A DNA stretch of 63,864 nt, taken from positions 1 to 63,864 of the forward strand of contig NZ_LWQT01000048.1 of NCBI RefSeq assembly GCF_001650715.1, in the 5' to 3' direction. The position numbers and the translations under genes were made by a program. The notes below the pieces were generated by a model. The model worked only from the letters and a program-made list of their open reading frames with translations, did not search any database and was not told the DNA's origin. Shown here piece after piece: positions 1 through 63,864 of this stretch. Each line of letters opens with the position of its first letter. The stretch's first letter is position 1. This stretch comes from Paramagnetospirillum marisnigri. GTDB taxonomy: Bacteria; Pseudomonadota; Alphaproteobacteria; Rhodospirillales; Magnetospirillaceae.

Positions 1-73
1 TCTTATGAATCACGCAAACTTGCTCTTGGGAACCCCAAAAAACCGCCCGTAGCTAAAATATGCCAAAGTAGTG

Positions 74-334
74 CTAGAACTCCACGTCGCGCGCGCTCGC
101 CACCAGCCGCTCACCATCGCCCTCATCCTGCGGCAGTGCCAGGAGATGCTCGGCGAAGGACGGGGTTGTCGCTGAATGCCGCTGGGTCAGACGCTCGAAA
201 TCCGCCACCGACAGCACCACCACGGCAGGCTTTCCGTGCCGGGTCACCGTCTGAGGCCGCCCGTGCAAGGCGGCATCCACCACCGCGCTGAAGCTGTTCT
301 TGGCATCCTGCAAGGACCAACGCGGCTCGGGCAT
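74..334 (-). CDS. Phd/YefM-family antitoxin, apparently without an adjacent toxin
   Basis: This 86-residue protein has the N-terminal pattern of Phd/YefM antitoxins: a short strand-helix start (WSLQDAKNSFSAVVDAAL), then a GRPQTVTRHGKPAVVVLS strand pair and a helix (VADFERL). In this family that half dimerises and binds the operator, while the C-terminal tail binds the toxin. The start ATG is preceded by AGGA. Toxin genes of this class normally overlap or directly follow the antitoxin stop. Here the 73 bases left in the window after the stop contain no start codon in a usable position. The toxin is therefore lost, lies beyond the edge, or is encoded elsewhere. Family call good; pairing unknown. 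Confidence 0.8.
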   Translation of the reverse strand: MPEPRWSLQDAKNSFSAVVDAALHGRPQTVTRHGKPAVVVLSVADFERLTQRHSATTPSFAEHLLALPQDEGDGERLVASARDVEF

Positions 335-466
335 GACTGATTCCTGGCCAGTTCAACTAGCCAGAATGTGGAGACCGCTTGCCCGGCTGTCAAGGCATCC
401 CGGCTGTTACCATCGGTTACCGAAATGGAACCGACGAAAAGCCTGCCAAGCGGTATAAATGAGGAC

Positions 467-1192
467 ATGGAACCCAATGCCCATATCCTGGTGGTCGACG
501 ACGACCGCGAAATCCGCGACCTGGTGGCCCGTTTCCTGACGCGGCACGGCTTGCGGGTGAGCACGGCCAAGGACGGAGCAGAGATGCGCCGCCTGCTCGA
601 CGAGCGCCGCATCGACCTGATCGTGCTGGACCTGATGCTGCCGGGCGAGGACGGGCTGAGCCTGACCCGCTCGCTGCGCGCCGCCCGCTCGGCCATTCCC
701 ATCGTCATGCTGACCGCCATGGGCGAGGATACCGACCGCATCGTCGGACTGGAGATGGGAGCCGACGACTATGTGGCCAAGCCGTTCAACCCGCGCGAAT
801 TGCTGGCCCGCATCAAGGCGGTGCTGCGTCGTGCCCAGCCCGGCCCCGAGGATGGCCCCGCCCCACCCCATGGCAGCCGCCTTGGCTTCGACGGCTGGGT
901 CCTGGACCTGGGCACCCGCGACCTGACCTCGCCCGATGGCGTCATGGTGGCGCTGTCGGCGGGGGAATTCAGCCTGTTGCAGGTCTTCGTCGAGCATCCC
1001 CGCCGGGTGCTGTCGCGCGACCAGTTGCTGGACTTCGCGCGCGGCCGCTCGGCGGTGCCCTTCGACCGCAGCATCGACATCCAGGTCAGCCGCCTGCGCC
1101 GCCGCCTGGGCGACGACGCCAAGGACCCGCAATTGATCAAGACGGTGCGGGGCGGCGGCTATCTCTTCACCGCCGAGGTGGACAAGGCATGA
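467..1192 (+). CDS. OmpR/PhoB-family response regulator
   Basis: A 241-residue transcription factor. The receiver domain spans about residues 1-120, with acidic residues DDD at 11-13, phospho-acceptor Asp55 (LIVLDLMLPGEDG), a conserved Thr in MLTAMG and Lys in AKPFNPREL. The C-terminal winged helix has the usual SRDQLLD...RSIDIQVSRLRRRLGDD and IKTVRGGGYLF blocks. It overlaps the downstream histidine kinase by 4 bp, so the two form a two-component pair. The reading frame is open further upstream (an ATG at 425 is possible), but family alignment favours 467, where GAGG sits just before the codon. The signal is unknown. Confidence 0.93.
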   Translation: MEPNAHILVVDDDREIRDLVARFLTRHGLRVSTAKDGAEMRRLLDERRIDLIVLDLMLPGEDGLSLTRSLRAARSAIPIVMLTAMGEDTDRIVGLEMGADDYVAKPFNPRELLARIKAVLRRAQPGPEDGPAPPHGSRLGFDGWVLDLGTRDLTSPDGVMVALSAGEFSLLQVFVEHPRRVLSRDQLLDFARGRSAVPFDRSIDIQVSRLRRRLGDDAKDPQLIKTVRGGGYLFTAEVDKA

Positions 1193-2583
1193 GCATGCGA
1201 GTCATCCCCGACAGCGTGCTGGGCCGCACCGCCCTGGTGCTGGTGGCGGCCTTGCTGCTGTCGGCTGCGGCGGCCATGGGCCTGTTCGCCGCCCAGCGCC
1301 AGGAGGCGCTGACCAATATCGGCGGGCGCAACGCCGCCGAGCGGGTGGGCGGCATGATCGCCCTGATGGAACAGACCCCGCCCGAGTCCCGTCACGCCAC
1401 CCTGCACAACCTGGAAACCCCGCGCTTCCGGGTGGGCTGGGGCATCGCCCCCATCGTGGTCGATGACGAGACCATTGGGCTGGCCGCCTATGTCCGTTCG
1501 GTGCTGGAAAAGGGGCTGGAGGGCCGCGAGATCCGCATCTCCACCCAACCCGCCCCGCCCGGCGGCCCCAATACCGGCCTGCGTGGTGGCGGGCGGGGTG
1601 GCGGTGGAGGCGGCGGCCATATGGGGGGCGGCGGGTTTCATCCTCCGGCTCCGGCATTGCGCATCGCGGTGCGCCTGAATGACGGCAGCTGGCTCAACGT
1701 GCTGGCCCCGTTCGAGTTCGGCGATTCGCTGTGGCGGCCGCGTTTCGTGCTGCCCCTGCTGCTGGCGCTGGTGCTGGTCACCGCCGCCGCGCTGTGGGCG
1801 GTGCGCAAGGCCACCCTTCCCTTCGCCGCCTTCGCCGCCGCCGCCGAGCGCCTGGGCGTCGACGTGGCGGCTCCGCCGCTGAAGGAGGACGGCCCGCGCG
1901 AGGTGCGCCAGGCCGCCCAGGCCTTCAATATCATGCAAGGCCGCATCGCCCGCATGGTGCAGGACCGGACCCAGATGCTGGCCGCCATCAGCCACGACCT
2001 CAAGACCCCCATCACCCGCCTGCGGCTGCGCGCTGAATTCATGGAGGACGATGAGCAGCGCACCAAGATGCTGGCCGATCTGGAGGAGATGGAGGCCATG
2101 ATCGCCGCCACCCTGGCCTTCGCCCGCGACGACGCCACCAGCGAGCCCCGCATCCGCCTCGACCTTGCCGCCATGGTCCAGGGCATGGCCGACGACCTGG
2201 AGGATCTGGGCACACGCTGCACCTATGACGGCCCCTCCTCGCTGGTGATCGAAGCCCGCCCGGCGGCGCTGAAGCGGGCCTTGGGCAATCTGGTGGACAA
2301 CGCCATCAAATACGGCGGCTGCGCCCGCCTCGCCCTGACCCGGGGAGGAGGCGAGATCACCCTGACCATCAATGATGACGGCCCTGGCATCCCCGAGGCG
2401 GATTTCGAACGGGTCTTCGCCCCCTTCGTACGCCTGGAGGCCTCGCGCTCGCGCGATACCGGCGGGTCCGGCCTCGGCCTGGCGGTGGCCCGCGCCGCCA
2501 TCCGCGCCCATGGCGGCGATATCCGCCTCGCCAACCGCCCCGAGGGCGGCCTCAGGGTCACGGTGAGCCTGCCCATCTCCTGA
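1189..2583 (+). CDS. Sensor histidine kinase, EnvZ-like, with a Gly/His-rich periplasmic loop
   Basis: A 464-residue inner-membrane kinase, translationally coupled (ATGA) to the response regulator. TM1 is at about residues 8-30 and TM2 at about 180-205, followed by HAMP. The HisKA box AAISHDLKTPITRLRLR has His269 as the phosphorylation site. N, G1 and G2 boxes of the ATPase follow (NLVDNAIKYG, DDGPGIP, GGSGLGLAV). The periplasmic part contains a run of Gly broken by His (about residues 128-150: RGGGRGGGGGGGHMGGGGFH), unusual for a sensor domain and possibly metal-binding or just a flexible linker. EnvZ/CpxA-type architecture; ligand unknown. Confidence 0.93.
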   Translation: MSMRVIPDSVLGRTALVLVAALLLSAAAAMGLFAAQRQEALTNIGGRNAAERVGGMIALMEQTPPESRHATLHNLETPRFRVGWGIAPIVVDDETIGLAAYVRSVLEKGLEGREIRISTQPAPPGGPNTGLRGGGRGGGGGGGHMGGGGFHPPAPALRIAVRLNDGSWLNVLAPFEFGDSLWRPRFVLPLLLALVLVTAAALWAVRKATLPFAAFAAAAERLGVDVAAPPLKEDGPREVRQAAQAFNIMQGRIARMVQDRTQMLAAISHDLKTPITRLRLRAEFMEDDEQRTKMLADLEEMEAMIAATLAFARDDATSEPRIRLDLAAMVQGMADDLEDLGTRCTYDGPSSLVIEARPAALKRALGNLVDNAIKYGGCARLALTRGGGEITLTINDDGPGIPEADFERVFAPFVRLEASRSRDTGGSGLGLAVARAAIRAHGGDIRLANRPEGGLRVTVSLPIS

Positions 2584-2637
2584 CCCCATCCTTTTCTCGG
2601 GCTTGCCGCACCCGGCGGCCTCGGGCAAGGTTGTGGT

Positions 2638-3555
2638 ATGACCACTTCACTTTCCGCCGCCGAGACGAAGAAGGGCGTCATCTTCGCCCTGGCCGCCTAT
2701 GGCAGTTGGGGGCTGTTTCCCGCCTTCTGGCGGCTGATGGCGGAACTGCCGCCGCCCGAGGTTCTGGCCTATCGCGTGGTTTGGACCCTGGTGATGGTCT
2801 TGGTTCTGGTGGGGCTTGACCGCCGCTGGGGCGAGGTCCTGACACTGTTGGGCAAGCGCCGCCAGGTGCTGATCCTGGCCGCCTCCACCTTATGCATCAG
2901 CACCAACTGGCTGGTGTTCATCTGGGTGGTGGGAAGTGGCAATGTGCTGGAAGCCAGCATGGGCTATTTCCTCAACCCACTGGTCAATGTGGGCCTGGGC
3001 GTCCTGGTGCTGGGCGAGCGGCTGCGGAAGATGCAGTGGCTGGCGGTCGCCATCGCCGCCGCCGGGATCGTCCATCTCAGCCTCAGTACCGGCACGCCGC
3101 CCTGGGCGGCGCTGTTCCTGGCCGCCACCTTCGGCGTCTATGGGCTGCTGCGCAAGATACTGCCGGTGGCGCCGCTCACCGGGCTGGCGGTGGAAACCGC
3201 GCTGATGCTGCCCTTCGCCCTGGCCTATCTCGGCTGGCGCCTGGCCGAGGGTGCGCCGTTCATGGGCGGCAGCTGGCCCCTGGCGACGGCCTTGCTGGCC
3301 TGCGGCCCGGTTACCGCCCTGCCGCTGCTCTGGTTCGCGGCGGCCGCGTCGCGCATGCGCTATTCCACCCTGGGCTTCTTCCAGTATCTGGCGCCCACCG
3401 GTCATTTCCTGCTGGCGGTGCTGGCCTATGGCGAAAACGCCGAGGCCGCCCGGATGCTGGCTTTCGCCGGCATCTGGACGGCCATCGCGCTGTATTCGGC
3501 CGATAGCTGGGCCTTCGCTAGACGAAATAGGTCCGAAGCGGGGCGAAGCCGTTGA
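2638..3555 (+). CDS. rarD: RarD protein, EamA/DMT-family transporter
   Basis: A 305-residue protein with about ten hydrophobic segments and the RarD hallmarks: GVIFALAAYGSWGLFPAFWRL at the N-terminus, ISTNWLVFIWVVGSGNVLEASMG, YFLNPLVNVGLGVLVLGERL, and RYSTLGFFQYLAPT near the end. The family belongs to the drug/metabolite transporter superfamily; RarD substrates are not well defined. The last 38 bp overlap the 3' end of the convergent ornithine decarboxylase gene, so the C-terminal tail (RNRSEAGRSR) is encoded opposite the decarboxylase stop region and may be a recent extension. Confidence 0.9.
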   Translation: MTTSLSAAETKKGVIFALAAYGSWGLFPAFWRLMAELPPPEVLAYRVVWTLVMVLVLVGLDRRWGEVLTLLGKRRQVLILAASTLCISTNWLVFIWVVGSGNVLEASMGYFLNPLVNVGLGVLVLGERLRKMQWLAVAIAAAGIVHLSLSTGTPPWAALFLAATFGVYGLLRKILPVAPLTGLAVETALMLPFALAYLGWRLAEGAPFMGGSWPLATALLACGPVTALPLLWFAAAASRMRYSTLGFFQYLAPTGHFLLAVLAYGENAEAARMLAFAGIWTAIALYSADSWAFARRNRSEAGRSR

Positions 3556-4648
3556 AGTTCACCGCCGAATAGCTGCTGGTATAGGCGCCGGTGGAGAGAA
3601 TGCGCACCTTGTCGCCCACCTTGAGCGACAACGGCATGCGATAGCCGCACTTCTCGTAGAGGATGTCGGCGGAATCGCAGGTGGGACCCGCCAGGGCGAC
3701 GGGGCCGGTCTCGTCGTTCTCGTAGGGGGTCTCGATGCGGTACTTGATGGCCTCGTCCATGGTCTCGGCAAGGCCGCCGAACTTGCCCACGTCGAGATAG
3801 ACCCAGCGCACATCCTCGTCGTAGCTCTTGCGGCTGATCAGCACCACCTCGGCCTCCAGCACGCCGGAATTGCCGACCATGGAGCGGCCCGGCTCGATGA
3901 TCATGGTGGGCAGGTTGTTGCCGAAATGCTTGGTCATGGCGTGCATGATGGCGTCGGCATAGCGGTCCATGCCGGGAATGTCGGTGCGGTATTTGGTGGG
4001 CAGGCCGCCGCCCAGATTGATCATGCGCAGCTCGATCCCGCTGGCGGCCAGCTCGGTGAACAGCATGGCGGTCTTGCCCACCGCGATATCCCACTGGGAC
4101 AGGTCGGTCTGCTGGCTGCCCACATGGAACGAGATGCCATAGGGGTCGAGGCCCAGTTCACGGGCGCGCACCAGCAGGTCGCGGGCCATGTCGACCTCGC
4201 AGCCGAACTTGCGCGACAGCGGCCATTCGGCGCCGTCGCAGGTCATCAGGATGCGGCAGAACACCCGGGCGCCGGGGGCGGATTCGGCCAGCTTCTCCAG
4301 CTCGGCCTCGGAATCGAAGGCGAACAGGCTGACGCCCTTGGCATGGGCATAGGCGATGTCGCGCTGCTTCTTGATGGTATTGCCGAAGGAGATGCGCTCG
4401 GGCGCCGCCCCGGCGGCCAGGCAGAGATCAATCTCGCCCGGGCTGGCCACGTCGAAATTGGAACCCAGCCCGGTCAGCAGCGCCACGATCTCGGGCGCCG
4501 GATTGGCCTTGACGGCATAGAAGACCTCGGCCACCGGCAGCCAGTGGCGGATATCCTCGTAATTCTGTCGGACGACATCGAGGTCGACCACCAGGCAGGG
4601 GGTGGCGGGCTGAACCTCTTCCAGGAAACGGGCAATCTTGGCGGTCAT
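3518..4648 (-). CDS. odc: Ornithine (or lysine/ornithine) decarboxylase, alanine-racemase fold
   Basis: A 376-residue PLP enzyme of the eukaryote-type fold III ODC group, making putrescine (or cadaverine) for polyamine synthesis. Visible landmarks are FYAVKANPAPE (PLP Schiff-base Lys), SFHVGSQQ, the phosphate-binding NLGGGLP, EPGRSMV, and the C-terminal GPTCDSADILYE with the catalytic Cys and Asp, ending in YTSSYSAVNFNGF. The start at 4648 is chosen because GGAG lies 6 bases upstream and the protein begins like its relatives. The frame is open further upstream but that part is leader. Expression is probably controlled by the long structured leader and small ORF described separately. Substrate preference between Orn and Lys cannot be settled by eye. 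Confidence 0.93.
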   Translation of the reverse strand: MTAKIARFLEEVQPATPCLVVDLDVVRQNYEDIRHWLPVAEVFYAVKANPAPEIVALLTGLGSNFDVASPGEIDLCLAAGAAPERISFGNTIKKQRDIAYAHAKGVSLFAFDSEAELEKLAESAPGARVFCRILMTCDGAEWPLSRKFGCEVDMARDLLVRARELGLDPYGISFHVGSQQTDLSQWDIAVGKTAMLFTELAASGIELRMINLGGGLPTKYRTDIPGMDRYADAIMHAMTKHFGNNLPTMIIEPGRSMVGNSGVLEAEVVLISRKSYDEDVRWVYLDVGKFGGLAETMDEAIKYRIETPYENDETGPVALAGPTCDSADILYEKCGYRMPLSLKVGDKVRILSTGAYTSSYSAVNFNGFAPLRTYFV

Positions 4649-5014
4649 GGGGGTACTCCAAACGGACCGGATGGTCTTTCGGCTTGCGGCCGGATAGGCG
4701 GTGACGGCCCCGTCCCATTCCCTCGGCGAGGGGACAGGCGGTCCATCGGTGACGACACATCGGGGGGTGTCGTCAGGCCCGTTTGAGCGTACTTCGGACG
4801 TCGGACCACAGCAGGGCCCAGCCCAGCCGAGGAACGGGTTCCGAATAATGCGAAGACAAGGAATCGGACGCCGCCAAAGCGTGCCGGGCAATCGAGTTCA
4901 TAAGATTTCCTCCAAGCACCGGGGGCTTTCACCCCGCCTGCACCCGGAAGACGCCTTTGACGTCGTTGCCTGACCGATATGGTCAGAGGCACGTGCGCTG
5001 TACGTCTGTCCTGA
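4649..5014 (-). ncRNA. Long structured 5' leader of the ornithine decarboxylase mRNA (speF-motif candidate)
   Basis: About 365 nt separate a plausible promoter from the decarboxylase start, and the stretch is full of paired elements. A hairpin lies at 4968-4990 (GCCTGACC/GGTCAGAGGC), and a GGGG/CCCC hairpin at 4921-4935. A perfect 9-bp stem (4750-4758 with 4767-4775) starts exactly on the stop codon of the leader ORF. A CCCTC/GAGGG hairpin and a long-range GGACCG/CGGTCC pairing close the region before the decarboxylase ribosome-binding site. An alphaproteobacterial RNA motif named speF is known upstream of ornithine decarboxylase genes. Position and gene match that motif, but I cannot align its consensus here. 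Confidence 0.5.
4773..4901 (-). CDS. 42-residue leader ORF upstream of ornithine decarboxylase
   Basis: The ATG at 4901 is preceded by a strong Shine-Dalgarno sequence, GGAGG, with 7-base spacing (4909-4913), better than that of the decarboxylase itself. The product begins MNSIARHALAASDSLSS and ends WALLWSDVRSTLKRA. It has no recognisable domain. The TGA stop forms the first three bases of a perfect 9-bp hairpin, and the ORF ends 124 nt before the decarboxylase start on the same strand. That layout is typical of a regulatory leader peptide: ribosome position at its end would decide whether the hairpin forms. In enterobacteria an ornithine-sensing arrest peptide controls speF; this peptide does not resemble that one. 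Function is inferred. Confidence 0.6.
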   Translation of the reverse strand: MNSIARHALAASDSLSSHYSEPVPRLGWALLWSDVRSTLKRA

Positions 5015-5020
5015 GGCCGC

Positions 5021-5048
5021 TATATACGCGGTTTTCACCGGATGAAAA
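5021..5048 (-). promoter_or_regulatory. Candidate promoter for the decarboxylase leader
   Basis: On the minus strand TTTTCA (5043-5048) and TATATA (5021-5026) are separated by 16 bp. The predicted start near 5014 would give a leader of about 365 nt containing the small ORF. The match to a sigma-70 consensus is moderate. Confidence 0.35.
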
Positions 5049-5254
5049 GCGGAAATCTCGTCACGGGAAAATTTTGTGCCCGCCCCGGAACTCGTCCGCG
5101 CCAGGAGCCATCCCGGCCGCGGAAAACCCATCAAATGACGCAAACGCCTTAGGATTGAATATATAGAAGCGATGGCCAACCTCGCAAGTCAGGCGCCATT
5201 TCACTATAGTGCGGCACGAAATATCGGCAAATAATCATAGCAATTTGATTGGGT

Positions 5255-7078
5255 ATGAAACCGAACTTCGCCACGACATGGACACGCAGCAGGCTCGAAA
5301 TGCGGCTGATCGCCGTAATTCTTGGCTGCATGCTATTGCCGACTGTTGTGCTGGGATGGATTGCCTATGACGCCGTCACCGCCAGCATCACCAACGAACG
5401 GACTCATATCGTCGGCGCGGTGGCGTCGTCGAAACGGGATCAACTGGTCACCTTGCTGCACCGCACGCGGACCCGGGCCGAAAGCTTTCTGGCCGATGTG
5501 GGCGCCCGCTGCGATGCGCCGAACCGGGCCGACCGGGCCCGCTGCATATCGGATTCGCTGAAGCTGTTCATCCGCAGTGAACAGGCGGTGGGCGCGGTGC
5601 TTCACATGCCGCAGTTCGACGTGGAGTTCAGCCAGGGCGCCGCCCCGGTTCCGCTTGCCGCCCTACCGACGCCAATGCCGAACCAGATCGCGTTCATGCT
5701 GCCGACGCCCGAGGGGCAGCCGCGCCAATACGTGGTCAAGGCCCAATACAAGTCCGATGAATCGGCCATCGCCATCACCTTTCCCGCCAGCATTCTGCAG
5801 CCGGTCTTTTCCGGCCATCCCGACCTGGGCAGCGCGGGCGAGACCTTCCTGGCCGATGACCAGGGATTGTTCTTCACCCAGGCCCGCTATCCGTCGACAC
5901 AGGGACACGGAGACCACCCCATCTCCGCCCGCCCCATGCGGGAATGCCTGGCGGGGCGCAGCAGCGAAACCCTGGACCTTGACTATCGCGACGTCCCCAT
6001 TATTCACGGCTATCGCCTGGTCCCAGAAGTGGGCGGCGGTTGCATCATGGCCCATGCCGACCAGGCGGAAGCCTTCGCGGCACTGACAGAGCTGCATATC
6101 CGGTTGGCGAGTGTCGCCGCCGCGCTGCTGATCCTGGCCGCCCTGGCCGCCATGCGCATCGCCCGTTCCATCATCCGTCCGGTGACGGAATTGACCCAGG
6201 CCACCCGGGACTTCACCCTGGGCCGCGCATCCAGGCCCATCAACACCTCCGCCCCGGGCGAGTTGGGGGAGTTGGCCCGAGCCTTCGCCTCCATGCGCAT
6301 TGCCGTCAGCGAGGGGAACCGCATCCTGCGGGCCTCGGTGCGCGAGGCCGAGGTGGCGAACCGCGCCAAGAGCGAGTTCCTGGCCAATATGAGCCATGAG
6401 CTGCGCACACCGCTCAACGCCATCATCGGTTTTTCCGAGGTGCTGCGCACCGGCATCATCGCGCCGGTCACCGGCAAGGTGAAGGATTACTGCGACGACA
6501 TCCACACCGCCGGTCAGCATCTGCTGGCCATCGTCAACGATATCCTGGATATCGCCAAGATCGAGGCCGGGCATGTGGAATTGGAGCTTGAGCCGGTGGA
6601 CATGGCCGATCTGGCCAAGAGCTGTCTGGCCATGATGAGCGCACGGGCCGAAGCGGCCGGGGTCAGCTTGCATCACGCGGGTCTGAGCGGCTTGCCGACG
6701 CTGCTGGCCGATCGCACCCGCCTGATGCAGATCCTGGTCAATCTGGTGGGAAATGCCGTCAAGTTCACCCCATCGGGCGGCAAGGTCACCCTTGCCGCCG
6801 TCCACGACCACGAAGTACTGCGCCTGACGGTCAGCGATACCGGCATCGGCATCCCGGCCGAGCATATCGACCGTATCACCGAGCCCTTCTATCAGGTGGA
6901 ATCCTCCTCCAGCCGCAATCACGGCGGTACCGGACTGGGCCTGGCCCTGGTGCGCGAGATGGTGGACATGCATGACGGCCGCCTGCACATCGAAAGCGAA
7001 GTGGGCCGGGGAACCTCCGTCACCGTCACCCTGCCCTGGCGGACCGACGACACCCCCATGGCCCTGACCGGAAGCTGA
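5255..7078 (+). CDS. Membrane sensor histidine kinase (extracytoplasmic sensor-HAMP-HisKA-HATPase)
   Basis: A 607-residue orphan kinase. TM1 is at about residues 16-38 and TM2 at about 285-307, enclosing a roughly 250-residue periplasmic sensor region that looks like a Cache-type fold. It is followed by a HAMP segment ([17 protein letters not shown]), a coiled linker, HisKA ([20 protein letters not shown]) and an ATPase domain with [16 protein letters not shown] and [10 protein letters not shown]. No response regulator lies beside it, so its partner is elsewhere. The frame also has a TTG at 5249; ATG 5255 is preferred. About 350 bp between this gene and the divergent decarboxylase leader ORF hold only the leader's promoter region. 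Confidence 0.92.
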
Positions 7079-7085
7079 CGGCGCG

Positions 7086-7114
7086 TTGACAGGCCGAGTC
7101 CTGGCCCATAGTGT
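7086..7114 (+). promoter_or_regulatory. Candidate sigma-70 promoter for nadE-gltX
   Basis: A perfect TTGACA (7086-7091) is followed after 17 bp by TAGTGT (7109-7114), a weak -10. It lies 35 bp upstream of the nadE start in the short gap after the kinase gene. Confidence 0.45.
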
Positions 7115-7148
7115 GCATATATCAGCGGCAAACTCTGGCTTTTGTCTC

Positions 7149-8804
7149 ATGTCCGACACACTTTCCATCGCGCTTGCACAGATCAACCCCGTGGTGGGCG
7201 ACGTGGCGGGCAATGCCCGCCTGATTCGCGACGCCCGCGCCAAGGCCGCCGAGATGGGGGCCGATCTGGTGGTCTTCGGCGAATTGTGCGTCTGCGGCTA
7301 TCCGCCCGAGGATCTGGTCCTGAAGGGGGCCTTTCTCGACGCCTGCGAGGAGGTGGTGCACCAGTTGGCGGCCGAGACCGTCACCGGCCCGGCCATGCTG
7401 ATCGGTTCCCCCTGGCGCATGACCGACCGCACCCATAATGCCGCCCTGCTGCTGGACCATGGCCGCGTCGCCGCCACCCGGCTGAAGCACCATCTGCCCA
7501 ATTACGGCGTGTTCGACGAAGCCCGCGTCTTCACCCCCGGCCCCTCGCCGGGTCCCATCTCGTTCCGGGGCGTACGCCTGGGCGTGCTGATCTGCGAGGA
7601 CATGTGGTTCGCCGACGTCGCCGAGACCCTGGGCGAGAGCGGCGCCGAAATCCTGGTGGTGCCCAACGGCTCGCCCTTCGAGGCCGACAAGGCGGGCATC
7701 CGCCAGGAGCACGCCCGCAACCGCGTCGCCGAAACCGGCCTGCCGCTGATCTACGTGAATCAGGTGGGCGGCCAGGACGAACTGGTGTTCGACGGCGCCT
7801 CCTTCGTGGTCAATACCAAGGGCGAGGTGGTCTGCGATCTGGCGCCCTGGGCCTCCGAGGTGGTTCTGACCCGCTGGACCCGCGAGGCCGATGGCTGGAA
7901 TTGCGAAGGCCCCCGTGCCAAGCCGGTGTCGCGGCTGGAAGGCATCTATCAGGCCATGGTGGTGGGCCTGCGCGACTATGTGACCAAGAACCGCTTCCCC
8001 GGCGTGGTGCTGGGCCTGTCGGGCGGCATCGACAGCGCCATCTGCGCCGCCGTGGCGGTGGACGCGCTGGGCGCCGACAAGGTGTGGTGCGTCATGATGC
8101 CCTCGCCCTATACCTCCACCGAAAGCCTGGAGGACGCCGCCGCCATCGCCCGCCTGCTGAACGTGCGCCTGGACACCGTCACTATCGGCCCGGCCATGGC
8201 CGCCTTCGACACCATGCTGGCGCCGCTGTTCGCGGGACGCGAGGCCGACATCACGGAAGAGAACCTGCAGTCGCGCGCGCGCGGCATGACCCTGATGGGT
8301 ATTTCCAACAAATACGGCCCCATGGTGCTGTCCACCGGCAACAAGAGCGAGATGAGCTGCGGCTACGCCACGCTGTACGGCGATATGTGCGGCGGCTATG
8401 CGGTGCTGAAGGACGTCTACAAGACCACCGTCTTCGCCCTGTCGTCCTGGCGCAACCATCACCGCCCGCCGGGCTGCCTCGGCCCCGAGGGAATGGTGAT
8501 GCCCGATCGCGTCATCACCAAGCCGCCTTCGGCCGAACTCAAGCCCAACCAGACCGACCAGGACACCCTGCCGCCCTATGACGAGCTCGACGGCATCCTG
8601 GAATGCCTGATCGAGGGCGAGATGAGCGTGCCGGAAGTGGTGGCCAAGGGCTTCGACGACGCGGTGGTGCGCCGGGTCTGGCGCATGCTGGACCGCGCCG
8701 AATACAAGCGCCGCCAGGCCCCGCCCGGCGTCAAGGTCTCGTCGCGGTCCTTCGGCCGCGAGCGCCGCTATCCCATCACCAACGCCTTCACCTCGATCAT
8801 ATGA
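7149..8804 (+). CDS. nadE: Glutamine-dependent NAD+ synthetase
   Basis: A 551-residue two-domain enzyme that amidates nicotinic acid adenine dinucleotide to NAD+, the last step of NAD biosynthesis. The N-terminal nitrilase-like glutaminase domain shows the Glu-Lys-Cys triad ([34 protein letters not shown]). The C-terminal synthetase domain has the ATP-pyrophosphatase loop [20 protein letters not shown] and the STGNKSE block. Translation starts at ATG 7149 ([18 protein letters not shown]), matching the family. The last codon overlaps the gltX start by 4 bp. Length is typical of alphaproteobacterial NadE. Confidence 0.96.
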
Positions 8805-10132
8805 GCCCGGTTCTCCGTTTCGCCCCCAGCCCCACCGGCTTGCTGCATGTGGGCAATGCCCGCGTCGCCCTGATCAACTGGCTGTTCGCCCGCGTCCAGG
8901 GCGGCCAGTTCATCCTGCGGCTCGACGACACCGACCTGGAGCGCTCGACGGCGGAATTCGCCGATGCCATCCAGGAAGACCTCCGCTGGCTGGGCCTGGG
9001 CTGGGACCGGCTTGAGCGCCAGTCGGACCGGCTGGAGCGCTACGGGCGGGCCGCCGAGACCCTGAAATCCCAGGGTCGCCTCTATCCATGCTGGGAAACC
9101 GCCGAGGAACTGGACTACAAGCGCAAGCGCCAGTTGGCCCGGGGCAAACCACCGGTCTACGACCGCTCGGCCCTGGCGCTCGCGGCCGAGGACATCGCCA
9201 GGCTGGAAGCCGAGGGCCGCAAGCCCCACTGGCGCTTCAAGCTGGACCATGACGATGTGCGCTGGAACGACTGCGTGCGCGGCCCCAGCCATTACCACGG
9301 CGCCAATCTGTCCGACCCGGTGCTGATCCGGGGCGACGGCAGCTTCCTCTACACCCTGCCCAGCGTGGTGGATGATATGGACTTCGGCGTCACCCATGTG
9401 GTGCGCGGCGAGGACCACGTCACCAATACCGCGCCGCAGATTCAGCTGTTCCAGGCCCTGGGCGGAACGCCGCCCGCCTTCGCCCATCTGCCGCTGCTGA
9501 CCGGGGCGGGTGGCGAGGGCCTGTCCAAGCGGCTGGGCTCGGGCTCGCTCCGGGACCTGCGCGACCGCGGCGTCGAGGCCATGGCGCTCAACTCGCTGCT
9601 GGCCAAGCTGGGCAGTTCGGACGCCATCGAGATCCGGCACTCTTTGGCCGACCTCGCCGCTGAATTCGCCTGGGACAAGTTCGGGCGCGGCACCCCCAAA
9701 TTCGACCCCGCCGAGTTGGAGCGCCTGGACGCCCGCCTGCTGCACACCGCCAGTTTCGACGAGGTCGCCGACCGCCTGGACCTACCGGGCGCCGACGAGG
9801 GCTTCTGGCTGGCCATCCGCGCCAACCTGACCCAGTTGTCCGACGCCGCCCAATGGTGGGCCATCTGCCGCGCCGAACTGGCCCCCGTCATCGAGGACGC
9901 CGGTTTCACCGAGACCGCCGCCGGTCTGCTGCCGCCGGAACCCTGGGATGCCGGGACCTGGGCGGTGTTCACCGAGGCGGTCAAGCAGGCGACGGGGCGC
10001 AAGGGCAAGACCCTGTTCCATCCCTTGCGTCTGGCCCTGACCGGGCGCGAGAATGGACCGGAACTCAAGACTCTGTTACCTCTGATCGGACGGGCGCGGG
10101 CCGAGGCCAGGCTGCTGGGCCGCACCGCCTGA
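8801..10132 (+). CDS. gltX: Glutamyl-tRNA synthetase
   Basis: A 443-residue class I aminoacyl-tRNA synthetase. The HIGH-type motif appears as [15 protein letters not shown] and the KMSKS-type loop as [13 protein letters not shown]. It starts with ATGA overlapping the nadE stop. The variant KMSKS loop and short length match the smaller of the two GluRS types that many alphaproteobacteria carry, so a second gltX may exist elsewhere. Which tRNA it charges (tRNA-Glu only, or tRNA-Gln as well) cannot be read from sequence alone. Confidence 0.95.
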
Positions 10133-10154
10133 TTTCCTTGCCGGAGTGTGATCT

Positions 10155-11543
10155 GTGCCGCTGGTTCTCTACAACACCCTGACCCGGACCAAGGACGTGT
10201 TCGAGCCGCTGGTCCCCGGCCATGTGGGCATGTATGTCTGCGGCCCCACCGTCTATGACCGCGCCCATATCGGCAATGCGCGCCCCGTCATCGTGTTCGA
10301 CGTGCTGTATCGGCTATTGAAGACGCTGTATCCGTCGGTGCGTTACGTCCGCAACATCACCGACGTGGACGACAAGATCAACCAGCGCGCCAAGGAGTCC
10401 GGCGAGCCCATCTCGGCCATCACCGAGCGCACCACCGCCATGTTCCACGAGGATATGGCGGCGCTGAACTGCCTGCCCCCCGATATCGAGCCCCGCGCCA
10501 CCGCCCATATCACCCAGATGATCGCCATGATCGAGCGGCTGATCGCCAGGGGCCATGCCTATGCCGCCGAGGGCCATGTGCTGTTCGCCGTGGGCTCCAT
10601 GGCCGATTACGGCAAGCTGTCGCGCCGCTCGCAAGACGAGATGATCGCGGGCGCCCGGGTCGAGGTGGCGCCCTACAAGAAGGACCCCGGCGATTTCGTG
10701 CTGTGGAAGCCGTCGTCGGATGACCTGCCGGGCTGGGAGTCGCCCTGGGGGCGGGGACGGCCGGGCTGGCATATCGAATGCTCGGCCATGAGCCTGGAAC
10801 ATCTGGGCCAGACCTTCGACATCCATGGCGGTGGCCAGGACCTGGTGTTTCCCCATCACGAGAACGAGATCGCCCAGAGCACCTGCGCCAATGGCGCTCC
10901 CTTCGCCCGCTACTGGCTGCACAACGGCTGGCTGATGGTGGAGGGCGAGAAGATGTCCAAATCCCTGGGCAACTTCTTCACCGTGCGCGACCTGCTGGAC
11001 AAGGCCGCCAGCGCGACCCAGGGGGGCGAGACCATCCGGTTGGCCATGCTGTCCACCCATTACCACCAGCCCTTCGACTGGACCGCCGAAGGGCTGAAGC
11101 AGGCCAGGACCACCCTGGACCGGCTCTATACCGCGCTGCGCGGCGTCGCCGACATCGACGCCAGCGGCCAGATGAGCGCCCCCATCGAGATGCTGGCGGC
11201 ACTGAAGGACGACCTGAACACGCCGCTGGCCATCAGCCATCTGCACGAGTTGGCCTCCGCGCTCAACAAGGCCGCCACGCCCGAGGACAAGGCGCGAGCC
11301 AAGGGCCGCCTGCTGGCCTCGGCCCATCTGCTGGGCCTGCTGTTCCAGGACCCCGAGACCTGGTTCAAGGGCGACGCGGGCACAGGTCCCTCGGACGCCG
11401 AGATCGAGGCCGCCATCGCGGCGCGCACCAATGCCCGCAAGGCCAAGGACTTCGCCGAATCCGACCGCATCCGCGCCGAGTTGCTGGACCAGGGCGTGGT
11501 GCTGGAGGACGGCCCCCAAGGCACCACCTGGAAGCGGACATGA
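10155..11543 (+). CDS. cysS: Cysteinyl-tRNA synthetase
   Basis: A 462-residue class I synthetase starting at GTG 10155, with GGAG 8 bases upstream. It has the zinc-site Cys in [17 protein letters not shown] (which also carries the HIGH motif), further zinc ligands in HIECSAMS and [10 protein letters not shown], and a perfect KMSKSLGN loop. Length and motif order are normal. It follows gltX by 22 bp and is probably co-transcribed. Confidence 0.97.
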
Positions 11544-11547
11544 TCCC

Positions 11548-12990
11548 ATGAGCCGCGCCCCACTCACCGGCTGGAAGTTGGCGTGGCACGCGCTGACCTT
11601 CGTGCTGGTGGTGGCCTTGCTGATGGCCCCCGCCCTGTGGAACGGCTACCCGCTGGTCTATTACGACAGCGAGGATTACGTGGAGATGGCCTTCACGTTC
11701 GAGCCCATCATCTGGCGCATCATGACCTATGGGGTGTTCTGCACCATCGGACGGGTCTTCGGCACCCTGTGGGCCATTCCCCTGGTCCACGCCATCCTGG
11801 TGACCTGGATCCTGCACGAAGCGGTGATGGGCTTCATCGGCCGCTGGCGCCACATGGTGTTCCTGGGGGTCGGGCTGGCGGTGGCCCTGTTCACCGGCCT
11901 GCCCTGGGTGGCATCCCAAATCCTGGCCGACGTTTTCGCCGGGACCGCCGTGCTGGGGGTGGCGGTGCTGGCCTTCGGCGAGGGCCTGCAGCCCTGGCGG
12001 CGCTTCGCCGTGGCGGTGATCACCGCCGTCTCCATCTGCCTGCACATGTCCCATGTGGCAGTGGCGGCGGGCCTGCTGATCGTCATGATCCTGATCTGGG
12101 TCCTGTCCCGCGTCCTGCGGCGCATGCCCCGGCCGCGCATGCTGGCGGCCTGCCTGTCCCTGATCGGCGGCATCCTGCTGGTTCCAGCCACCCACTATGC
12201 CCTGATCGGCCGCGCCGTATTCAGCGAGTCCGGCCAGGTGCTGCAACTGGCCCTGTTCGTCCAGAACGGCATCGCCAAGATGTATCTGGACGAAGTCTGC
12301 CCCGCGGGGGCCGATCTGGAGATGTGCGAGCACAAGGACGAGCTGCCGCGCACCGCCGACGAATTCCTGTGGGGCGATTCGCCCTTCGACGAGATGGGCG
12401 GCTGGAAGGCCATGCATGACGAGTCGGGACGAATCGTCGCCGGCGCCATCCGCCGCTTTCCCCAGGAAGTCGCCACGGCCGCGGCGATCAATTTCGTGGA
12501 GCAACTGGACGCCATCGAAAGCGGCGAGGATCTGGTGCCCATGACCTGGCATTTCGTCAAGACCATGCTGCGGCGCTATCCCGACGAGTTCAAGGAATTC
12601 CGCTACGCCCGCCAGCAGCGGCGACCGCCCATCAACTTCAAGCCCATCAACGATTTCCAGGTTCCCATCAACCAGGCCGCCCAACTGGTGACCCTGGGCC
12701 TGCTGGCCCTGGCCTGGAAGCGTCGCGACCGCACCACCACCGGCCTCGCCCTGGTGGTCATCATGGCGCTGGTGGGCAACGCCATCGTCTGTGGCGCCCT
12801 GTCCAACCCCCATGACCGTTACCAGAACCGGATGGTCTGGCTGGCCCTGTTCACGGCGGTGGTGGGCGCGGTGCGCCTGGACCAGCGCTTCGCCGGACAA
12901 CGCCGTGTCACCATCGTGGCCGAGAACAAGGCCCTGGCCGAGGAAGCCGCCGCCACCCAGTCACAGGGGTCGGCGGGAGGGGCATCTTGA
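11548..12990 (+). CDS. Polytopic membrane protein of unknown function
   Basis: A 480-residue protein with about nine or ten hydrophobic segments: one at residues 11-31, a cluster between about 50 and 200, and two or three near the C-terminus (about 375-445). A large polar loop at about 225-370 contains two Cys (VCPAGADLEMCEHKDELP). Soon after TM1 comes PLVYYDSEDYV, an acidic motif reminiscent of the first loop of GT-C glycosyltransferases, but I see no firm family signature. It begins 4 bp after cysS and overlaps the next transporter gene, so it is likely in the same transcript. Confidence 0.75.
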   Translation: MSRAPLTGWKLAWHALTFVLVVALLMAPALWNGYPLVYYDSEDYVEMAFTFEPIIWRIMTYGVFCTIGRVFGTLWAIPLVHAILVTWILHEAVMGFIGRWRHMVFLGVGLAVALFTGLPWVASQILADVFAGTAVLGVAVLAFGEGLQPWRRFAVAVITAVSICLHMSHVAVAAGLLIVMILIWVLSRVLRRMPRPRMLAACLSLIGGILLVPATHYALIGRAVFSESGQVLQLALFVQNGIAKMYLDEVCPAGADLEMCEHKDELPRTADEFLWGDSPFDEMGGWKAMHDESGRIVAGAIRRFPQEVATAAAINFVEQLDAIESGEDLVPMTWHFVKTMLRRYPDEFKEFRYARQQRRPPINFKPINDFQVPINQAAQLVTLGLLALAWKRRDRTTTGLALVVIMALVGNAIVCGALSNPHDRYQNRMVWLALFTAVVGAVRLDQRFAGQRRVTIVAENKALAEEAAATQSQGSAGGAS

Positions 12991-13619
12991 GCGGGTGCTG
13001 CAGCGGATGCGTCCCGCCTCCCACCGACACCACCACGCCACGCTTCCGCCGGGCGCTGTGGGTCGCACTCGTCGTCAATGCCAGCATGTATCTGGTGGAA
13101 ATGAGCGCGGGCATCGCCGCCGGATCGTCATCCCTGCAGGCCGACGCTCTGGATTTCCTGGGCGATGCCGCCAATTACGGGGTCGCCTTGTTCATCCTGG
13201 GCATGAGCCTGCGCCGCCGCGCCATGGCCTCGGTTCTGAAGGGCGCCACCATGGGAGCGTTCGGCCTGTGGGTGGTGGCAAACACCGTCTATCACCTGCT
13301 TCACGGCACCGTGCCGGAGGCCGGAGTCATGGGGGGAATCGGCGCCCTGGCCCTGGCCGCCAATGCCGGAGTCGCGGCCTTGCTCTACGCCTTCCGCGAC
13401 GGCGACAGCAATATGCGCTCGGTGTGGATCTGCTCGCGCAACGACGCCATCGGCAATCTGGCGGTGCTGGCCGCCGCCAGCGGCGTCTTCGCCACCCAGG
13501 CAGGGTGGCCCGACCTGCTGGTGGCGGGAATCATGGCGGTGCTGGCCCTGTCGGGCGCCGCCCAGATCCTGCGCCTCGCCTTCGCCGAGTTGCGAACGGT
13601 CCCCGCCGGGGCTCAGTGA
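12987..13619 (+). CDS. CDF-like cation transporter, short form
   Basis: A 210-residue membrane protein with six predicted helices. The second helix carries LQADALDFLGDAANYG, equivalent to the HSxxD / DxxxD metal site of cation diffusion facilitators, with Asp but without the usual His. The N-terminus is rich in Cys (SGCCSGC), a plausible metal-capture patch. The cytoplasmic C-terminal domain of full-length CDF proteins is missing. The start is TTG 12987, overlapping the previous stop and preceded by GGAGG. The stop overlaps the convergent nirN stop region by 7 bp. Metal specificity unknown. Confidence 0.82.
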   Translation: MSGCCSGCVPPPTDTTTPRFRRALWVALVVNASMYLVEMSAGIAAGSSSLQADALDFLGDAANYGVALFILGMSLRRRAMASVLKGATMGAFGLWVVANTVYHLLHGTVPEAGVMGGIGALALAANAGVAALLYAFRDGDSNMRSVWICSRNDAIGNLAVLAAASGVFATQAGWPDLLVAGIMAVLALSGAAQILRLAFAELRTVPAGAQ

Positions 13620-15298
13620 CTGGTGCCGCTTGAGTAATTGATCTTGTTGAAGACGTTGTACTTGCCCACTGGCCGTTTCATGGGCAGACGGGCGCATTCC
13701 TCCAGGGTCTTGGCGTCGAACACGATCAGGGCGCCGTCGCCTTCCATCACCGAGATCAGCACCGTCTTGCCCCAGCGGTCGAATTCCGCATGCGCCGTGG
13801 TCTTGCCCGGCGCCGGGCGCAGCGTCCTGACGATTTCCAGGCTGTCCAGGTCGATGATCTGGATGGCGTCCTTGTCCTTGCCCATGGAAACATCGATCCA
13901 GGCATAGGGGCTGGTCTCGTGGCCGCGCATGAAGAAGCCCGGCCCCAGGGTGGGGATGCGCTTGACCGTTTTCCAGGTGGTCATGTCGATGACGCTGATC
14001 ACCGCCTCCTTCAGATGCGGCGTCGCCATGTGGTCGCGGCCGTCCTTGCGGAAGATGATGCCCGAGCCGAGATGCGGCATGCCGGGCAGGTCGATCTCGG
14101 CCACCTTGCGCTTGATGTCCAGATCCACCACCAGCCCCTTGGCGCCGTCGCGCGACGCCCCCATCACCCGCTCATAGGTGCGGTCGAAGAAGAAGTCGTC
14201 CAGGATATCGGGAGAGCGGATGCGTAGCGCCTGGAAGCGGCCGCCGGTGCCGATGCCTTCCTCCAGCCCCTTCTCGTAGGAATGGACGAAGCCGTTCATC
14301 ACCGGCCCGGCATCGTCGGCATAGGGGATTTCCCAGATTTCCGGGATGTCCTTCAGCGCCACCACGAAGCTGGCGCGAGGCGGCGCGGTATAGACCGCCG
14401 AGACCCGCGACGTCGCCTTGAGGTCGCCTTCCACCGGAATCACCTGCAGCGGCGTCAGGTCGCGGGCGTCCAGCGCCACCAATGTATGGGGCAGCATGTT
14501 GCCCGCCATCAGGAAGCGGCCGTCATGGGACACCGCCACGTTGCGGGTGTTCACGCCCACCCTGATCTCGGCGACGATCTGCAGGGTGTAAAGGTCGTAT
14601 TTGCTGATCCAGCCATCGCGGGAGGCCAGATAGACGAAGCGGCCATCGGGGGAATACTTGGCGCCGCCATGCAGCGCGAAGCGGCTCTGGAACCGGGCCA
14701 GCGCGGTATTGGTATCGCCGTCCAGGATGGTGACATGGTGGTCGCCGGTCTCCACCACGGTGAACAGGTTCAGGGGATCGGCCGACCATTGCGGCCGGTC
14801 GGGCAGACTGGCGGGATCGACATTGACCACCCGCGAGGCGGCGATCTCGGCCATGCCCCAGGCGGGCACCGAGGCCAGCGGCGTATAGATGTAGTCGGCC
14901 AGGGCCTTGACCTGTTCCGCCGTCAGCTTGTCGCCGACACCGGGCATCTGGGTGGCGGGGCGGCCGGAGACGATGATCTTCTCGGCCTCGGCCTTCCTGA
15001 GCCGTCCCAGGTTTTCCGGCAGCAGCGCCGGGCCGATGGCGCCAAGCCGGTCGGCGCCGTGGCAGGCGGCGCAGTGTTCGGCGAACAGCCGGGAAGCATC
15101 CTCGGAAGTCTGGGCGGGGGCTGCCAGGGCGGGCACGGCACAGGCCAGCAGCAGGATGTAAAGAATCCCCCTCGCCCCCAGCCATGGGGGAGAGGGTCGG
15201 GGTGAGGGGGTGGTGGAAACCGCCAAGCCCTCACCCGGCTCGCTCGCGCTCGCCACCCTCTCCCGCAAGCGGGCGAGGGAAGATTGCCATGCCTTCAT
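13613..15298 (-). CDS. nirN: NirN, c-type cytochrome with d1-heme beta-propeller
   Basis: A 561-residue periplasmic protein. It has a cytochrome c domain with CAACH at residues 76-80 and then an eight-bladed d1-type propeller related to NirS and NirF. NirN is known to oxidise dihydro-heme d1 to heme d1 and to hand it towards NirS. It starts at ATG 15298, one base overlapping the nirJ stop. Residues about 6-43 are encoded by a GC-rich palindromic repeat, so the signal-peptide core (ILYILLLACAVPALA, about 45-59) is pushed to an unusually distant position. It is the last gene of the nir operon and ends 7 bp inside the convergent transporter gene. Confidence 0.93.
   Translation of the reverse strand: MKAWQSSLARLRERVASASEPGEGLAVSTTPSPRPSPPWLGARGILYILLLACAVPALAAPAQTSEDASRLFAEHCAACHGADRLGAIGPALLPENLGRLRKAEAEKIIVSGRPATQMPGVGDKLTAEQVKALADYIYTPLASVPAWGMAEIAASRVVNVDPASLPDRPQWSADPLNLFTVVETGDHHVTILDGDTNTALARFQSRFALHGGAKYSPDGRFVYLASRDGWISKYDLYTLQIVAEIRVGVNTRNVAVSHDGRFLMAGNMLPHTLVALDARDLTPLQVIPVEGDLKATSRVSAVYTAPPRASFVVALKDIPEIWEIPYADDAGPVMNGFVHSYEKGLEEGIGTGGRFQALRIRSPDILDDFFFDRTYERVMGASRDGAKGLVVDLDIKRKVAEIDLPGMPHLGSGIIFRKDGRDHMATPHLKEAVISVIDMTTWKTVKRIPTLGPGFFMRGHETSPYAWIDVSMGKDKDAIQIIDLDSLEIVRTLRPAPGKTTAHAEFDRWGKTVLISVMEGDGALIVFDAKTLEECARLPMKRPVGKYNVFNKINYSSGTSH
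15167..15280. repeat. GC-rich palindromic repeat inside the 5' end of nirN
   Basis: This stretch contains the phrases CCCTCTCCCGCAAGCGGGCGAGGGA and ACCCGGCTCGCT, which recur in another copy at about 48282-48364. It folds into a hairpin (CTCGCCCGC/GCGGGAGAG type). It lies entirely within the nirN reading frame and encodes LARLRERVASASEPGEGLA and the proline-rich segment that follows. Confidence 0.8.
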
Positions 15299-16437
15299 CA
15301 GATGCCGACCTCCTCGTCGGTGAGATAACAGCCGGGGTCCTCGGCCCAGACATTGCCGGTGACCCGCTGGGCCCGCACCCTGGTATTGCCGTTGCAGGCG
15401 GCGAGGTGGACGCAAGCGGCACAGCGCCCCTCCACCGGCCGGGGGTGGCGTTTCAGCCCCGCCATCAGCGAATCCGAGGTATCGGGCCAGATGTCCGAGA
15501 ACGCCCGCTGCCTCACATTGCCGATGGTATGATTCCACCACATGGTGTCCGGGTGGACGTCGCCGACATTGTCGATATTGGCGACATTGACCCCCGAGGC
15601 GTTGCCGCCCCATTGCACCAGCTTGGCGGCGATGTGGGCGACCTTGTCGGGGAGGCGGGACCGGACCCAGGACAGGAAATAGGGTCCATCGGCATCGTTG
15701 TTGCCGGTGACGAACTCCCGCTGGCGCCCAGCCTCCACATGGCTCCAGGCGGTATCGAACAGGGTAAGCATCGCCCGGCGGGTCGCCTGCACCGAGGCGT
15801 CGTCCAGGCGGTTCTTGTTGCCGCGACCGGCATAATTGAGGTGGGAGAAGTAGAACTTGCCCACGCCTTCCGCCTCGGCCAGCGCCATGACCTGGGGCAG
15901 TTCCCCGGCATTGTCCATGGTCATGGTAAAGCGCAGCCCCACCTTGACCTCGCGTTCCACCAGGGCGCGGATGCCCGCCACCGACGCATCAAAAGCGCCG
16001 TCCAGCGCCCGGAAGCGGTCATGGGTGGCGCCGATGCCATCGATGCTGATGCCGACATAGTCGAAGCCGATGGCCTTGATGCGATCCGCCATGACCGGGT
16101 CGATCAGGGTGCCGTTGGTGGACAGGGCGGTATAGAATCCCTTCGCCTTGGCCCGTTCGGCGATGGTGAAGATGTCGGGGCGCAGCAAGGGCTCTCCGCC
16201 CGACAGGATCAACACCGGCACCCGGAACGCCTTGAGGTCGTCCATCACCGCGAACACCTCGTCGGTGGACAATTCGCCCGCGAAGTCCTTGTCGGTGGAG
16301 ATGGAATAGCAGTGCTTGCAGGCCAGATTGCAGCGGCGGATCAGGTTCCAGATCACCACCGGGCCGGGCGGATCGCGGCGCGGCCCCGGCGGGGTCGGGG
16401 CGACAAGCTCGTGCATGAACTGGGATACGCGGAACAC
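15298..16437 (-). CDS. nirJ: NirJ, radical SAM enzyme of heme d1 synthesis
   Basis: A 379-residue radical SAM protein. The CX3CX2C cluster site is Cys36, Cys40 and Cys43 (RRCNLACKHC). The SAM-binding stretch LILSGGEPLLRPD follows, and a C-terminal cysteine-rich segment (GRCAACVHLAACNGN ... DPGCYL) suits an auxiliary Fe-S cluster. NirJ removes the propionate side chains of didecarboxysiroheme to form the keto groups of heme d1. It lies between nirH (10 bp) and nirN (1-bp overlap). Confidence 0.95.
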   Translation of the reverse strand: MFRVSQFMHELVAPTPPGPRRDPPGPVVIWNLIRRCNLACKHCYSISTDKDFAGELSTDEVFAVMDDLKAFRVPVLILSGGEPLLRPDIFTIAERAKAKGFYTALSTNGTLIDPVMADRIKAIGFDYVGISIDGIGATHDRFRALDGAFDASVAGIRALVEREVKVGLRFTMTMDNAGELPQVMALAEAEGVGKFYFSHLNYAGRGNKNRLDDASVQATRRAMLTLFDTAWSHVEAGRQREFVTGNNDADGPYFLSWVRSRLPDKVAHIAAKLVQWGGNASGVNVANIDNVGDVHPDTMWWNHTIGNVRQRAFSDIWPDTSDSLMAGLKRHPRPVEGRCAACVHLAACNGNTRVRAQRVTGNVWAEDPGCYLTDEEVGI

Positions 16438-16447
16438 GGCGAAACTC

Positions 16448-16930
16448 CTAGAGGCGCAACCCGGTCTTCTTCAGGATGCGCGAACTGAACAGCACCAGAT
16501 GGCCGCGCGACAGCGGCCCCAACAATTGGGCGATACTCGCCACCAAGGCATCGGCGGCGGCCTTTTCCTTGGCGTGGATCATGGCGAACAGCGAATAGGG
16601 CCAATGGGGAAGGTGGCGCGGCCGGTGGTAGCAATGGCTGACGAAGTCCAGATTGCCCACCAGCAGCCCGGCCTCGGCGATGTCCTCGTCGGCCACGTCC
16701 CACACCGTCATGCCGTTGAAGCCATAGCCCAGGGCGTAGTGATTGGGCACCAGCCCGATGCGGCGGATCACGCCTGCGGCCAGCAGGCGCTCCATGCGGG
16801 CCATCACCTCCTCGGGCGTGGTCCCCACCGCTTCCGCCACGGCGTGATAGGGCCGCTCCACCAGCGGCAGGCCTTCCTGGGTGGCGCGGACGATAGCGCG
16901 GTCGAGGGGGGAGAGAATGCCCCCGCTCAT
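16448..16930 (-). CDS. nirH: NirH-type siroheme decarboxylase subunit
   Basis: A 160-residue Lrp/AsnC-like protein. It has an N-terminal winged-helix-like region (LDRAIVRATQEGLPLVERPYHAVAEAVG) and a C-terminal RAM-like fold with CYHRPRHLPHWPYSLFAMIHAKEK and the ending FSSRILKKTGLRL. NirD, NirL, NirG and NirH together decarboxylate siroheme to 12,18-didecarboxysiroheme. It overlaps nirG by 4 bp. Assignment to NirH rather than NirL rests on operon order and on the C-terminus; the L and H types are similar. Confidence 0.85.
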   Translation of the reverse strand: MSGGILSPLDRAIVRATQEGLPLVERPYHAVAEAVGTTPEEVMARMERLLAAGVIRRIGLVPNHYALGYGFNGMTVWDVADEDIAEAGLLVGNLDFVSHCYHRPRHLPHWPYSLFAMIHAKEKAAADALVASIAQLLGPLSRGHLVLFSSRILKKTGLRL

Positions 16931-17370
16931 GCCTCGAACCTCAATCCCACGAAGAACTCCTCGATCTTGGGCATGTCATGGACGGGCAGGCCGGTGCGGG
17001 ATTCGATCTCGGCCAGCACCTGCTTGATGCGTTCGGGCCGCTCGGTCGCCACCACGAACCACATGTTCAACGCATGCTCGCGGGCGTAGTTATGGGCCAC
17101 CTCGGGGAAGGAATTGACCACCGCCGCCACCTCGTCGAAGCGATCGGCGGGCACCTGCATGGCCGAGAGGGTCAGGCCGCCGCCCATCTTTTCCGCATGC
17201 CACATCGGCCCGAAGCGCGAGATCACTCCCGCCTGCTTCAATGCCGTGATCCGGGCCAGCAGCTCGGCCTCGTCCAGCCCCAGCCGCCCGGCCGCCAGCG
17301 CGAAGGGGCGTTCGGCGATGGGAAAGCCGCCCTGGAGCGCGTTGATGATGCGGCGGTCAATCTCATCCAT
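16927..17370 (-). CDS. nirG: NirG-type siroheme decarboxylase subunit
   Basis: A 147-residue Lrp/AsnC-like subunit starting MDEIDRRIINALQGGFPIAERPF. It has the NYAREHALNMWFVVAT block seen in NirD/NirG-type subunits and ends in MPKIEEFFVGLRFEA. It overlaps nirL by 8 bp and nirH by 4 bp. It probably pairs with one of the L/H subunits in the heterodimeric decarboxylase. Confidence 0.85.
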   Translation of the reverse strand: MDEIDRRIINALQGGFPIAERPFALAAGRLGLDEAELLARITALKQAGVISRFGPMWHAEKMGGGLTLSAMQVPADRFDEVAAVVNSFPEVAHNYAREHALNMWFVVATERPERIKQVLAEIESRTGLPVHDMPKIEEFFVGLRFEA

Positions 17371-17869
17371 GGCCCACCTCCGCCGCCAGCGGGCGGCCAT
17401 AGCGCGCCCCGGTCTGCTTGAAGCGGCGGGTGGAGAACAGCACCGTGTGGGAATAGGTCTCCAGCCCGTGGCACTGGATCAGGCCGCGGATGGTCTCTTC
17501 CACCGTGGCCCGATCGCGGCCATGGATCATGCAGAACAGGTTATAGGGCCAGACCGGCGGGCGGCGCGGACGGCGATAGCACAAGGTCACCTGATCCGAC
17601 CCGGCCAGCCGATGCCCGACCTCGCCCACCTCGGTATCGGGGATGTCCCACACCGCCATGGCATTGGCGCGAAAGCCCAATTCATGATGGCGGACGATGA
17701 CGCCGAAGCGGCGGATGACGCCCGAATCGCGCAGCGCCTCGATCCGCGCCAGAACCTCGACCTCGTCCATGCCGACCATCTCCCCCACCGCCCGATAGGG
17801 GCGCTCCACCAGCGGCAGGCCGGAGGCGATGACCGAGATCAGGGCGTGGTCGGAATCGCTCAGCTCCAT
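17363..17869 (-). CDS. nirL: NirL-type siroheme decarboxylase subunit
   Basis: A 168-residue Lrp/AsnC-like protein starting MELSDSDHALISVIASGLPLVERPY. The CYRRPRRPPVWPYNLFCMIHGRDR block and the FSTRRFKQTGARYG ending parallel NirH. It overlaps nirD by 10 bp and nirG by 8 bp. The four separate nirD/L/G/H genes here contrast with organisms where D and L are fused. Confidence 0.85.
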   Translation of the reverse strand: MELSDSDHALISVIASGLPLVERPYRAVGEMVGMDEVEVLARIEALRDSGVIRRFGVIVRHHELGFRANAMAVWDIPDTEVGEVGHRLAGSDQVTLCYRRPRRPPVWPYNLFCMIHGRDRATVEETIRGLIQCHGLETYSHTVLFSTRRFKQTGARYGRPLAAEVGHG

Positions 17870-18309
17870 TTCAGGTCGAATCCCAGGTCGATATGGAAGG
17901 GCTCCAGCAGCGGCAGGTCCAGCACGTCGAGCCCGGTGCGCCCGGAAATATCGTCCAGCACGGCGCGCACCGCTTGGGCAGAACTGGCGGTGACCACGAA
18001 CCACAGATTCAGGCGGTGTTCGCGCTGGTAGTTGTGATTGACCTCGGGATAGGCATTGACCAGGGCTGCGACGCGCTCCAGCTCCTCGGGCGGAACCGCC
18101 AGGGCGGCCAGGGTGCTTGCACCCACGGCATGGGGGCGGAACACCGCGCCGACCCGGCTGACCGAGCCGCCGCGCGACAGCCGGTCGAGGCGCGCGATCA
18201 CCTCGTCCTCATTGATGCCCAGCTTCTCGCCCAATTCGGCATAAGGGCGCGCGGTCAGGGGGAAATCCCGCTGAAAATCGTTGAGCAGCCTCTGGTCCAC
18301 GAGGTCCAT
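17860..18309 (-). CDS. nirD: NirD-type siroheme decarboxylase subunit
   Basis: A 149-residue Lrp/AsnC-like subunit starting MDLVDQRLLNDFQRDFPLTARPY, with NYQREHRLNLWFVVTAS and the ending LLEPFHIDLGFDLKW. It follows nirF by 2 bp and overlaps nirL. The set D-L-G-H gives the full complement for siroheme decarboxylation in heme d1 synthesis. Confidence 0.88.
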   Translation of the reverse strand: MDLVDQRLLNDFQRDFPLTARPYAELGEKLGINEDEVIARLDRLSRGGSVSRVGAVFRPHAVGASTLAALAVPPEELERVAALVNAYPEVNHNYQREHRLNLWFVVTASSAQAVRAVLDDISGRTGLDVLDLPLLEPFHIDLGFDLKWS

Positions 18310-18311
18310 GG

Positions 18312-19475
18312 CTACAGCCCCGTCCGATGGGCGCGCGAGGTGAAGAAGATGCCGCTGGGCTTGGCGGCGGGCAATTCGGCCACCTGTTCCAGGGTCTGGG
18401 TGTCGTAAACCACCACCTTGTCGGAGTCCCGCGCCGACAGCCACACCCGCTCGCCCTTGGGGGTGAATTCCATGTGCAGGATGGCCTTGCCCGGCTCGAT
18501 GGTCTTGATCACCCGTTTGCTGGGCACGTCGATTACCTGCACCACGTTGTAGTCGGGCACCGCGAAATTGACCCAGACCTGGCGGCCATCGGGCCGCGCC
18601 ATGGCGAAGACCGGCTGGCCCGCCACATCGACGCGGGCCTTCTCTTTCCAGGTGGTCTTGTCCACCACCAGCACCTGATGGCGACCGATGGCGGGCAGCC
18701 AGACCTCGTTGCCAGCCGCCGCCCAGCCGCGCAGATGGGGCATCTTGAACACCGGCAGCGGCTCGGCTCCCTTGCCGTAGCCGTCCAGGATGCGCGTCAC
18801 GCCCCTGTCCAGATTCCACAGGTCAAGCAGGGCGATGCCGTCCTCGCCGAACAGCCCGGCCAGATACCAGCGGCCGTCGCCGGTGATCAGGGCGTCATAG
18901 GGCAGCTTGCCGATATTGGTGAACTTGGTCAGGGCAGGCCGCGCCGGATCGGCCAGATCGGCGATCCAGATCTCGCCCGCGTCATACAGGGTATAGATGA
19001 AGCGGCGGCCGGGAAGGTCGGCGATGCCGATGACCTTGGACGCCTTGCCATCGGCGCCGATAGCCGGGATGTCGGCCACGGGAGCCAGGGTGGCGGTATC
19101 GAATACCTTGATGCCGCCCGGCGTGTAATTGGCCACCGCCACCAGCGACCCGTCCTGGGAGATGGCGCCGCCGATGGAATTGCCCGACTGCACCACCCGA
19201 TTGGCGATGGCGCCGGTCAGCAGGTCGAGCTTGGTCAGGCCGCCATCGCGGCCGAACACGAAGGCGAAGCGGGCGTCGCGGGAATAGACCAGGGCGGCAT
19301 GGGACAGATCGCCCAGGCCCGGCACCGAGGCCAGCATGGAATTGGTGGTGGTCTCCACCACCATCACCCTTCCGTCGGCGCGTTCCACCACCAGCCCCAG
19401 ATCGCCGGTGCCGCGCAGCGGCTGGGCGCAGGCCGAGAGCAGCAGCAGGGCGGCCACGAGCAGCGGGCGTTTCAT
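18312..19475 (-). CDS. nirF: NirF, d1-binding propeller lipoprotein
   Basis: A 387-residue protein with a lipoprotein signal (LLLLSACAQ, lipidated Cys16), so it is probably anchored on the periplasmic side of a membrane. The rest is a d1-type beta-propeller like NirN and NirS but without a heme c domain; MPHLRGW and YTPGGIKVFDTATL are recognisable. NirF is needed for a late step of heme d1 synthesis. It starts at ATG 19475 after GGAGAGG and overlaps nirC by 4 bp. Confidence 0.93.
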   Translation of the reverse strand: MKRPLLVAALLLLSACAQPLRGTGDLGLVVERADGRVMVVETTTNSMLASVPGLGDLSHAALVYSRDARFAFVFGRDGGLTKLDLLTGAIANRVVQSGNSIGGAISQDGSLVAVANYTPGGIKVFDTATLAPVADIPAIGADGKASKVIGIADLPGRRFIYTLYDAGEIWIADLADPARPALTKFTNIGKLPYDALITGDGRWYLAGLFGEDGIALLDLWNLDRGVTRILDGYGKGAEPLPVFKMPHLRGWAAAGNEVWLPAIGRHQVLVVDKTTWKEKARVDVAGQPVFAMARPDGRQVWVNFAVPDYNVVQVIDVPSKRVIKTIEPGKAILHMEFTPKGERVWLSARDSDKVVVYDTQTLEQVAELPAAKPSGIFFTSRAHRTGL

Positions 19476-19792
19476 TTCACCTCTCCCAACAGATAGGCAA
19501 CCATCCAGGCGGCATCGTCGCGGCTGAGCATGCTTTTCCACGGCGGCATGGGGGTGCCGGGACGGCCGTCCAGGATGGTCTCGATCAGTCCCTCGGCGGG
19601 ATATTGTGCCAGCAGTTCGGGCAGCAGCGGCGAGCCCAGCCCGCCCTTGCGGGTCATGCCGTGGCACGAGCCGCAATCCTGGGCCACCATGTCGCGCAAC
19701 TGATCGCGGCGCGACGCGACGGGCTCCGCCGTCGCGACCGTGGCGCTCGCCACCAGTCCCATCACCACGACGAACGCGATCCCCGGTCGCAT
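19472..19792 (-). CDS. nirC: NirC, small periplasmic cytochrome c
   Basis: A 106-residue secreted monoheme cytochrome. It has a signal peptide over about residues 1-22, a CGSCH heme motif (Cys40, Cys43, His44), and a distal Met probably in GTPMPPWKSML. NirC is known in other denitrifiers as an electron donor to NirS or in its maturation. It overlaps nirF by 4 bp and is the first gene after a repeat-containing gap behind nirE. Confidence 0.92.
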   Translation of the reverse strand: MRPGIAFVVVMGLVASATVATAEPVASRRDQLRDMVAQDCGSCHGMTRKGGLGSPLLPELLAQYPAEGLIETILDGRPGTPMPPWKSMLSRDDAAWMVAYLLGEVK

Positions 19793-19848
19793 CGGCGAAC
19801 TCTCCCACTGTCATGGGATATGCATATCACCGGGAAAAATCCGGCGGC

Positions 19849-19862
19849 TTGACGTTGAGCAA
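19849..19862 (-). promoter_or_regulatory. Weak FNR/NNR-like site upstream of nirC
   Basis: On the minus strand it reads TTGCT-CAAC-GTCAA, two mismatches from a TTGAY-N4-RTCAA palindrome. A TATGCA hexamer at 19821-19826 lies where a -10 would be if the box is centred near -41. It could give nirC-nirN a promoter of their own. Confidence 0.3.
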
Positions 19863-19892
19863 GAGACTCAGCCGCATGCCGGTGATGTGACG

Positions 19893-20006
19893 TGTCATCC
19901 CGACGACCAGGGGGAGGAGGTATCCCGTCCTGACCAGACGTTTTAGGATCGGCACGATCATGCCAAGCGGAGATTCCTCGCTCCGCTCGGAATGACCGAA
20001 GTGACA
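19893..20006. repeat. Intergenic repeat between nirE and nirC
   Basis: The stretch starts with GTCATCCCGACGA, ends with GCTCCGCTCGGAATGACC, and has imperfect inverted ends. The same kind of CATCCCGA...TCGGGATGAC element occurs at about 38368-38458. It fills most of the 222-bp gap in the nir operon. Confidence 0.65.
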
Positions 20007-20014
20007 ATCGGGGA

Positions 20015-20794
20015 TCACAGCCCCAGCACGGCATCCGGTAGCGGGGCCTCGGCCAGTTCCGCCGCCAAGGCGAGATCGACCACCTTGCCGATGATGATCA
20101 GGGCGGGTGGCTGGACGCCGCGCGCGTCGATCTCGGCCTTGATGCCGTCCAGGACACCCCGGAAGCTGCGGCTGGCGCCGCTGGTTCCACGCTCGATCAC
20201 CGCAACCGGCGTGGCGGGGTCCAGCCCGGCGCCCATCAGCCCGGCGGCGATCAGACCGATGGTGGCGATGCCCATATAGACCACCAGGGTGCAACTGGGA
20301 TCGGCCAGGGATCGCCAGTCCATCTCCAGCGCCTGATCCTCGCTGAAATGGCCGGTGATCAGCCGCACGCCGCGCGCCACGTCGCGATGGGTCAGGGGAA
20401 TCCCCGCCATGGCGGCGCAGCCCGAGGCGGCGGTGATGCCGGGCACCACCTCGACCGCGATACCGTATTGGGCGAGATACAGGGCTTCCTCGCCGCCGCG
20501 CCCGAACACGAAGGGATCGCCGCCCTTCAGCCGCACCACCCGGCGGTCGGGGCGGGCCAGGCTGACCAGCAGATCGTTGATCTCGGACTGGGGTAGCAGA
20601 TGGCGGCCGCTTTCCTTGCCGACGCTGATCCGTGCCGTGCCCGGTGGAATCAGCTCCAGGATTCCCTCGCCCACCAACCGGTCATAGACCACCACATCGG
20701 CCGACTGGATCAGGCGCAGCGCCTTGACCGTCAGCAGGTCGGGATCGCCGGGTCCGGCGCCCACCAGATGCACCAGGGGAGGCGCGGCGCTCAT
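20015..20794 (-). CDS. nirE: NirE, uroporphyrinogen-III C-methyltransferase
   Basis: A 259-residue SAM-dependent methyltransferase that makes precorrin-2 from uroporphyrinogen III, the entry to siroheme and heme d1. The family signatures are VGAGPGDPDLLTVKALRLIQSADVVVYDRLV near the start, RLKGGDPFVFGRGGEEA, and PGITAASGCAAMAGIPLTHR. It overlaps the upstream cupredoxin gene by 4 bp and belongs to the nir operon, so NirE fits better than the housekeeping CobA. Confidence 0.94.
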   Translation of the reverse strand: MSAAPPLVHLVGAGPGDPDLLTVKALRLIQSADVVVYDRLVGEGILELIPPGTARISVGKESGRHLLPQSEINDLLVSLARPDRRVVRLKGGDPFVFGRGGEEALYLAQYGIAVEVVPGITAASGCAAMAGIPLTHRDVARGVRLITGHFSEDQALEMDWRSLADPSCTLVVYMGIATIGLIAAGLMGAGLDPATPVAVIERGTSGASRSFRGVLDGIKAEIDARGVQPPALIIIGKVVDLALAAELAEAPLPDAVLGL

Positions 20795-21117
20795 GGCACC
20801 ACCTCGACCACGCCGGTCATCTCGCGATGGGGACCACAGACATAAGGGTAAAGGCCGGGCTTGTCGAAGGTGCGCTTCCAGCTCTCGCCGGGGAACAGCC
20901 GGTCGGATTCCGCCAGCCCCTCCTTCTCGAACAGCACGCTGTGGCTGGTGCGTTTCTCGTCATTGACCCATTCCACGGTGGTGCCGGGCTTGACCTTCAC
21001 CAGCTTGGGCACGAACTGCATCCGCTCCATGCCGACGCGGACGGTCTCGCCCGCCCAGCCGGGGGCGGCGACCAGCAGCGCCGCCGCCAACCCCATCAGG
21101 ATCGCGCGTCCCCCCAT
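20791..21117 (-). CDS. Secreted cupredoxin (plastocyanin/pseudoazurin type)
   Basis: A 108-residue periplasmic blue-copper protein. The signal peptide covers about residues 1-22. Type 1 copper ligands are His59 (TSHSVLF), then Cys94, His97 and Met100 in the CGPHREM loop. It is embedded in the nir operon, overlapping nirE by 4 bp and following the diheme protein by 11 bp. It is therefore a natural candidate for carrying electrons to NirS. It could instead be a general copper protein of the YncE-neighbour type; the operon position argues against that. Confidence 0.88.
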   Translation of the reverse strand: MGGRAILMGLAAALLVAAPGWAGETVRVGMERMQFVPKLVKVKPGTTVEWVNDEKRTSHSVLFEKEGLAESDRLFPGESWKRTFDKPGLYPYVCGPHREMTGVVEVVP

Positions 21118-21128
21118 GGCCGCCTCCC

Positions 21129-22145
21129 CTATTTCTTCACCGCCTTGATCTCGCCCTCGGCATCCAGGCCCAGCCGGAGGTCGAGGGAGACATGGTGGAA
21201 GCGCCCGGCCGAGAAATCGTCATGCACGGCGAAGCCGACGGTGTAGGACTTGCCCGCTTCCAGCGCCACCGAACCGGCGGCGGCGGGCTTGAGAGCACGG
21301 GCCAGGGTGACCACCCATTTGTCGCCTTCCTTCTTGCCGGAATAGGCCACGTCGGTTCCCGCCTTCATTGTCCGCTCGGCCAGGATATAGCCCTGCTCGG
21401 AGGCGCCAGAGGACTTGAAGCGGGTCAGGTCGAGATAAGCGCCGCTCTTCAGCAAGGCGTCCAGCTCGGCCTGCGGCTTGACCTTGTCCCAGTTGTCGCG
21501 CTTGGTGGTGTCGAACTGGGTGCGGCTTTCCGGCACGTATTTGGTGACATAGCCCGCCTTGGTGTCGATGCCCTTGGCGGCGCCCAGGGCGGCCGCCTCG
21601 GGCGCGGTGGGCATGTCGCGATTGTCGGAATGGCACGAGGTCCAGCAGCCCGAGCGCGCCGCCATGTCGACCTTGCCCGCGTCGATCATCATGGCCAGCT
21701 TGATCTCGTTGTCGGGGTCCATCTTGCCGCCCTTGGCGAAGGGAATGGGGGCATGGGCGCCCGCCGGGAACTCGAAGCGCATATAGAGGGTGTCGGCGTC
21801 ATAGGCGGCCTTGATGGTCAGCGGCACCGATGCCCGCTTGCCCGGAATGGGGGTCTTTTCCGCCTTGGCGCCCGACACCATCTTGGCGCCCATGTCGGCG
21901 GCTTCCTCGGAATGGCATTCGAAGCAGCGGTCACCCTTCTTGAAGGCGCGCACGCCGCCGTGATCGGTGCCGGTGAGAATCCATTCCATGGAGGTCTGGC
22001 CGGGATAGAACAAGGTGGTCTTGGTGGCGGGCACCGAGGCCCAGTCGATATCCTTCAGCTTGGGGGCGGCCTGGGCCGCGCCCCCGGTAACCAGGGCACC
22101 CGCCACGAGGGATGCCAGCATGCTGGTGCGGGTCAGGGTGATCAT
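21129..22145 (-). CDS. Secreted c-type cytochrome, ethylbenzene-dehydrogenase-like heme domain
   Basis: A 338-residue periplasmic protein with a signal peptide (about 1-26). It has one standard heme motif, CFECH at 74-78, and one atypical CX3CH motif, CWTSCH at 167-172. The rest resembles the heme-binding domain shared with the gamma subunit of ethylbenzene dehydrogenase and related DMSO-reductase-family enzymes (AAYDADTLYMRFEFPAGA; FAVHDDFSAGRFHHVSLDL). It is strongly similar over its whole length to the C-terminal part of the next upstream gene, so the pair arose by tandem duplication. Role inferred: an electron carrier in nitrite respiration. Confidence 0.82.
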   Translation of the reverse strand: MITLTRTSMLASLVAGALVTGGAAQAAPKLKDIDWASVPATKTTLFYPGQTSMEWILTGTDHGGVRAFKKGDRCFECHSEEAADMGAKMVSGAKAEKTPIPGKRASVPLTIKAAYDADTLYMRFEFPAGAHAPIPFAKGGKMDPDNEIKLAMMIDAGKVDMAARSGCWTSCHSDNRDMPTAPEAAALGAAKGIDTKAGYVTKYVPESRTQFDTTKRDNWDKVKPQAELDALLKSGAYLDLTRFKSSGASEQGYILAERTMKAGTDVAYSGKKEGDKWVVTLARALKPAAAGSVALEAGKSYTVGFAVHDDFSAGRFHHVSLDLRLGLDAEGEIKAVKK

Positions 22146-22168
22146 GGCGGGTGCTCCTGTCTTGGTCT

Positions 22169-23797
22169 CTACAGTTTGACGGCCTTGATCTCGCCCTCGG
22201 CGTCGAGGCCGAGCTTGAGGTCGACGGACACATGGTGGAACCGTCCGGTGCTGAAATCGTCATGCACCGCGAAGCCCACCGCATAGGACTGGCCGGGAAC
22301 CAGATTGACCTCGCCCGGTTGGGTCGCCTTGAGGCGGCGGACCATGGTCACCACCCATTTGTCGCCTTCCTTCTTGCCGGAATAGCTCACGTCGTTGCCG
22401 GCTTTCAGAATACGCTCGGCCAGGATGTAGCCTTGCTCGGAGACGCCCTGAGACTTCCAGCGGGTCAGGTCGAGGAAGGTTCCATTCGCCAGCATGGCAT
22501 CCAGTTCGGCCTGGGGCTTGACCTTGTCCCAATTGTCGCGCTTGACGGTGTCGAACTGGGTGCGGCTTTCCGGGACGTATTTGGTGACATAGCCCAGCTT
22601 GGTATCGATGCCCCTGGCAGTGCCCAGCGCCGAGGCGGCGGGAGCGGTGGGCATGTCGCGGGCGTCGGAATGGCACGAAGTCCAGCAGCCCGAGCGCGCC
22701 GCCATGTCGACCTTGCCGCCGTCGATGATCATGGCCAGCTTGACCTCATTATCGGCGTCCATCTTGCCGCCCGGGGCGAAGGGAACCGGCGCGTGCGCCC
22801 CGGCCGGGAACTCGAAGCGCATATAAAGGTTATCCGCGTCATAGGCGGCCTTGACCGACAGCGGAATGGCGGCGCGCTTGCCAGGGATGGGAGTGGCCTC
22901 GGCCTTGGCGCCCGACACCATCTTGGCCCCCATCTCGGCGGTCTCGTTGCTGTGGCATTCGAAGCAGCGATCACCCTTCTTGAAGGCACGGGTGCCGCCG
23001 TGGTCGGTGCCGGTCAGCACCCATTCGATGGCGGTCTGGCCGGGATAGAACAGCACGGTCTTGGTCTCGGCCGCCTTGCTCCAGTCCACCGCCTTGCCGG
23101 TCACCGGCGGCAGCGCCGCACCGCCAGCGGCGGCCGGGGCGGACGCGGCAGCGGTCGCGGGAGCAGGAGCCGGTTTGGCGGCGGCGGCCTTCTTGGCCTC
23201 GGCCTCCTTGGCCTTCTGCTCCTCCTCCTGCTCCAGCAGGTGGTGCACCGGCTTGTGGGCAATGCCCTTGTGGCAGTCGATACAGGTGCCGCCCTCGGCC
23301 TGCGCATTGGTGTGCTGCTTGCGGGCGCGCTGCTTTTGCATGTCGGGGTTCATCTGGTCGAAGGCATGGCAGTTGCGGCACTCGCGCGAGTCCGTGCTCT
23401 TCATGGTCTCCCAGACCCGCTTGGCCAGTTGGTAGCGTTTGCCATCGAATTTCTCGGGGGTATCGACCGTGCCCATCAGCCAGTGGAACACCTCGCCGCT
23501 GGCCTGGATCTTGCGGATGAACTTGTGGACCCAGTCCTTGGGCACATGGCAATCCGAGCAGGTGGCGCGCACGCCGCTGCGGTTGGTGTAGTGAATGGTC
23601 TTGATGTATTCCTGGTAAACGTTGTCCTTCATTTCATGGCAATTGATGCAGAAGCCCAATGTATTGGTCGCTTCCATCGCCGTGTTGAAGCCGCCCCAGA
23701 AAACGATGCCGCCAACGAAGATCACGGCCGCGCCGAAAATGGACGCCCCCAGGATCTTTATTTTCGACAGCTTGCTGAACAAGGATTCGGTTGCCAT
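22169..23797 (-). CDS. nirT: Fusion cytochrome: NapC/NirT-like tetraheme domain plus ethylbenzene-dehydrogenase-like heme domain
   Basis: A 542-residue membrane-anchored protein. TM anchor is at residues 15-38. A NapC/NirT domain carries four CX2CH motifs (CINCH 50, CSDCH 80, CRNCH 140, CIDCH 172), a family that takes electrons from quinol. An Ala/Glu/Lys/Pro-rich linker (about 188-235) follows. A C-terminal domain almost identical in layout to the downstream gene has CFECH 278 and CX3CH 371-376 (CWTSCH). Up to six hemes in one chain could move electrons from the quinol pool to the periplasmic partners of NirS. It is first in the nir operon. The start at 23797 follows GGGGAG; a GTG at 23812 is also in frame. 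Confidence 0.9.
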   Translation of the reverse strand: MATESLFSKLSKIKILGASIFGAAVIFVGGIVFWGGFNTAMEATNTLGFCINCHEMKDNVYQEYIKTIHYTNRSGVRATCSDCHVPKDWVHKFIRKIQASGEVFHWLMGTVDTPEKFDGKRYQLAKRVWETMKSTDSRECRNCHAFDQMNPDMQKQRARKQHTNAQAEGGTCIDCHKGIAHKPVHHLLEQEEEQKAKEAEAKKAAAAKPAPAPATAAASAPAAAGGAALPPVTGKAVDWSKAAETKTVLFYPGQTAIEWVLTGTDHGGTRAFKKGDRCFECHSNETAEMGAKMVSGAKAEATPIPGKRAAIPLSVKAAYDADNLYMRFEFPAGAHAPVPFAPGGKMDADNEVKLAMIIDGGKVDMAARSGCWTSCHSDARDMPTAPAASALGTARGIDTKLGYVTKYVPESRTQFDTVKRDNWDKVKPQAELDAMLANGTFLDLTRWKSQGVSEQGYILAERILKAGNDVSYSGKKEGDKWVVTMVRRLKATQPGEVNLVPGQSYAVGFAVHDDFSTGRFHHVSVDLKLGLDAEGEIKAVKL

Positions 23798-23964
23798 TGC
23801 GCTCCCCAGCACCGTCTCGCGCCCTTGACCCCGCCTCCAGCCTTAGCACGTGGCCAAGGCGGCAAACTTGATCATGGGCAATAGTTACGGGGATGCTGCG
23901 GGCCCCCCTCACCGCTCCGCAAGGCGAGACGTCCATTCCCCCGGACGTCAGACACCTCTTGGGT

Positions 23965-24014
23965 GCCACGCACTTTACTGTCTGGCCCCATGGCGCCGTC
24001 GTGACCTTGATCAA
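23965..24014 (-). promoter_or_regulatory. FNR/NNR-type class II promoter of the nirT-fusion to nirN operon
   Basis: On the minus strand the box TTGAT-CAAG-GTCAC (24001-24014) is followed by TAAAGT (23972-23977). If transcription starts about 7 bases further, near 23965, the box is centred close to -42, the usual place for an FNR-family activator. The leader to the first gene would be about 170 nt. The 404-bp gap between the divergent genes otherwise holds only the promoter of the regulator. Confidence 0.6.
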
Positions 24015-24115
24015 TTTGATCGGCCATTCCTCCGAATCGGCCATTACATTAGGGATACTAAAACGACCAGACCATACCGAAGCAATACCCATATTAGTTT
24101 TGAGGTCGTTCAATC

Positions 24116-24157
24116 TTAACCAACGTCAAGTCGCGCACATTACCTGGATGTCATGAT
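24116..24157 (+). promoter_or_regulatory. FNR/NNR-type promoter of the regulator pair
   Basis: TTAAC-CAAC-GTCAA (24116-24129) is one mismatch from an FNR-type palindrome. CATGAT (24152-24157) lies at the -10 position expected for a box centred at -41.5, and the first regulator begins 44 bp further on. This suggests auto- or cross-activation. Confidence 0.5.
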
Positions 24158-24201
24158 CCGGCACGATTGGATGCCCCGGGTCGGGGTGGCCGGAGAAAGT
24201 C

Positions 24202-24894
24202 ATGGGTTCGGACGCCATCAGCGCACTGAGGAAGAATCAGCTTTTCGCGCCGCTGCCCCAGGCGGAGCTGGCCCAACTGCTGGATGGCCACCGGGTGATG
24301 AGCTTCGCCGAGGGGGCCGAACTGTTCAGCGAGGGCGACCGTGCCGAGCACCTGTTCCTGATCCTGTCGGGTCAAGTGACCCTGGTTCCCTCGGCCAGCA
24401 CCGGGGCGACCGCGGCCACCATCCGCCTGATCGAGGGCGATACCGCGGGCGAGGAGGCGGTGCTGACCGGCATGCCTTATTGCGCCACCGCCAGGGCATT
24501 GAGCCCGACCTCGGTCATGGCCATTCCCGCCGCGACCCTGATGACCCATCTGGAACGCCATTTCGAGACCGCCATCGGCATGATTTCCGCCATGGCGACC
24601 CATCTGCGCGATCGGGTGCGTGAAATCACCGAACTGAAGATGCAGTCCACCGCCGAACGCCTGGCCGGCTTCCTGCTGACACTGGCGGGGCCGGCCACGG
24701 GAAGAGCGGTTGTCCGGCTGCCCTATGAAAAGCGTCATCTGGCCGACCATCTGGGCATGGACCCCGCGACCCTGTCGCGGGCCTTCGCCAAACTCCGCGA
24801 TTCCGGGGTGGTGGCAAGTCGGACCGACAAGGTGGAAATCGCGGATGTGACGAGGCTGAGGTCCTATGGCAACGGCGCAACGTTTACCCATTAG
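24202..24894 (+). CDS. Crp/Fnr-family regulator, DNR/NNR-like
   Basis: A 230-residue transcription factor with a cyclic-nucleotide-binding-like beta-roll (about 15-125), a dimerisation helix and a winged helix (KRHLADHLGMDPATLSRAFAKLR). It has no N-terminal Cys cluster, so it is not a classical oxygen-sensing FNR. Absence of the cluster and location between nir genes suggest a nitric-oxide-responsive DNR/NNR type. In the recognition helix Ser and Arg are kept (LSR), but the position corresponding to the Glu of E. coli FNR appears to be Ala. It overlaps the second regulator by 29 bp. Confidence 0.85.
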   Translation: MGSDAISALRKNQLFAPLPQAELAQLLDGHRVMSFAEGAELFSEGDRAEHLFLILSGQVTLVPSASTGATAATIRLIEGDTAGEEAVLTGMPYCATARALSPTSVMAIPAATLMTHLERHFETAIGMISAMATHLRDRVREITELKMQSTAERLAGFLLTLAGPATGRAVVRLPYEKRHLADHLGMDPATLSRAFAKLRDSGVVASRTDKVEIADVTRLRSYGNGATFTH

Positions 24895-25702
24895 CCCGAT
24901 GGCGGAACCGATCATGGCCAAGCCCTCGTCTTGCCCCTGCCGCCCCGCCTGCGAGGGGCCGACCAGCGACTGCGAGCGGACGCTCGGCACGCCGCAGCGG
25001 TTATTCAAGGGCTCGCAATCGGCCCAGGACGTGGTGACGGCCCTGCCGCTGTTCGATGGCATCCAGCCCGAGGTGCTGAACCGTCTGCTGGCCGATTCCA
25101 ACACCATCAGCCGACGACGCGCCACCTTGCTGTTCGGCGCGGGCGACGAGGCCGATTGCTTCTATATCGTGCTGGATGGGGCGGTGAAGCTGTTCGCCCT
25201 GTCCCAGGACGGCCGCGAGACCATCGTCGAGATCTTCGGTCCCGGCACCAGCTTCGCCGAGGCGGCCATGCTGGCCACCGGGCGTTTCCCGCTGCATGCC
25301 GAGGTCATCGAGGATGCCAGCCTGATCCGGGTGGGCCGTCGCGCCTTTCTCCATACCTTGCACTCCGACCATGCCCTGGCCTATCGCATGCTGGCCGGAT
25401 TGGTGAAATGGAACCGCAGGCTGGCCACCGAAATCCACGACCTGAAGCTCCGCACCCCATGGCAGCGGGTGGCGGAGTTCCTGCTGGCCCAGACCGGAGT
25501 GGTCGAAGGACAGGCGGATATCTCCCTGCCCTTCAATAAGGAGGTTCTGGCCAGCCGGGTCGGCATCCGCCGCGAAAGTCTGTCCCGTGTCCTGGGAAGG
25601 TTGCGGGCGCTGGGCGTTCAGACCTCTGGAAATGCCGTCAGAATCGAGGATGTGGCTACCCTGCGCCGTGCCTGCCTGGACGCCAGTACCCCTAAGTCCT
25701 GA
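24866..25702 (+). CDS. Crp/Fnr-family regulator with four-cysteine N-terminus
   Basis: A 278-residue regulator starting at ATG 24866 after GAGG, inside the end of the previous gene. The N-terminal extension carries Cys23, Cys25, Cys29 and Cys36 (CPCRPACEGPTSDC), spacing C-x-C-x3-C-x6-C. This differs from the FNR cluster site, which also needs a fourth, more central Cys. The sensor domain and the winged helix follow; IRRESLSRVLGRLR keeps the Glu-x-x-Ser-Arg that reads TTGAT half-sites. It may sense redox, metal or NO through the cysteines. It lies 163 bp upstream of nirS. Confidence 0.85.
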   Translation: MATAQRLPISPMAEPIMAKPSSCPCRPACEGPTSDCERTLGTPQRLFKGSQSAQDVVTALPLFDGIQPEVLNRLLADSNTISRRRATLLFGAGDEADCFYIVLDGAVKLFALSQDGRETIVEIFGPGTSFAEAAMLATGRFPLHAEVIEDASLIRVGRRAFLHTLHSDHALAYRMLAGLVKWNRRLATEIHDLKLRTPWQRVAEFLLAQTGVVEGQADISLPFNKEVLASRVGIRRESLSRVLGRLRALGVQTSGNAVRIEDVATLRRACLDASTPKS

Positions 25703-25747
25703 CGTCATAGATCGTTCGTCTCGCTCCCTGATATTCCTGTTCGGAAT

Positions 25748-27494
<1,747 letters not shown>

Positions 27495-27519
27495 GACCGT
27501 CGAGTACCCTTCACTGAAA

Positions 27520-27555
27520 CCCCCGGGAACCTTTCGGTTCCCGGGGGATTTTTTT
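27520..27555 (+). terminator. Rho-independent terminator of nirS
   Basis: A perfect 12-bp stem (27520-27531 with 27536-27547) has a TTTC loop and is followed by seven T. It begins 25 bp after the nirS stop. Confidence 0.95.
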
Positions 27556-27560
27556 GCCTG

Positions 27561-27698
27561 ACATGCCCCCTCCCCACCCCTCCCCCGGCGCAGCCGGGGG
27601 AGGGAGCAAGATAGAGGAGCCCCCCTCCCCATGGCGGTGGGAGGACACACAATAAAAGCCCTCCCCCACGGAAGTGGGGGAGGGTTGGGTGGGGGCAT
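27561..27698. repeat. GC-rich palindromic repeat cluster between nirS and thiSG
   Basis: It contains two strong hairpins, CCTCCCCCGGCGCAGCCGGGGGAGG and CCCTCCCCCAC...GTGGGGGAGGG, flanked by ATGCCCCC/GGGGGCAT ends. The CTCCCCCGGCGC core recurs at about 50067, before pheT. Confidence 0.8.
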
Positions 27699-27713
27699 CT
27701 TCCCCCGAACGCC

Positions 27714-28685
27714 TCAGATCAGGCCCGAGATGGGCGAGGACGGATCGGCATAGCTCTTCTTGGGCATGCGCCCGGCCAGATAGGACAGCCGCCCGGCCTC
27801 GATGGCCAGCTTCATGGCCCGCGCCATGCGAATGGGATCGGCGGCATGGGCGATGGCGGTGTTCATCAAGACGCCGTCGCAACCCAGTTCCATGGCCACC
27901 GCCGCGTCCGAGGCGCAGCCCACCCCCGCGTCCACCAGCACCGGCACCGACACGGTTTCCTTGATGATGCGGATCGTGGTGGGGTTGAGGATGCCGAGCC
28001 CCGAGCCGATCAGCGAGCCCAGCGGCATGATGGCGACACAGCCCATGTCTTCGAGCATCTTGGCCTGGATGGGATCGTCGGAACAGTAGACCATGACCTC
28101 GAAGCCGTCCTTGATCAGGGCTTCGGCCGCCTTCAGCGTCTCGGGCATGTTGGGGTAAAGGGTGGTCTGGTCGCCCAGCACCTCCAGCTTCACCAGGTTC
28201 CAGCCCCCGGCCTCGCGGGCCAGCCTGAGCGTGCGCACCGACTCGTCGGCGGTGTAGCAGCCCGCCGTATTGGGCAGGAAGGTGTATGTCTTGGGGCTGA
28301 CATAGTCCACCAGCATGGGCTTGGACGGGTCCGACAGATTGACCCGGCGCACCGCCACGGTGACGATCTCGGCGCCCGAGGCCTCGATGGCCCGGGCGGT
28401 TTCCTCGAAATCCTTGTACTTGCCGGTGCCGACCAACAGGCGGGACGAGAAAGTCTTGCCCGCCACGGTGAAGGTGTCCAGGTCGGAGCCGCCGCCGATG
28501 AAGGCCACGATCTCAAGCTTGTCGCCGTCATTGACCGGCACCTGGGCATAGGCGGATTTGGGCACGATTTCCAGATTGCGCTCCACCGCGACCTTGCGGG
28601 GATCGACCCCCAACTCGCCCAGCAGGGCCTCGACGCTCATGGACGCGGAAAAGCTCCGCTCCTCACCATTGATCACCAGTTTCAT
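27714..28685 (-). CDS. thiSG: Fused ThiS-ThiG (sulfur carrier / thiazole synthase)
   Basis: A 323-residue fusion. Residues 1-66 form a ThiS-like beta-grasp domain ending in AFIGGGSD. The rest is ThiG, with [12 protein letters not shown], the Schiff-base Lys region (LVKLEVLGD), [11 protein letters not shown] and [28 protein letters not shown]. Together they make the thiazole phosphate of thiamine. In free ThiS the terminal Gly-Gly is adenylated and thiocarboxylated; here GG is internal. The start at ATG 28685 (MKLVINGEE) matches ThiS. No thiamine-pyrophosphate riboswitch is evident in the 152-bp gap to the divergent aroQ. Confidence 0.93.
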
Positions 28686-28837
28686 GGACCTGTCCCACGG
28701 CAAAATAACCAAGGGTAAGAGTATGGGGCGCCATCGGGCCCGAGGCAATGGGCCGACGCGACTGAAAGCGTTGCACCGTCCTCCGCCCGTGCTATAAACC
28801 CAGCCATGGCACTTGAGCGCAAGAGGGGGGAGGTCCG

Positions 28838-29296
28838 GTGAACGCCGCTCCCGTCATCAGCATCATCAACGGCCCCAACCTCAACATGTTGGGCACGCGG
28901 CAGCCGGAATTGTACGGGCGCGAAAGCCTGGGCGATATCGAAGCCCTGTGCCGCGCCCATGCCGATGGGCTGGGCCTCGCGGTCGAGTTCCGCCAAAGCA
29001 ACCACGAGGGCGACCTCGTGACCTGGATCCAGGAGACCCGGGGACGGGCATCGGGCATCATCATCAATGCCGGGGCCTATACCCATACATCGGTGGCCAT
29101 TCTCGACGCCTTGCTGGCGGCCGAGGTTCCAGCCATCGAGGTCCACCTGTCCAACATTCACCAGCGGGATTCGTTCCGCCATCATTCATACGTGGCCAAG
29201 GCGGCCAAGGGCATGATCTGCGGGCTGGGAAGCCACGGATACCTGCTCGCGCTCGACGCGCTGGCCCGCCTGATCAAGGGAAGTTCAGAGGCATAA
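28838..29296 (+). CDS. aroQ: 3-Dehydroquinate dehydratase, type II
   Basis: A 152-residue shikimate-pathway enzyme. The signature [18 protein letters not shown] includes the catalytic Tyr, followed by [12 protein letters not shown] and [18 protein letters not shown] with the catalytic His. The start is GTG 28838 after a GGGGGGAGG ribosome-binding site. The stop overlaps the accB start by 1 bp; an aroQ-accB-accC operon is common in alphaproteobacteria. Confidence 0.96.
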
Positions 29297-29757
29297 TGGG
29301 CAACAAGACTCCCACTCCCATCGACAGCGACCTGGTGCGCACCCTGGCCGCACTGCTCGACGAGACCAATCTCACCGAGATCGAATACGGTGTCGGCGAC
29401 GTCAAGATCCGGGTGGCGCGCACCGCCGCCCCGGTCACCGTCCATCACGGCGCCGCCCTGGCGCCCATGGGCCATCCCACCGCCCAGCCCGGCCAGACCG
29501 GCGCCGCGGCCGATGCCGATCATCCCGGCGCGGTGACCTCGCCCATGGTGGGCGTGGCCTATCTGTCGCCGGAACCGGGCGCCACCAAGTTCATCAATCC
29601 CGGCGACATGGTCGCGGAGGGCCAGACGGTGATGCTGATCGAGGCCATGAAGACCTTCAATCCGATCCGGGCGCCCCGCTCCGGCAAGGTCACCCGCATC
29701 CTGGTGACCGACAGCCAGCCGGTTGAGTTCGGCGAGCCCCTGATGATCATCGAATAG
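29296..29757 (+). CDS. accB: Biotin carboxyl carrier protein of acetyl-CoA carboxylase
   Basis: A 153-residue protein with a helical N-terminus, an Ala/Pro/Gly-rich linker (about 50-75) and a biotinyl domain containing the biotinylation motif EAMKTFN. The N-terminal part resembles AccB ([27 protein letters not shown]). It is coupled to aroQ upstream and lies 2 bp before accC. Confidence 0.96.
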
Positions 29758-29759
29758 CA

Positions 29760-31109
29760 ATGATGTTCGAAAAGGTCCTCATCGCCAATCGGGGCGAGAT
29801 CGCACTGCGCATCCACCGCGCCTGCCGCGAGATGGGCATCCGCACCGTCGCGGTGCATTCCACCGCCGACAACGACGCCATGCATGTGCGCCTGGCCGAC
29901 GAGGCCGTGTGCATCGGCCCGCCCTCGGCGCGGGACTCCTACCTCAACAAGGCGGCGATCCTGTCGGCGGCCACCATCACCGGGGCGGACGCCATCCATC
30001 CCGGCTACGGTTTCCTGTCGGAAAACGCCGACTTCGCCCAGATGGTGGAGGAACACGGCTTCGTGTTCATCGGCCCCACCGCCGACCACATCCGCATGAT
30101 GGGCGACAAGATCACCGCCAAGCAGGCGGCCAAGGACGCCGGTATTCCGGTGGTGCCGGGTTCTGAAGGTTCCATCGATTCCGAGGAACAGGCGCTGTCG
30201 GTGGCCGAGAGCATCGGCTATCCGGTGCTGATCAAGGCGACGGCGGGCGGCGGCGGCAAGGGCATGAAGGTGGCCCGGACCGCCAGCGAACTGGTGGAAG
30301 CCTGGAAGATGGCCAGGAACGAGGCCAAGGCCGCCTTCGGCAATGCCGACGTCTATATGGAAAAGTATCTGGGCAAGCCGCGCCATATCGAGATGCAGAT
30401 CCTGGCCGACAATTACGGCGCGGTGGTGCATCTGGGCGAGCGCGACTGCTCGCTCCAGCGCAAGCACCAGAAGGTGCTGGAAGAGGCGCCCTCGCCCGCG
30501 CTCAACGCCGACCAGCGCGAGCGCATCGGCAAGATCGCCTGCGACGCCATCGCCAAGCTGGGCTATCGCAACGCCGGAACCATCGAATTCCTGTTCGAGA
30601 ACGGCGAGTTCTACTTCATCGAGATGAATACCCGCCTGCAGGTGGAGCATCCCATCACCGAGGCCATCACCGGCATCGATCTGGTGCGCGAGCAGATCCG
30701 CATCGCCGCGGGCGCCCCGCTGGGCTATACTCAGGCCGATATCCGCTTCCAGGGCCATGCCCTGGAATGCCGCGTCAACGCCGAGGACCCCCAGACCTTC
30801 ATCCCCTGCCCCGGGCGCATCGAGGGCTATCACGCCCCCGGCGGGTTGGGAGTGCGGGTGGATTCCGGCCTGTACGCGGGCTATCGCATCCCGCCCCACT
30901 ACGACAGCATGATCGCCAAGCTGATCGTCCACGGCAATTCCCGCAACGAGGCGCTGATGCGCCTGCGGCGGGCGCTGGGCGAATACGTCATCGAGGGGGT
31001 CAAGACCACCTTGCCGCTGCATAACCGGCTGGTGAACGACTCCGACTTCGTCAATGGCGACTATGATATCCACTGGCTGGAAAAATTCGTCGAACGCAAT
31101 ACGCCGTAG
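29760..31109 (+). CDS. accC: Biotin carboxylase subunit of acetyl-CoA carboxylase
   Basis: A 449-residue ATP-grasp enzyme carboxylating biotin on AccB. Typical features are [16 protein letters not shown], the glycine-rich loop [36 protein letters not shown] and [12 protein letters not shown]. Normal length. The operon ends with a clear terminator downstream. Confidence 0.97.
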
Positions 31110-31135
31110 CGCCCGACGCCAGGGGGATCAATCCA

Positions 31136-31167
31136 GGGGTGGCCGCAAGGCCGCCCCTTTTTGTTTT
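31136..31167 (+). terminator. Rho-independent terminator after accC
   Basis: A 9-bp stem with one G-T pair (GGGGTGGCC / GGCCGCCCC) and a GCAA tetraloop, followed by five T then GTTTT. Confidence 0.9.
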
Positions 31168-31265
31168 GCCGGGCCGGTCGGAAAGCCATGCCTTTGGCCG
31201 CTTGCTGGAGCGGTTCCAAAGACGCATAGTGATACCGAATTACCCCCCCCCCTGAGAGTGCCTCC

Positions 31266-33260
31266 ATGAGCTTTCCCCGCCTGCTGTCGCCACTTCACAT
31301 CCGCTCGATCCGCCTGCCCAACCGCATGATCATGGGCTCCATGCATCTGGGTTTCGAGAGCGCCGCCGATGGCTTCGCCCGGCTGGCCGCCTTCTACGCC
31401 GAGCGGGCTAGGGGGGGCATCGGCCTGATGGTCACCGGCGGCGTCGCCCCGACGCCCGAGGGCAGCTTCGGCCCCGATGGCACCGTGCTGGCCGACGAAC
31501 ACGGCGTGGCCGACCATCGCATGATCACCCAGGCCGTCCACGCCGAGGGTGGGCGCATCCTGATGCAGATTCTCCATTGCGGCCGCTATTCCAAGCACCG
31601 CGAGCTGGTGGCGCCGTCAGCGGTCAAGGCCCCCATCAGCCCCTTCACCCCGCGCGAGATGTCGGAGGCCGACATCCTCGCCACCATCGAGGCCTATGGC
31701 CGCACCGCCCGGCTGGCGGTGGCGGCGGGCTATGACGGGGTCGAGGTCATGGCCTCGGAAGGCTATCTGATCAATGAGTTCATGGCGCCGCGCACCAACA
31801 AGCGCACCGATGGCTGGGGCGGCGACCTGGCGGGACGGCTGCGTTTCCTGCGCGAGATCACCCGCAAGGTGCGCGCCGCCCTGGGCGACAAGCTGATCCT
31901 GTCGGTGCGGCTGTCCATGGTGGATCTGGTGGAGGACGGCCTGACCGCCGAGGAAGTGGTGGCCGCCGCCCGCGCGGTGGAGGCCGAGGGCTGCGACCTG
32001 CTCAACAGCGGCATCGGCTGGCACGAGGCCCGGATTCCCACCATCGCCCATACCGTGCCGCAAGGCGCCTGGACCTGGGCCACCGCCCGGGTCAAGGCGG
32101 CGGTGGGCATTCCGGTGGCCGCCAGCAACCGCATCAAGTCGCCCGACATGGCCGAGGCGCTGCTGGCGCGGGGCGAGGCCGATCTGGTGTCCATGGCCCG
32201 GCCGCTGCTGGCCGACCCCGACTTCGCCGTCAAGGTGGGCGACGGCCGCGCCGAGGTCATCAATGCCTGCATCGGCTGCAACCAGGGCTGCCTCGACCCC
32301 ATATTCTCGGGCGGGTCCGCCACCTGCCTGGTCAATCCCCGGGCCGGGCGCGAATCCCGCTTCCGCTCCTCGCCCACCAAGGCTTCCAAACGCATCGCCG
32401 TGATCGGCGGCGGCCCGGCGGGCATGTCCTGCGCCCTGGAAGCCGGACGGCGCGGCCATGCCGTGACCCTGTTCGAGGCCGGGCCGGAACTGGGGGGGCA
32501 GTTCCTACTGGCGCGCCGGGTGCCGGGCAAGGAGGAATACCAGGCGACGCCCCGGCATTACGCCTTCGAACTGGCCGCCGCCGGTGTGGAGCTCCGCCTG
32601 GGCCGCGAGGTCGGGGTCGAGGACCTGGACGGCTTCGACCAATACGTCCTGGCCACCGGCATCACGCCGCGCGCCCTGAACCTGCCCGGAGCCGACCACC
32701 CCATGGTGGTGGGCTATGACGAGGTGCTGTCCGGACGCAAGGCGGTGGGCGAACGGGTCGCCATCCTGGGATGCGGCGGCATCGGCTTCGACGTGGCCCT
32801 GGCGCTGCTGGGCGAGACCGAACCCTTCGACGCCGCCTGGGGCATCGACCGCTCCTTCGCCCATCCCGGCGGCCTGCGCCCCGCCGCCCCGCCGCCATCG
32901 CCACCTCGCCGCATCGTCATGATGCAGCGCAAGCCCGATCGCCCCGGCGCCGGGCTGGGCAAGACCACCGGCTGGATTCACAAGGCGGTCTTGCAGCGTC
33001 GGGGAGTGGAAATGTTGAGTGGCGTAACCTATCTCCTTATCGACGACAAGGGCGTTCATCTTTCGTTAAATAATGCCCGGCATGTCGTCGAGGCGGACAC
33101 AGTTGTCGTCTGTATCGGCCAAGAGTCCCGCCGCATCCTCCTGCCCGACCTCGCCGCCCTGGGAAAGCCGGTCCACCTGATCGGTGGAGCCAGGGAATCC
33201 GCTCGTCTTGATGCCCTGGCGGCCTTCGAGGAGGGCACCCGCCTGGGGCTGGCACTATGA
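31266..33260 (+). CDS. FMN/FAD/4Fe-4S oxidoreductase, 2,4-dienoyl-CoA reductase type
   Basis: A 664-residue old-yellow-enzyme-like flavoprotein. The N-terminal TIM barrel (about 1-330) includes FMAPRTNKRTDGWGG. The Fe-S site CIGCNQGCLD...SATCLVNP is at about 338-359. The C-terminal FAD/NAD(P) half has IAVIGGGPAGMSCALEAGRRGH and LGCGGIGFDVALALLGE. The family covers 2,4-dienoyl-CoA reductase (FadH), trimethylamine dehydrogenase and related enzymes; FadH-like is most likely. It stands alone between a terminator and an unrelated gene. Confidence 0.88.
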   Translation: MSFPRLLSPLHIRSIRLPNRMIMGSMHLGFESAADGFARLAAFYAERARGGIGLMVTGGVAPTPEGSFGPDGTVLADEHGVADHRMITQAVHAEGGRILMQILHCGRYSKHRELVAPSAVKAPISPFTPREMSEADILATIEAYGRTARLAVAAGYDGVEVMASEGYLINEFMAPRTNKRTDGWGGDLAGRLRFLREITRKVRAALGDKLILSVRLSMVDLVEDGLTAEEVVAAARAVEAEGCDLLNSGIGWHEARIPTIAHTVPQGAWTWATARVKAAVGIPVAASNRIKSPDMAEALLARGEADLVSMARPLLADPDFAVKVGDGRAEVINACIGCNQGCLDPIFSGGSATCLVNPRAGRESRFRSSPTKASKRIAVIGGGPAGMSCALEAGRRGHAVTLFEAGPELGGQFLLARRVPGKEEYQATPRHYAFELAAAGVELRLGREVGVEDLDGFDQYVLATGITPRALNLPGADHPMVVGYDEVLSGRKAVGERVAILGCGGIGFDVALALLGETEPFDAAWGIDRSFAHPGGLRPAAPPPSPPRRIVMMQRKPDRPGAGLGKTTGWIHKAVLQRRGVEMLSGVTYLLIDDKGVHLSLNNARHVVEADTVVVCIGQESRRILLPDLAALGKPVHLIGGARESARLDALAAFEEGTRLGLAL

Positions 33261-33400
33261 CTTGTGTCCGAGCGCGCCCCGGCCATCCATTAGCGGCGAC
33301 ACGATCAATTATTACCAGGCCTTCAATATTCACGTGATTTCCGCGTCTATTTCTATCGACCAGCTTGCCTTGCCGACATTTTCCGGTTCATAGTGGCAGG

Positions 33401-35779
33401 ATGCGTTTAGTAGGAAAACCGAGACGCAAGGAGTCTACCCCCCGACAGCCATCATGGATGGGCTGGTCGGCGTTGCGTGCCCGAGTGGCGGAGTATCGGG
33501 GGGGGGCCAAGACAGGTGGTGAAGCATCCACTCCCCCATCCAGACTCGATGACGTGATCCAGCCCCTGGGACTTGGCGGATTGCTTTGGGTTCCTGTGCT
33601 GCTGGTCGTGATTTCCCTGGTCGCCGTGGCATCCGGCATCCTGCGCCTGATGGGGAGGGCGCTATCGGCTCTGGTCGAGGCCTTGGTGGCCGGATGGCGG
33701 AGCCTGGCGGCGGCGGCGTCCAAGATCGCGGATATGGGGCGGCGGCTGGTCGCCCCTATTTTCGCTTTCACTCCCGCCACCACGGTTCGCGATCGTCCCA
33801 GCGACGGACGCTTCAACGCCGTCGAAGATAAGGTTGTCCGCCATATCGAGCCCGCGACGCCGGATGACCTTGCCCTGATCCGCCGCGCCCTGGCGGAAGT
33901 CCCCGACAAGGGCGACAATGCCCTGCCCCAGGACCTCGCCCTGCTGGCCCGTCTGCTGGCCGATTCCCCACCCGGCAATGATTTCGCCGCCGCCGACATG
34001 GTGCGTGACTGCTTCGACGAGTTCGGCAGCAGCGGCGTGCGCTCGCGCGCCTTGCTGGCGGTGGCCCAGAAGCTGGCGCGGCATTTCGCGACACCGGCAC
34101 GGTTGCCATTGGCCACCACGCGGGCGTGGCGCATGCTCGACCCGGTGGTGTTCGGCGACGAGATGGCGGCGCAATTGTCGGTGATCGGCCGTTTCGTTTT
34201 CGACTGGCAGAAGACGCAACAGACGTTCCTGTGCCTGGAATACGGCGAGATCGAGCTGATCGAAACCCTGTTCGAGGCCATGCACCCCGGCCGCCACGCC
34301 AAGGAGATGGCCGACGTCCTGGAGTTCAAGGTGCTGTCCAACCGGCGCCAGGGCTTGCTTCGCCGCGTTCCCCACCGGGTGCGCAAGCTGGCCCAGGACC
34401 CCGCCCGGCGCGCCGATGCCCGCGACTATGTCGAGGCCAGCCAGGCCTTCCTGAACAAGATCGCCACCGCCCGGCAGTATCAGCCCATCATCGACGCGGC
34501 GGCGGCGTCACTGGAAGAAATCAACAAACTGGCGGAAAAGATGTTTCCGCCCGCCGCCCAGGCACTGCCGCCGCCGGGAGCTGGTGGCGGCGAGGGGCAA
34601 GCCCTGGCCCGCATCAATCCCATCAAGATGCCGGCCTCGGAACTGGCCGAGCGGGCCATCCGCGAGGCACAGGCCAATGGGGGGACGCCGCAGTCGGTCC
34701 CCTCCGGAAGTCCGGCGCCCATTCCCGCCACGGTGCCCACCGCCGCCCAACCGGCGCGGGACGCTGACGTCATCCCCCGCACCATCCCGGCAACGCCGCC
34801 ATCCGCCGCGCCAATACCCACCCTGCCGCCCCAGTCACTCCCGGCCCAGGCGCTCCCGGCCCAGGCGCCCCTCCGGGCGACAGCCCCGACGAGCGCGCCG
34901 CCCCGTCGCGCCCCCGGCCTTGGCCCCCGCTACAGCGCCGATGCCCGGCCGCTGCGGTTGAAGCCCCCCCTGGCCGTGGTTGCCCGTCACGAAGAGCCGC
35001 CGCCCTCCCTCTCGGCGCGCCCCACGGCCATCCTCCCCGGCGGGCGTCCGCAACTCCCCGCTTTCCTGTCGGCCCCCCTGCCGGTGCTGGCCAATGCCCT
35101 GCTGACCGCCTCTCCCGGAACGCCCGAACCGGTAAAGCCCAAGGTGGCTACGCCACTGACCGGCCGCATCGCCCTGCCCAGTGTCGGAGGCAAGCCGGTG
35201 GCGGTATCCAACGCCGCTCCCGTCGCGCAACGCCCCGCCCAACCCACCGCCCCGACGGCGGCGCCGGCCCGGGTGGCGACGGGCACCATTGCCCTTCCCC
35301 CGGCCATGGCCAAGGCTCCTGCGCCCGCCCAGGCTACCGTGGCGGCCACCGCCACCGATGCCCCGAAGGCCACCGTCACCGACCTGACCGTGGTGCCGAA
35401 ATCCAAGCGGCCGCCCATCACCCAGGCAATCAAGCGCCAGTCGGTGCTGAAGGTCCTGCGCGGCGAATCCTCGGCGGCCATCGCCGCCGCGCTGGGCATC
35501 CGCGAGGGCAAATTGGACGAATGGGTCGATGCCTTCATTTCGGCTGGCGCGGGCGCATTGTCCCCGGCCAAGCCCAAGCGCGAACATCGCCGCAAGCCCG
35601 CGGAAGAACCGTTGTCGGCGGAGGTGCTGCGCGCCAAGCTGGCCGAGGTCCTGGCCACCGCCCAGATGATCGAGCGGGCCATGGAAAGCCAGTTGTCTCC
35701 CCGCCGCCCCATGCTGCTGCCGCCGCCCGACAGTGACGGTGGCCATCACCTGCCGAAACGGCCGCGCCGCAAGGGCTGA
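33401..35779 (+). CDS. Unrecognised membrane-anchored protein with Pro/Ala-rich middle and C-terminal HTH-like segment
   Basis: A 792-residue protein I do not recognise. One TM is near residues 60-82 (GGLLWVPVLLVVISLVAVASGIL). A mostly helical domain (about 130-395) is followed by a disordered Pro/Ala/Thr-rich stretch (about 420-660). A basic C-terminus then has SVLKVLRGESSAAIAAALGIREGKLDEWVDAF, which looks like the helix-turn-helix of transposase-type or regulatory proteins. The start is uncertain: ATG 33401 has a poor ribosome-binding site; TTG 33365 and ATG 33461 are also in frame. Codon use matches the neighbours, so it is a real gene. Membrane anchoring of a DNA-binding tail is only an inference. 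Confidence 0.7.
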   Translation: MRLVGKPRRKESTPRQPSWMGWSALRARVAEYRGGAKTGGEASTPPSRLDDVIQPLGLGGLLWVPVLLVVISLVAVASGILRLMGRALSALVEALVAGWRSLAAAASKIADMGRRLVAPIFAFTPATTVRDRPSDGRFNAVEDKVVRHIEPATPDDLALIRRALAEVPDKGDNALPQDLALLARLLADSPPGNDFAAADMVRDCFDEFGSSGVRSRALLAVAQKLARHFATPARLPLATTRAWRMLDPVVFGDEMAAQLSVIGRFVFDWQKTQQTFLCLEYGEIELIETLFEAMHPGRHAKEMADVLEFKVLSNRRQGLLRRVPHRVRKLAQDPARRADARDYVEASQAFLNKIATARQYQPIIDAAAASLEEINKLAEKMFPPAAQALPPPGAGGGEGQALARINPIKMPASELAERAIREAQANGGTPQSVPSGSPAPIPATVPTAAQPARDADVIPRTIPATPPSAAPIPTLPPQSLPAQALPAQAPLRATAPTSAPPRRAPGLGPRYSADARPLRLKPPLAVVARHEEPPPSLSARPTAILPGGRPQLPAFLSAPLPVLANALLTASPGTPEPVKPKVATPLTGRIALPSVGGKPVAVSNAAPVAQRPAQPTAPTAAPARVATGTIALPPAMAKAPAPAQATVAATATDAPKATVTDLTVVPKSKRPPITQAIKRQSVLKVLRGESSAAIAAALGIREGKLDEWVDAFISAGAGALSPAKPKREHRRKPAEEPLSAEVLRAKLAEVLATAQMIERAMESQLSPRRPMLLPPPDSDGGHHLPKRPRRKG

Positions 35780-35848
35780 TCCCATTGATCCCAGGACCTT
35801 CCATTCCCATGTATCCGTGATGAATGTCACGGGATCGGGGGGAAGGGG

Positions 35849-36238
35849 ATGACACGTCAAGAGGGACCGCGGACCAGTCAGGCCGGGATCGACGCCGAAC
35901 ATCGGATTCAAGTGGAACTGATCCTGGCTCTTGAGCAGGGGCTGGCCATGGGCCGTGACCACGAGGACCTCAAGGCTTTGCTCCGGCAACTGGTCGACTA
36001 CACCGATGTGCATTTCATGTCGGAACAGATGCTGATGCGGCTGTATTCCTACCCCGCCCTTGCCGAACATGAAGCCGCCCACGACAAGCTGATGGAGCAG
36101 GCGCGCCGGATCGAGGCCGATTTCTGCTCCGAGGAGCCCTCGGGGGTGTCATCGGAATTGCTGATATTGAAGCAATGGCTGTTGGACCATATCCGCAGCG
36201 ACGACTACGCCTTCCACAGTCACCTGAGCAGCGTCTGA
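35849..36238 (+). CDS. Bacteriohemerythrin-like protein
   Basis: A 129-residue four-helix protein with the non-heme di-iron ligand pattern: His in IDAEHRIQ, HxxxE in HFMSEQ, HxxxH in HEAAH, and HxxxxD in HIRSDD. Hemerythrins bind oxygen reversibly and in bacteria deliver or sense O2, or buffer NO. The ATG at 35849 follows GGGGGAAGGGG. It appears monocistronic. Confidence 0.9.
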   Translation: MTRQEGPRTSQAGIDAEHRIQVELILALEQGLAMGRDHEDLKALLRQLVDYTDVHFMSEQMLMRLYSYPALAEHEAAHDKLMEQARRIEADFCSEEPSGVSSELLILKQWLLDHIRSDDYAFHSHLSSV

Positions 36239-36340
36239 CTGTTCCCCATCCAGCAACAATCCGTTTCCGTATGACTGGATTGTCGTAACCTGGCGCCGCG
36301 GTAGACTCGGCACCAGTTCCATCACCCCACGAGGTCCGCC

Positions 36341-36946
36341 ATGAAGCTTGCCCCCTTGGTCCTGGTCGCCGCCCTGGCCGCCGTCCAACCCGCCTTCGCC
36401 CAGTCCTCCGCCAGCACCGATCCCGCCAAGGTCGAGGCAGGCCGTTATGTGGTGGACAAGACCCACGCCAAGATCATCTTCTCGTTCAATCATCTGGGCT
36501 TTTCCACCTCCTACGGCCTGTTCAGTGACTTCGACGCCGAGATGACCTTCGATCCCAAATCCCCGGCCAAGAGCAGCCTGGCGGTCAGCGTCAACATGGA
36601 CGGCGTCGTCACCACCGTGCCGAAATTCGACGCCCATCTGAAGTCGCCCGACCTCTTCGATACCGCCAAGTATCCCACCGCCAGCTTCAAGAGCACCGCC
36701 ATCGAGGTCACCGGCCCCACCACCGGCCGCATCACCGGCGAGCTGACCCTGCACGGCGTGACCCGCCCGGTGGTGCTGGACACCACCTTCAACGGCGCGG
36801 GCGTGCATCCCATGAACAAGAAGTTCGTGGCGGGCTTCAACGCCACCGCCAAGCTGAAGCGCAGTGATTTCGGCCTGGGCTACGCCCTGCCGGTGGTTGG
36901 CGACGAAGTGACGCTGACCATCAGCACCGAATTCGTCCATCAGTAG
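36341..36946 (+). CDS. YceI-family periplasmic protein
   Basis: A 201-residue secreted lipocalin-like protein. The signal peptide is about 1-21, then YVVDKTHAKIIFSFNHLGFSTSYG, the typical YceI opening, and LTLHGVTRPVVLDTTFNG. YceI folds bind polyisoprenoids such as quinone-like lipids. The next gene, a cytochrome b561, begins 10 bp downstream, and a second YceI gene overlaps that one: a yceI-cybB-yceI operon. Confidence 0.93.
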   Translation: MKLAPLVLVAALAAVQPAFAQSSASTDPAKVEAGRYVVDKTHAKIIFSFNHLGFSTSYGLFSDFDAEMTFDPKSPAKSSLAVSVNMDGVVTTVPKFDAHLKSPDLFDTAKYPTASFKSTAIEVTGPTTGRITGELTLHGVTRPVVLDTTFNGAGVHPMNKKFVAGFNATAKLKRSDFGLGYALPVVGDEVTLTISTEFVHQ

Positions 36947-36956
36947 CCCCGTCGCC

Positions 36957-37511
36957 ATGTCCGCGCGCCTTCGCTACGACGGCGTCGCCATGACCCTGCA
37001 TTGGGCCATGGCGGCGGCCATCCTCGGCCTGCTGGCTTCCGGCTTCGTCATGATCGGGCTGAAGCCGGGTTCCGCCCAGCAATTCCAGATGTACCAGACG
37101 CACAAATCGGTGGGCATCACCGTGCTGGCCCTGACCCTGCTTCGCCTGGGCTGGAGACTGGCGCACCGGCCGCCATCGCTGCCCGACACCATGCCCGCCT
37201 GGGAACAGGCCGTCGCCCATGCCGGGCACTGGGCTCTGTACGGCCTGATGCTGGCCATGCCGCTGGCCGGCTGGGCGGTGGTCTCCACCTCGCCCTACAA
37301 CATCGCCACCGTGCTTTACGGCCTGCTGCCCCTGCCCCATCTGCCCCTGCCGCGCGACCTCAACGGCGCCGCCAAGCTGGCCCATCTGATCGGGGCCTGG
37401 CTGATGGTCGCCACCCTTCTGGGGCATGTGGGGGCGGCGTTGCGCCACCACCTGCTGCTGAAGGACGAGGTCATGGCCCGCATGCTGCCCCGTTTCCGGA
37501 GAGACTCATGA
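36957..37511 (+). CDS. cybB: Cytochrome b561
   Basis: A 184-residue inner-membrane di-heme b cytochrome with four helices. Candidate heme His ligands are in AMTLHWAMAAAI, YQTHKSVGITV, AVAHAGHWALYGLM and LAHLIGAWLMVATLLGHVGAALRHHLL. The family oxidises quinol or superoxide at the membrane. It is flanked by two YceI proteins, a common association suggesting a shared quinone/isoprenoid partner. Confidence 0.93.
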   Translation: MSARLRYDGVAMTLHWAMAAAILGLLASGFVMIGLKPGSAQQFQMYQTHKSVGITVLALTLLRLGWRLAHRPPSLPDTMPAWEQAVAHAGHWALYGLMLAMPLAGWAVVSTSPYNIATVLYGLLPLPHLPLPRDLNGAAKLAHLIGAWLMVATLLGHVGAALRHHLLLKDEVMARMLPRFRRDS

Positions 37512-38065
37512 AAGCCATCCTGATGCTTGCCGCCGCCCTGATGGTGTGCGGCGGAACCGCCGACGCCGCCCAGTGGCAGATCGATCCGGCCAAGAGCCGC
37601 CTGGGCTTCGTCGGCAAGCAGGGCGGCAGCCCCTTCGACGGCCGCTTCACCCGCTGGTCGGGCAACATCGACTTCGATCCCGCCAATCCCGGCGCGGGCA
37701 AGGCCGCCATCGACATCGACATGGCCAGCGCCGTGACCGGCGACCGCGAGAAGGACGGCGCGATACCCGAGTCCGACTGGTTCGACGTCAAGAGCTTCCC
37801 CCGCGCCCGCTTCGAGGCCGCCAGCTTCCGCGCCAAGGGAGGCAATGCCTTCGAGGCGGTGGGCAGCTTGTCCATCCGAGGCGTCAAGAAAGAGGTGGTG
37901 CTGCCCTTCACCCTGGAGATCAGCGGCGACGCCGCCCGCGCCAAGGGACGGCTGGACTTGATCCGTACCGATTACGGCGTCGGCCAGGGCGTGTGGAAGA
38001 GCGGCGACACGGTGGCGCTGGAGGTGGCGGTCACGGTGGATCTGGTGGCCGACCGCAAACCTTAA
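37508..38065 (+). CDS. YceI-family periplasmic protein (second copy)
   Basis: A 185-residue secreted protein with a signal peptide (about 1-20) and WQIDPAKSRLGFVGKQGGSPFDGRFTRWSG. It overlaps the b561 gene by 4 bp (ATGA). It is clearly different from the first copy in this operon, of the variant usually found after cytochrome b561. Predicted to bind an isoprenoid lipid. Confidence 0.93.
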   Translation: MKAILMLAAALMVCGGTADAAQWQIDPAKSRLGFVGKQGGSPFDGRFTRWSGNIDFDPANPGAGKAAIDIDMASAVTGDREKDGAIPESDWFDVKSFPRARFEAASFRAKGGNAFEAVGSLSIRGVKKEVVLPFTLEISGDAARAKGRLDLIRTDYGVGQGVWKSGDTVALEVAVTVDLVADRKP

Positions 38066-38141
38066 CCAATCCATCACACCGATATCGCTGAACATCCGTA
38101 TTCTCCCCCCGCCCACGCCACCGGGCCTAAGGAGACCATGG

Positions 38142-38312
38142 ATGCACGCCAACCAGGCCAATTCGCGCCAATGCGCCGACTGCTATTACCGGGTCGGCAC
38201 CCGCTGCGCCGCCGCCGAGGCAGAGGAGGCGCGCGCTAAAAACGGCTCCGACGGATATTGCGAACGCTTCATCCGCGCCTCGTTGCGCTTCGCCTTCTTT
38301 CCCAAGATGTAG
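38142..38312 (+). CDS. 56-residue four-cysteine small protein
   Basis: The ATG at 38142 is preceded by AAGGAG with 7-base spacing, a good ribosome-binding site. The product has CADC (Cys11, Cys14), Cys22 and Cys40, basic residues, and a hydrophobic-aromatic end (RFAFFPKM). The cysteine spacing would suit a small zinc or Fe-S site. A competing frame from an ATG at 38138 is short and arginine-rich and less convincing. I do not recognise a family. Confidence 0.6.
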   Translation: MHANQANSRQCADCYYRVGTRCAAAEAEEARAKNGSDGYCERFIRASLRFAFFPKM

Positions 38313-38326
38313 GAGCGGTAATCTCG

Positions 38327-38595
38327 TCATGGCCGCCCCCCCCTGATCAAGTCCGGGGGTGATCCGACTCGTCATGTCATCCCGAGCAACAGCGAGGGAT
38401 CGAAACCGGCATTCCAGGCGGAGATCCCTCCGCCCAGGGCGTCGGGATGACAGGTCATTTCTTAGGTCGGCCGGTATCATTCGTCATGCGCGGGCTTGTC
38501 CCGCGTATCCACGCCCATCCACCAAAGCCAATATGTCCAACGGCGCTCGGGCTGACCCACATGGGTGGCCGGGACAAGGCCCGGCCATGACGAAA
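38327..38595. repeat. Cluster of intergenic inverted repeats
   Basis: At least three elements share CGTCAT-type ends. 38327-38373 begins CGTCATGGCCGC. 38368-38458 begins GTCATCCCGAGCAACAGCG, ends GTCGGGATGACAG and resembles the element in the nirE-nirC gap. 38483-38595 begins CGTCATGCGCGGGCTTGTCCCGC and ends GGGACAAGGCCCGGCCATGACG. They fill the space between the small Cys protein and rmuC and could also act as bidirectional terminators. Confidence 0.75.
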
Positions 38596-38604
38596 AAAGG
38601 GGGT

Positions 38605-40023
38605 CTAAGCCTCGTCCTCGCCGGTATCGGCGATAGCGGTGCCACCGAAGGACAGCAGCGCCTCGGCCCCCGCCTCGGGCAGGGCCTCCACCGAGCGCAG
38701 GCGGCGATCGATGGCGCGGCGGCGGACGGCGACGGCGTCGATGCTGGACGAGGCTTCCTGCAGCTTCTTCTGCACCTTGTCCAGCACCTCGCCATATTTG
38801 CCGAACTCGGTCTTGACCGCGCCCAGGATTTCCCAGACCTCGCTGGAACGCTTCTCGATGGCCATGGTGCGAAATCCCATCTGCACCGCGTTGAGAATGG
38901 CGCCCAGCGTGGTCGGCCCGGCGGCCACCACCTTGTAGTCGCGCTGGATCAGGTCCATCAGGCCGGGGCGGCGCAGCACCTCGGCATAGAGGCCCTCGGT
39001 GGGCAGGAACAGGATGGCGAAATCGGTGGTGACGGGCGGATTGACGTATTTGTCGCGGATGTCGCGGGCGAACTGCTTGACGCGGGTTTCCAGCGCCTTG
39101 GCGGCCACTTCCACCGCTTCCGGGTCGGCGCGCTCCACCGCCATCTGCAGCCGCTCGTAATCCTCGTTGGGAAATTTTGAATCGATGGGCAACAGCACTT
39201 CCGGGTCCTGGTCGCCCTTGCCCGGCAGGCGGATGGCGTAATCCACCCGTTCCAGGCTGCCCTTCTGGCAATTGGCCTCCTTGAGGAACTGGTCGGGACG
39301 GAAGATCTGCTCCAGCAGATTGCCCAACTGCACTTCGCCCCAGGTGCCGCGCGTCTTCACATTGGTCAGCACCCGCTTGAGATCGCCGACGCCGTTGGCC
39401 AGGCTCTGCATCTCGCCCAGGCCCTTGTGCACCTGCTCCAGCCGCTCGCTGACCAGCTTGAAGGATTCGCCCAGGCGCTTTTCCAGGGTGCCCTGCAGCT
39501 TCTCGTCCACGGTCTGGCGCATCTGCTCCAGCTTGGCGGTGTTCTCGCCCCGCAGCTTCTCCAGATGCTCCGAGACCACGCGGGTCTGCTCGGCCACCGC
39601 CTTGGCCACGGTCTCGAGGCGTTCACGCAGGGTATTGGTCAGGGCCTCGCCCTGGCTTTTCAGGCCGCCCGCCACCTCTTCGCGCAGATTGCGGCCCTGG
39701 GTGGCCTGGTCGGCGCGGAATTCCGCCAGCTTCTGCTCCACCAGCAGCCGCAGCTCGGTGAACTGCTTGTCGGCCCCGGCCTGAGCGCCTTCCTGGAAGG
39801 CGCGGATCAGCCCGCCCATCTCTTCCCGCCCGGCGCGGGCCTGGGTGGCCGCCTCGTCACGGCCGCGCTGGGCCTCGTCGCGCAGGGCGCGCTCCAGCCG
39901 GTCCACCTGGGCCGCCAGCGCCTCGATCTCGCGTGCCGCCGAGGGCGGACGGCGGAACAGCAGCACCAGCACCCCGGCCAGGGCGACGAAGGACAAAGCG
40001 GCGGACAGAATGGTATAGGTCAT
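38605..40023 (-). CDS. rmuC: RmuC-family DNA recombination protein
   Basis: A 472-residue protein with an N-terminal membrane anchor (about 3-24), a long coiled-coil region (about 30-210) and the RmuC nuclease-like core: TRGTWGEVQLGNLLEQI, LPIDSKFPNEDYERL, FAILFLPTEGLYAEVLRRPGL, and GPTTLGAILNAVQMGFRTMAIEKRS. RmuC limits DNA rearrangement at inverted repeats, possibly as a nuclease. Start at ATG 40023. Confidence 0.93.
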   Translation of the reverse strand: MTYTILSAALSFVALAGVLVLLFRRPPSAAREIEALAAQVDRLERALRDEAQRGRDEAATQARAGREEMGGLIRAFQEGAQAGADKQFTELRLLVEQKLAEFRADQATQGRNLREEVAGGLKSQGEALTNTLRERLETVAKAVAEQTRVVSEHLEKLRGENTAKLEQMRQTVDEKLQGTLEKRLGESFKLVSERLEQVHKGLGEMQSLANGVGDLKRVLTNVKTRGTWGEVQLGNLLEQIFRPDQFLKEANCQKGSLERVDYAIRLPGKGDQDPEVLLPIDSKFPNEDYERLQMAVERADPEAVEVAAKALETRVKQFARDIRDKYVNPPVTTDFAILFLPTEGLYAEVLRRPGLMDLIQRDYKVVAAGPTTLGAILNAVQMGFRTMAIEKRSSEVWEILGAVKTEFGKYGEVLDKVQKKLQEASSSIDAVAVRRRAIDRRLRSVEALPEAGAEALLSFGGTAIADTGEDEA

Positions 40024-40114
40024 GGGCACCCCCTCGGAACAAAGAGAGTACACCATGAGCCATCACCGATTGCAATGGCCGAGATGATACGGGCGGGGCG
40101 CCCGCGCTCCAACG

Positions 40115-40669
40115 CTATGCCGCCCCGTAAATCAGGAACACCAGCCGAGCGGCGCCGCGTTCGCGCTCATCCGCCAGCCTGAAGCCGGGCGGCGGCGTCA
40201 CCGTCTCGTCGGCGGCCACCTCCACCACCACCAGGGCGTCGTCGGCCAGCCAGCCCCGGGCGGCGAGGCCGTCCAGGCAGGGCGTCACCAGATCGGCATG
40301 ATAGGGCGGGTCGAGAAAAGCCAGGGTGCAGGGCTGGGGCGCGGCGGGGGGCTTGGTAGCGTCGGCGCGGATCACCTTGGCCCGCCCATCCTCGCCCAGC
40401 GCCTTGATATTGGCATGAAGCGCCCCCAACGATGCGGCGTTCAACTCGATGAAACTGGCCTGGGCGGCGCCGCGCGACAGCGCTTCCAGCCCCAGTGCCC
40501 CGGTCCCGGCGAAGGCGTCCACCACCACGGCATCCTCCATATCCACCAGATCGGAATGGGCCAGGATGTCGAACAGCGCCTGACGCACCCGGTCGGCGGT
40601 GGGCCGCGCCACCCGCCCGTCCGGCGCCTCGAGGCGGCGGCCCTTATGGCGTCCGGCGACGATGCGCAT
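40115..40669 (-). CDS. rsmD: 16S rRNA (guanine966-N2)-methyltransferase
   Basis: A 184-residue SAM methyltransferase. It has MRIVAGRHKGRRLEAP at the start, RPTADRVRQALFDIL, the SAM motif VVDAFAGTGALGLEALSRGA, and the catalytic FLDPPYHADL. It begins inside the end of the upstream pseudouridine synthase gene (26-bp overlap), so the two are coupled. Confidence 0.95.
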   Translation of the reverse strand: MRIVAGRHKGRRLEAPDGRVARPTADRVRQALFDILAHSDLVDMEDAVVVDAFAGTGALGLEALSRGAAQASFIELNAASLGALHANIKALGEDGRAKVIRADATKPPAAPQPCTLAFLDPPYHADLVTPCLDGLAARGWLADDALVVVEVAADETVTPPPGFRLADERERGAARLVFLIYGAA

Positions 40670-41588
40670 GAGGTCCGGCCTTGGCGGGCTTTTCGATTCT
40701 GCTGCCATCGGCGGCATAATAGGGCTTGGCCTTGCTCTTGGCCTCGGCCAGGCGCTTGTCCTCGGCCAGCTTCTCCTTGCGGGCCCGGGCCGCCACCCGC
40801 TGTTCCTTCTCGCGCTCCCCGGCGGGCTTGGCCTCGGGTTTGGCATGCAGCACCGCCTTGCCCTGGCCCAATTGCTCGCGCAGCACCTTGCCCGGCACCT
40901 CTTCCACCGCGCCCTCGGCCAGGGTGCCCAGTTGGAATGGCCCATAGGCGACCCGGATCAGCCGGGTCACCGGCCAGCCCAGATGCTCCATCACCCGGCG
41001 GATTTCGCGGTTCTTGCCTTCTTGCAGGCTGACGGTCAGCCAGGCATTGGCGCCTTGCTGACGATCGAGCACCGCCTTGATGGAACCATAGGCGACGCCC
41101 TCCACGGTGACGCCGTGCTCCAGCCGGGCCAGGGCGTCGGCCGAAACCTCGCCATGCACCCGCACCCGATAGCGCCGCACCCAGGCATTGGACGGCAGTT
41201 CCAGCTTGCGGGCCAGTTCGCCGTCATTGGTCAGCAGCAGCAATCCTTCCGAATTGAGGTCGAGCCGCCCCACCGACACCACCCGGGGCATGGTCACGGG
41301 CAGCTTCTCGAACACCGTGGCCCGGCCCTCCGGGTCCTTGTGGGTGGTCACCAGACCGGCGGGCTTGTGATAGCGCCACAGCCGGGTCGGCTCGGGATCG
41401 GCCAGCGGCTTGCCGTCCACCACCACCATGTCGGCGGGGCCGACCACGCAGGCCGGTGTGTCCAGCCGGTGGCCGTTGACCACCACCCGGCCTTGCTCGA
41501 TCCAGCGTTCCGCCTCGCGCCGGGAACACAGTCCCGCGCGGGCCAAGCGCTTGGCGATGCGCTCGCCCTGCTCGCTCTGCTCGCTCAT
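40644..41588 (-). CDS. rRNA pseudouridine synthase, RluB/RsuA family
   Basis: A 314-residue enzyme with an N-terminal S4 domain (RIAKRLARAGLCSRREAERWIEQGRVVVNG) and the catalytic domain with Asp in VGRLDLNSEGLLLLTNDGEL. A basic Lys/Ala/Arg tail of about 75 residues after the catalytic core probably helps rRNA binding. It is closest to RluB by the S4 domain and tail. It overlaps the upstream amidotransferase by 4 bp. Confidence 0.92.
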   Translation of the reverse strand: MSEQSEQGERIAKRLARAGLCSRREAERWIEQGRVVVNGHRLDTPACVVGPADMVVVDGKPLADPEPTRLWRYHKPAGLVTTHKDPEGRATVFEKLPVTMPRVVSVGRLDLNSEGLLLLTNDGELARKLELPSNAWVRRYRVRVHGEVSADALARLEHGVTVEGVAYGSIKAVLDRQQGANAWLTVSLQEGKNREIRRVMEHLGWPVTRLIRVAYGPFQLGTLAEGAVEEVPGKVLREQLGQGKAVLHAKPEAKPAGEREKEQRVAARARKEKLAEDKRLAEAKSKAKPYYAADGSRIEKPAKAGPHAHRRRTP

Positions 41589-42292
41589 TTGCAACTCTCC
41601 ACGAAGGCGCGCAGCAAAGCCGCGTCGGCCGGACTGACCCCATATTCGGGATGCCATTGCACCCCGAGGCAAAACCGCTTGGCGGGCATCTCGATGCCCT
41701 CGATCACTCCATCGGGCGCCACCGCATTGACCACGCAGCCCGGCCCCACCGACTTCACCGCCTGATGATGGGTGGAATTCACCTCGATCTCGGCATGGTC
41801 GACAATGCGGGCCAGCCGGGTCCGGGGCGTCACCCGCACCCCATGGGCGGGCTGATGGCGCGGGGTGTCCTGCTCGTGGGCCAGGGCGCCCGGCACTTCG
41901 TCGGGAATATGCTGGATCAGACTGCCGCCCAGGGCCACCGCCAGCAATTGCTGGCCGCCGCAAATGCCGAGGATGGGCATGTCGCGCTCCAGCGCGCCAT
42001 TGACCAGAGCCAGTTCGAATGTGGTGCGCCCCGGCTTCAGCACCACGCTCCGGTGCCGCCCCTCGGCCCCGAACAGCGACGGGTCGACGTCGAAGGCGCC
42101 GCCGGTGACCAGAATGCCGTCCACCAGATCGAGATAGGCCGCCACTGCCTCGGCATGATGGGGCAGGCAGACGGGAGTGCCGCCCGCCTGGGCCAGCGCC
42201 TCGCAGTAGTTCTTACGCAGCGCGTACCAGGGCAGGGCCGAATAGCCGCCCGCCTCTTCCGCGTCCAGGGTAAGTCCGATGGTGATGCTCAT
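41585..42292 (-). CDS. Class I glutamine amidotransferase-like hydrolase (PuuD type)
   Basis: A 235-residue gamma-glutamyl-hydrolase-like protein. The nucleophile Cys is in ILGICGGQQLLAVALGG and the His-Glu pair in GVQWHPEYGV; VDGILVTGGAFDVDP is also characteristic. PuuD splits gamma-glutamyl-GABA in putrescine breakdown, but related proteins act on other gamma-glutamyl amides. No other puu gene is nearby, so the substrate is unclear. Start at ATG 42292. Confidence 0.88.
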   Translation of the reverse strand: MSITIGLTLDAEEAGGYSALPWYALRKNYCEALAQAGGTPVCLPHHAEAVAAYLDLVDGILVTGGAFDVDPSLFGAEGRHRSVVLKPGRTTFELALVNGALERDMPILGICGGQQLLAVALGGSLIQHIPDEVPGALAHEQDTPRHQPAHGVRVTPRTRLARIVDHAEIEVNSTHHQAVKSVGPGCVVNAVAPDGVIEGIEMPAKRFCLGVQWHPEYGVSPADAALLRAFVESCK

Positions 42293-42343
42293 GGGGTTCC
42301 TATACAGTTCCGGCGAGCCCGAAGCCATGGTAAAGCGGACGCC

Positions 42344-42796
42344 ATGCCCATCTTACCGACCTCCGACTTCATGTCCCTGGCCTTGCGCCAAGCCGAAGCC
42401 GCCGCCCGGCGCGGCGAGGTTCCCGTGGGCGCCGTGCTGGTCAGGGACGGCGCCGTCATCGCCGCCGATGGCAACCGGGTGGAGGAACTGGCCGACCCCA
42501 CCGCCCATGCCGAGATGCAGGTAATCCGCGCCGCGAGCGCCCAGGCCGGCGGACGGCTGGCGGGAGTGGACCTCTACGTCACCCTCGAGCCCTGCCCCAT
42601 GTGCGCGGCGGCGCTGTCGCTGGCCCGCATCCGCCGGGTCTATTTCGGCGCCTACGACCCCAAGTCCGGCGGCGTCGAGCACGGGCCGAAAGTGTTCGAC
42701 CACGCCACCTGCCACCACCGGCCCGAAGTCTATGGCGGGCTGGAGGAACGCCGGGCGGCGGAGCTGCTGCGGGCCTTCTTCAGGGACCGGCGCTGA
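42344..42796 (+). CDS. tadA: tRNA-specific adenosine deaminase
   Basis: A 150-residue deaminase forming inosine at the wobble position of tRNA-Arg(ACG). The zinc ligands are in PTAHAEMQVIR and LEPCPMCAAALSLARIRRVYFGA. It reads away from the divergent amidotransferase gene 51 bp away. Confidence 0.95.
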   Translation: MPILPTSDFMSLALRQAEAAARRGEVPVGAVLVRDGAVIAADGNRVEELADPTAHAEMQVIRAASAQAGGRLAGVDLYVTLEPCPMCAAALSLARIRRVYFGAYDPKSGGVEHGPKVFDHATCHHRPEVYGGLEERRAAELLRAFFRDRR

Positions 42797-42860
42797 TCCT
42801 TGAGATTTTACCAATCCGGCCCTATCCTTGGCTCGGAGACAGCTCATAGGTATCCCGGCC

Positions 42861-43163
42861 TTGGCTCAAACCCTCGATGACGTGGTCAGGCGGATCAAGA
42901 CGGCGGAATTGGAACTCCGGCGACGGGGTGTCGCGCATCTTTCCGTCTTCGGCTCGGTGGCGAAGGGCCTGGAGCGGCAGGACAGCGATGTGGACATCGC
43001 CGTGGATATCGAACCCGGCCGCAGCTTCTCCGTGATCCGCATGGAGGATACCAGGCTGATGTTGGAAGACGTGCTGGGTCGTCCGGTGGATCTGGGGGAA
43101 ACCTCCACGCTCCGCCCCCATATCCGTGAGAGCTTTGAGCAGGATCGGGTGCAGGTCTTCTGA
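42861..43163 (+). CDS. mntA: MntA-like minimal nucleotidyltransferase (antitoxin)
   Basis: A 100-residue minimal nucleotidyltransferase. GSVAKGLERQDSDVD is the GSX10DXD motif that marks MntA-type antitoxins, which AMPylate the partner HepT toxin on a Tyr. The most likely start is TTG 42861 (AQTLDDVV...); an earlier TTG at 42828 would add 11 residues. Its stop overlaps the HepT start by 1 bp. Confidence 0.9.
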   Translation: MAQTLDDVVRRIKTAELELRRRGVAHLSVFGSVAKGLERQDSDVDIAVDIEPGRSFSVIRMEDTRLMLEDVLGRPVDLGETSTLRPHIRESFEQDRVQVF

Positions 43164-43495
43164 TGGCGCGGAATGATCAAGAGCGGATCACCGACATCCT
43201 TGCCGCCATTTCCGACATCCGATCCGATACCGATGGCCTGATATTCGAGGCTTTCGCCGCCAATCCCACTCGTGTCCGTTCGGTCCTCTTTTCCATCGGG
43301 ATCATCGGCGAAGCGGCCAAGGGCCTCGGCCCTGACTTCAAGGCCGCCCACCCGGAGATTCCCTGGCGGGCCATGGCGGGGATTCGCGACCGCATCGTGC
43401 ATGAGTATTTCCGGCTCAATGTCCGCCGAATATGGGAGGTCGTCACCGACGATCTTGACTCCCTGGAGTCGGTCCTGCGGGCCGCGATACGCTGA
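43163..43495 (+). CDS. hepT: HepT-like toxin (HEPN, DUF86)
   Basis: A 110-residue HEPN-domain protein. The RX4HXY RNase motif is RDRIVHEY in GIRDRIVHEYFRLNV, and Tyr is the likely AMPylation target. HepT toxins cut RNA. Together with mntA it forms a type VII toxin-antitoxin module. The last 53 bp overlap the convergent HAD-phosphatase gene, which suggests the module arrived or was extended at that spot. Confidence 0.9.
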   Translation: MARNDQERITDILAAISDIRSDTDGLIFEAFAANPTRVRSVLFSIGIIGEAAKGLGPDFKAAHPEIPWRAMAGIRDRIVHEYFRLNVRRIWEVVTDDLDSLESVLRAAIR

Positions 43496-44162
43496 TCCCT
43501 TCCAGCCATTGCGTCAGATTGTCGGTGATATGGTGGACATGGGACAGATCGGCCTCGTCCTGCTTCAACACCGCCGAATCGGGGTGGCCGTCTTCCCGCA
43601 CCCACAAGGTGGTCATGCCGATGGCCGCCGCCGGAACGAGGTTGCGGTGGATATCCTCCACCATCAGCGCCCCCCTGGGATCGACGGCGTGGCGTTCGAG
43701 CATGAGGCGATAGCATTCCGGCTGCGGCTTGGGGATGAAGGCGGCGGCCCTGATATCGAAGATGCCGTCGAAATGACGGCTGATGCCCAGCCGCGCCAGC
43801 ACGTTCTCGGCATGGCGCTCCGAGCCGTTGGTGAAGATCAGCTTGCGCCCCTCCAGCCGCGCCAGGGCGGCGTCCAGGCGCGGCGCCGCGTCCAGCACGG
43901 TGCAGTCGATGTCGTGGACATAGGCCAGGAAGGCCTCGGGCTCGATGGCGTGCACCATCATCAGCCCGCGAAGCGTGGTGCCGAATTCCTTGTAATAGCG
44001 CTTCTGCAAGGCAAAGGCCTCGTCCAGCGGCAGGCCCAGGCGCTCGGCGATGAAGCGGCGCATGCGGATGTCGATCTGGGGGAACAGGCTGGACGACGCC
44101 GGATACAGCGTATTGTCCAGGTCGAATACCCAGGTCTCGATGTTGGAAAGATCGTTGCACAT
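43443..44162 (-). CDS. HAD-family pyrimidine 5'-nucleotidase
   Basis: A 239-residue HAD hydrolase with DLDNTLYP (nucleophile and acid Asp), LIFTNGSERHAENVLARLGI, a Lys in IPKPQPECY and MVEDIHRNL. These are the motifs of the SDT1/YjjG-like pyrimidine 5'-nucleotidases. The C-terminus (about 17 residues) runs across hepT on the other strand and may be a read-in extension. Confidence 0.9.
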   Translation of the reverse strand: MCNDLSNIETWVFDLDNTLYPASSSLFPQIDIRMRRFIAERLGLPLDEAFALQKRYYKEFGTTLRGLMMVHAIEPEAFLAYVHDIDCTVLDAAPRLDAALARLEGRKLIFTNGSERHAENVLARLGISRHFDGIFDIRAAAFIPKPQPECYRLMLERHAVDPRGALMVEDIHRNLVPAAAIGMTTLWVREDGHPDSAVLKQDEADLSHVHHITDNLTQWLEGISVSRPAGPTPGSQDRR

Positions 44163-44278
44163 GTCGGGATGTTAGCGTCATGCGCTCCTTGATGCCAGCC
44201 AACTGCCTTAGGGGCTCGTTAAGGGACAATGCCTATGGTATGGAGTCCATGTCACTTTAGCCTAGAGATGCGGCACCC

Positions 44279-45940
44279 ATGGATTCCACCGGCGACAGAC
44301 AGCGTGCGAGAAGCGGCTTTGGCGGCCGGATCGCCCTTACCCTGGGCGCCGACGGCCTTGCCGCCTTTCCCGGCGCCGCCGTGGCGCTGGACCGGGACGG
44401 CCTCATCATCGCCAGCAATGCCCGGGCCGAGATCCTGGCCGCCGCCATCGCCCAGGAACGCCTGGGCTGCCTGCGCGACATATTGGACAAGCCCGGCGTC
44501 AATGCCGTGGAAAGCCTGGCGCTGCCCAGCGGCGGTACTCTGATCCTGGATCTGGTGGCGCTGCCCACCGAAAGCGGCGTGATGCTGGTGCTGGGCCGCG
44601 ACGTCACCCTGGAGCGCAATCTGCGCGCCGCCCTGGTGGAATCGCGACAGCGCTACAAGGACCTGGTGGAGATTTCCAGCGACTTCGCCTGGGAGATCGG
44701 CCCCGACGGCCGCTTCGTCTTCGTCAGCCCCAAGGGGGCCATGGGCTTCGCCGCCGACGAACTGGTGGGCCGCCTGCCCTCGGACTTCATCCTGCCCGAG
44801 GAAGGCCATGCCCATCTGAGCCCGTTCGAGACCAATGCCGAGTTGGAGGACGTGGAAGTCTGGATGCGCCAGAGCGACGGCTCGCAGGCCTGCCTGCTGG
44901 CCTCGGCCACCCCCATCCGGGGCGAGCGCGGCGACTGGAAGGGCGTGCGCGGGGTCTGCCGCGACGTCACCCAGGAGCGGCTGCGCGACGCCGCCCTGTC
45001 GCGGGCCAACAACCGCGAGCGGCTGCTGGGCTATATCGTGCGCACCATCCGCGACGAGGTCGACCCCGCCGACATGCTGAAGACCGCCGCCGAGGCCACC
45101 GCCCGCGCCCTGGGCGCCACCGGCTGCCAGATCTTCCGCATCCTGCCCGAGGCCTCGGATTTCGAGCTGGCCGCCAGCTTCGGCCAATGCGGCGACGAGA
45201 AGCCGGTGCTGGATTCCTTTTTGGGCTCGGACCACTTCGACAGCGACCTGTCGGACTGGCGGGTGCTGGCCACCGTTTGCCGCTACCGCCATTCCATCAA
45301 CGGCGCCGTGCTGATGTGGCGCGGCCTGGAGCGCGCCGCCTGGAGCGACGACGACCGCCTGCTGATCGACGACGTCGCCAATCAGGTGGGACTGGCCTGC
45401 GAGCAGATCACCAACCACGAGCGGGTGGTCAAGCTGTCGCGCACCGATGGGCTGACCGGCCTGTTCAACCGTCGCGCCTTCTTCGACGAAATTTCGCGGC
45501 GCTTCGGTCGTCTGGCCCGCGAGGGCAGGCCCGCCACCCTGATCTATGTGGATTTGGACAATTTCAAGGCGGTCAATGACGTCCACGGCCATCAGATGGG
45601 CGACCGCGCCCTGCTGGCGGTGCGCGAACTGCTGATGCAGCACACCAGGCCTGTGGATCTGGTGGCGCGCCTAGGCGGCGACGAATTCGCCATCTGGCTG
45701 GAAGGCGCCGGCGAGGAAATCGCCATCAGGCGCTGCACCGACCTGCTGACGGCGGGCAAGGCCGAGTTGGATCCGTATTCCGGCAGCCCCGACAAGCCGC
45801 TGCACTTCTCACTTGGCGTGGCCGTTCATGTGGGCGGCAGCCATGAGAATATCGAGGAGTTGATCGCCCGGGCCGACAAGGCCATGTATGAAGTCAAGCG
45901 CAGTGGCAAGGGCGCCATGCGTCTGGCACCGTCGGTGTGA
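44279..45940 (+). CDS. Diguanylate cyclase with PAS and GAF sensory domains
   Basis: A 553-residue cytoplasmic protein. PAS-like segments lie at about 25-115 and 120-240 (the latter ending VRGVCRDVTQERLRD), a GAF-like region at about 250-395, and GGDEF at about 405-553. The active-site sequence is GGDEF (466-470), with RPVD, an RXXD inhibitory site, five residues before it. Both features suggest an active, feedback-inhibited enzyme making cyclic di-GMP. The DUF2336 gene follows 16 bp downstream. Confidence 0.93.
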   Translation: MDSTGDRQRARSGFGGRIALTLGADGLAAFPGAAVALDRDGLIIASNARAEILAAAIAQERLGCLRDILDKPGVNAVESLALPSGGTLILDLVALPTESGVMLVLGRDVTLERNLRAALVESRQRYKDLVEISSDFAWEIGPDGRFVFVSPKGAMGFAADELVGRLPSDFILPEEGHAHLSPFETNAELEDVEVWMRQSDGSQACLLASATPIRGERGDWKGVRGVCRDVTQERLRDAALSRANNRERLLGYIVRTIRDEVDPADMLKTAAEATARALGATGCQIFRILPEASDFELAASFGQCGDEKPVLDSFLGSDHFDSDLSDWRVLATVCRYRHSINGAVLMWRGLERAAWSDDDRLLIDDVANQVGLACEQITNHERVVKLSRTDGLTGLFNRRAFFDEISRRFGRLAREGRPATLIYVDLDNFKAVNDVHGHQMGDRALLAVRELLMQHTRPVDLVARLGGDEFAIWLEGAGEEIAIRRCTDLLTAGKAELDPYSGSPDKPLHFSLGVAVHVGGSHENIEELIARADKAMYEVKRSGKGAMRLAPSV

Positions 45941-45956
45941 ACCAGGGGAGTGGGGC

Positions 45957-47225
45957 GTGAGCGGATTCCTCAAGCGTCTGTTCGGCGGCGGCGACAAGCC
46001 GCTGGAATATGAAAAGGCCAAGGAACTGGCGGCCCATCCCGACGCCAGGGTGCGGGCCGAGGTGGCCGAGCGCACCGATGTCAAGGCCGAGATTCTCTAC
46101 TTCCTGGCCGAGGATTCCGACCCCGAGGTGCGACGCAAGGTCGCCGCCAACGCCCATGCTCCGGCCCAGGCCAACCTGCTGCTGGCCAGCGACCAGAGCG
46201 ACGCCGTCCGCCGCGACCTGGCATCCAAGATTTCCCGTCTGGCCCCCGGCCTGACCGCCCACGAACAGGACCGCCTGCGCCGGGTCAGCTACGAAGCGCT
46301 GGAGGTGTTGGCCCGCGACCAGATTCCCAAGGTGCGCCAAATCCTGGCCGAGGCACTGAAGGACGTGGCCAACGCGCCGCCCGACGTGATCCGTCGGCTG
46401 GCCCGCGACGCCGAACTGGTGGTGGCGGGGCCGGTGTTGCAGTACTCGCCGCTGCTGTCCGACGAGGATCTGCTGGAGATCATCGGCGCCAATCCCATCC
46501 CCGGCGCCCTGGCCGCCATCTCGCGCCGCTCGGTGGTCAATACCCGGGTCTGCGACGCCATCGCCGCCACCGAGGATATCGACGCCATCGCGGTGCTGCT
46601 GTCCAACAGTTCGGCCCAGATCAGGGAAGAGACCCTGGACCGCCTCGCCGACCGTGCCGCCGATATCGAGGCCTGGCACAAGCCCCTGGCCGAACGGCCG
46701 CAGCTGTCGCCCAAGACCGCCCAGAAGCTGGCCCGCTTCATCGCCGCCAGCCTGCTGCAAAGCCTCGCCGCCCGCCAGGACCTGGGCGAGGAGACCGCGG
46801 CGGCCGTCGCCGCCGTGGTGGCGCGGCGCATCGACGAGATCGAGGGCGCCGCCGAGCCCAAGGGCGTCTCGGACGAGGCCGCCCTGGTGGCAAAGGTCCG
46901 CAACCTGAAGACCACCGGCCAATTGACCGAGACCGCCGTGGAAGCCGCGCTCTCCTCCAATGACGCCAAGTTCGTCATTGCCGCCCTGGCCGAACTGGCG
47001 GGTCTGCCCCAGCGGGTGATCCGCAAGGTGGTGGAGACCCAAAGCGCCAAGGGCGTGGTGGCCATCTGCTGGAAGGCGGGGCTGTCGGCCGGGTTCGCCA
47101 CCCAGTTGCAAACCAAGCTGCTGCGCCTGTCCAGCTCCAAGCTGCTGGCCGCCAAGGGCGGCGACCACGCCCTGACCATCGACGAGATGGAATGGCAGTT
47201 GGAATTCTTCGGCTCGCAGGGATAG
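45957..47225 (+). CDS. DUF2336 protein with HEAT-like helical repeats
   Basis: A 422-residue, highly helical protein. Repeated DARVRAEVAERTDVKAEILYFLAEDSDPEVRRKVAANAH-like units suggest HEAT-type repeats, as in the DUF2336 family common in Rhodospirillales. The start is GTG 45957, after GGGGAG. It probably forms a unit with the upstream diguanylate cyclase. The biochemical function of the family is not established. Confidence 0.85.
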   Translation: MSGFLKRLFGGGDKPLEYEKAKELAAHPDARVRAEVAERTDVKAEILYFLAEDSDPEVRRKVAANAHAPAQANLLLASDQSDAVRRDLASKISRLAPGLTAHEQDRLRRVSYEALEVLARDQIPKVRQILAEALKDVANAPPDVIRRLARDAELVVAGPVLQYSPLLSDEDLLEIIGANPIPGALAAISRRSVVNTRVCDAIAATEDIDAIAVLLSNSSAQIREETLDRLADRAADIEAWHKPLAERPQLSPKTAQKLARFIAASLLQSLAARQDLGEETAAAVAAVVARRIDEIEGAAEPKGVSDEAALVAKVRNLKTTGQLTETAVEAALSSNDAKFVIAALAELAGLPQRVIRKVVETQSAKGVVAICWKAGLSAGFATQLQTKLLRLSSSKLLAAKGGDHALTIDEMEWQLEFFGSQG

Positions 47226-47233
47226 GGAAACGG

Positions 47234-48235
47234 TCAGCCCCGCGACTGCAGCCACAACACCAGCACCACGGCGCCCGCGTTGATGATGCAGGCCACGATG
47301 AACAGGTGCAGGGCGCGGCGGATATCGGCCACCGTCGCCCGGGCGCGGCCGGCGCCGATCCATTTCTCGTCCACGGTGATGCCGGGATATTTGCGCGGCC
47401 CGCCCAGGGCCAAATCCAGCGCCCCCGCCGCCGCCCCTTCCGGCCAGCCGGAATTGGGCGAGCGATGGTGCCGTGAATCCCGGACCATGGTCAGCAGCGC
47501 CGCGAAGGGCCGCCCCTGGGGCACGAAGGGCGCCGCCAGGGCCAGCATCAGGGCGGAGAGACGGGCGGGAATCAGATTCATCCCGTCGTCGAGACGGGCC
47601 GAGGCCCAACCGAAGGCGCGATAGCGGTCGTTGCGGTGGCCCACCATGCTGTCCAGGGTGTTGACCGTCTTGTAGAGCAGCAGTCCCGGCAGTCCCAGGA
47701 TCACGTACCAGAACACCGGCGCCACCACCCCGTCGGCGAAGTTCTCGGCCAGGCTTTCGATGGCGGCCCGCGCCACACCATGCTCGTCCAGGCTTTGCGG
47801 GTCGCGGCCGACGATGCGCGACACCGCGTAGCGCCCGGCTTCCAACCCGGTGTCGGACAGCGCCCGGGCGACATCGTGGACATGCTCGAACAGCGAGCGC
47901 TGGGCCAGCAGGGTGGCGGCGACAAAGACCTCGGCCAGCCAGAAATGCGGCAGGGTGCGCGCCAGGAAAGCGATGACGCCGCCGATGCCCAGCGCCAGGG
48001 CAGCCATGCCCAGCACCAGCAGCACACCCCGAATCCGCCGGTTGGAATCCGAGCGTTCCGGCCGGTTCATGCGTTTTTCCAGCCCCGCGATGGTGCGGCC
48101 GATGGCCACCACCGGATGGGGGATCAGGCGGAACAGTCCGTTCATCTCGCCCAGGGCGGCATCCAGCGCCATGGCCATGACCAGCAGCAGCAGGGGATCG
48201 GGGGCGTGACCGAAATGTGAAAACAACGGCAGCAT
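47234..48235 (-). CDS. cbiB: Adenosylcobinamide-phosphate synthase
   Basis: A 333-residue polytopic membrane protein of cobalamin synthesis (CbiB/CobD) attaching the aminopropanol arm to adenosylcobyric acid. Typical stretches are HPVVAIGRTIAGLEKRMN, IESLAENFADGVVAPVFWY, YKTVNTLDSMVGHRNDRYRAFGWASARLDD and RDSRHHRSPNSGWPEGAAAGAL. A TTG start at 48271 would add 12 residues. No other cobalamin genes are adjacent. Confidence 0.94.
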   Translation of the reverse strand: MLPLFSHFGHAPDPLLLLVMAMALDAALGEMNGLFRLIPHPVVAIGRTIAGLEKRMNRPERSDSNRRIRGVLLVLGMAALALGIGGVIAFLARTLPHFWLAEVFVAATLLAQRSLFEHVHDVARALSDTGLEAGRYAVSRIVGRDPQSLDEHGVARAAIESLAENFADGVVAPVFWYVILGLPGLLLYKTVNTLDSMVGHRNDRYRAFGWASARLDDGMNLIPARLSALMLALAAPFVPQGRPFAALLTMVRDSRHHRSPNSGWPEGAAAGALDLALGGPRKYPGITVDEKWIGAGRARATVADIRRALHLFIVACIINAGAVVLVLWLQSRG

Positions 48236-48281
48236 GGCGGGCAGGATGAAGCGGGCGAAGGAAAGGGTCAATCCCTCACAA

Positions 48282-48364
48282 ACCCTCGCCCGCCCGCGGG
48301 AGAGGGTGGCGAGCCAAAGCGAGCCGGGTGAGGGCCTCCTCCCTCTCCCGCAAGCGGGCGAGGG
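48282..48364. repeat. GC-rich palindromic repeat, same family as in nirN
   Basis: It ends CCCTCTCCCGCAAGCGGGCGAGGGA, the same string as the element within nirN, and also shares the AGAGGGTGGCGAGC...GAGCCGGGTGAGGGC arm. It lies between the divergent cbiB and dienelactone hydrolase genes. Confidence 0.8.
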
Positions 48365-48498
48365 AAAACAGAGGAGACATCCCTGCGCCCAAGTCCGCGT
48401 TCAACATCGAGGAAGCACGAAGATGTCAATCATCCCATTGTCGCTTGCCCCCGGCGATGCCATCTTTGCCGTGTCAACTCAATCGGGGAGCGTGGTTC

Positions 48499-49362
48499 AT
48501 GAGCGACGATCACATCAACAGCCTGATGCCGAAGCTGGACATGACCCGGCGCGGATTCGTCTCGGCCGCCGTGCTGGCCTCGGGCTATGCCCTGGCGGTC
48601 AGTCCGGCCTCGGCCCAGGCCATCGCCACCGACCATGTGGGCCTGGTGACCGGCGCGGTGATGATCCCCACCGGTGGCGCCGCCATGCCCGCCTATGCCG
48701 CCATGCCCGGCGGCAAGGGCCCCTTCCCCACCATCTTGGTGGTGCAGGAAATCTTCGGCGTGCACGAACATATCCGCGACGTCTGCCGCCGACTGGCCAA
48801 GCTGGGCTATCTGGCGGTGGCGCCGGAACTGTATTTCCGCCAGGGCGATCCCTCGACCATTGCCGAGATCCCGGCGATCCTCTCCACCATCGTGTCCAAG
48901 GTCGCCGATTCCCAGGTGCTGGCCGACCTGGACGCCACCGCCGCCTGGGCGGCGGCCAATGGCGGCGATGCCAAGCGCCTGGGTATCACCGGCTTTTGCT
49001 GGGGCGGACGGATCACCTGGCTGTATGCCGCCCACAATCCCCGGCTGAAGGCGGCGGTGGCCTGGTACGGCAAGCTGGCGGGCGATGCCACCACTCTGAC
49101 ACCCAAGCATCCGCTAGACCTGGCCGCCCAGTTGAAGGCGCCGGTGCTCGGCCTGTATGGCGGCGCCGACCAGGGCATTCCGGTGGATACGGTGGAAAAG
49201 ATGCGCGCGGCGGCCAAATCGGCCAAGGTGCCGGTGGAGATCGTGCTCTATCCCGACATGCCCCACGCCTTCCACGCCGATTACCGACCGTCCTACCGCG
49301 AGGCCCCGGCCAAGGATGGCTGGAACCGGTTGGTGAACTGGTTCAGGGGCAACGATCTGTAA
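48499..49362 (+). CDS. Dienelactone-hydrolase-family protein, exported
   Basis: A 287-residue alpha/beta hydrolase. The Cys-Asp-His triad is visible in [20 protein letters not shown] and [13 protein letters not shown]. The N-terminus has [19 protein letters not shown], a Tat-like twin-Arg signal, so the enzyme is probably periplasmic. Substrate unknown. Confidence 0.9.
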
Positions 49363-49416
49363 GGGGGCAGGGCACGCACGACCGGAGCGCGGGCGCCCCG
49401 CCCGCTGCTTCTACAA

Positions 49417-50004
49417 TCATTCGCACTCGACCCGGCGGATAGCCCCGTTCTCCAGGACGAAGACCGCGTCCTGGGGGCTGTCGCCGGTCAGCGCCTCGGC
49501 AGGGTCGGAGCCGAGATAGAGGCCGCGCAGGATGCGCCCGGCGACCCCATGGCTGACCACGATCAGCTTCTCGTTTTCGCGGATTCCCGCCAGCCAATCG
49601 GCCAGCCGGGCCGAGACCTGGGCATGGGTCTCGCCATCGGGGCTTTTGAACACCCAGTGGTCCAGGCCCTTGCTATCCCGCAATTCCGGCGGCAGCTCCG
49701 ACTTCAGCACGCTGGACAGACGGCCGGTATTCACCTCTTTCAGGCGGGCGTCATAGGTGACATCGGCGGCGGCCAGCCCGGCGGCCTCGCACAGGATGCC
49801 GGTGGTCTCGGCGCAGCGCCCCAGCGGCGAGGACACCACCCGCCAGCCCTGGGCATCCTCGCCCAGCAGGCCGCGAATGGTCAGGCCATAGCGGAAGGCC
49901 TGGGCGACGCCCTTGGGGGTCAGGGGCGAATCGTGCCAGCCCTGGACGCGGCCCTCGGCATTGAACTGGGTCTCGCCGTGGCGGACCAGGATGATGCTGG
50001 ACAT
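49417..50004 (-). CDS. Histidine phosphatase-family protein
   Basis: A 195-residue phosphoglycerate-mutase-like enzyme with the RHGE motif (ILVRHGETQFNAEGRVQGWHDSPLT) and the second His in IVVSHGVAGRI. Start at ATG 50004 after GGAACCTCC. The substrate cannot be told from sequence. A repeat lies between it and pheT upstream. Confidence 0.9.
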   Translation of the reverse strand: MSSIILVRHGETQFNAEGRVQGWHDSPLTPKGVAQAFRYGLTIRGLLGEDAQGWRVVSSPLGRCAETTGILCEAAGLAAADVTYDARLKEVNTGRLSSVLKSELPPELRDSKGLDHWVFKSPDGETHAQVSARLADWLAGIRENEKLIVVSHGVAGRILRGLYLGSDPAEALTGDSPQDAVFVLENGAIRRVECE

Positions 50005-50023
50005 GGAGGTTCCAAGAAAAATG

Positions 50024-50093
50024 GCCCCCACCCTCCCGCTGACGCGGGTCCCTCCCTCCCCCGGCGCGGCCGGGGGAGGGCTGGGGAGGGGGA
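50024..50093. repeat. GC-rich palindromic repeat after pheT
   Basis: It contains CCTCCCCCGGCGCGGCCGGGGGAGG, nearly the same hairpin as in the repeat downstream of nirS, plus flanking CCACCCTCCCGC/GGGGAGGGGG arms. It sits between the pheT stop and the phosphatase start. Confidence 0.8.
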
Positions 50094-50094
50094 A

Positions 50095-52491
50095 TTAACC
50101 GCGCAGCTCGCCGCCGGTGGCCTTGGCGACGGCGGCGACGATCTTCGCCCCCACCGCCTCGATCTCCTCATCGGTGAGGGTCTTCTCGGTGGGTTGCAAG
50201 GTGACGGTGATGGCCAGCGACTTCTTTCCCGCCGCCACCTTGTCGCCCTCGTAGAGGTCGAATACCGCCACCTCGGCCACCAGGGCCTTGTCGGCGCCCT
50301 TGGCGGCGCGCACCACCGCATCGGCGGCGACGGAGGCGTCCAGGATGAAGGCGAAGTCACGGTCCAGCGGTTGGAAAGCCGACGCCTTCAGCAGCGGCTT
50401 GGCCTTGGTCGCCTTGGCCTTGGTGGGCGGCAGGGCTTCCAGGAACAGCTCGAAGCCGACCACCGGCCCCTTGACGTCCAGGCTGTTCAGCACGCCGGGA
50501 TGGAGTTCACCGAAGAAGGCCACCGGCTTGTTGCCAAGCTTCAGCGAGCCCGAGCGGCCAGGGTGATACCAGCCTGGCGCCTCGGTCCCCACCTGGAAGC
50601 TGTCGGGATTGCCTCCGGCGGCGGCGATGGCGGCCATTGCGTCGGCCTTGGCGTCGAAGGCGTCGACCGCGCGGGCGGGTTCGGCCCAGTGGCGGCCACG
50701 GGCGCGACCGGCGCGGATGCCGGCGGCGACCTGACGCTGCTGGCCGGGCTCGGGCCCGTCGAACTGCGGTCCGATCTCGAACAGGCCCAAATCCTTCATG
50801 CCACGATCGGCATTGCGCCCCGAGGCGGTGACCAGATTGGGCAGCACCGAGGGGCGCATCACGTCCAGGTCGGACGAGATGGGATTAGCCAGATGCATCT
50901 CGGGGGCGCCGCCGCCGAACAGCTTGGCCTGGGCCTCGGGCAGGAAGGACCAGGTCACCGTCTCGACCAGCCCGCGCGACGCCAACTGGCGCCGCACCCA
51001 GGCGGCGCGGCGCTGGCCGGGGGTCAGCACCGGCTTGGGCATGGGCGGACGCGGCAGCGGCAGCGACGGGATGTTGTCGTAGCCGTTGATGCGGATCACC
51101 TCTTCCACCAGATCATGCTCGGCGGTGATATCGCCGCGCCAGGACGGCGGATTGACCAGCAGCCCGTCGGCATGCTCGGCCACGGCGCAGCCGAGATCGT
51201 TGAGGATGGCTTCCATGCGGGCCAGCGGCACCTCGACGCCGCCCAGTTCGGCGACGCGGCCGGGGCGCAGCACGATGGACTTCTGCCAGTCGGGTTCGGT
51301 CCCGGCGATGACCGGCTCCGAGGCCTCGCCGCCGCACAGATCCAGGATCATGCGGGTGGCCAGTTCCATGGACGGCACCACGAAGGCGGGGTCGACGCCG
51401 CGTTCGAAGCGGAAGCGGGCATCGGACAGGATTTCCAGCCTGCGCCCGGTGGCCGCCGTGCGGATGGGATCGAAATAGGCGGCTTCCAGGAACACGTCGG
51501 TAGTGGCCTCGGTGCAGCCGGAATGCTCGCCGCCCATGATGCCCGCCAGGGCTTCCGGCCCCGCCTCGTCGGCGATCACCGTCATGGACTCGTCCAGCTC
51601 GTAGGTCTTGCCGTTGAGCGCCACCAGAGTCTCGCCCGACATGGCCAGACGGGCGCGGATATCGCCCGTGACCTTGGCGGCGTCGAACACGTGCAGCGGA
51701 CGGCACAGGTCGTAGGTGAAGAAATTGGTGATGTCCACCAGGGCGGAAATGGGACGCAGGCCGATGGCGGTCAGGCGGTCCTTCAGCCATTGCGGGCTTT
51801 CGCCATTGGTCACGCCGCGGATCATGCGCCCGGCGAACAGCGGGCAGGCGGCCTGGGTCTCGGGGGTGAAGTCGAGGCGGACGCCGATGGGGCTCTTGAA
51901 GCTGCCCGGCACCGGCTCGACCAGCAACGGCTTCAGGGTCCCCAGGCCGAAGGCGGCGAGATCACGGGCGACGCCGCGCACCCCCAGGCAGTCCACCCGG
52001 TTGGGGGTCACCGAAATCTCGATCATGGGATCGAAGCTCATGATGTCGAGCAGACTGGCGCCCACCTTGGCGTCGGCATCCAGTTCGGCGATGCCGTCAT
52101 GGTCCTCGCCGATGCCCAGTTCGCGCCACGAGCACATCATGCCCTGGCTTTCGACGCCGCGCACATTGCCCTTCTTCAACACCTCGCCATTATGCGGGAT
52201 GAAGGTGCCGGGCTGGGCCAGGATCACCTTGAGACCCGCCCGCGCATTGGGGGCGCCGCATACCACCTGGAGGATGCCGCTGCCAGACTCCACCTTGCAC
52301 AGCCGCAGCTTGTCGGCATTGGGGTGCTTCTCGGCCTCCAGCACATGGCCGACCACGAAGCCGCCCAGATGCTTGGACGGATCGATGATGCCCTCCACCT
52401 CGAGGCCGATGGCGGTCAGGCCGATCTCGATCTGGCCTAAGGTGGCGGTGGTGTCCAGATGGCTCTTCAGCCAAGACAGGGTGAATTTCAT
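50095..52491 (-). CDS. pheT: Phenylalanyl-tRNA synthetase beta subunit
   Basis: A 798-residue subunit with the N-terminal tRNA-binding domain ([24 protein letters not shown]), B3/B4 editing and B5 domains, the catalytic-like core ([10 protein letters not shown]) and the C-terminal ferredoxin-like anticodon-binding domain ([16 protein letters not shown]). It is coupled to pheS by an ATGA overlap. Confidence 0.97.
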
Positions 52492-53564
52492 CGGGTCAGC
52501 CCTCCCGAAAGCGTGGGAACGTCAAGCGCCGAGAAGCCGTAATGGCGCAGCCAGCGCAGATCGGAATCGAAGAAGGTCCGCAGATCGGGAATGCCGTATT
52601 TCAGCATGGCGACGCGCTCCACCCCCATGCCGAAGGCGAAGCCCTGGTAGCGGTCGGGATCGATGCCGCAGTTGCGGAGCACATTGGGGTGCACCATGCC
52701 GCAGCCGAGGATTTCCAGCCAACCGGCGCCGGGTCCGATCTTCAGTTCGCCGCCTTCGCGCGAACAGCCGATATCCACCTCCGCCGAGGGTTCCGTGAAC
52801 GGGAAGAAGCTGGGTCGGAAGCGCACCGGCACGTCGTCCACCTCGAAGAAGGCGCGGACGAATTCGATCAGGCAGCCCTTGAGATGGCCCATATGGGTGG
52901 TCTCGTCGATGACGAGGCCTTCCACCTGATGGAACATGGGCGTGTGGGTCATGTCGGAGTCGCAGCGATAGGTGCGGCCGGGCACCAGCACCCGGATGGG
53001 CGGCTTCTCGCTCAGCATGGTGCGGATCTGCACCGGGCTGGTATGGGTGCGCAGCAGATGGCGCCCGCCCTCGGGGCGTTCACCGAAATAGAAGGTGTCG
53101 TGCATCTGGCGGGCCGGATGCTCGGGCGGAATGTTCAGCGCGCTGAAATTGTGGAAATCGTCCTCGATATCGGGACCTTCCGCCACGGTGAAACCCATCT
53201 GGGCGAAGATGGCGGTGATTTCCTCGATGGTCTGGCTGATGGGATGGATGCGCCCCGAGGCCTCGGGGCGCGACGACAAGGTGACGTCGATGCGCTCGCG
53301 GGCCAGCCGCTCGTCCAGCGCCTTGGCTTCCAGAACCGTCTTGGCGGCGGTGATGGCCGCCTCGATCTCGTCGCGGGCGGCGTTCAGCGCGGCACCGGCG
53401 GCCTTGCGCTCGTCGGGCCCCATGCCGCCCAGCGACTTCATCAAGCCGGTGACGGTGCCCTTCTTGCCAAGCGCGGCGACGCGGGCGGCGTCCAACTGGT
53501 CGAGCGAGGTGGCGGCGGCCACCGAAGCCAGCGCCTGGGCGCGGAGTTGATCGAGATCCTGCAT
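52488..53564 (-). CDS. pheS: Phenylalanyl-tRNA synthetase alpha subunit
   Basis: A 358-residue class II catalytic subunit. Motif 2 and 3 regions are evident ([42 protein letters not shown]), as are the N-terminal coiled coil and the phenylalanine-pocket stretch [12 protein letters not shown]. Start at ATG 53564. It lies 83 bp downstream of rplT, with a terminator-like hairpin between. Confidence 0.97.
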
Positions 53565-53587
53565 GCTTGCATTTCCCTAAGACGCGA

Positions 53588-53616
53588 AAAGGGGCCGCCC
53601 CATCCGGGCCGGCCCC
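53588..53616 (-). terminator. Terminator-like hairpin between rplT and pheS
   Basis: On the minus strand GGGGCCG (53610-53616) pairs with CGGCCCC (53591-53597), and TTTT follows. It could partly separate ribosomal-protein and synthetase expression or act as an attenuator. I find no Phe-rich leader peptide in the gap. Confidence 0.5.
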
Positions 53617-53647
53617 TCTCCTACACATTTCTTCCCGCGGGGGAAGT

Positions 53648-54004
53648 CTACCGGAGGGCGGCCTGGGCCTTGTCCACCAGCGACTTAAAGGCTTCCGGCT
53701 CGCGAATGGCGATGTCGGACAGAACCTTGCGGTCGAGCGCGATGTTGGCCTTCTTCAGGCCGTCCATGAAGCGCGAATAGGGCAGGCCGTGAGCACGGGC
53801 GCCCGCATTGATGCGCTGAATCCACAGGGCGCGAAAATTACGCTTCTTGGCGCGGCGATCGCGATAGGCATAGCGCAGGGCCTTTTCCACCTTCTGGATC
53901 GCAACCCGGAAGCAGGTGGAGGAACGGCCGCGGTAACCCTTGGCGAGCTTGAGAATCTTCTTGTGACGGGCGTGGGTGGTCACGCCCCGCTTGACGCGAG
54001 CCAT
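53648..54004 (-). CDS. rplT: Ribosomal protein L20
   Basis: A 118-residue protein with a basic N-terminus ([29 protein letters not shown]) and the body [24 protein letters not shown] typical of L20. It follows rpmI by 3 bp. Confidence 0.98.
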
Positions 54005-54007
54005 GGA

Positions 54008-54211
54008 TCAGCCTCCGTTCGGCAGGTAGAACTTCTTGACGTTGTCGCTGTCGGTCTTGAACAGCATGAAGGTGCCGCGATGCTGGCGCTTCATCTTCGA
54101 CGTCTTGGCGGTCAGGCAGTGGCGCTTGAACGCGACATTGGCCTTCACCTTGCCGGTGCCGGTGAGCTTGAACCGCTTCTTGGCGGAGCTCTTGGTCTTC
54201 ATCTTGGGCAT
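54008..54211 (-). CDS. rpmI: Ribosomal protein L35
   Basis: A 67-residue L35, starting [21 protein letters not shown]. An upstream in-frame codon would add 16 residues unlike L35, so 54211 is chosen. infC is not next to it in this window. Confidence 0.97.
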
Positions 54212-54297
54212 TTTCGCTTGGTCCTTGATCTGGAGTGGTTCAGCGAGAACGAACGGCAAGGCAGCCCTGACAGCCCTGTCCGCTCGGGAAGGCGACG

Positions 54298-54326
54298 CTT
54301 ATAGCCTGCGTCGGATGGGAATGCAA
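54298..54326 (-). promoter_or_regulatory. Promoter of rpmI-rplT
   Basis: TTGCAT (54321-54326), a 17-bp spacer and TATAAG (54298-54303) on the minus strand make a good sigma-70 promoter. Its start near 54290 would leave a leader of about 80 nt, long enough for L20-type autoregulation. Confidence 0.65.
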
Positions 54327-54338
54327 GGGGGTGCCGCC

Positions 54339-54713
54339 CTACTCCGCCGCCTTGCAGTAGCGCGCCACCTCGTCCAGCAGTTTGCGGATGGAGATGGGCT
54401 TGGTGATGACCTGCTCGAACCCGTCTTCCAGGAAACCCGCCACCGAATCGGGATCGGCGAAGGCGGTCACCGCCACCACCGGCACCTGGGCGGTGCGGGC
54501 ATCGGCCTTGAGCAGCTTCAGCAGGTCGACGCCGGAATATTTGGGCAGCTGGATGTCCATCAGGATCAGGGCGGCGCCGCTGGCGGCGGTCATCTCCACC
54601 AGTCCGTCGCCATCGGAGGACTTGACGGTCTGGTAGCCGGCAATGCTGAGCGCCTGCTCCAGCAGCTTCATGTTCATCGCATTGTCTTCGACGATGACCA
54701 CCGTTCCCGTCAT
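54339..54713 (-). CDS. Single-domain response regulator
   Basis: A 124-residue receiver without output domain: GTVVIVEDNAMNMKLLEQAL, phospho-Asp in LILMDIQLPKYSG, Thr/Ala in VVAVTAFAD, and Lys in VITKPISIRKLL. It resembles DivK/CheY-like regulators. The ATG at 54713 has AAAGG 7 bases upstream. It begins 11 bp after the large REC-PAS-GGDEF-EAL gene, so the two probably work together. Confidence 0.92.
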   Translation of the reverse strand: MTGTVVIVEDNAMNMKLLEQALSIAGYQTVKSSDGDGLVEMTAASGAALILMDIQLPKYSGVDLLKLLKADARTAQVPVVAVTAFADPDSVAGFLEDGFEQVITKPISIRKLLDEVARYCKAAE

Positions 54714-54724
54714 GGTCCGACCTT

Positions 54725-57700
54725 TCAAATTTGCCCGGTCTTGAGCCGAGGGACGGTCCCTCGGCCTTGGGCCGTGTAGCTGCCGACGAAGGCGGTGAAA
54801 TCGGCCACCGTCAACGGACGGCCGATCATATAGCCCTGGATTTCATCACAACCATGGCGAGCTAGCAAGCTGGCCTGCGCTTCCGTTTCGACACCCTCGG
54901 CGATGGTTTTCAGCGACAGGGAATGGGCCAGCGAGATGATGGCGTTGGCGATGACGCGGCCGTCCTCGTCCTGGTCCAGGTCCTTGACGAAGGCACGGTC
55001 GATCTTGACCGTATTGATGGGGAAGCGCTTGAGATAGGCCAGCGACGAATAGCCGGTGCCGAAATCGTCGATGGACAGCGTCACCCCCAGCTTGGCCAGG
55101 GCGCGCAGCATCTTCAGCGTGCCCTCGCCATCGGCCATCAGCATGCTTTCGGTCAGTTCCAGGTCGAGATGGGTGGGGTCGATCCTGGCGTCGGCGATGG
55201 CCTCGGCGACCATGTCGGGCAGGCCTTCCTCGTGGAACTGGCGTCCCGACACATTGACGCCGATGCGCAGGCGCCCGAGATTCATGTCGTTCCAGACCCG
55301 CATCTGGCGGCAGGCCTCGCGCAGCACCCATTGCCCCATGGGAACGATCAGGCCGCTTTCCTCCGCCACCGGGATGAACTTGTCCGGCGTGATGATTCCC
55401 AGCTCGGGATGGCGCCAGCGGATCAGCGCCTCGGCCCCCACCAGCTCATAATCCCGCAGGCTGACCTGGGGCTGGTAGAACAGCTCGAACTGCCCGGCCT
55501 TCAAGGCGTCCTTGATGGAGCGTTCCAGGGTCAGGCGCTCGGTCACCGCATAGGACATGGCAGCGTCGAAGAAGCCCAGCCGCTCGTCGGTGCGCCGCTT
55601 GACCGAATGCAGCGCCATCTCGGCATTGCGCAGCAGTTCCAGCGCCTCCTCGCCGTCGCGGGGATAGACCGAGACGCCCATATCCACCGGGATCACCAGT
55701 TCGGAGCCGTGAACCATATGCGGCCGGTTGAGCACTTCGCGGATGCGGGCCACCATGTCGGTGACATCGTCGAGATTACGCAGCTGCGGCATCACCACCG
55801 CGAATTCGTCGCCCGCCAGACGCGCCGCCGTGCCGCCGCCGCCCAGGTCCTGGGCCAGCCTGCGGCCCGTCTCCCGCAGCAGGGAATTGCCGACGTCGTG
55901 GCCGAGGGAATCGTTGATGGTGGTGAAGCCGTCCAGGTCGACGGTGACCACCGCCACATGCAGCCCCGCCGCCTTGGCCATGGCCACCGCCTGGCCCAGC
56001 TTGTCGGTGAGCTGGGCGCGGTTGGGCAGGTCGGTCAGCGAATCATGATTGGCCAGATAGGCCACCCGCTGCGCCAGTTCCTTGTTTTCCGTCAGATCGC
56101 GGATGGTGCCGGTGAACAGGCGGCGCTTGTCCATGCGCAGTTCGGAAATGGACAGATGCACCGGGAAGATGGTTCCGTCCTTGCGCTTGCCCATCACCTC
56201 GCGGCCGAGACCGAGAATCTTGGCCTCACCGGTCTGGATATAGTTGCGGATATAGCCGTCATGGCGTCCGGCATCGGGCTCGGGCATCAGGATGGAGACG
56301 TTGCCCCCCACCAGTTCCGACAGGGAATAGCCGAAGATGCGTTCCACCGACAGATTGGCGTTGAGGATGGTACCGTCCTCGTCGATGGTGACGATGCCGT
56401 CCAGCACCGTATCCATGATGGCGCGGATGCGGTGTTCGCGCGCCGCCACCGCCCGCATGGCGGCGGTGACCTCGGTGGTATCGCGCCCCACCAGAAGCGT
56501 GGCGTTCTGCCCCTCGCGCCGCAGCGGCACCGCCGATAGCTCCACGTCGCGCAAACGCCCGGCGAAGGTCAAGACCTTGACCGGCAGGGGATGGCCTTCC
56601 TCATAAAGGGCATCCAGGCCGCGATCGAAGATCGTGCGGAAATCGGGATGGATGAAATCGGTGAAGGGCTTGCCCTCGCACGATGCCGCCGATGGCGCCC
56701 GCAGCATGCCGAGACCGGCGGCATTGATCCGCTCCACCACCCCGTCGACACAGACGCAGATCAGGTCCGGCGACAGTTCCACCAGATCGCGGTAGGACAC
56801 CTCGTCCTTGATCAGCGCCGTTTCCAGCATGGAGACGTCGGTGATGCGGTCGATCAGCTTCAGGATCTGGGTGCCGGAATTGAGGATGGATTCGGCATAT
56901 TCCCGATAACCTGCCGGAACCAGCGGCCCCAGCATCTCCGACGAAATCATCTCGGAAAAGCCGATGACGTCATTGAGCGGGGTGCGGATATCGCGGCTCA
57001 TGCGGCCCATGAAATCGGTCTTGGCCCGGTTGGCGATATCGGCCTCTTCCTTGGCCTCGGCCAACTTGGCCGCCTGGGCCTTGGCCTGGGTGACATCGCG
57101 GCAGAACATGGCGCAGCGATGCTCGCCGGTGGTGGCACCGGCCACCGCCAGCAGCCGATTGGCGAACCAATGCAGCCCGTCGGTGTCCTCGAACTCCACG
57201 GTGCGGCCGCTTTCCAGCGCCTGTTCCAGATAGGCGCGGCGATGGGCGGCCAGGCTGGCGGGCAGGAAATCGAAAATGGATCGCCCGACCAGTTGATCGG
57301 GCGCCGAGTCGAAATACTGTTCGGCCTCGGCGTTCAAGGTGACGATCAGGCCATCGGAGTCCAGCAGCAGCGCCACGTCATGGCTGGCGTCGAGCAGCGC
57401 CTGGGCGGTGCGGTGCGAGGCCTCCAGGGCGCTTTGGGCGTTCTGGCGTTCGATGGCGTGACGGATCACCCGGGGCAGCATGGCCATGCCGGTCTCGGAC
57501 TTGACCACGTAGTCCTGGGCTCCGGCGCGAATGGCCTCGTGGGCGACGCGCTCGTCGTCCAGGCTGGTCAGCACCACCAGGGCCTTTTCCGGCGCCCAGG
57601 ATTTCAGCGTCAGGACAGATTCGATTCCCGACGCATCCGGCAGCCCAAGATCGGAGAGCACGCAATCGAATTGATGGAAGGGAACCAGCTTGGCCGCCGC

Positions 57701-57829
57701 CGCCAATGTGTCGCAGCAGGTGGTGGTCCAGTTGGGAGCCACGTCGGACAATTCGATCTCGATCAACCGCTGGTCACCAGGGTTGTCTTCAATTATCAAC
57801 AGTCTGATCGAATCGGTTTCCAGTGACAT
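54725..57829 (-). CDS. REC-PAS-degenerate HisKA-PAS-PAS-GGDEF-EAL protein
   Basis: A 1034-residue signalling protein. It begins with a receiver domain (RLLIIEDNPGDQRLIEIEL; phospho-Asp in CVLSDLGLPDASG), then a PAS. A HisKA-like helix follows in which the phospho-His is Arg (GRMSRDIRTPLNDVIGFSEM) and no ATPase domain comes after it. Two more PAS domains, GGDEF (RLAGDEFAVV; no RXXD site) and EAL (GAEALIRWRHP, LELTESMLM, IDDFGTGYSSLAYLKRF, TIAEGVETEAQA) complete it. The EAL residues look intact, so cyclic di-GMP breakdown is likely. Start taken at ATG 57829. Confidence 0.92.
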   Translation of the reverse strand: MSLETDSIRLLIIEDNPGDQRLIEIELSDVAPNWTTTCCDTLAAAAKLVPFHQFDCVLSDLGLPDASGIESVLTLKSWAPEKALVVLTSLDDERVAHEAIRAGAQDYVVKSETGMAMLPRVIRHAIERQNAQSALEASHRTAQALLDASHDVALLLDSDGLIVTLNAEAEQYFDSAPDQLVGRSIFDFLPASLAAHRRAYLEQALESGRTVEFEDTDGLHWFANRLLAVAGATTGEHRCAMFCRDVTQAKAQAAKLAEAKEEADIANRAKTDFMGRMSRDIRTPLNDVIGFSEMISSEMLGPLVPAGYREYAESILNSGTQILKLIDRITDVSMLETALIKDEVSYRDLVELSPDLICVCVDGVVERINAAGLGMLRAPSAASCEGKPFTDFIHPDFRTIFDRGLDALYEEGHPLPVKVLTFAGRLRDVELSAVPLRREGQNATLLVGRDTTEVTAAMRAVAAREHRIRAIMDTVLDGIVTIDEDGTILNANLSVERIFGYSLSELVGGNVSILMPEPDAGRHDGYIRNYIQTGEAKILGLGREVMGKRKDGTIFPVHLSISELRMDKRRLFTGTIRDLTENKELAQRVAYLANHDSLTDLPNRAQLTDKLGQAVAMAKAAGLHVAVVTVDLDGFTTINDSLGHDVGNSLLRETGRRLAQDLGGGGTAARLAGDEFAVVMPQLRNLDDVTDMVARIREVLNRPHMVHGSELVIPVDMGVSVYPRDGEEALELLRNAEMALHSVKRRTDERLGFFDAAMSYAVTERLTLERSIKDALKAGQFELFYQPQVSLRDYELVGAEALIRWRHPELGIITPDKFIPVAEESGLIVPMGQWVLREACRQMRVWNDMNLGRLRIGVNVSGRQFHEEGLPDMVAEAIADARIDPTHLDLELTESMLMADGEGTLKMLRALAKLGVTLSIDDFGTGYSSLAYLKRFPINTVKIDRAFVKDLDQDEDGRVIANAIISLAHSLSLKTIAEGVETEAQASLLARHGCDEIQGYMIGRPLTVADFTAFVGSYTAQGRGTVPRLKTGQI

Positions 57830-57882
57830 GACTGTTAGACCATGCAACATAAAGCCAATATTGTAAATGGCTGGCACCGTCC

Positions 57883-59205
57883 TCAGACGGCCTTGCGCTC
57901 CATCACCGCGCCGAAAAAGCCATCGGTGCCGTGGCCCAGCGGCGACAGCCGCAGATAGGGCCCGGGAACCGGGCATTCCCCACCGATGATCTCGCCCCAA
58001 AGCTGGGGAACCGGCACCACCTCGTAATCGGGATGGGTCGCCAGGAAAGCGGCGATCTGATCCTCGTTCTCCTCGGCCAGCAGGGAACAGGTGGCGTAGA
58101 CCAGCCGCCCGCCGGGCTTGGTCAGGCGCGCCGCGCTGGCCAGGATGTCCTTCTGGCGCCCCACCAGTTCCAGCAGGTCGGTCTCGCCCAATTGCCACTT
58201 GGCATCGGGATTGCGCCGCCAGGTGCCGGTGCCGGTACACGGCGCATCCACCAGCACCCGGTCGAAGCTGGCGGCCGCGCGCTTGATCCACTTGTCGGAT
58301 TCGCCGCCGATCACCCGCTTGGTGACATTGTGCACCCCGGCGCGGCGCAGTCGGTCCCCCGCCCGGTCGACCCGCCATTCCGCCACGTCGCAGGCCACCA
58401 GGCGGCCCTTGTTCTCCATGGCGGCGGCCAGGCACAGGGTCTTGCCCCCCGCCCCGGCGCAGTAATCCGCCACCGCCATGCCCGGCCGGGCGTCGGTAAG
58501 CAGCGCCACCAGTTGCGAGCCCTCGTCCTGGACCTCCACTAGGCCGTCGCGCCAGGCCTGGACCTGGACCAGCGGCACCCGGCGGGCCAGCCGCAGGCCC
58601 AGCGGCGACAGCTTGGTCGGAGTCGACTTGATGTCTTCCTTGGCCAGGGCGCGGGCGGCATCCTCGCGGCTGGCCTTCAGGGTATTGACCCGCAGGTCCA
58701 CCGGCGCCTCGTCGCGCATGGCGCCCATCTCGTCCACCAGCCGTTCGCCGAACAGGGCGGTCAGGCGGGGAGTCAGCCATTCGGGATATTCGCCGCGCAC
58801 ATGGGGAGGCATGTCGCGGTGGAAGATGGATTTCTGCTCGGACAGCATGTCCATCACCCGGCGCTCGGCCGGTTCGGGCGCATAGGCGGAATGGGCGCCG
58901 CGGAACAGCTCGGGGTCGGGCTGAACGCCCTCGAACACCAGATCGGCCAGGACGCGGGCCCGCGCCCCCCACTGGCCGGTCAGATTGTCGGCGTCGGGGT
59001 GTTCCAGATGAACCAGCCACCAGTCCAGGCGGGACTTGCGCCGCAGCACCCGCCACACCGTCTCGGCCACGGCGCGGCGGTCCTTGGCGCCGATATAGCG
59101 CCGATCGCGGAAATAGGCCGAGGCGGCGGAATCGGCGGGCTTGGCCGACTTCTCGATTTCCGCCAGAAGCTCGATGGCGGCCTGGAGCCGTGCGGCCGGG
59201 GTCAT
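57883..59205 (-). CDS. rsmB: RsmB/NOP2-family rRNA cytosine-C5 methyltransferase
   Basis: A 440-residue enzyme with an N-terminal NusB-like helical domain and a catalytic domain: the SAM site ADYCAGAGGKTLCLAAAM, catalytic Cys residues in DAPCTGTGTWRRNPD and VYATCSLLAEENEDQ. Start at ATG 59205 (MTPAARLQAAIELL). Target is probably 16S rRNA cytosine; RsmB is the best guess among close relatives. Confidence 0.9.
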   Translation of the reverse strand: MTPAARLQAAIELLAEIEKSAKPADSAASAYFRDRRYIGAKDRRAVAETVWRVLRRKSRLDWWLVHLEHPDADNLTGQWGARARVLADLVFEGVQPDPELFRGAHSAYAPEPAERRVMDMLSEQKSIFHRDMPPHVRGEYPEWLTPRLTALFGERLVDEMGAMRDEAPVDLRVNTLKASREDAARALAKEDIKSTPTKLSPLGLRLARRVPLVQVQAWRDGLVEVQDEGSQLVALLTDARPGMAVADYCAGAGGKTLCLAAAMENKGRLVACDVAEWRVDRAGDRLRRAGVHNVTKRVIGGESDKWIKRAAASFDRVLVDAPCTGTGTWRRNPDAKWQLGETDLLELVGRQKDILASAARLTKPGGRLVYATCSLLAEENEDQIAAFLATHPDYEVVPVPQLWGEIIGGECPVPGPYLRLSPLGHGTDGFFGAVMERKAV

Positions 59206-59258
59206 GGGCGTGCTTTCATGATAATAAGGAGGCGTGGCATCAAAAGGGGCATGGCGGT

Positions 59259-59642
59259 CTACCAGATGCGGGCGACGACACCGTCGAACACCGAATCGGC
59301 GGAGATCAGCGGCAGGTTGTAATGCAAGGCGGTGGCGGCAAGAAGACGGTCGAACGGATCGCGATGGCCCCAGGCCATCAGACCCGCCGCCACGGCGATG
59401 GCGGGATCGAACCCGGCCACCGCCCCGCCTTGCTCGTTCAGCAGCGCCGCCAGCCGGGGCGCGAAGGGCTCCATCTCGGGCCACTTGCCCAGCCGGACCT
59501 TCCGCGCCACCTCGAAGAACGAGATGGGACTGACATAGACGGTCTGGGCGGCCTCCAGGGAGGCCAGGGCGGCGGGCGACAGGCGGTCGTCGCCGCTCAG
59601 GCTCCAGGCCCAGGCATGGGTATCGAGCAGAACCGCCGTCAA
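59259..59642 (-). CDS. PIN-domain toxin (VapC type)
   Basis: A 127-residue PIN nuclease. Acidic residues are in VLLDTHAWAWSLSGD, SFFEVARKVRLGKW and HRDPFDRLLAATALHYNLPLIS, the layout of VapC-like RNases. The start is TTG at 59642, overlapping the antitoxin stop (TTGA). It follows the antitoxin, as usual. Confidence 0.9.
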   Translation of the reverse strand: MTAVLLDTHAWAWSLSGDDRLSPAALASLEAAQTVYVSPISFFEVARKVRLGKWPEMEPFAPRLAALLNEQGGAVAGFDPAIAVAAGLMAWGHRDPFDRLLAATALHYNLPLISADSVFDGVVARIW

Positions 59643-59875
59643 CCGCCCCCCTCCCACAGCGCCAGATCGTCGCCATCCATGGGGGCAAGGAAATCCGGCC
59701 CCGGGCCGGTCAGCTTGTCCTTGAGCAGTCCGAGCTTGAACTTGCCCTGGGATACCGGAACCAGACGCACCACCGGGCGGCTGCCATTGGCGATGATGAT
59801 CTCCTCGCCCGCCAGCGCCGCCTCGATCAGCCGTGACAGATGGGTCTTGGCGGCGTGGATGGTGACCTGCTGCAT
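59639..59875 (-). CDS. Phd/YefM-family antitoxin of the PIN toxin
   Basis: A 78-residue antitoxin (MQQVTIHAAKTHLSRLIEAALAG then EEIIIANGSRPVVRLVP). The N-terminal half is of the Phd type and the C-terminal tail probably masks the PIN toxin. GAGGGCGATGCC lies just upstream of its ATG. Confidence 0.9.
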   Translation of the reverse strand: MQQVTIHAAKTHLSRLIEAALAGEEIIIANGSRPVVRLVPVSQGKFKLGLLKDKLTGPGPDFLAPMDGDDLALWEGGG

Positions 59876-59927
59876 GGCATCGCCCTCCTTGACCAGGACT
59901 CAATCCTAGCTAACTTAGTCAAGCCGA

Positions 59928-61406
<1,479 letters not shown>

Positions 61407-61456
61407 TCAGAGGCGCGACATCATACACATTCGAGGCGCAGCCTCAAGACCTGCCT

Positions 61457-61516
61457 TGGGATACCTCCCAGGAGCACAGCGACTGGCGCGTTGAGCGCCC
61501 GCGCGACCATTCGCGC
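61457..61516. repeat. Hairpin-rich intergenic stretch between rlmE and guaB
   Basis: The 171-bp gap holds several short perfect inverted repeats: TGGGA/TCCCA (61457-61470), GGCGC/GCGCC (61485-61499) and GCGCGA/TCGCGC (61501-61516). It looks like another intergenic repeat element, without the T-tract of a terminator. Confidence 0.5.
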
Positions 61517-61559
61517 GAAAGCCAAGCGAGTGCGGCGAGCGCCGGCGACTGAGGCGAAC

Positions 61560-62303
61560 TTAAATAGTGTCCCCGCGATAGCCCATGGCGACCACATAGG
61601 TCTCGGCCGAGCCCTGGCGCGAGGCAGGGGGCTTGGCGTGGCGCACGGTGGCGAAGTTCTTCTTCAAAGCGTCGAGCAGGGTCTTCTCGGTGCCGCCCTG
61701 GAACACCTTGGCCACGAAGGTGCCGCCGGGCGACAGCACTTCCAGCGCGAAATGCAGCGCCACCTCCACCAGGGCGATGATGCGCAGATGATCGGTGGAG
61801 GGATGGCCGGTGGTGGGCGCCGCCATGTCGGACAGCACCACATCGGCGGGACCGCCCAGGGCCTCCTTCAAGCGGTCGGGGGCGTCGTCGGCCAGGAAAT
61901 CGCCCTGCAGCGTGATGGCGCCCGGCACCGGATCCCATTCCAGGATGTCCATGCCCACCACCACGCCGCCCGCCTTGCCGCCGATCTTCTGCACCGCCAC
62001 CTGGGTCCAGCCGCCGGGGGCGGCGCCGAGATCGACCACGCGCAGGCCGGGCTTCAGGATATGGAAGCGCTCGTCCAACTGGATCAGCTTGAAGGCGGCG
62101 CGGGAACGCCAGCCCTGGCGCTTGGCCTCGTGGACATAGGGGTCGTTCAACTGGCGCTGCAGCCACAGGGTCGAGGACAGTTTGCGCCGCTTGGCGGTCT
62201 TGACCTTGACGGTGAGATTGCGCGAAGTCCCCGGCGCCGAGCCGGTGGCCCGCGACCCACCGCCCGCGCTTTTCTTGCCGCCGCCTTTTCCGCCCGTGCT
62301 CAT
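61560..62303 (-). CDS. rlmE: 23S rRNA (uridine2552-2'-O)-methyltransferase
   Basis: A 247-residue FtsJ/RlmE enzyme with a Gly/Lys-rich N-terminal extension (about 1-35). It contains SRAAFKLIQLDERFHILKPG, the SAM site VVDLGAAPGGWTQVA, VLSDMAAPTTGH and GGTFVAKVFQGG. The start overlaps the ppx/gppA stop by 4 bp. Confidence 0.95.
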   Translation of the reverse strand: MSTGGKGGGKKSAGGGSRATGSAPGTSRNLTVKVKTAKRRKLSSTLWLQRQLNDPYVHEAKRQGWRSRAAFKLIQLDERFHILKPGLRVVDLGAAPGGWTQVAVQKIGGKAGGVVVGMDILEWDPVPGAITLQGDFLADDAPDRLKEALGGPADVVLSDMAAPTTGHPSTDHLRIIALVEVALHFALEVLSPGGTFVAKVFQGGTEKTLLDALKKNFATVRHAKPPASRQGSAETYVVAMGYRGDTI

Positions 62304-63286
62304 GCTTTCCTCCCGCCGCGCCCCAGGGTCGAATCCTCGCGCATCATGCCCAACAGCACGCCTTCCCGCACGCCGCGATCGGCGACGCGCAGCTTGCCCA
62401 GCGGCCACAGGCGGCACACCGCCTCCAGGATGGCGCAGCCCGCCAGCACCAGATCGGCGCGTTCCGGGCCGATGCAGGGATGGGCGGCGCGCTCTTCATG
62501 GCTCATGGCGGCCAAGCGGCGGGTGACGGCGGCGATATCGGCGAAGCCCAGTTCCAGCCCGTCCACCTTAGAGCGGTCATAGCGCTCCAGCCCCAGATGC
62601 AGGGCGCCCAATGTGGTGACGGTGCCCGAGGTCCCCAGCATCTGCACCAGATTGCCGGTCATCAGCGAGGCGATGGTATGCAGGCTCTCGAACGGCGCGA
62701 AGGCGCGTCCGATCTGGTCCACCACCTTAGCATAGCCCTTGTTGGAGGCCAGTTCCGAGGCCCATTGCTCGGCCAGGGTGACCACGCCGGTGGGAATGGA
62801 TTGCACCCCCATCACCGTCTGGCCCATGGGGGAGTTGCGCACCCAGACCAGTTCGGTGGAGCCGCCGCCGATATCGAACACCAGTGCCCAGGGCACCATC
62901 GGGTCGAGCAGCGAGGCGCTGCCCGCCAGGGCGAGGCGAGCCTCCTCCGAAGATGAGATGATATCGGGCTTCAGCCCGGTGCGCTCCTGGATGCGGGCGG
63001 TGAATTCAGGCCCGTTGGCAGCGCGGCGACAGGCCTCGGTCGCCACCAGCCGGGCACGGTGGACCTGGTTGCGCTCCAGTTTGACGACGCAGGCCTCCAG
63101 CGCGTCCAGGGTGCGGTCCATGGCGGCCTCGGACAGCCGCCCGGAGGCTCCCAGCCCCTCGCCCAGCCGCGTCACCCGCGAGAAGGCGTCCACCACCCGG
63201 AACCCCCGCGCGGTGGGACGGGCCACCAGCATGCGGCAGTTGTTGGTGCCGAGATCGAGGGCGGCGTAAAGGGGGGTGTCGGACAT
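62300..63286 (-). CDS. Exopolyphosphatase/guanosine pentaphosphatase-family protein
   Basis: A 328-residue Ppx/GppA N-terminal-type protein of the actin-like ATPase fold: AALDLGTNNCRMLVARP, ATEACRRAANG, SSSEEARLALAGS, VFDIGGGSTELVWVR and GTSGTVTTLGALHLGL. It lacks the C-terminal HD domain of the long forms. It probably acts in polyphosphate or (p)ppGpp turnover. Start at ATG 63286. Confidence 0.93.
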   Translation of the reverse strand: MSDTPLYAALDLGTNNCRMLVARPTARGFRVVDAFSRVTRLGEGLGASGRLSEAAMDRTLDALEACVVKLERNQVHRARLVATEACRRAANGPEFTARIQERTGLKPDIISSSEEARLALAGSASLLDPMVPWALVFDIGGGSTELVWVRNSPMGQTVMGVQSIPTGVVTLAEQWASELASNKGYAKVVDQIGRAFAPFESLHTIASLMTGNLVQMLGTSGTVTTLGALHLGLERYDRSKVDGLELGFADIAAVTRRLAAMSHEERAAHPCIGPERADLVLAGCAILEAVCRLWPLGKLRVADRGVREGVLLGMMREDSTLGRGGRKA

Positions 63287-63499
63287 GATTTCTGGCGTTG
63301 ATCCAAGACGGCACGGCTGCCGAAGGGGGCGGATGTTACTCCGGATGGACGGGCGCTGGGAAGGGCGCTCTCCCACCTTGGCCCCGCCATGAAAAATCAT
63401 GCGTGTTTGACCATTGATCCCTCCCGGCCCCTGTGATAGAAGGTGCGCCTCTTCCGGACCGGCCCCCTCGCGGAGCCCCCGGTCCACCAGCCAGACTGG

Positions 63500-63573
63500 T
63501 GGGGGATCGTCTAACGGTAGGACAGCGGACTCTGACTCCGCCAGTCTAGGTTCGAATCCTAGTCCCCCAGCCA
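63500..63573 (+). tRNA. tRNA-Gln (anticodon CTG)
   Basis: A full cloverleaf can be drawn: acceptor TGGGGGA/TCCCCCA, D-arm around TCGTCTAACGGTAGGA, anticodon stem CGGA/TCCG with loop CTCTGAC (anticodon CTG), and T-arm CTAGGTTCGAATCCTAG. The gene-encoded CCA is at 63571-63573. Confidence 0.97.
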
Positions 63574-63864
63574 TCACTTCCCAAGTAAAATCAACATGTT
63601 AGCAATGAGCAGTCGCGCTCTCATTGCGTCAAAAAACCGTTAGCAGTACATTAGCAGTGCTCAAACGCTGTCCAGCGTAGATTTTCCGATACTGCGCCGC
63701 AATAAATTGAGCGTTTGCGAGGCTTTGATGGGCGACGTTGTTCATATCCTCGGCGAGGCCGTGGCAATCCTAGACGCCAATCTATCGGATCGTGTCCCTT
63801 GGATTGGTGTAACAGCGCAGTCGCCGTTTGATCTCCGGCGGGCTTGGCCGGATTGATCAGGCTG
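63574..63864. other. AT-richer tail after tRNA-Gln, possible element edge
   Basis: Composition drops in GC compared with the rest. TTAGCAG occurs twice (63641-63647 and 63652-63658) with a related TTAGCAA at 63599-63605. A perfect inverted repeat, GCAATGAG/CTCATTGC, lies at 63602-63627. A small open frame on the plus strand (ATG 63728 to 63856, 42 codons) has no recognisable family. tRNA 3' ends are common integration sites, but no integrase is in the window. Confidence 0.4.

Follow-up and report, generated by a model that had tools for sequence, protein, structure and literature searches.

A conserved 5' RNA domain upstream of a leader ORF and an ornithine decarboxylase-like gene in Paramagnetospirillum marisnigri: a possible two-stage translational switch in Alphaproteobacteria

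The window analysed here is a 63,864-nucleotide stretch of Paramagnetospirillum marisnigri DNA (contig NZ_LWQT01000048.1 of assembly GCF_001650715.1). On its minus strand, a nearly invariant folded RNA (GCACGTGCC...GCAACGACG, 4949-5007) was found just upstream of a short leader ORF, which is followed by an ornithine decarboxylase-like gene (Table 1). From sequence comparison, this arrangement looks like a widespread, mostly unrecognised polyamine-synthesis switch in Alphaproteobacteria. The RNA domain was absent from a first-pass annotation of this DNA, which had been made from the letters alone.

Table 1. Features of the leader and the decarboxylase gene, in window coordinates
Feature	Position	Strand	Basis
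Candidate -10 box TATATAG, directly upstream of the RNA domain	5020..5026	-	Read on the sequence
5' RNA domain	4943..5010	-	Match to covariance model R2, 60.4 bits, E 1e-12 (window among the 34 R2 training sequences)
P1, 5' strand, AGACGT	5002..5007	-	Per-sequence pairing test
P2, 5' strand with conserved block, CGCACGTGCC	4988..4997	-	Alignment, block comparison
P3 hairpin, CTGACC-ATATC-GGTCAG, length variable elsewhere	4970..4986	-	Comparison of leaders
P2, 3' strand, GCAACGACG, third base bulged	4961..4969	-	Alignment, block comparison
P1, 3' strand, GCGTCT	4949..4954	-	Per-sequence pairing test
Hairpin pairing the leader-ORF Shine-Dalgarno (SD) sequence (GGAGG, 4913-4909) with CTTCC (4950-4946), overlapping the end of P1	4909..4951	-	Predicted fold
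Leader ORF, 42 codons plus TGA	4773..4901	-	Sequence, conservation
Invariant codons CGA AGT (Arg-Ser) near the ORF end	4791..4796	-	15 of 15 distinct ORFs
Final sense codons of the leader ORF, TCAAACGGGCC, with complementarity to the decarboxylase start region	4776..4786	-	Duplex predictions
Hairpin starting at the leader stop codon	4750..4775	-	Sequence and relatives
Decarboxylase SD region, GGTCCGTTTGGAG, proposed partner of the ORF end	4656..4668	-	Duplex predictions
Ornithine decarboxylase-like gene	3518..4648	-	PF02784, PF00278, PDB match

The product of the downstream gene was decarboxylase-like in a domain search (PF02784 and PF00278), and its best PDB match was lysine/ornithine decarboxylase 5gjm (E 1.2e-61). 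Its ATG (4648-4646) lies 124 nt 3' of the leader stop. The leader ORF runs from the ATG at 4901-4899 to the TGA at 4775-4773 and encodes MNSIARHALAASDSLSSHYSEPVPRLGWALLWSDVRSTLKRA, with 7 nt between the end of its GGAGG and the ATG. At the stop codon, TGACGACAC (4775-4767) pairs perfectly with GTGTCGTCA (4758-4750) over 9 bp. These readings agree with the first-pass annotation, which had described an ornithine decarboxylase starting 124 nt past the stop of a 42-codon ORF, a GGAGG 7 bases from the ATG of that ORF, and a TGA that begins a perfect 9-bp stem. That annotation had also paired GGACCG (4744-4739) with CGGTCC (4669-4664); both elements are present, and the conserved pairing is instead a local hairpin directly before the decarboxylase SD (GACC-ATCC-GGTC in the window), seen by eye in seven of the nine nearest leaders. 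The predicted fold of 4640-5020 was modestly more stable than that of shuffled sequences (z = -2.0, 1 of 100 shuffles equally stable). A promoter consensus scan reported two other sites, and the candidate -10 box was absent from its output. No intrinsic terminator was found on the leader strand within 4600-5260, since the sole terminator-like site there sits on the opposite strand. Divergent from the decarboxylase leader, a long plus-strand ORF (5249-7078) is sensor histidine kinase-like by eye (SHELRTPL motif).

To examine the conservation of the leader ORF, 40 genomes were searched with E up to 1, and matches were obtained in 29. They included all 16 same-genus genomes besides the window's own (E 3.5e-15 to 0.013) and one locus outside the genus (G020, E 1.2e-5); the remaining matches in other genera, with E above 0.018, are probably due to chance. 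Among 15 distinct ORFs, the length varied by whole codons and the frame was kept despite codon-sized indels, with the middle free to change. The last 18 codons had a pN of 0.16 and a pS of 0.315, and the first 12 codons after the start showed no purifying selection (pN 0.313, pS 0.26). At the C terminus, residues WALLW, D, RS and R were kept in these ORFs. Both codons of the invariant CGA AGT are infrequent in the 33 long ORFs of the window, where AGT makes up 25 of 828 Ser codons (3%) and CGA 90 of 1335 Arg codons (7%). An alignment of related leaders had been proposed as a check on the frame and on the stop hairpin. The ORF had a match in 16 of 16 same-genus genomes, CGA AGT was invariant in 15 of 15 distinct ORFs, and one pair of the hairpin was altered on both sides, being A-U in 2 of 16 leaders and G-C in 14. 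The leader ORF is conserved and very probably translated, and as far as sequence can tell it has the mark of an arrest or leader peptide, namely a short conserved leader ORF under coding constraint, the first 12 codons excepted. A search of Pfam and NCBIfam with the peptide gave nothing above the cut-offs and one sub-threshold Pfam match (E 0.11). Searches of the open-access literature turned up neither this leader ORF nor an RNA linked to homospermidine.

The RNA domain was conserved far better than the leader peptide. In P2, CG-CA-CGUGC pairs with GCA-A-CG-A-CG, and at 99 located loci the P2 blocks had the common form in 80, with G-C changed to G-U in 7 and to A-U in 6, U-A changed to C-G in 2 (one of these also with G-U), the bulge base altered in 3, the loop base altered in 1 and a pair broken in none; this count leans towards pairing because R2 includes P2, though it is not forced, the blocks having been located by a regular expression that also allowed unpaired combinations (L185, whose variant block fell outside the expression, was left out). 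The partners of P1 co-vary, occurring as GACGC/GCGTC, GCCC/GGGC, GACGT/ACGTC, TGCGC/GCGTA and GACGTTT/AAATGTC, and in a per-sequence test the mean pairing score was 12.83, compared with 12.81 for the highest of 200 shuffles. Column-wise tests gave weaker results: the covariation score on alignment A2 was equalled by 70 of 500 shuffles, and RNAalifold on alignment A1 returned only P2, with 7 pairs and without any two-sided change. This is partly because P1 lies out of register in A1 and A2, so that the support for P1 rests on the per-sequence test. A pairing of GTACGTC in the ORF with GACGTAC in the 5' domain was considered and rejected; by eye it fits relatives with GTACGTC and fits neither the window's GTACGCTC nor the other families.

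We investigated how widely the domain occurs. The stretch ACGTACAGCGCACGTGCC...AACGACG was carried by 17 of 19 loci examined, the two misses being a contig end and a weak match; L019 (contig end) and L021 (no motif) were dropped. In a sample of 190 genomes of the class, the exact core GCACGTGCC...GCAACGACG was found upstream of 28 of 69 decarboxylase genes and 41 lacked the exact form, a count of exact blocks alone, since variant copies exist (G084, G193). The 69 genes exclude one of 70 matches (G223:C97, incomplete at its start) and include as misses two short upstream stretches (L051, 108 nt; L091, 630 nt). The pattern CACGTGCC...GCAACGACG occurred in 23 of the 190 genomes and a reversed control pattern in 3. 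Covariance model R2, trained on 34 sequences including the window, found 100 loci in 78 of 385 alphaproteobacterial genomes and, when run on the window's own genome, four loci there; in a set of 398 genomes from the phylum it matched 21, each of which carried the label own genome, same family, same order or same class. Named genomes, scanned with an exact pattern, gave at least 120 stretches, and 48 of the 80 loci listed matched R2. Among the matches listed, R2-matching loci came from Azospirillum brasilense, Nitrospirillum amazonense, Reyranella soli, Komagataeibacter, Gluconobacter and Magnetospirillum molischianum; loci from Agromyces and Mycolicibacterium, likewise among the pattern matches listed, did not match R2.

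Genes downstream of the domain were classified at 99 loci by BLAST against reference enzymes, the class being that of the best match among ORFs within ~2 kb downstream and not always that of the first gene. There were 58 ODC1, 23 ODC2-type, 6 homospermidine synthase and 12 unclassified genes; the homospermidine synthase assignment is firm (PDB 4xq9, E 3.8e-148). Two of the 12 (G067, G206) precede ODC1 by their coordinates, which brings the loci with a polyamine enzyme to 89 of 99. Ten loci remain. The DNA downstream is shorter than 150 nt in five of them and 600 nt long in one. In the last four the domain is followed by other ORFs, at L142 by a glutamine amidotransferase and at L178 by an ORF that matched no family significantly; the remaining two are identical copies in the window's own genome.

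The distance from the domain to a start codon was examined next to the type of ORF that follows. At 98 loci, a separate short ORF (2 to 59 codons) stood at the expected place in 64, one long ORF in 16 (15 of them before a classified enzyme) and no ATG in 15, ten of which carry a speF-type TTTTTGGTCTC stretch; three were of other kinds or cut by a contig end. With ORF starts picked by a simple SD score, as also in the comparison of peptides between gene families and in the ten further leader ORFs described below, the ATG lay 52-65 nt after the domain in 70 of 83 loci (median 58). The SD core was predicted to be paired, with a mean unpaired probability of 0.057 and values below 0.3 in 67 of 69 distinct loci. 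The arms of the SD hairpin fitted each other better than swapped partners did (mean -17.3 compared with -15.5 kcal/mol, 0 of 5000 permutations), and such own-versus-swapped tests, here and for the ORF end and start region below, can be inflated by shared base composition. In the window, CTTCC, the SD partner, shares the final bases of P1, which may allow competition between P1 and the hairpin. Translational riboswitches consist of a conserved domain and then an SD-hiding hairpin, before genes of one pathway. The same arrangement was found here, upstream of related metabolic genes in many species; it differs from the usual translational riboswitches in that the gated ORF is usually a leader ORF and the domain is a putative ligand sensor.

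A late AGT recurs at the ends of leader ORFs in other lineages. The window's group comprises 16 leaders, 15 from the same genus and that of G020 (L012). Outside it, 21 of 32 ODC1 leader ORFs have an AGT in the last 12 codons, and AGT makes up 22 of 68 late Ser codons compared with 7 of 60 earlier ones. AGTA[TC] occurs once each in 15 of these 32 ORFs, always in frame (15 of 15) and at 11 different distances from the ATG, and it is absent from the 3104 nt between leader and enzyme. Over 69 distinct short ORFs, 20 of 21 occurrences were in frame. Ten further ODC leader ORFs from named records, a set that leaves out L269 (identical to L011), includes two doubtful starts (L274, L261) and contains several relatives of earlier loci, had AGTA[TC] in six, in frame in all six, and a late AGT in seven. 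Three further loci were dropped, L154 for lack of an ORF and two because the decarboxylase start pattern (L020) or the decarboxylase start (L129) could not be located. Before the main decarboxylase family, short ORFs often end in [S/T]-S(AGT)-[I/M], read in frame, typical ends being RKTSI, GKTSISGL, PSSMTASRL, RQSSMGGLSA and VRSTSKRA. Leader peptides differ in sequence between gene families, and the AGTA pattern is absent from five of the six homospermidine-synthase leaders (14 codons) and from most ODC2 leaders, which counts against a universal arrest motif.

We examined the potential pairing of the ORF end with the decarboxylase start region by modelling. In the window's group, the modelled accessibility of the start region was 0.27 in free RNA compared with 0.48 with a ribosome at the leader stop, rising in 15 of 16 leaders and falling in L012. 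The effect was weak in 36 leaders outside the group (means 0.37 and 0.42). Duplexes between the ORF end and its own start region averaged -27.6, -22.0, -34.0 and -22.5 kcal/mol across four subgroups. L012, a single leader with -34.0, was alone in fitting its own partner best, and the other three subgroups preferred another's start region, so the swap table alone gives no proof of co-evolution. Against shuffled start regions, P was 0.03 or less in 6 of 16 leaders and 0.175 for the window itself. Against dinucleotide shuffles, the mean z was -1.30 in the group (8 of 16 below -1, 3 of 16 above 0) and -0.62 outside it (10 of 32 below -1, 13 of 32 above 0). These models offer moderate support for pairing of the ORF end with the decarboxylase start region in the window's genus, where unmasking of the enzyme start is plausible.

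The first-pass annotation had placed the leader near the alphaproteobacterial speF motif and proposed a search with the Rfam model, which came out negative: RF00518 had no match in 4500-5300 with E up to 10, where a snoRNA chance match was the sole result, and none in the window's own genome. At gathering scores, the whole window returned tRNA only. Rfam scans did not match the domain in any of 18 loci (gathering scores) or 6 loci (E up to 1), the latter output holding two matches to unrelated families far below their cut-offs. The connection to speF stands in another form. RF00518 matched 6 of 190 class genomes, 4 of them over the family cut-off, and four of the six (G067, G078, G160, G206) have an R2 match whose end lies 2-3 nt 5' of the RF00518 match; the other two (G109, G228) had no R2 match and carry both blocks around a 115- or 150-nt insertion. 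The extended speF element, described in 2005, has a conserved 5'-end sequence, a stem with a large insertion and then ~80 conserved nt, as set out in the speF passages of Corbino et al. (PMC1273637). Since the domain directly precedes Rfam speF matches elsewhere, it appears to correspond to the 5' part of this element and to be homologous to it.

Like extended speF, the window's RNA lies at the presumed mRNA 5' end upstream of the same kind of decarboxylase (COG0019-type, in Alphaproteobacteria), and by comparison it has a conserved 5' sequence near the presumed RNA start and a stem with a variable insertion. It differs in P1, which is GCCC/GGGC in extended speF and AGACGT/GCGTCT in the window, and in having, in place of the ~80 conserved nt with their long bulged stem-loop, a short hairpin (~43 nt) that covers the SD of the leader ORF, followed by that conserved ORF. 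Since two of the features tested were lacking, we leave the window outside RF00518. In three speF-like loci (L092, L187, L190), a 12-codon frame, LPHVR(I/S)G(P/F)PVP(T/I), begins at a TTG that stands behind GAAGAGGC, ~65 nt past the domain; in a fourth (L198) it stops after 3 codons, and conservation of the RNA alone may account for the frame. The speF passages of Corbino et al. (PMC1273637) mention neither an ORF nor homospermidine and report that six polyamine-related compounds did not bind the Agrobacterium speF RNA; a 2024 review names speF without a ligand in its passage on the motif (PMC11477304), and the printed Rfam table of an M. gryphiswaldense transcriptome paper has no speF entry (PMC9549626). 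On this comparison speF would be redrawn, its widely shared part being a ~60-nt 5' domain outside the Rfam model, which is also present upstream of homospermidine synthase and of a second family of decarboxylases and which many lineages carry ahead of a leader ORF. This would supply a short RNA with clear boundaries and a new candidate for the ligand, along with leader ORFs on which stalling can be assayed, making the long-open speF question directly testable.

We propose a two-stage translational switch, in which an RNA sensor would control translation of the leader ORF and this translation would unmask the enzyme start; we give this reading somewhat less than an even chance. The compact 5' domain (P1, the almost invariant bulged P2 and the variable P3) adjoins the hairpin predicted to hide the leader SD, and a signal read by the domain would decide whether the leader ORF is translated. 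If it is not, the last codons of the ORF would pair with the decarboxylase start region and keep the enzyme shut; a ribosome translating or pausing at the ORF end, near the rare AGT, would break this pairing and allow the enzyme to be made. Sequence comparison shows the RNA domain with its P1 and P2 pairing, an SD predicted to be paired, an ORF conserved in frame and the association with these enzymes. Ligand binding by the domain, the direction in which the switch acts, a ribosome pause at AGT and the freeing of the enzyme SD are inferred. Homospermidine is an obvious candidate for the ligand, given that homospermidine synthase is among the genes that the domain precedes; it is not among the tested compounds named in the speF passages of Corbino et al. 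(PMC1273637). A broader version, which we regard as rather doubtful, is that a polyamine-sensing RNA class, possibly specific for homospermidine, gates arrest-prone leaders, a ribosome paused at the rare AGT gating ornithine decarboxylase. Such a class would span much of Alphaproteobacteria, and Rfam speF would be one lineage's version of it.

In enterobacteria, ornithine decarboxylase is preceded by the speFL/speF leader, which combines a leader ORF with RNA pairing 3' of it, and SpeFL acts as an arrest peptide. The window shares the ORF before the decarboxylase and the downstream pairing; it differs in belonging to another bacterial class and in the conserved RNA domain that precedes its ORF, and its peptide had no SpeFL-like family match in Pfam and NCBIfam. 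The peptide could be the sensor, an independent counterpart of SpeFL that ornithine or a polyamine would stall near [S/T]-S(AGT)-[I/M], with the 5' RNA setting basal initiation only. The C-terminal residues retained beside a free middle argue for this, as does the late in-frame AGT that recurs across lineages and in 7 of 10 further leader ORFs. We consider it unlikely, given that the homospermidine-synthase leaders (5 of 6) and most ODC2 leaders lack the AGTA pattern, that the ORF continues as one long protein in 16 of 98 loci and that the peptide is far less conserved than the RNA domain. Because about 15 of the 98 loci lead straight into the enzyme without a separate peptide, the 5' RNA is at least as good a candidate for the sensor.

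Those loci also fit a simple RNA switch with translational coupling, in which the peptide sequence would be irrelevant, translation would keep the following mRNA open or stable and, where there is no ORF, the enzyme would occupy the gated start. The constant distance from the domain to the ATG (70 of 83 at 52-65 nt), whether a short ORF or the enzyme follows, the difference of the peptides between gene families and the conservation of the SD-hiding hairpin are consistent with such a switch. A role for the ORF end is suggested, however, by the residues conserved at the C terminus, by CGA AGT, which does not vary, and by the in-frame AGT; we regard pure coupling as quite improbable. Rho-dependent attenuation would require that Rho end transcription in the 124-nt gap or within an ORF left untranslated, and that translation prevent this. 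A long leader with a gated ORF and without an intrinsic terminator on its strand (4600-5260) would suit it, whereas the gap is strongly structured in predictions, which is atypical for Rho loading, and we regard attenuation of this kind as very unlikely.

Of the four domain copies in the window's own genome, two precede genes not recognisable as polyamine genes. These two (C98, 168732-168799 and 197461-197528; L331 and L332) lie in a duplicated segment of at least 5972 bp that is 100% identical, which is either a recent duplication or an assembly artefact, and each is followed by a 59-aa ORF without a Pfam match and by larger ORFs, the first of which is phosphatase/arsenate-reductase-like by eye. 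Another copy (C43, 37202-37268; L146) stands before homospermidine synthase; the leader there has 17 codons, MFVTHKMGFIPEISTSM, and likewise closes with the T-S(AGT)-M pattern. At L142, the ORF directly 3' of the domain (1608-2489) encodes a class-I glutamine amidotransferase (PF00117), possibly a further member of the regulon.
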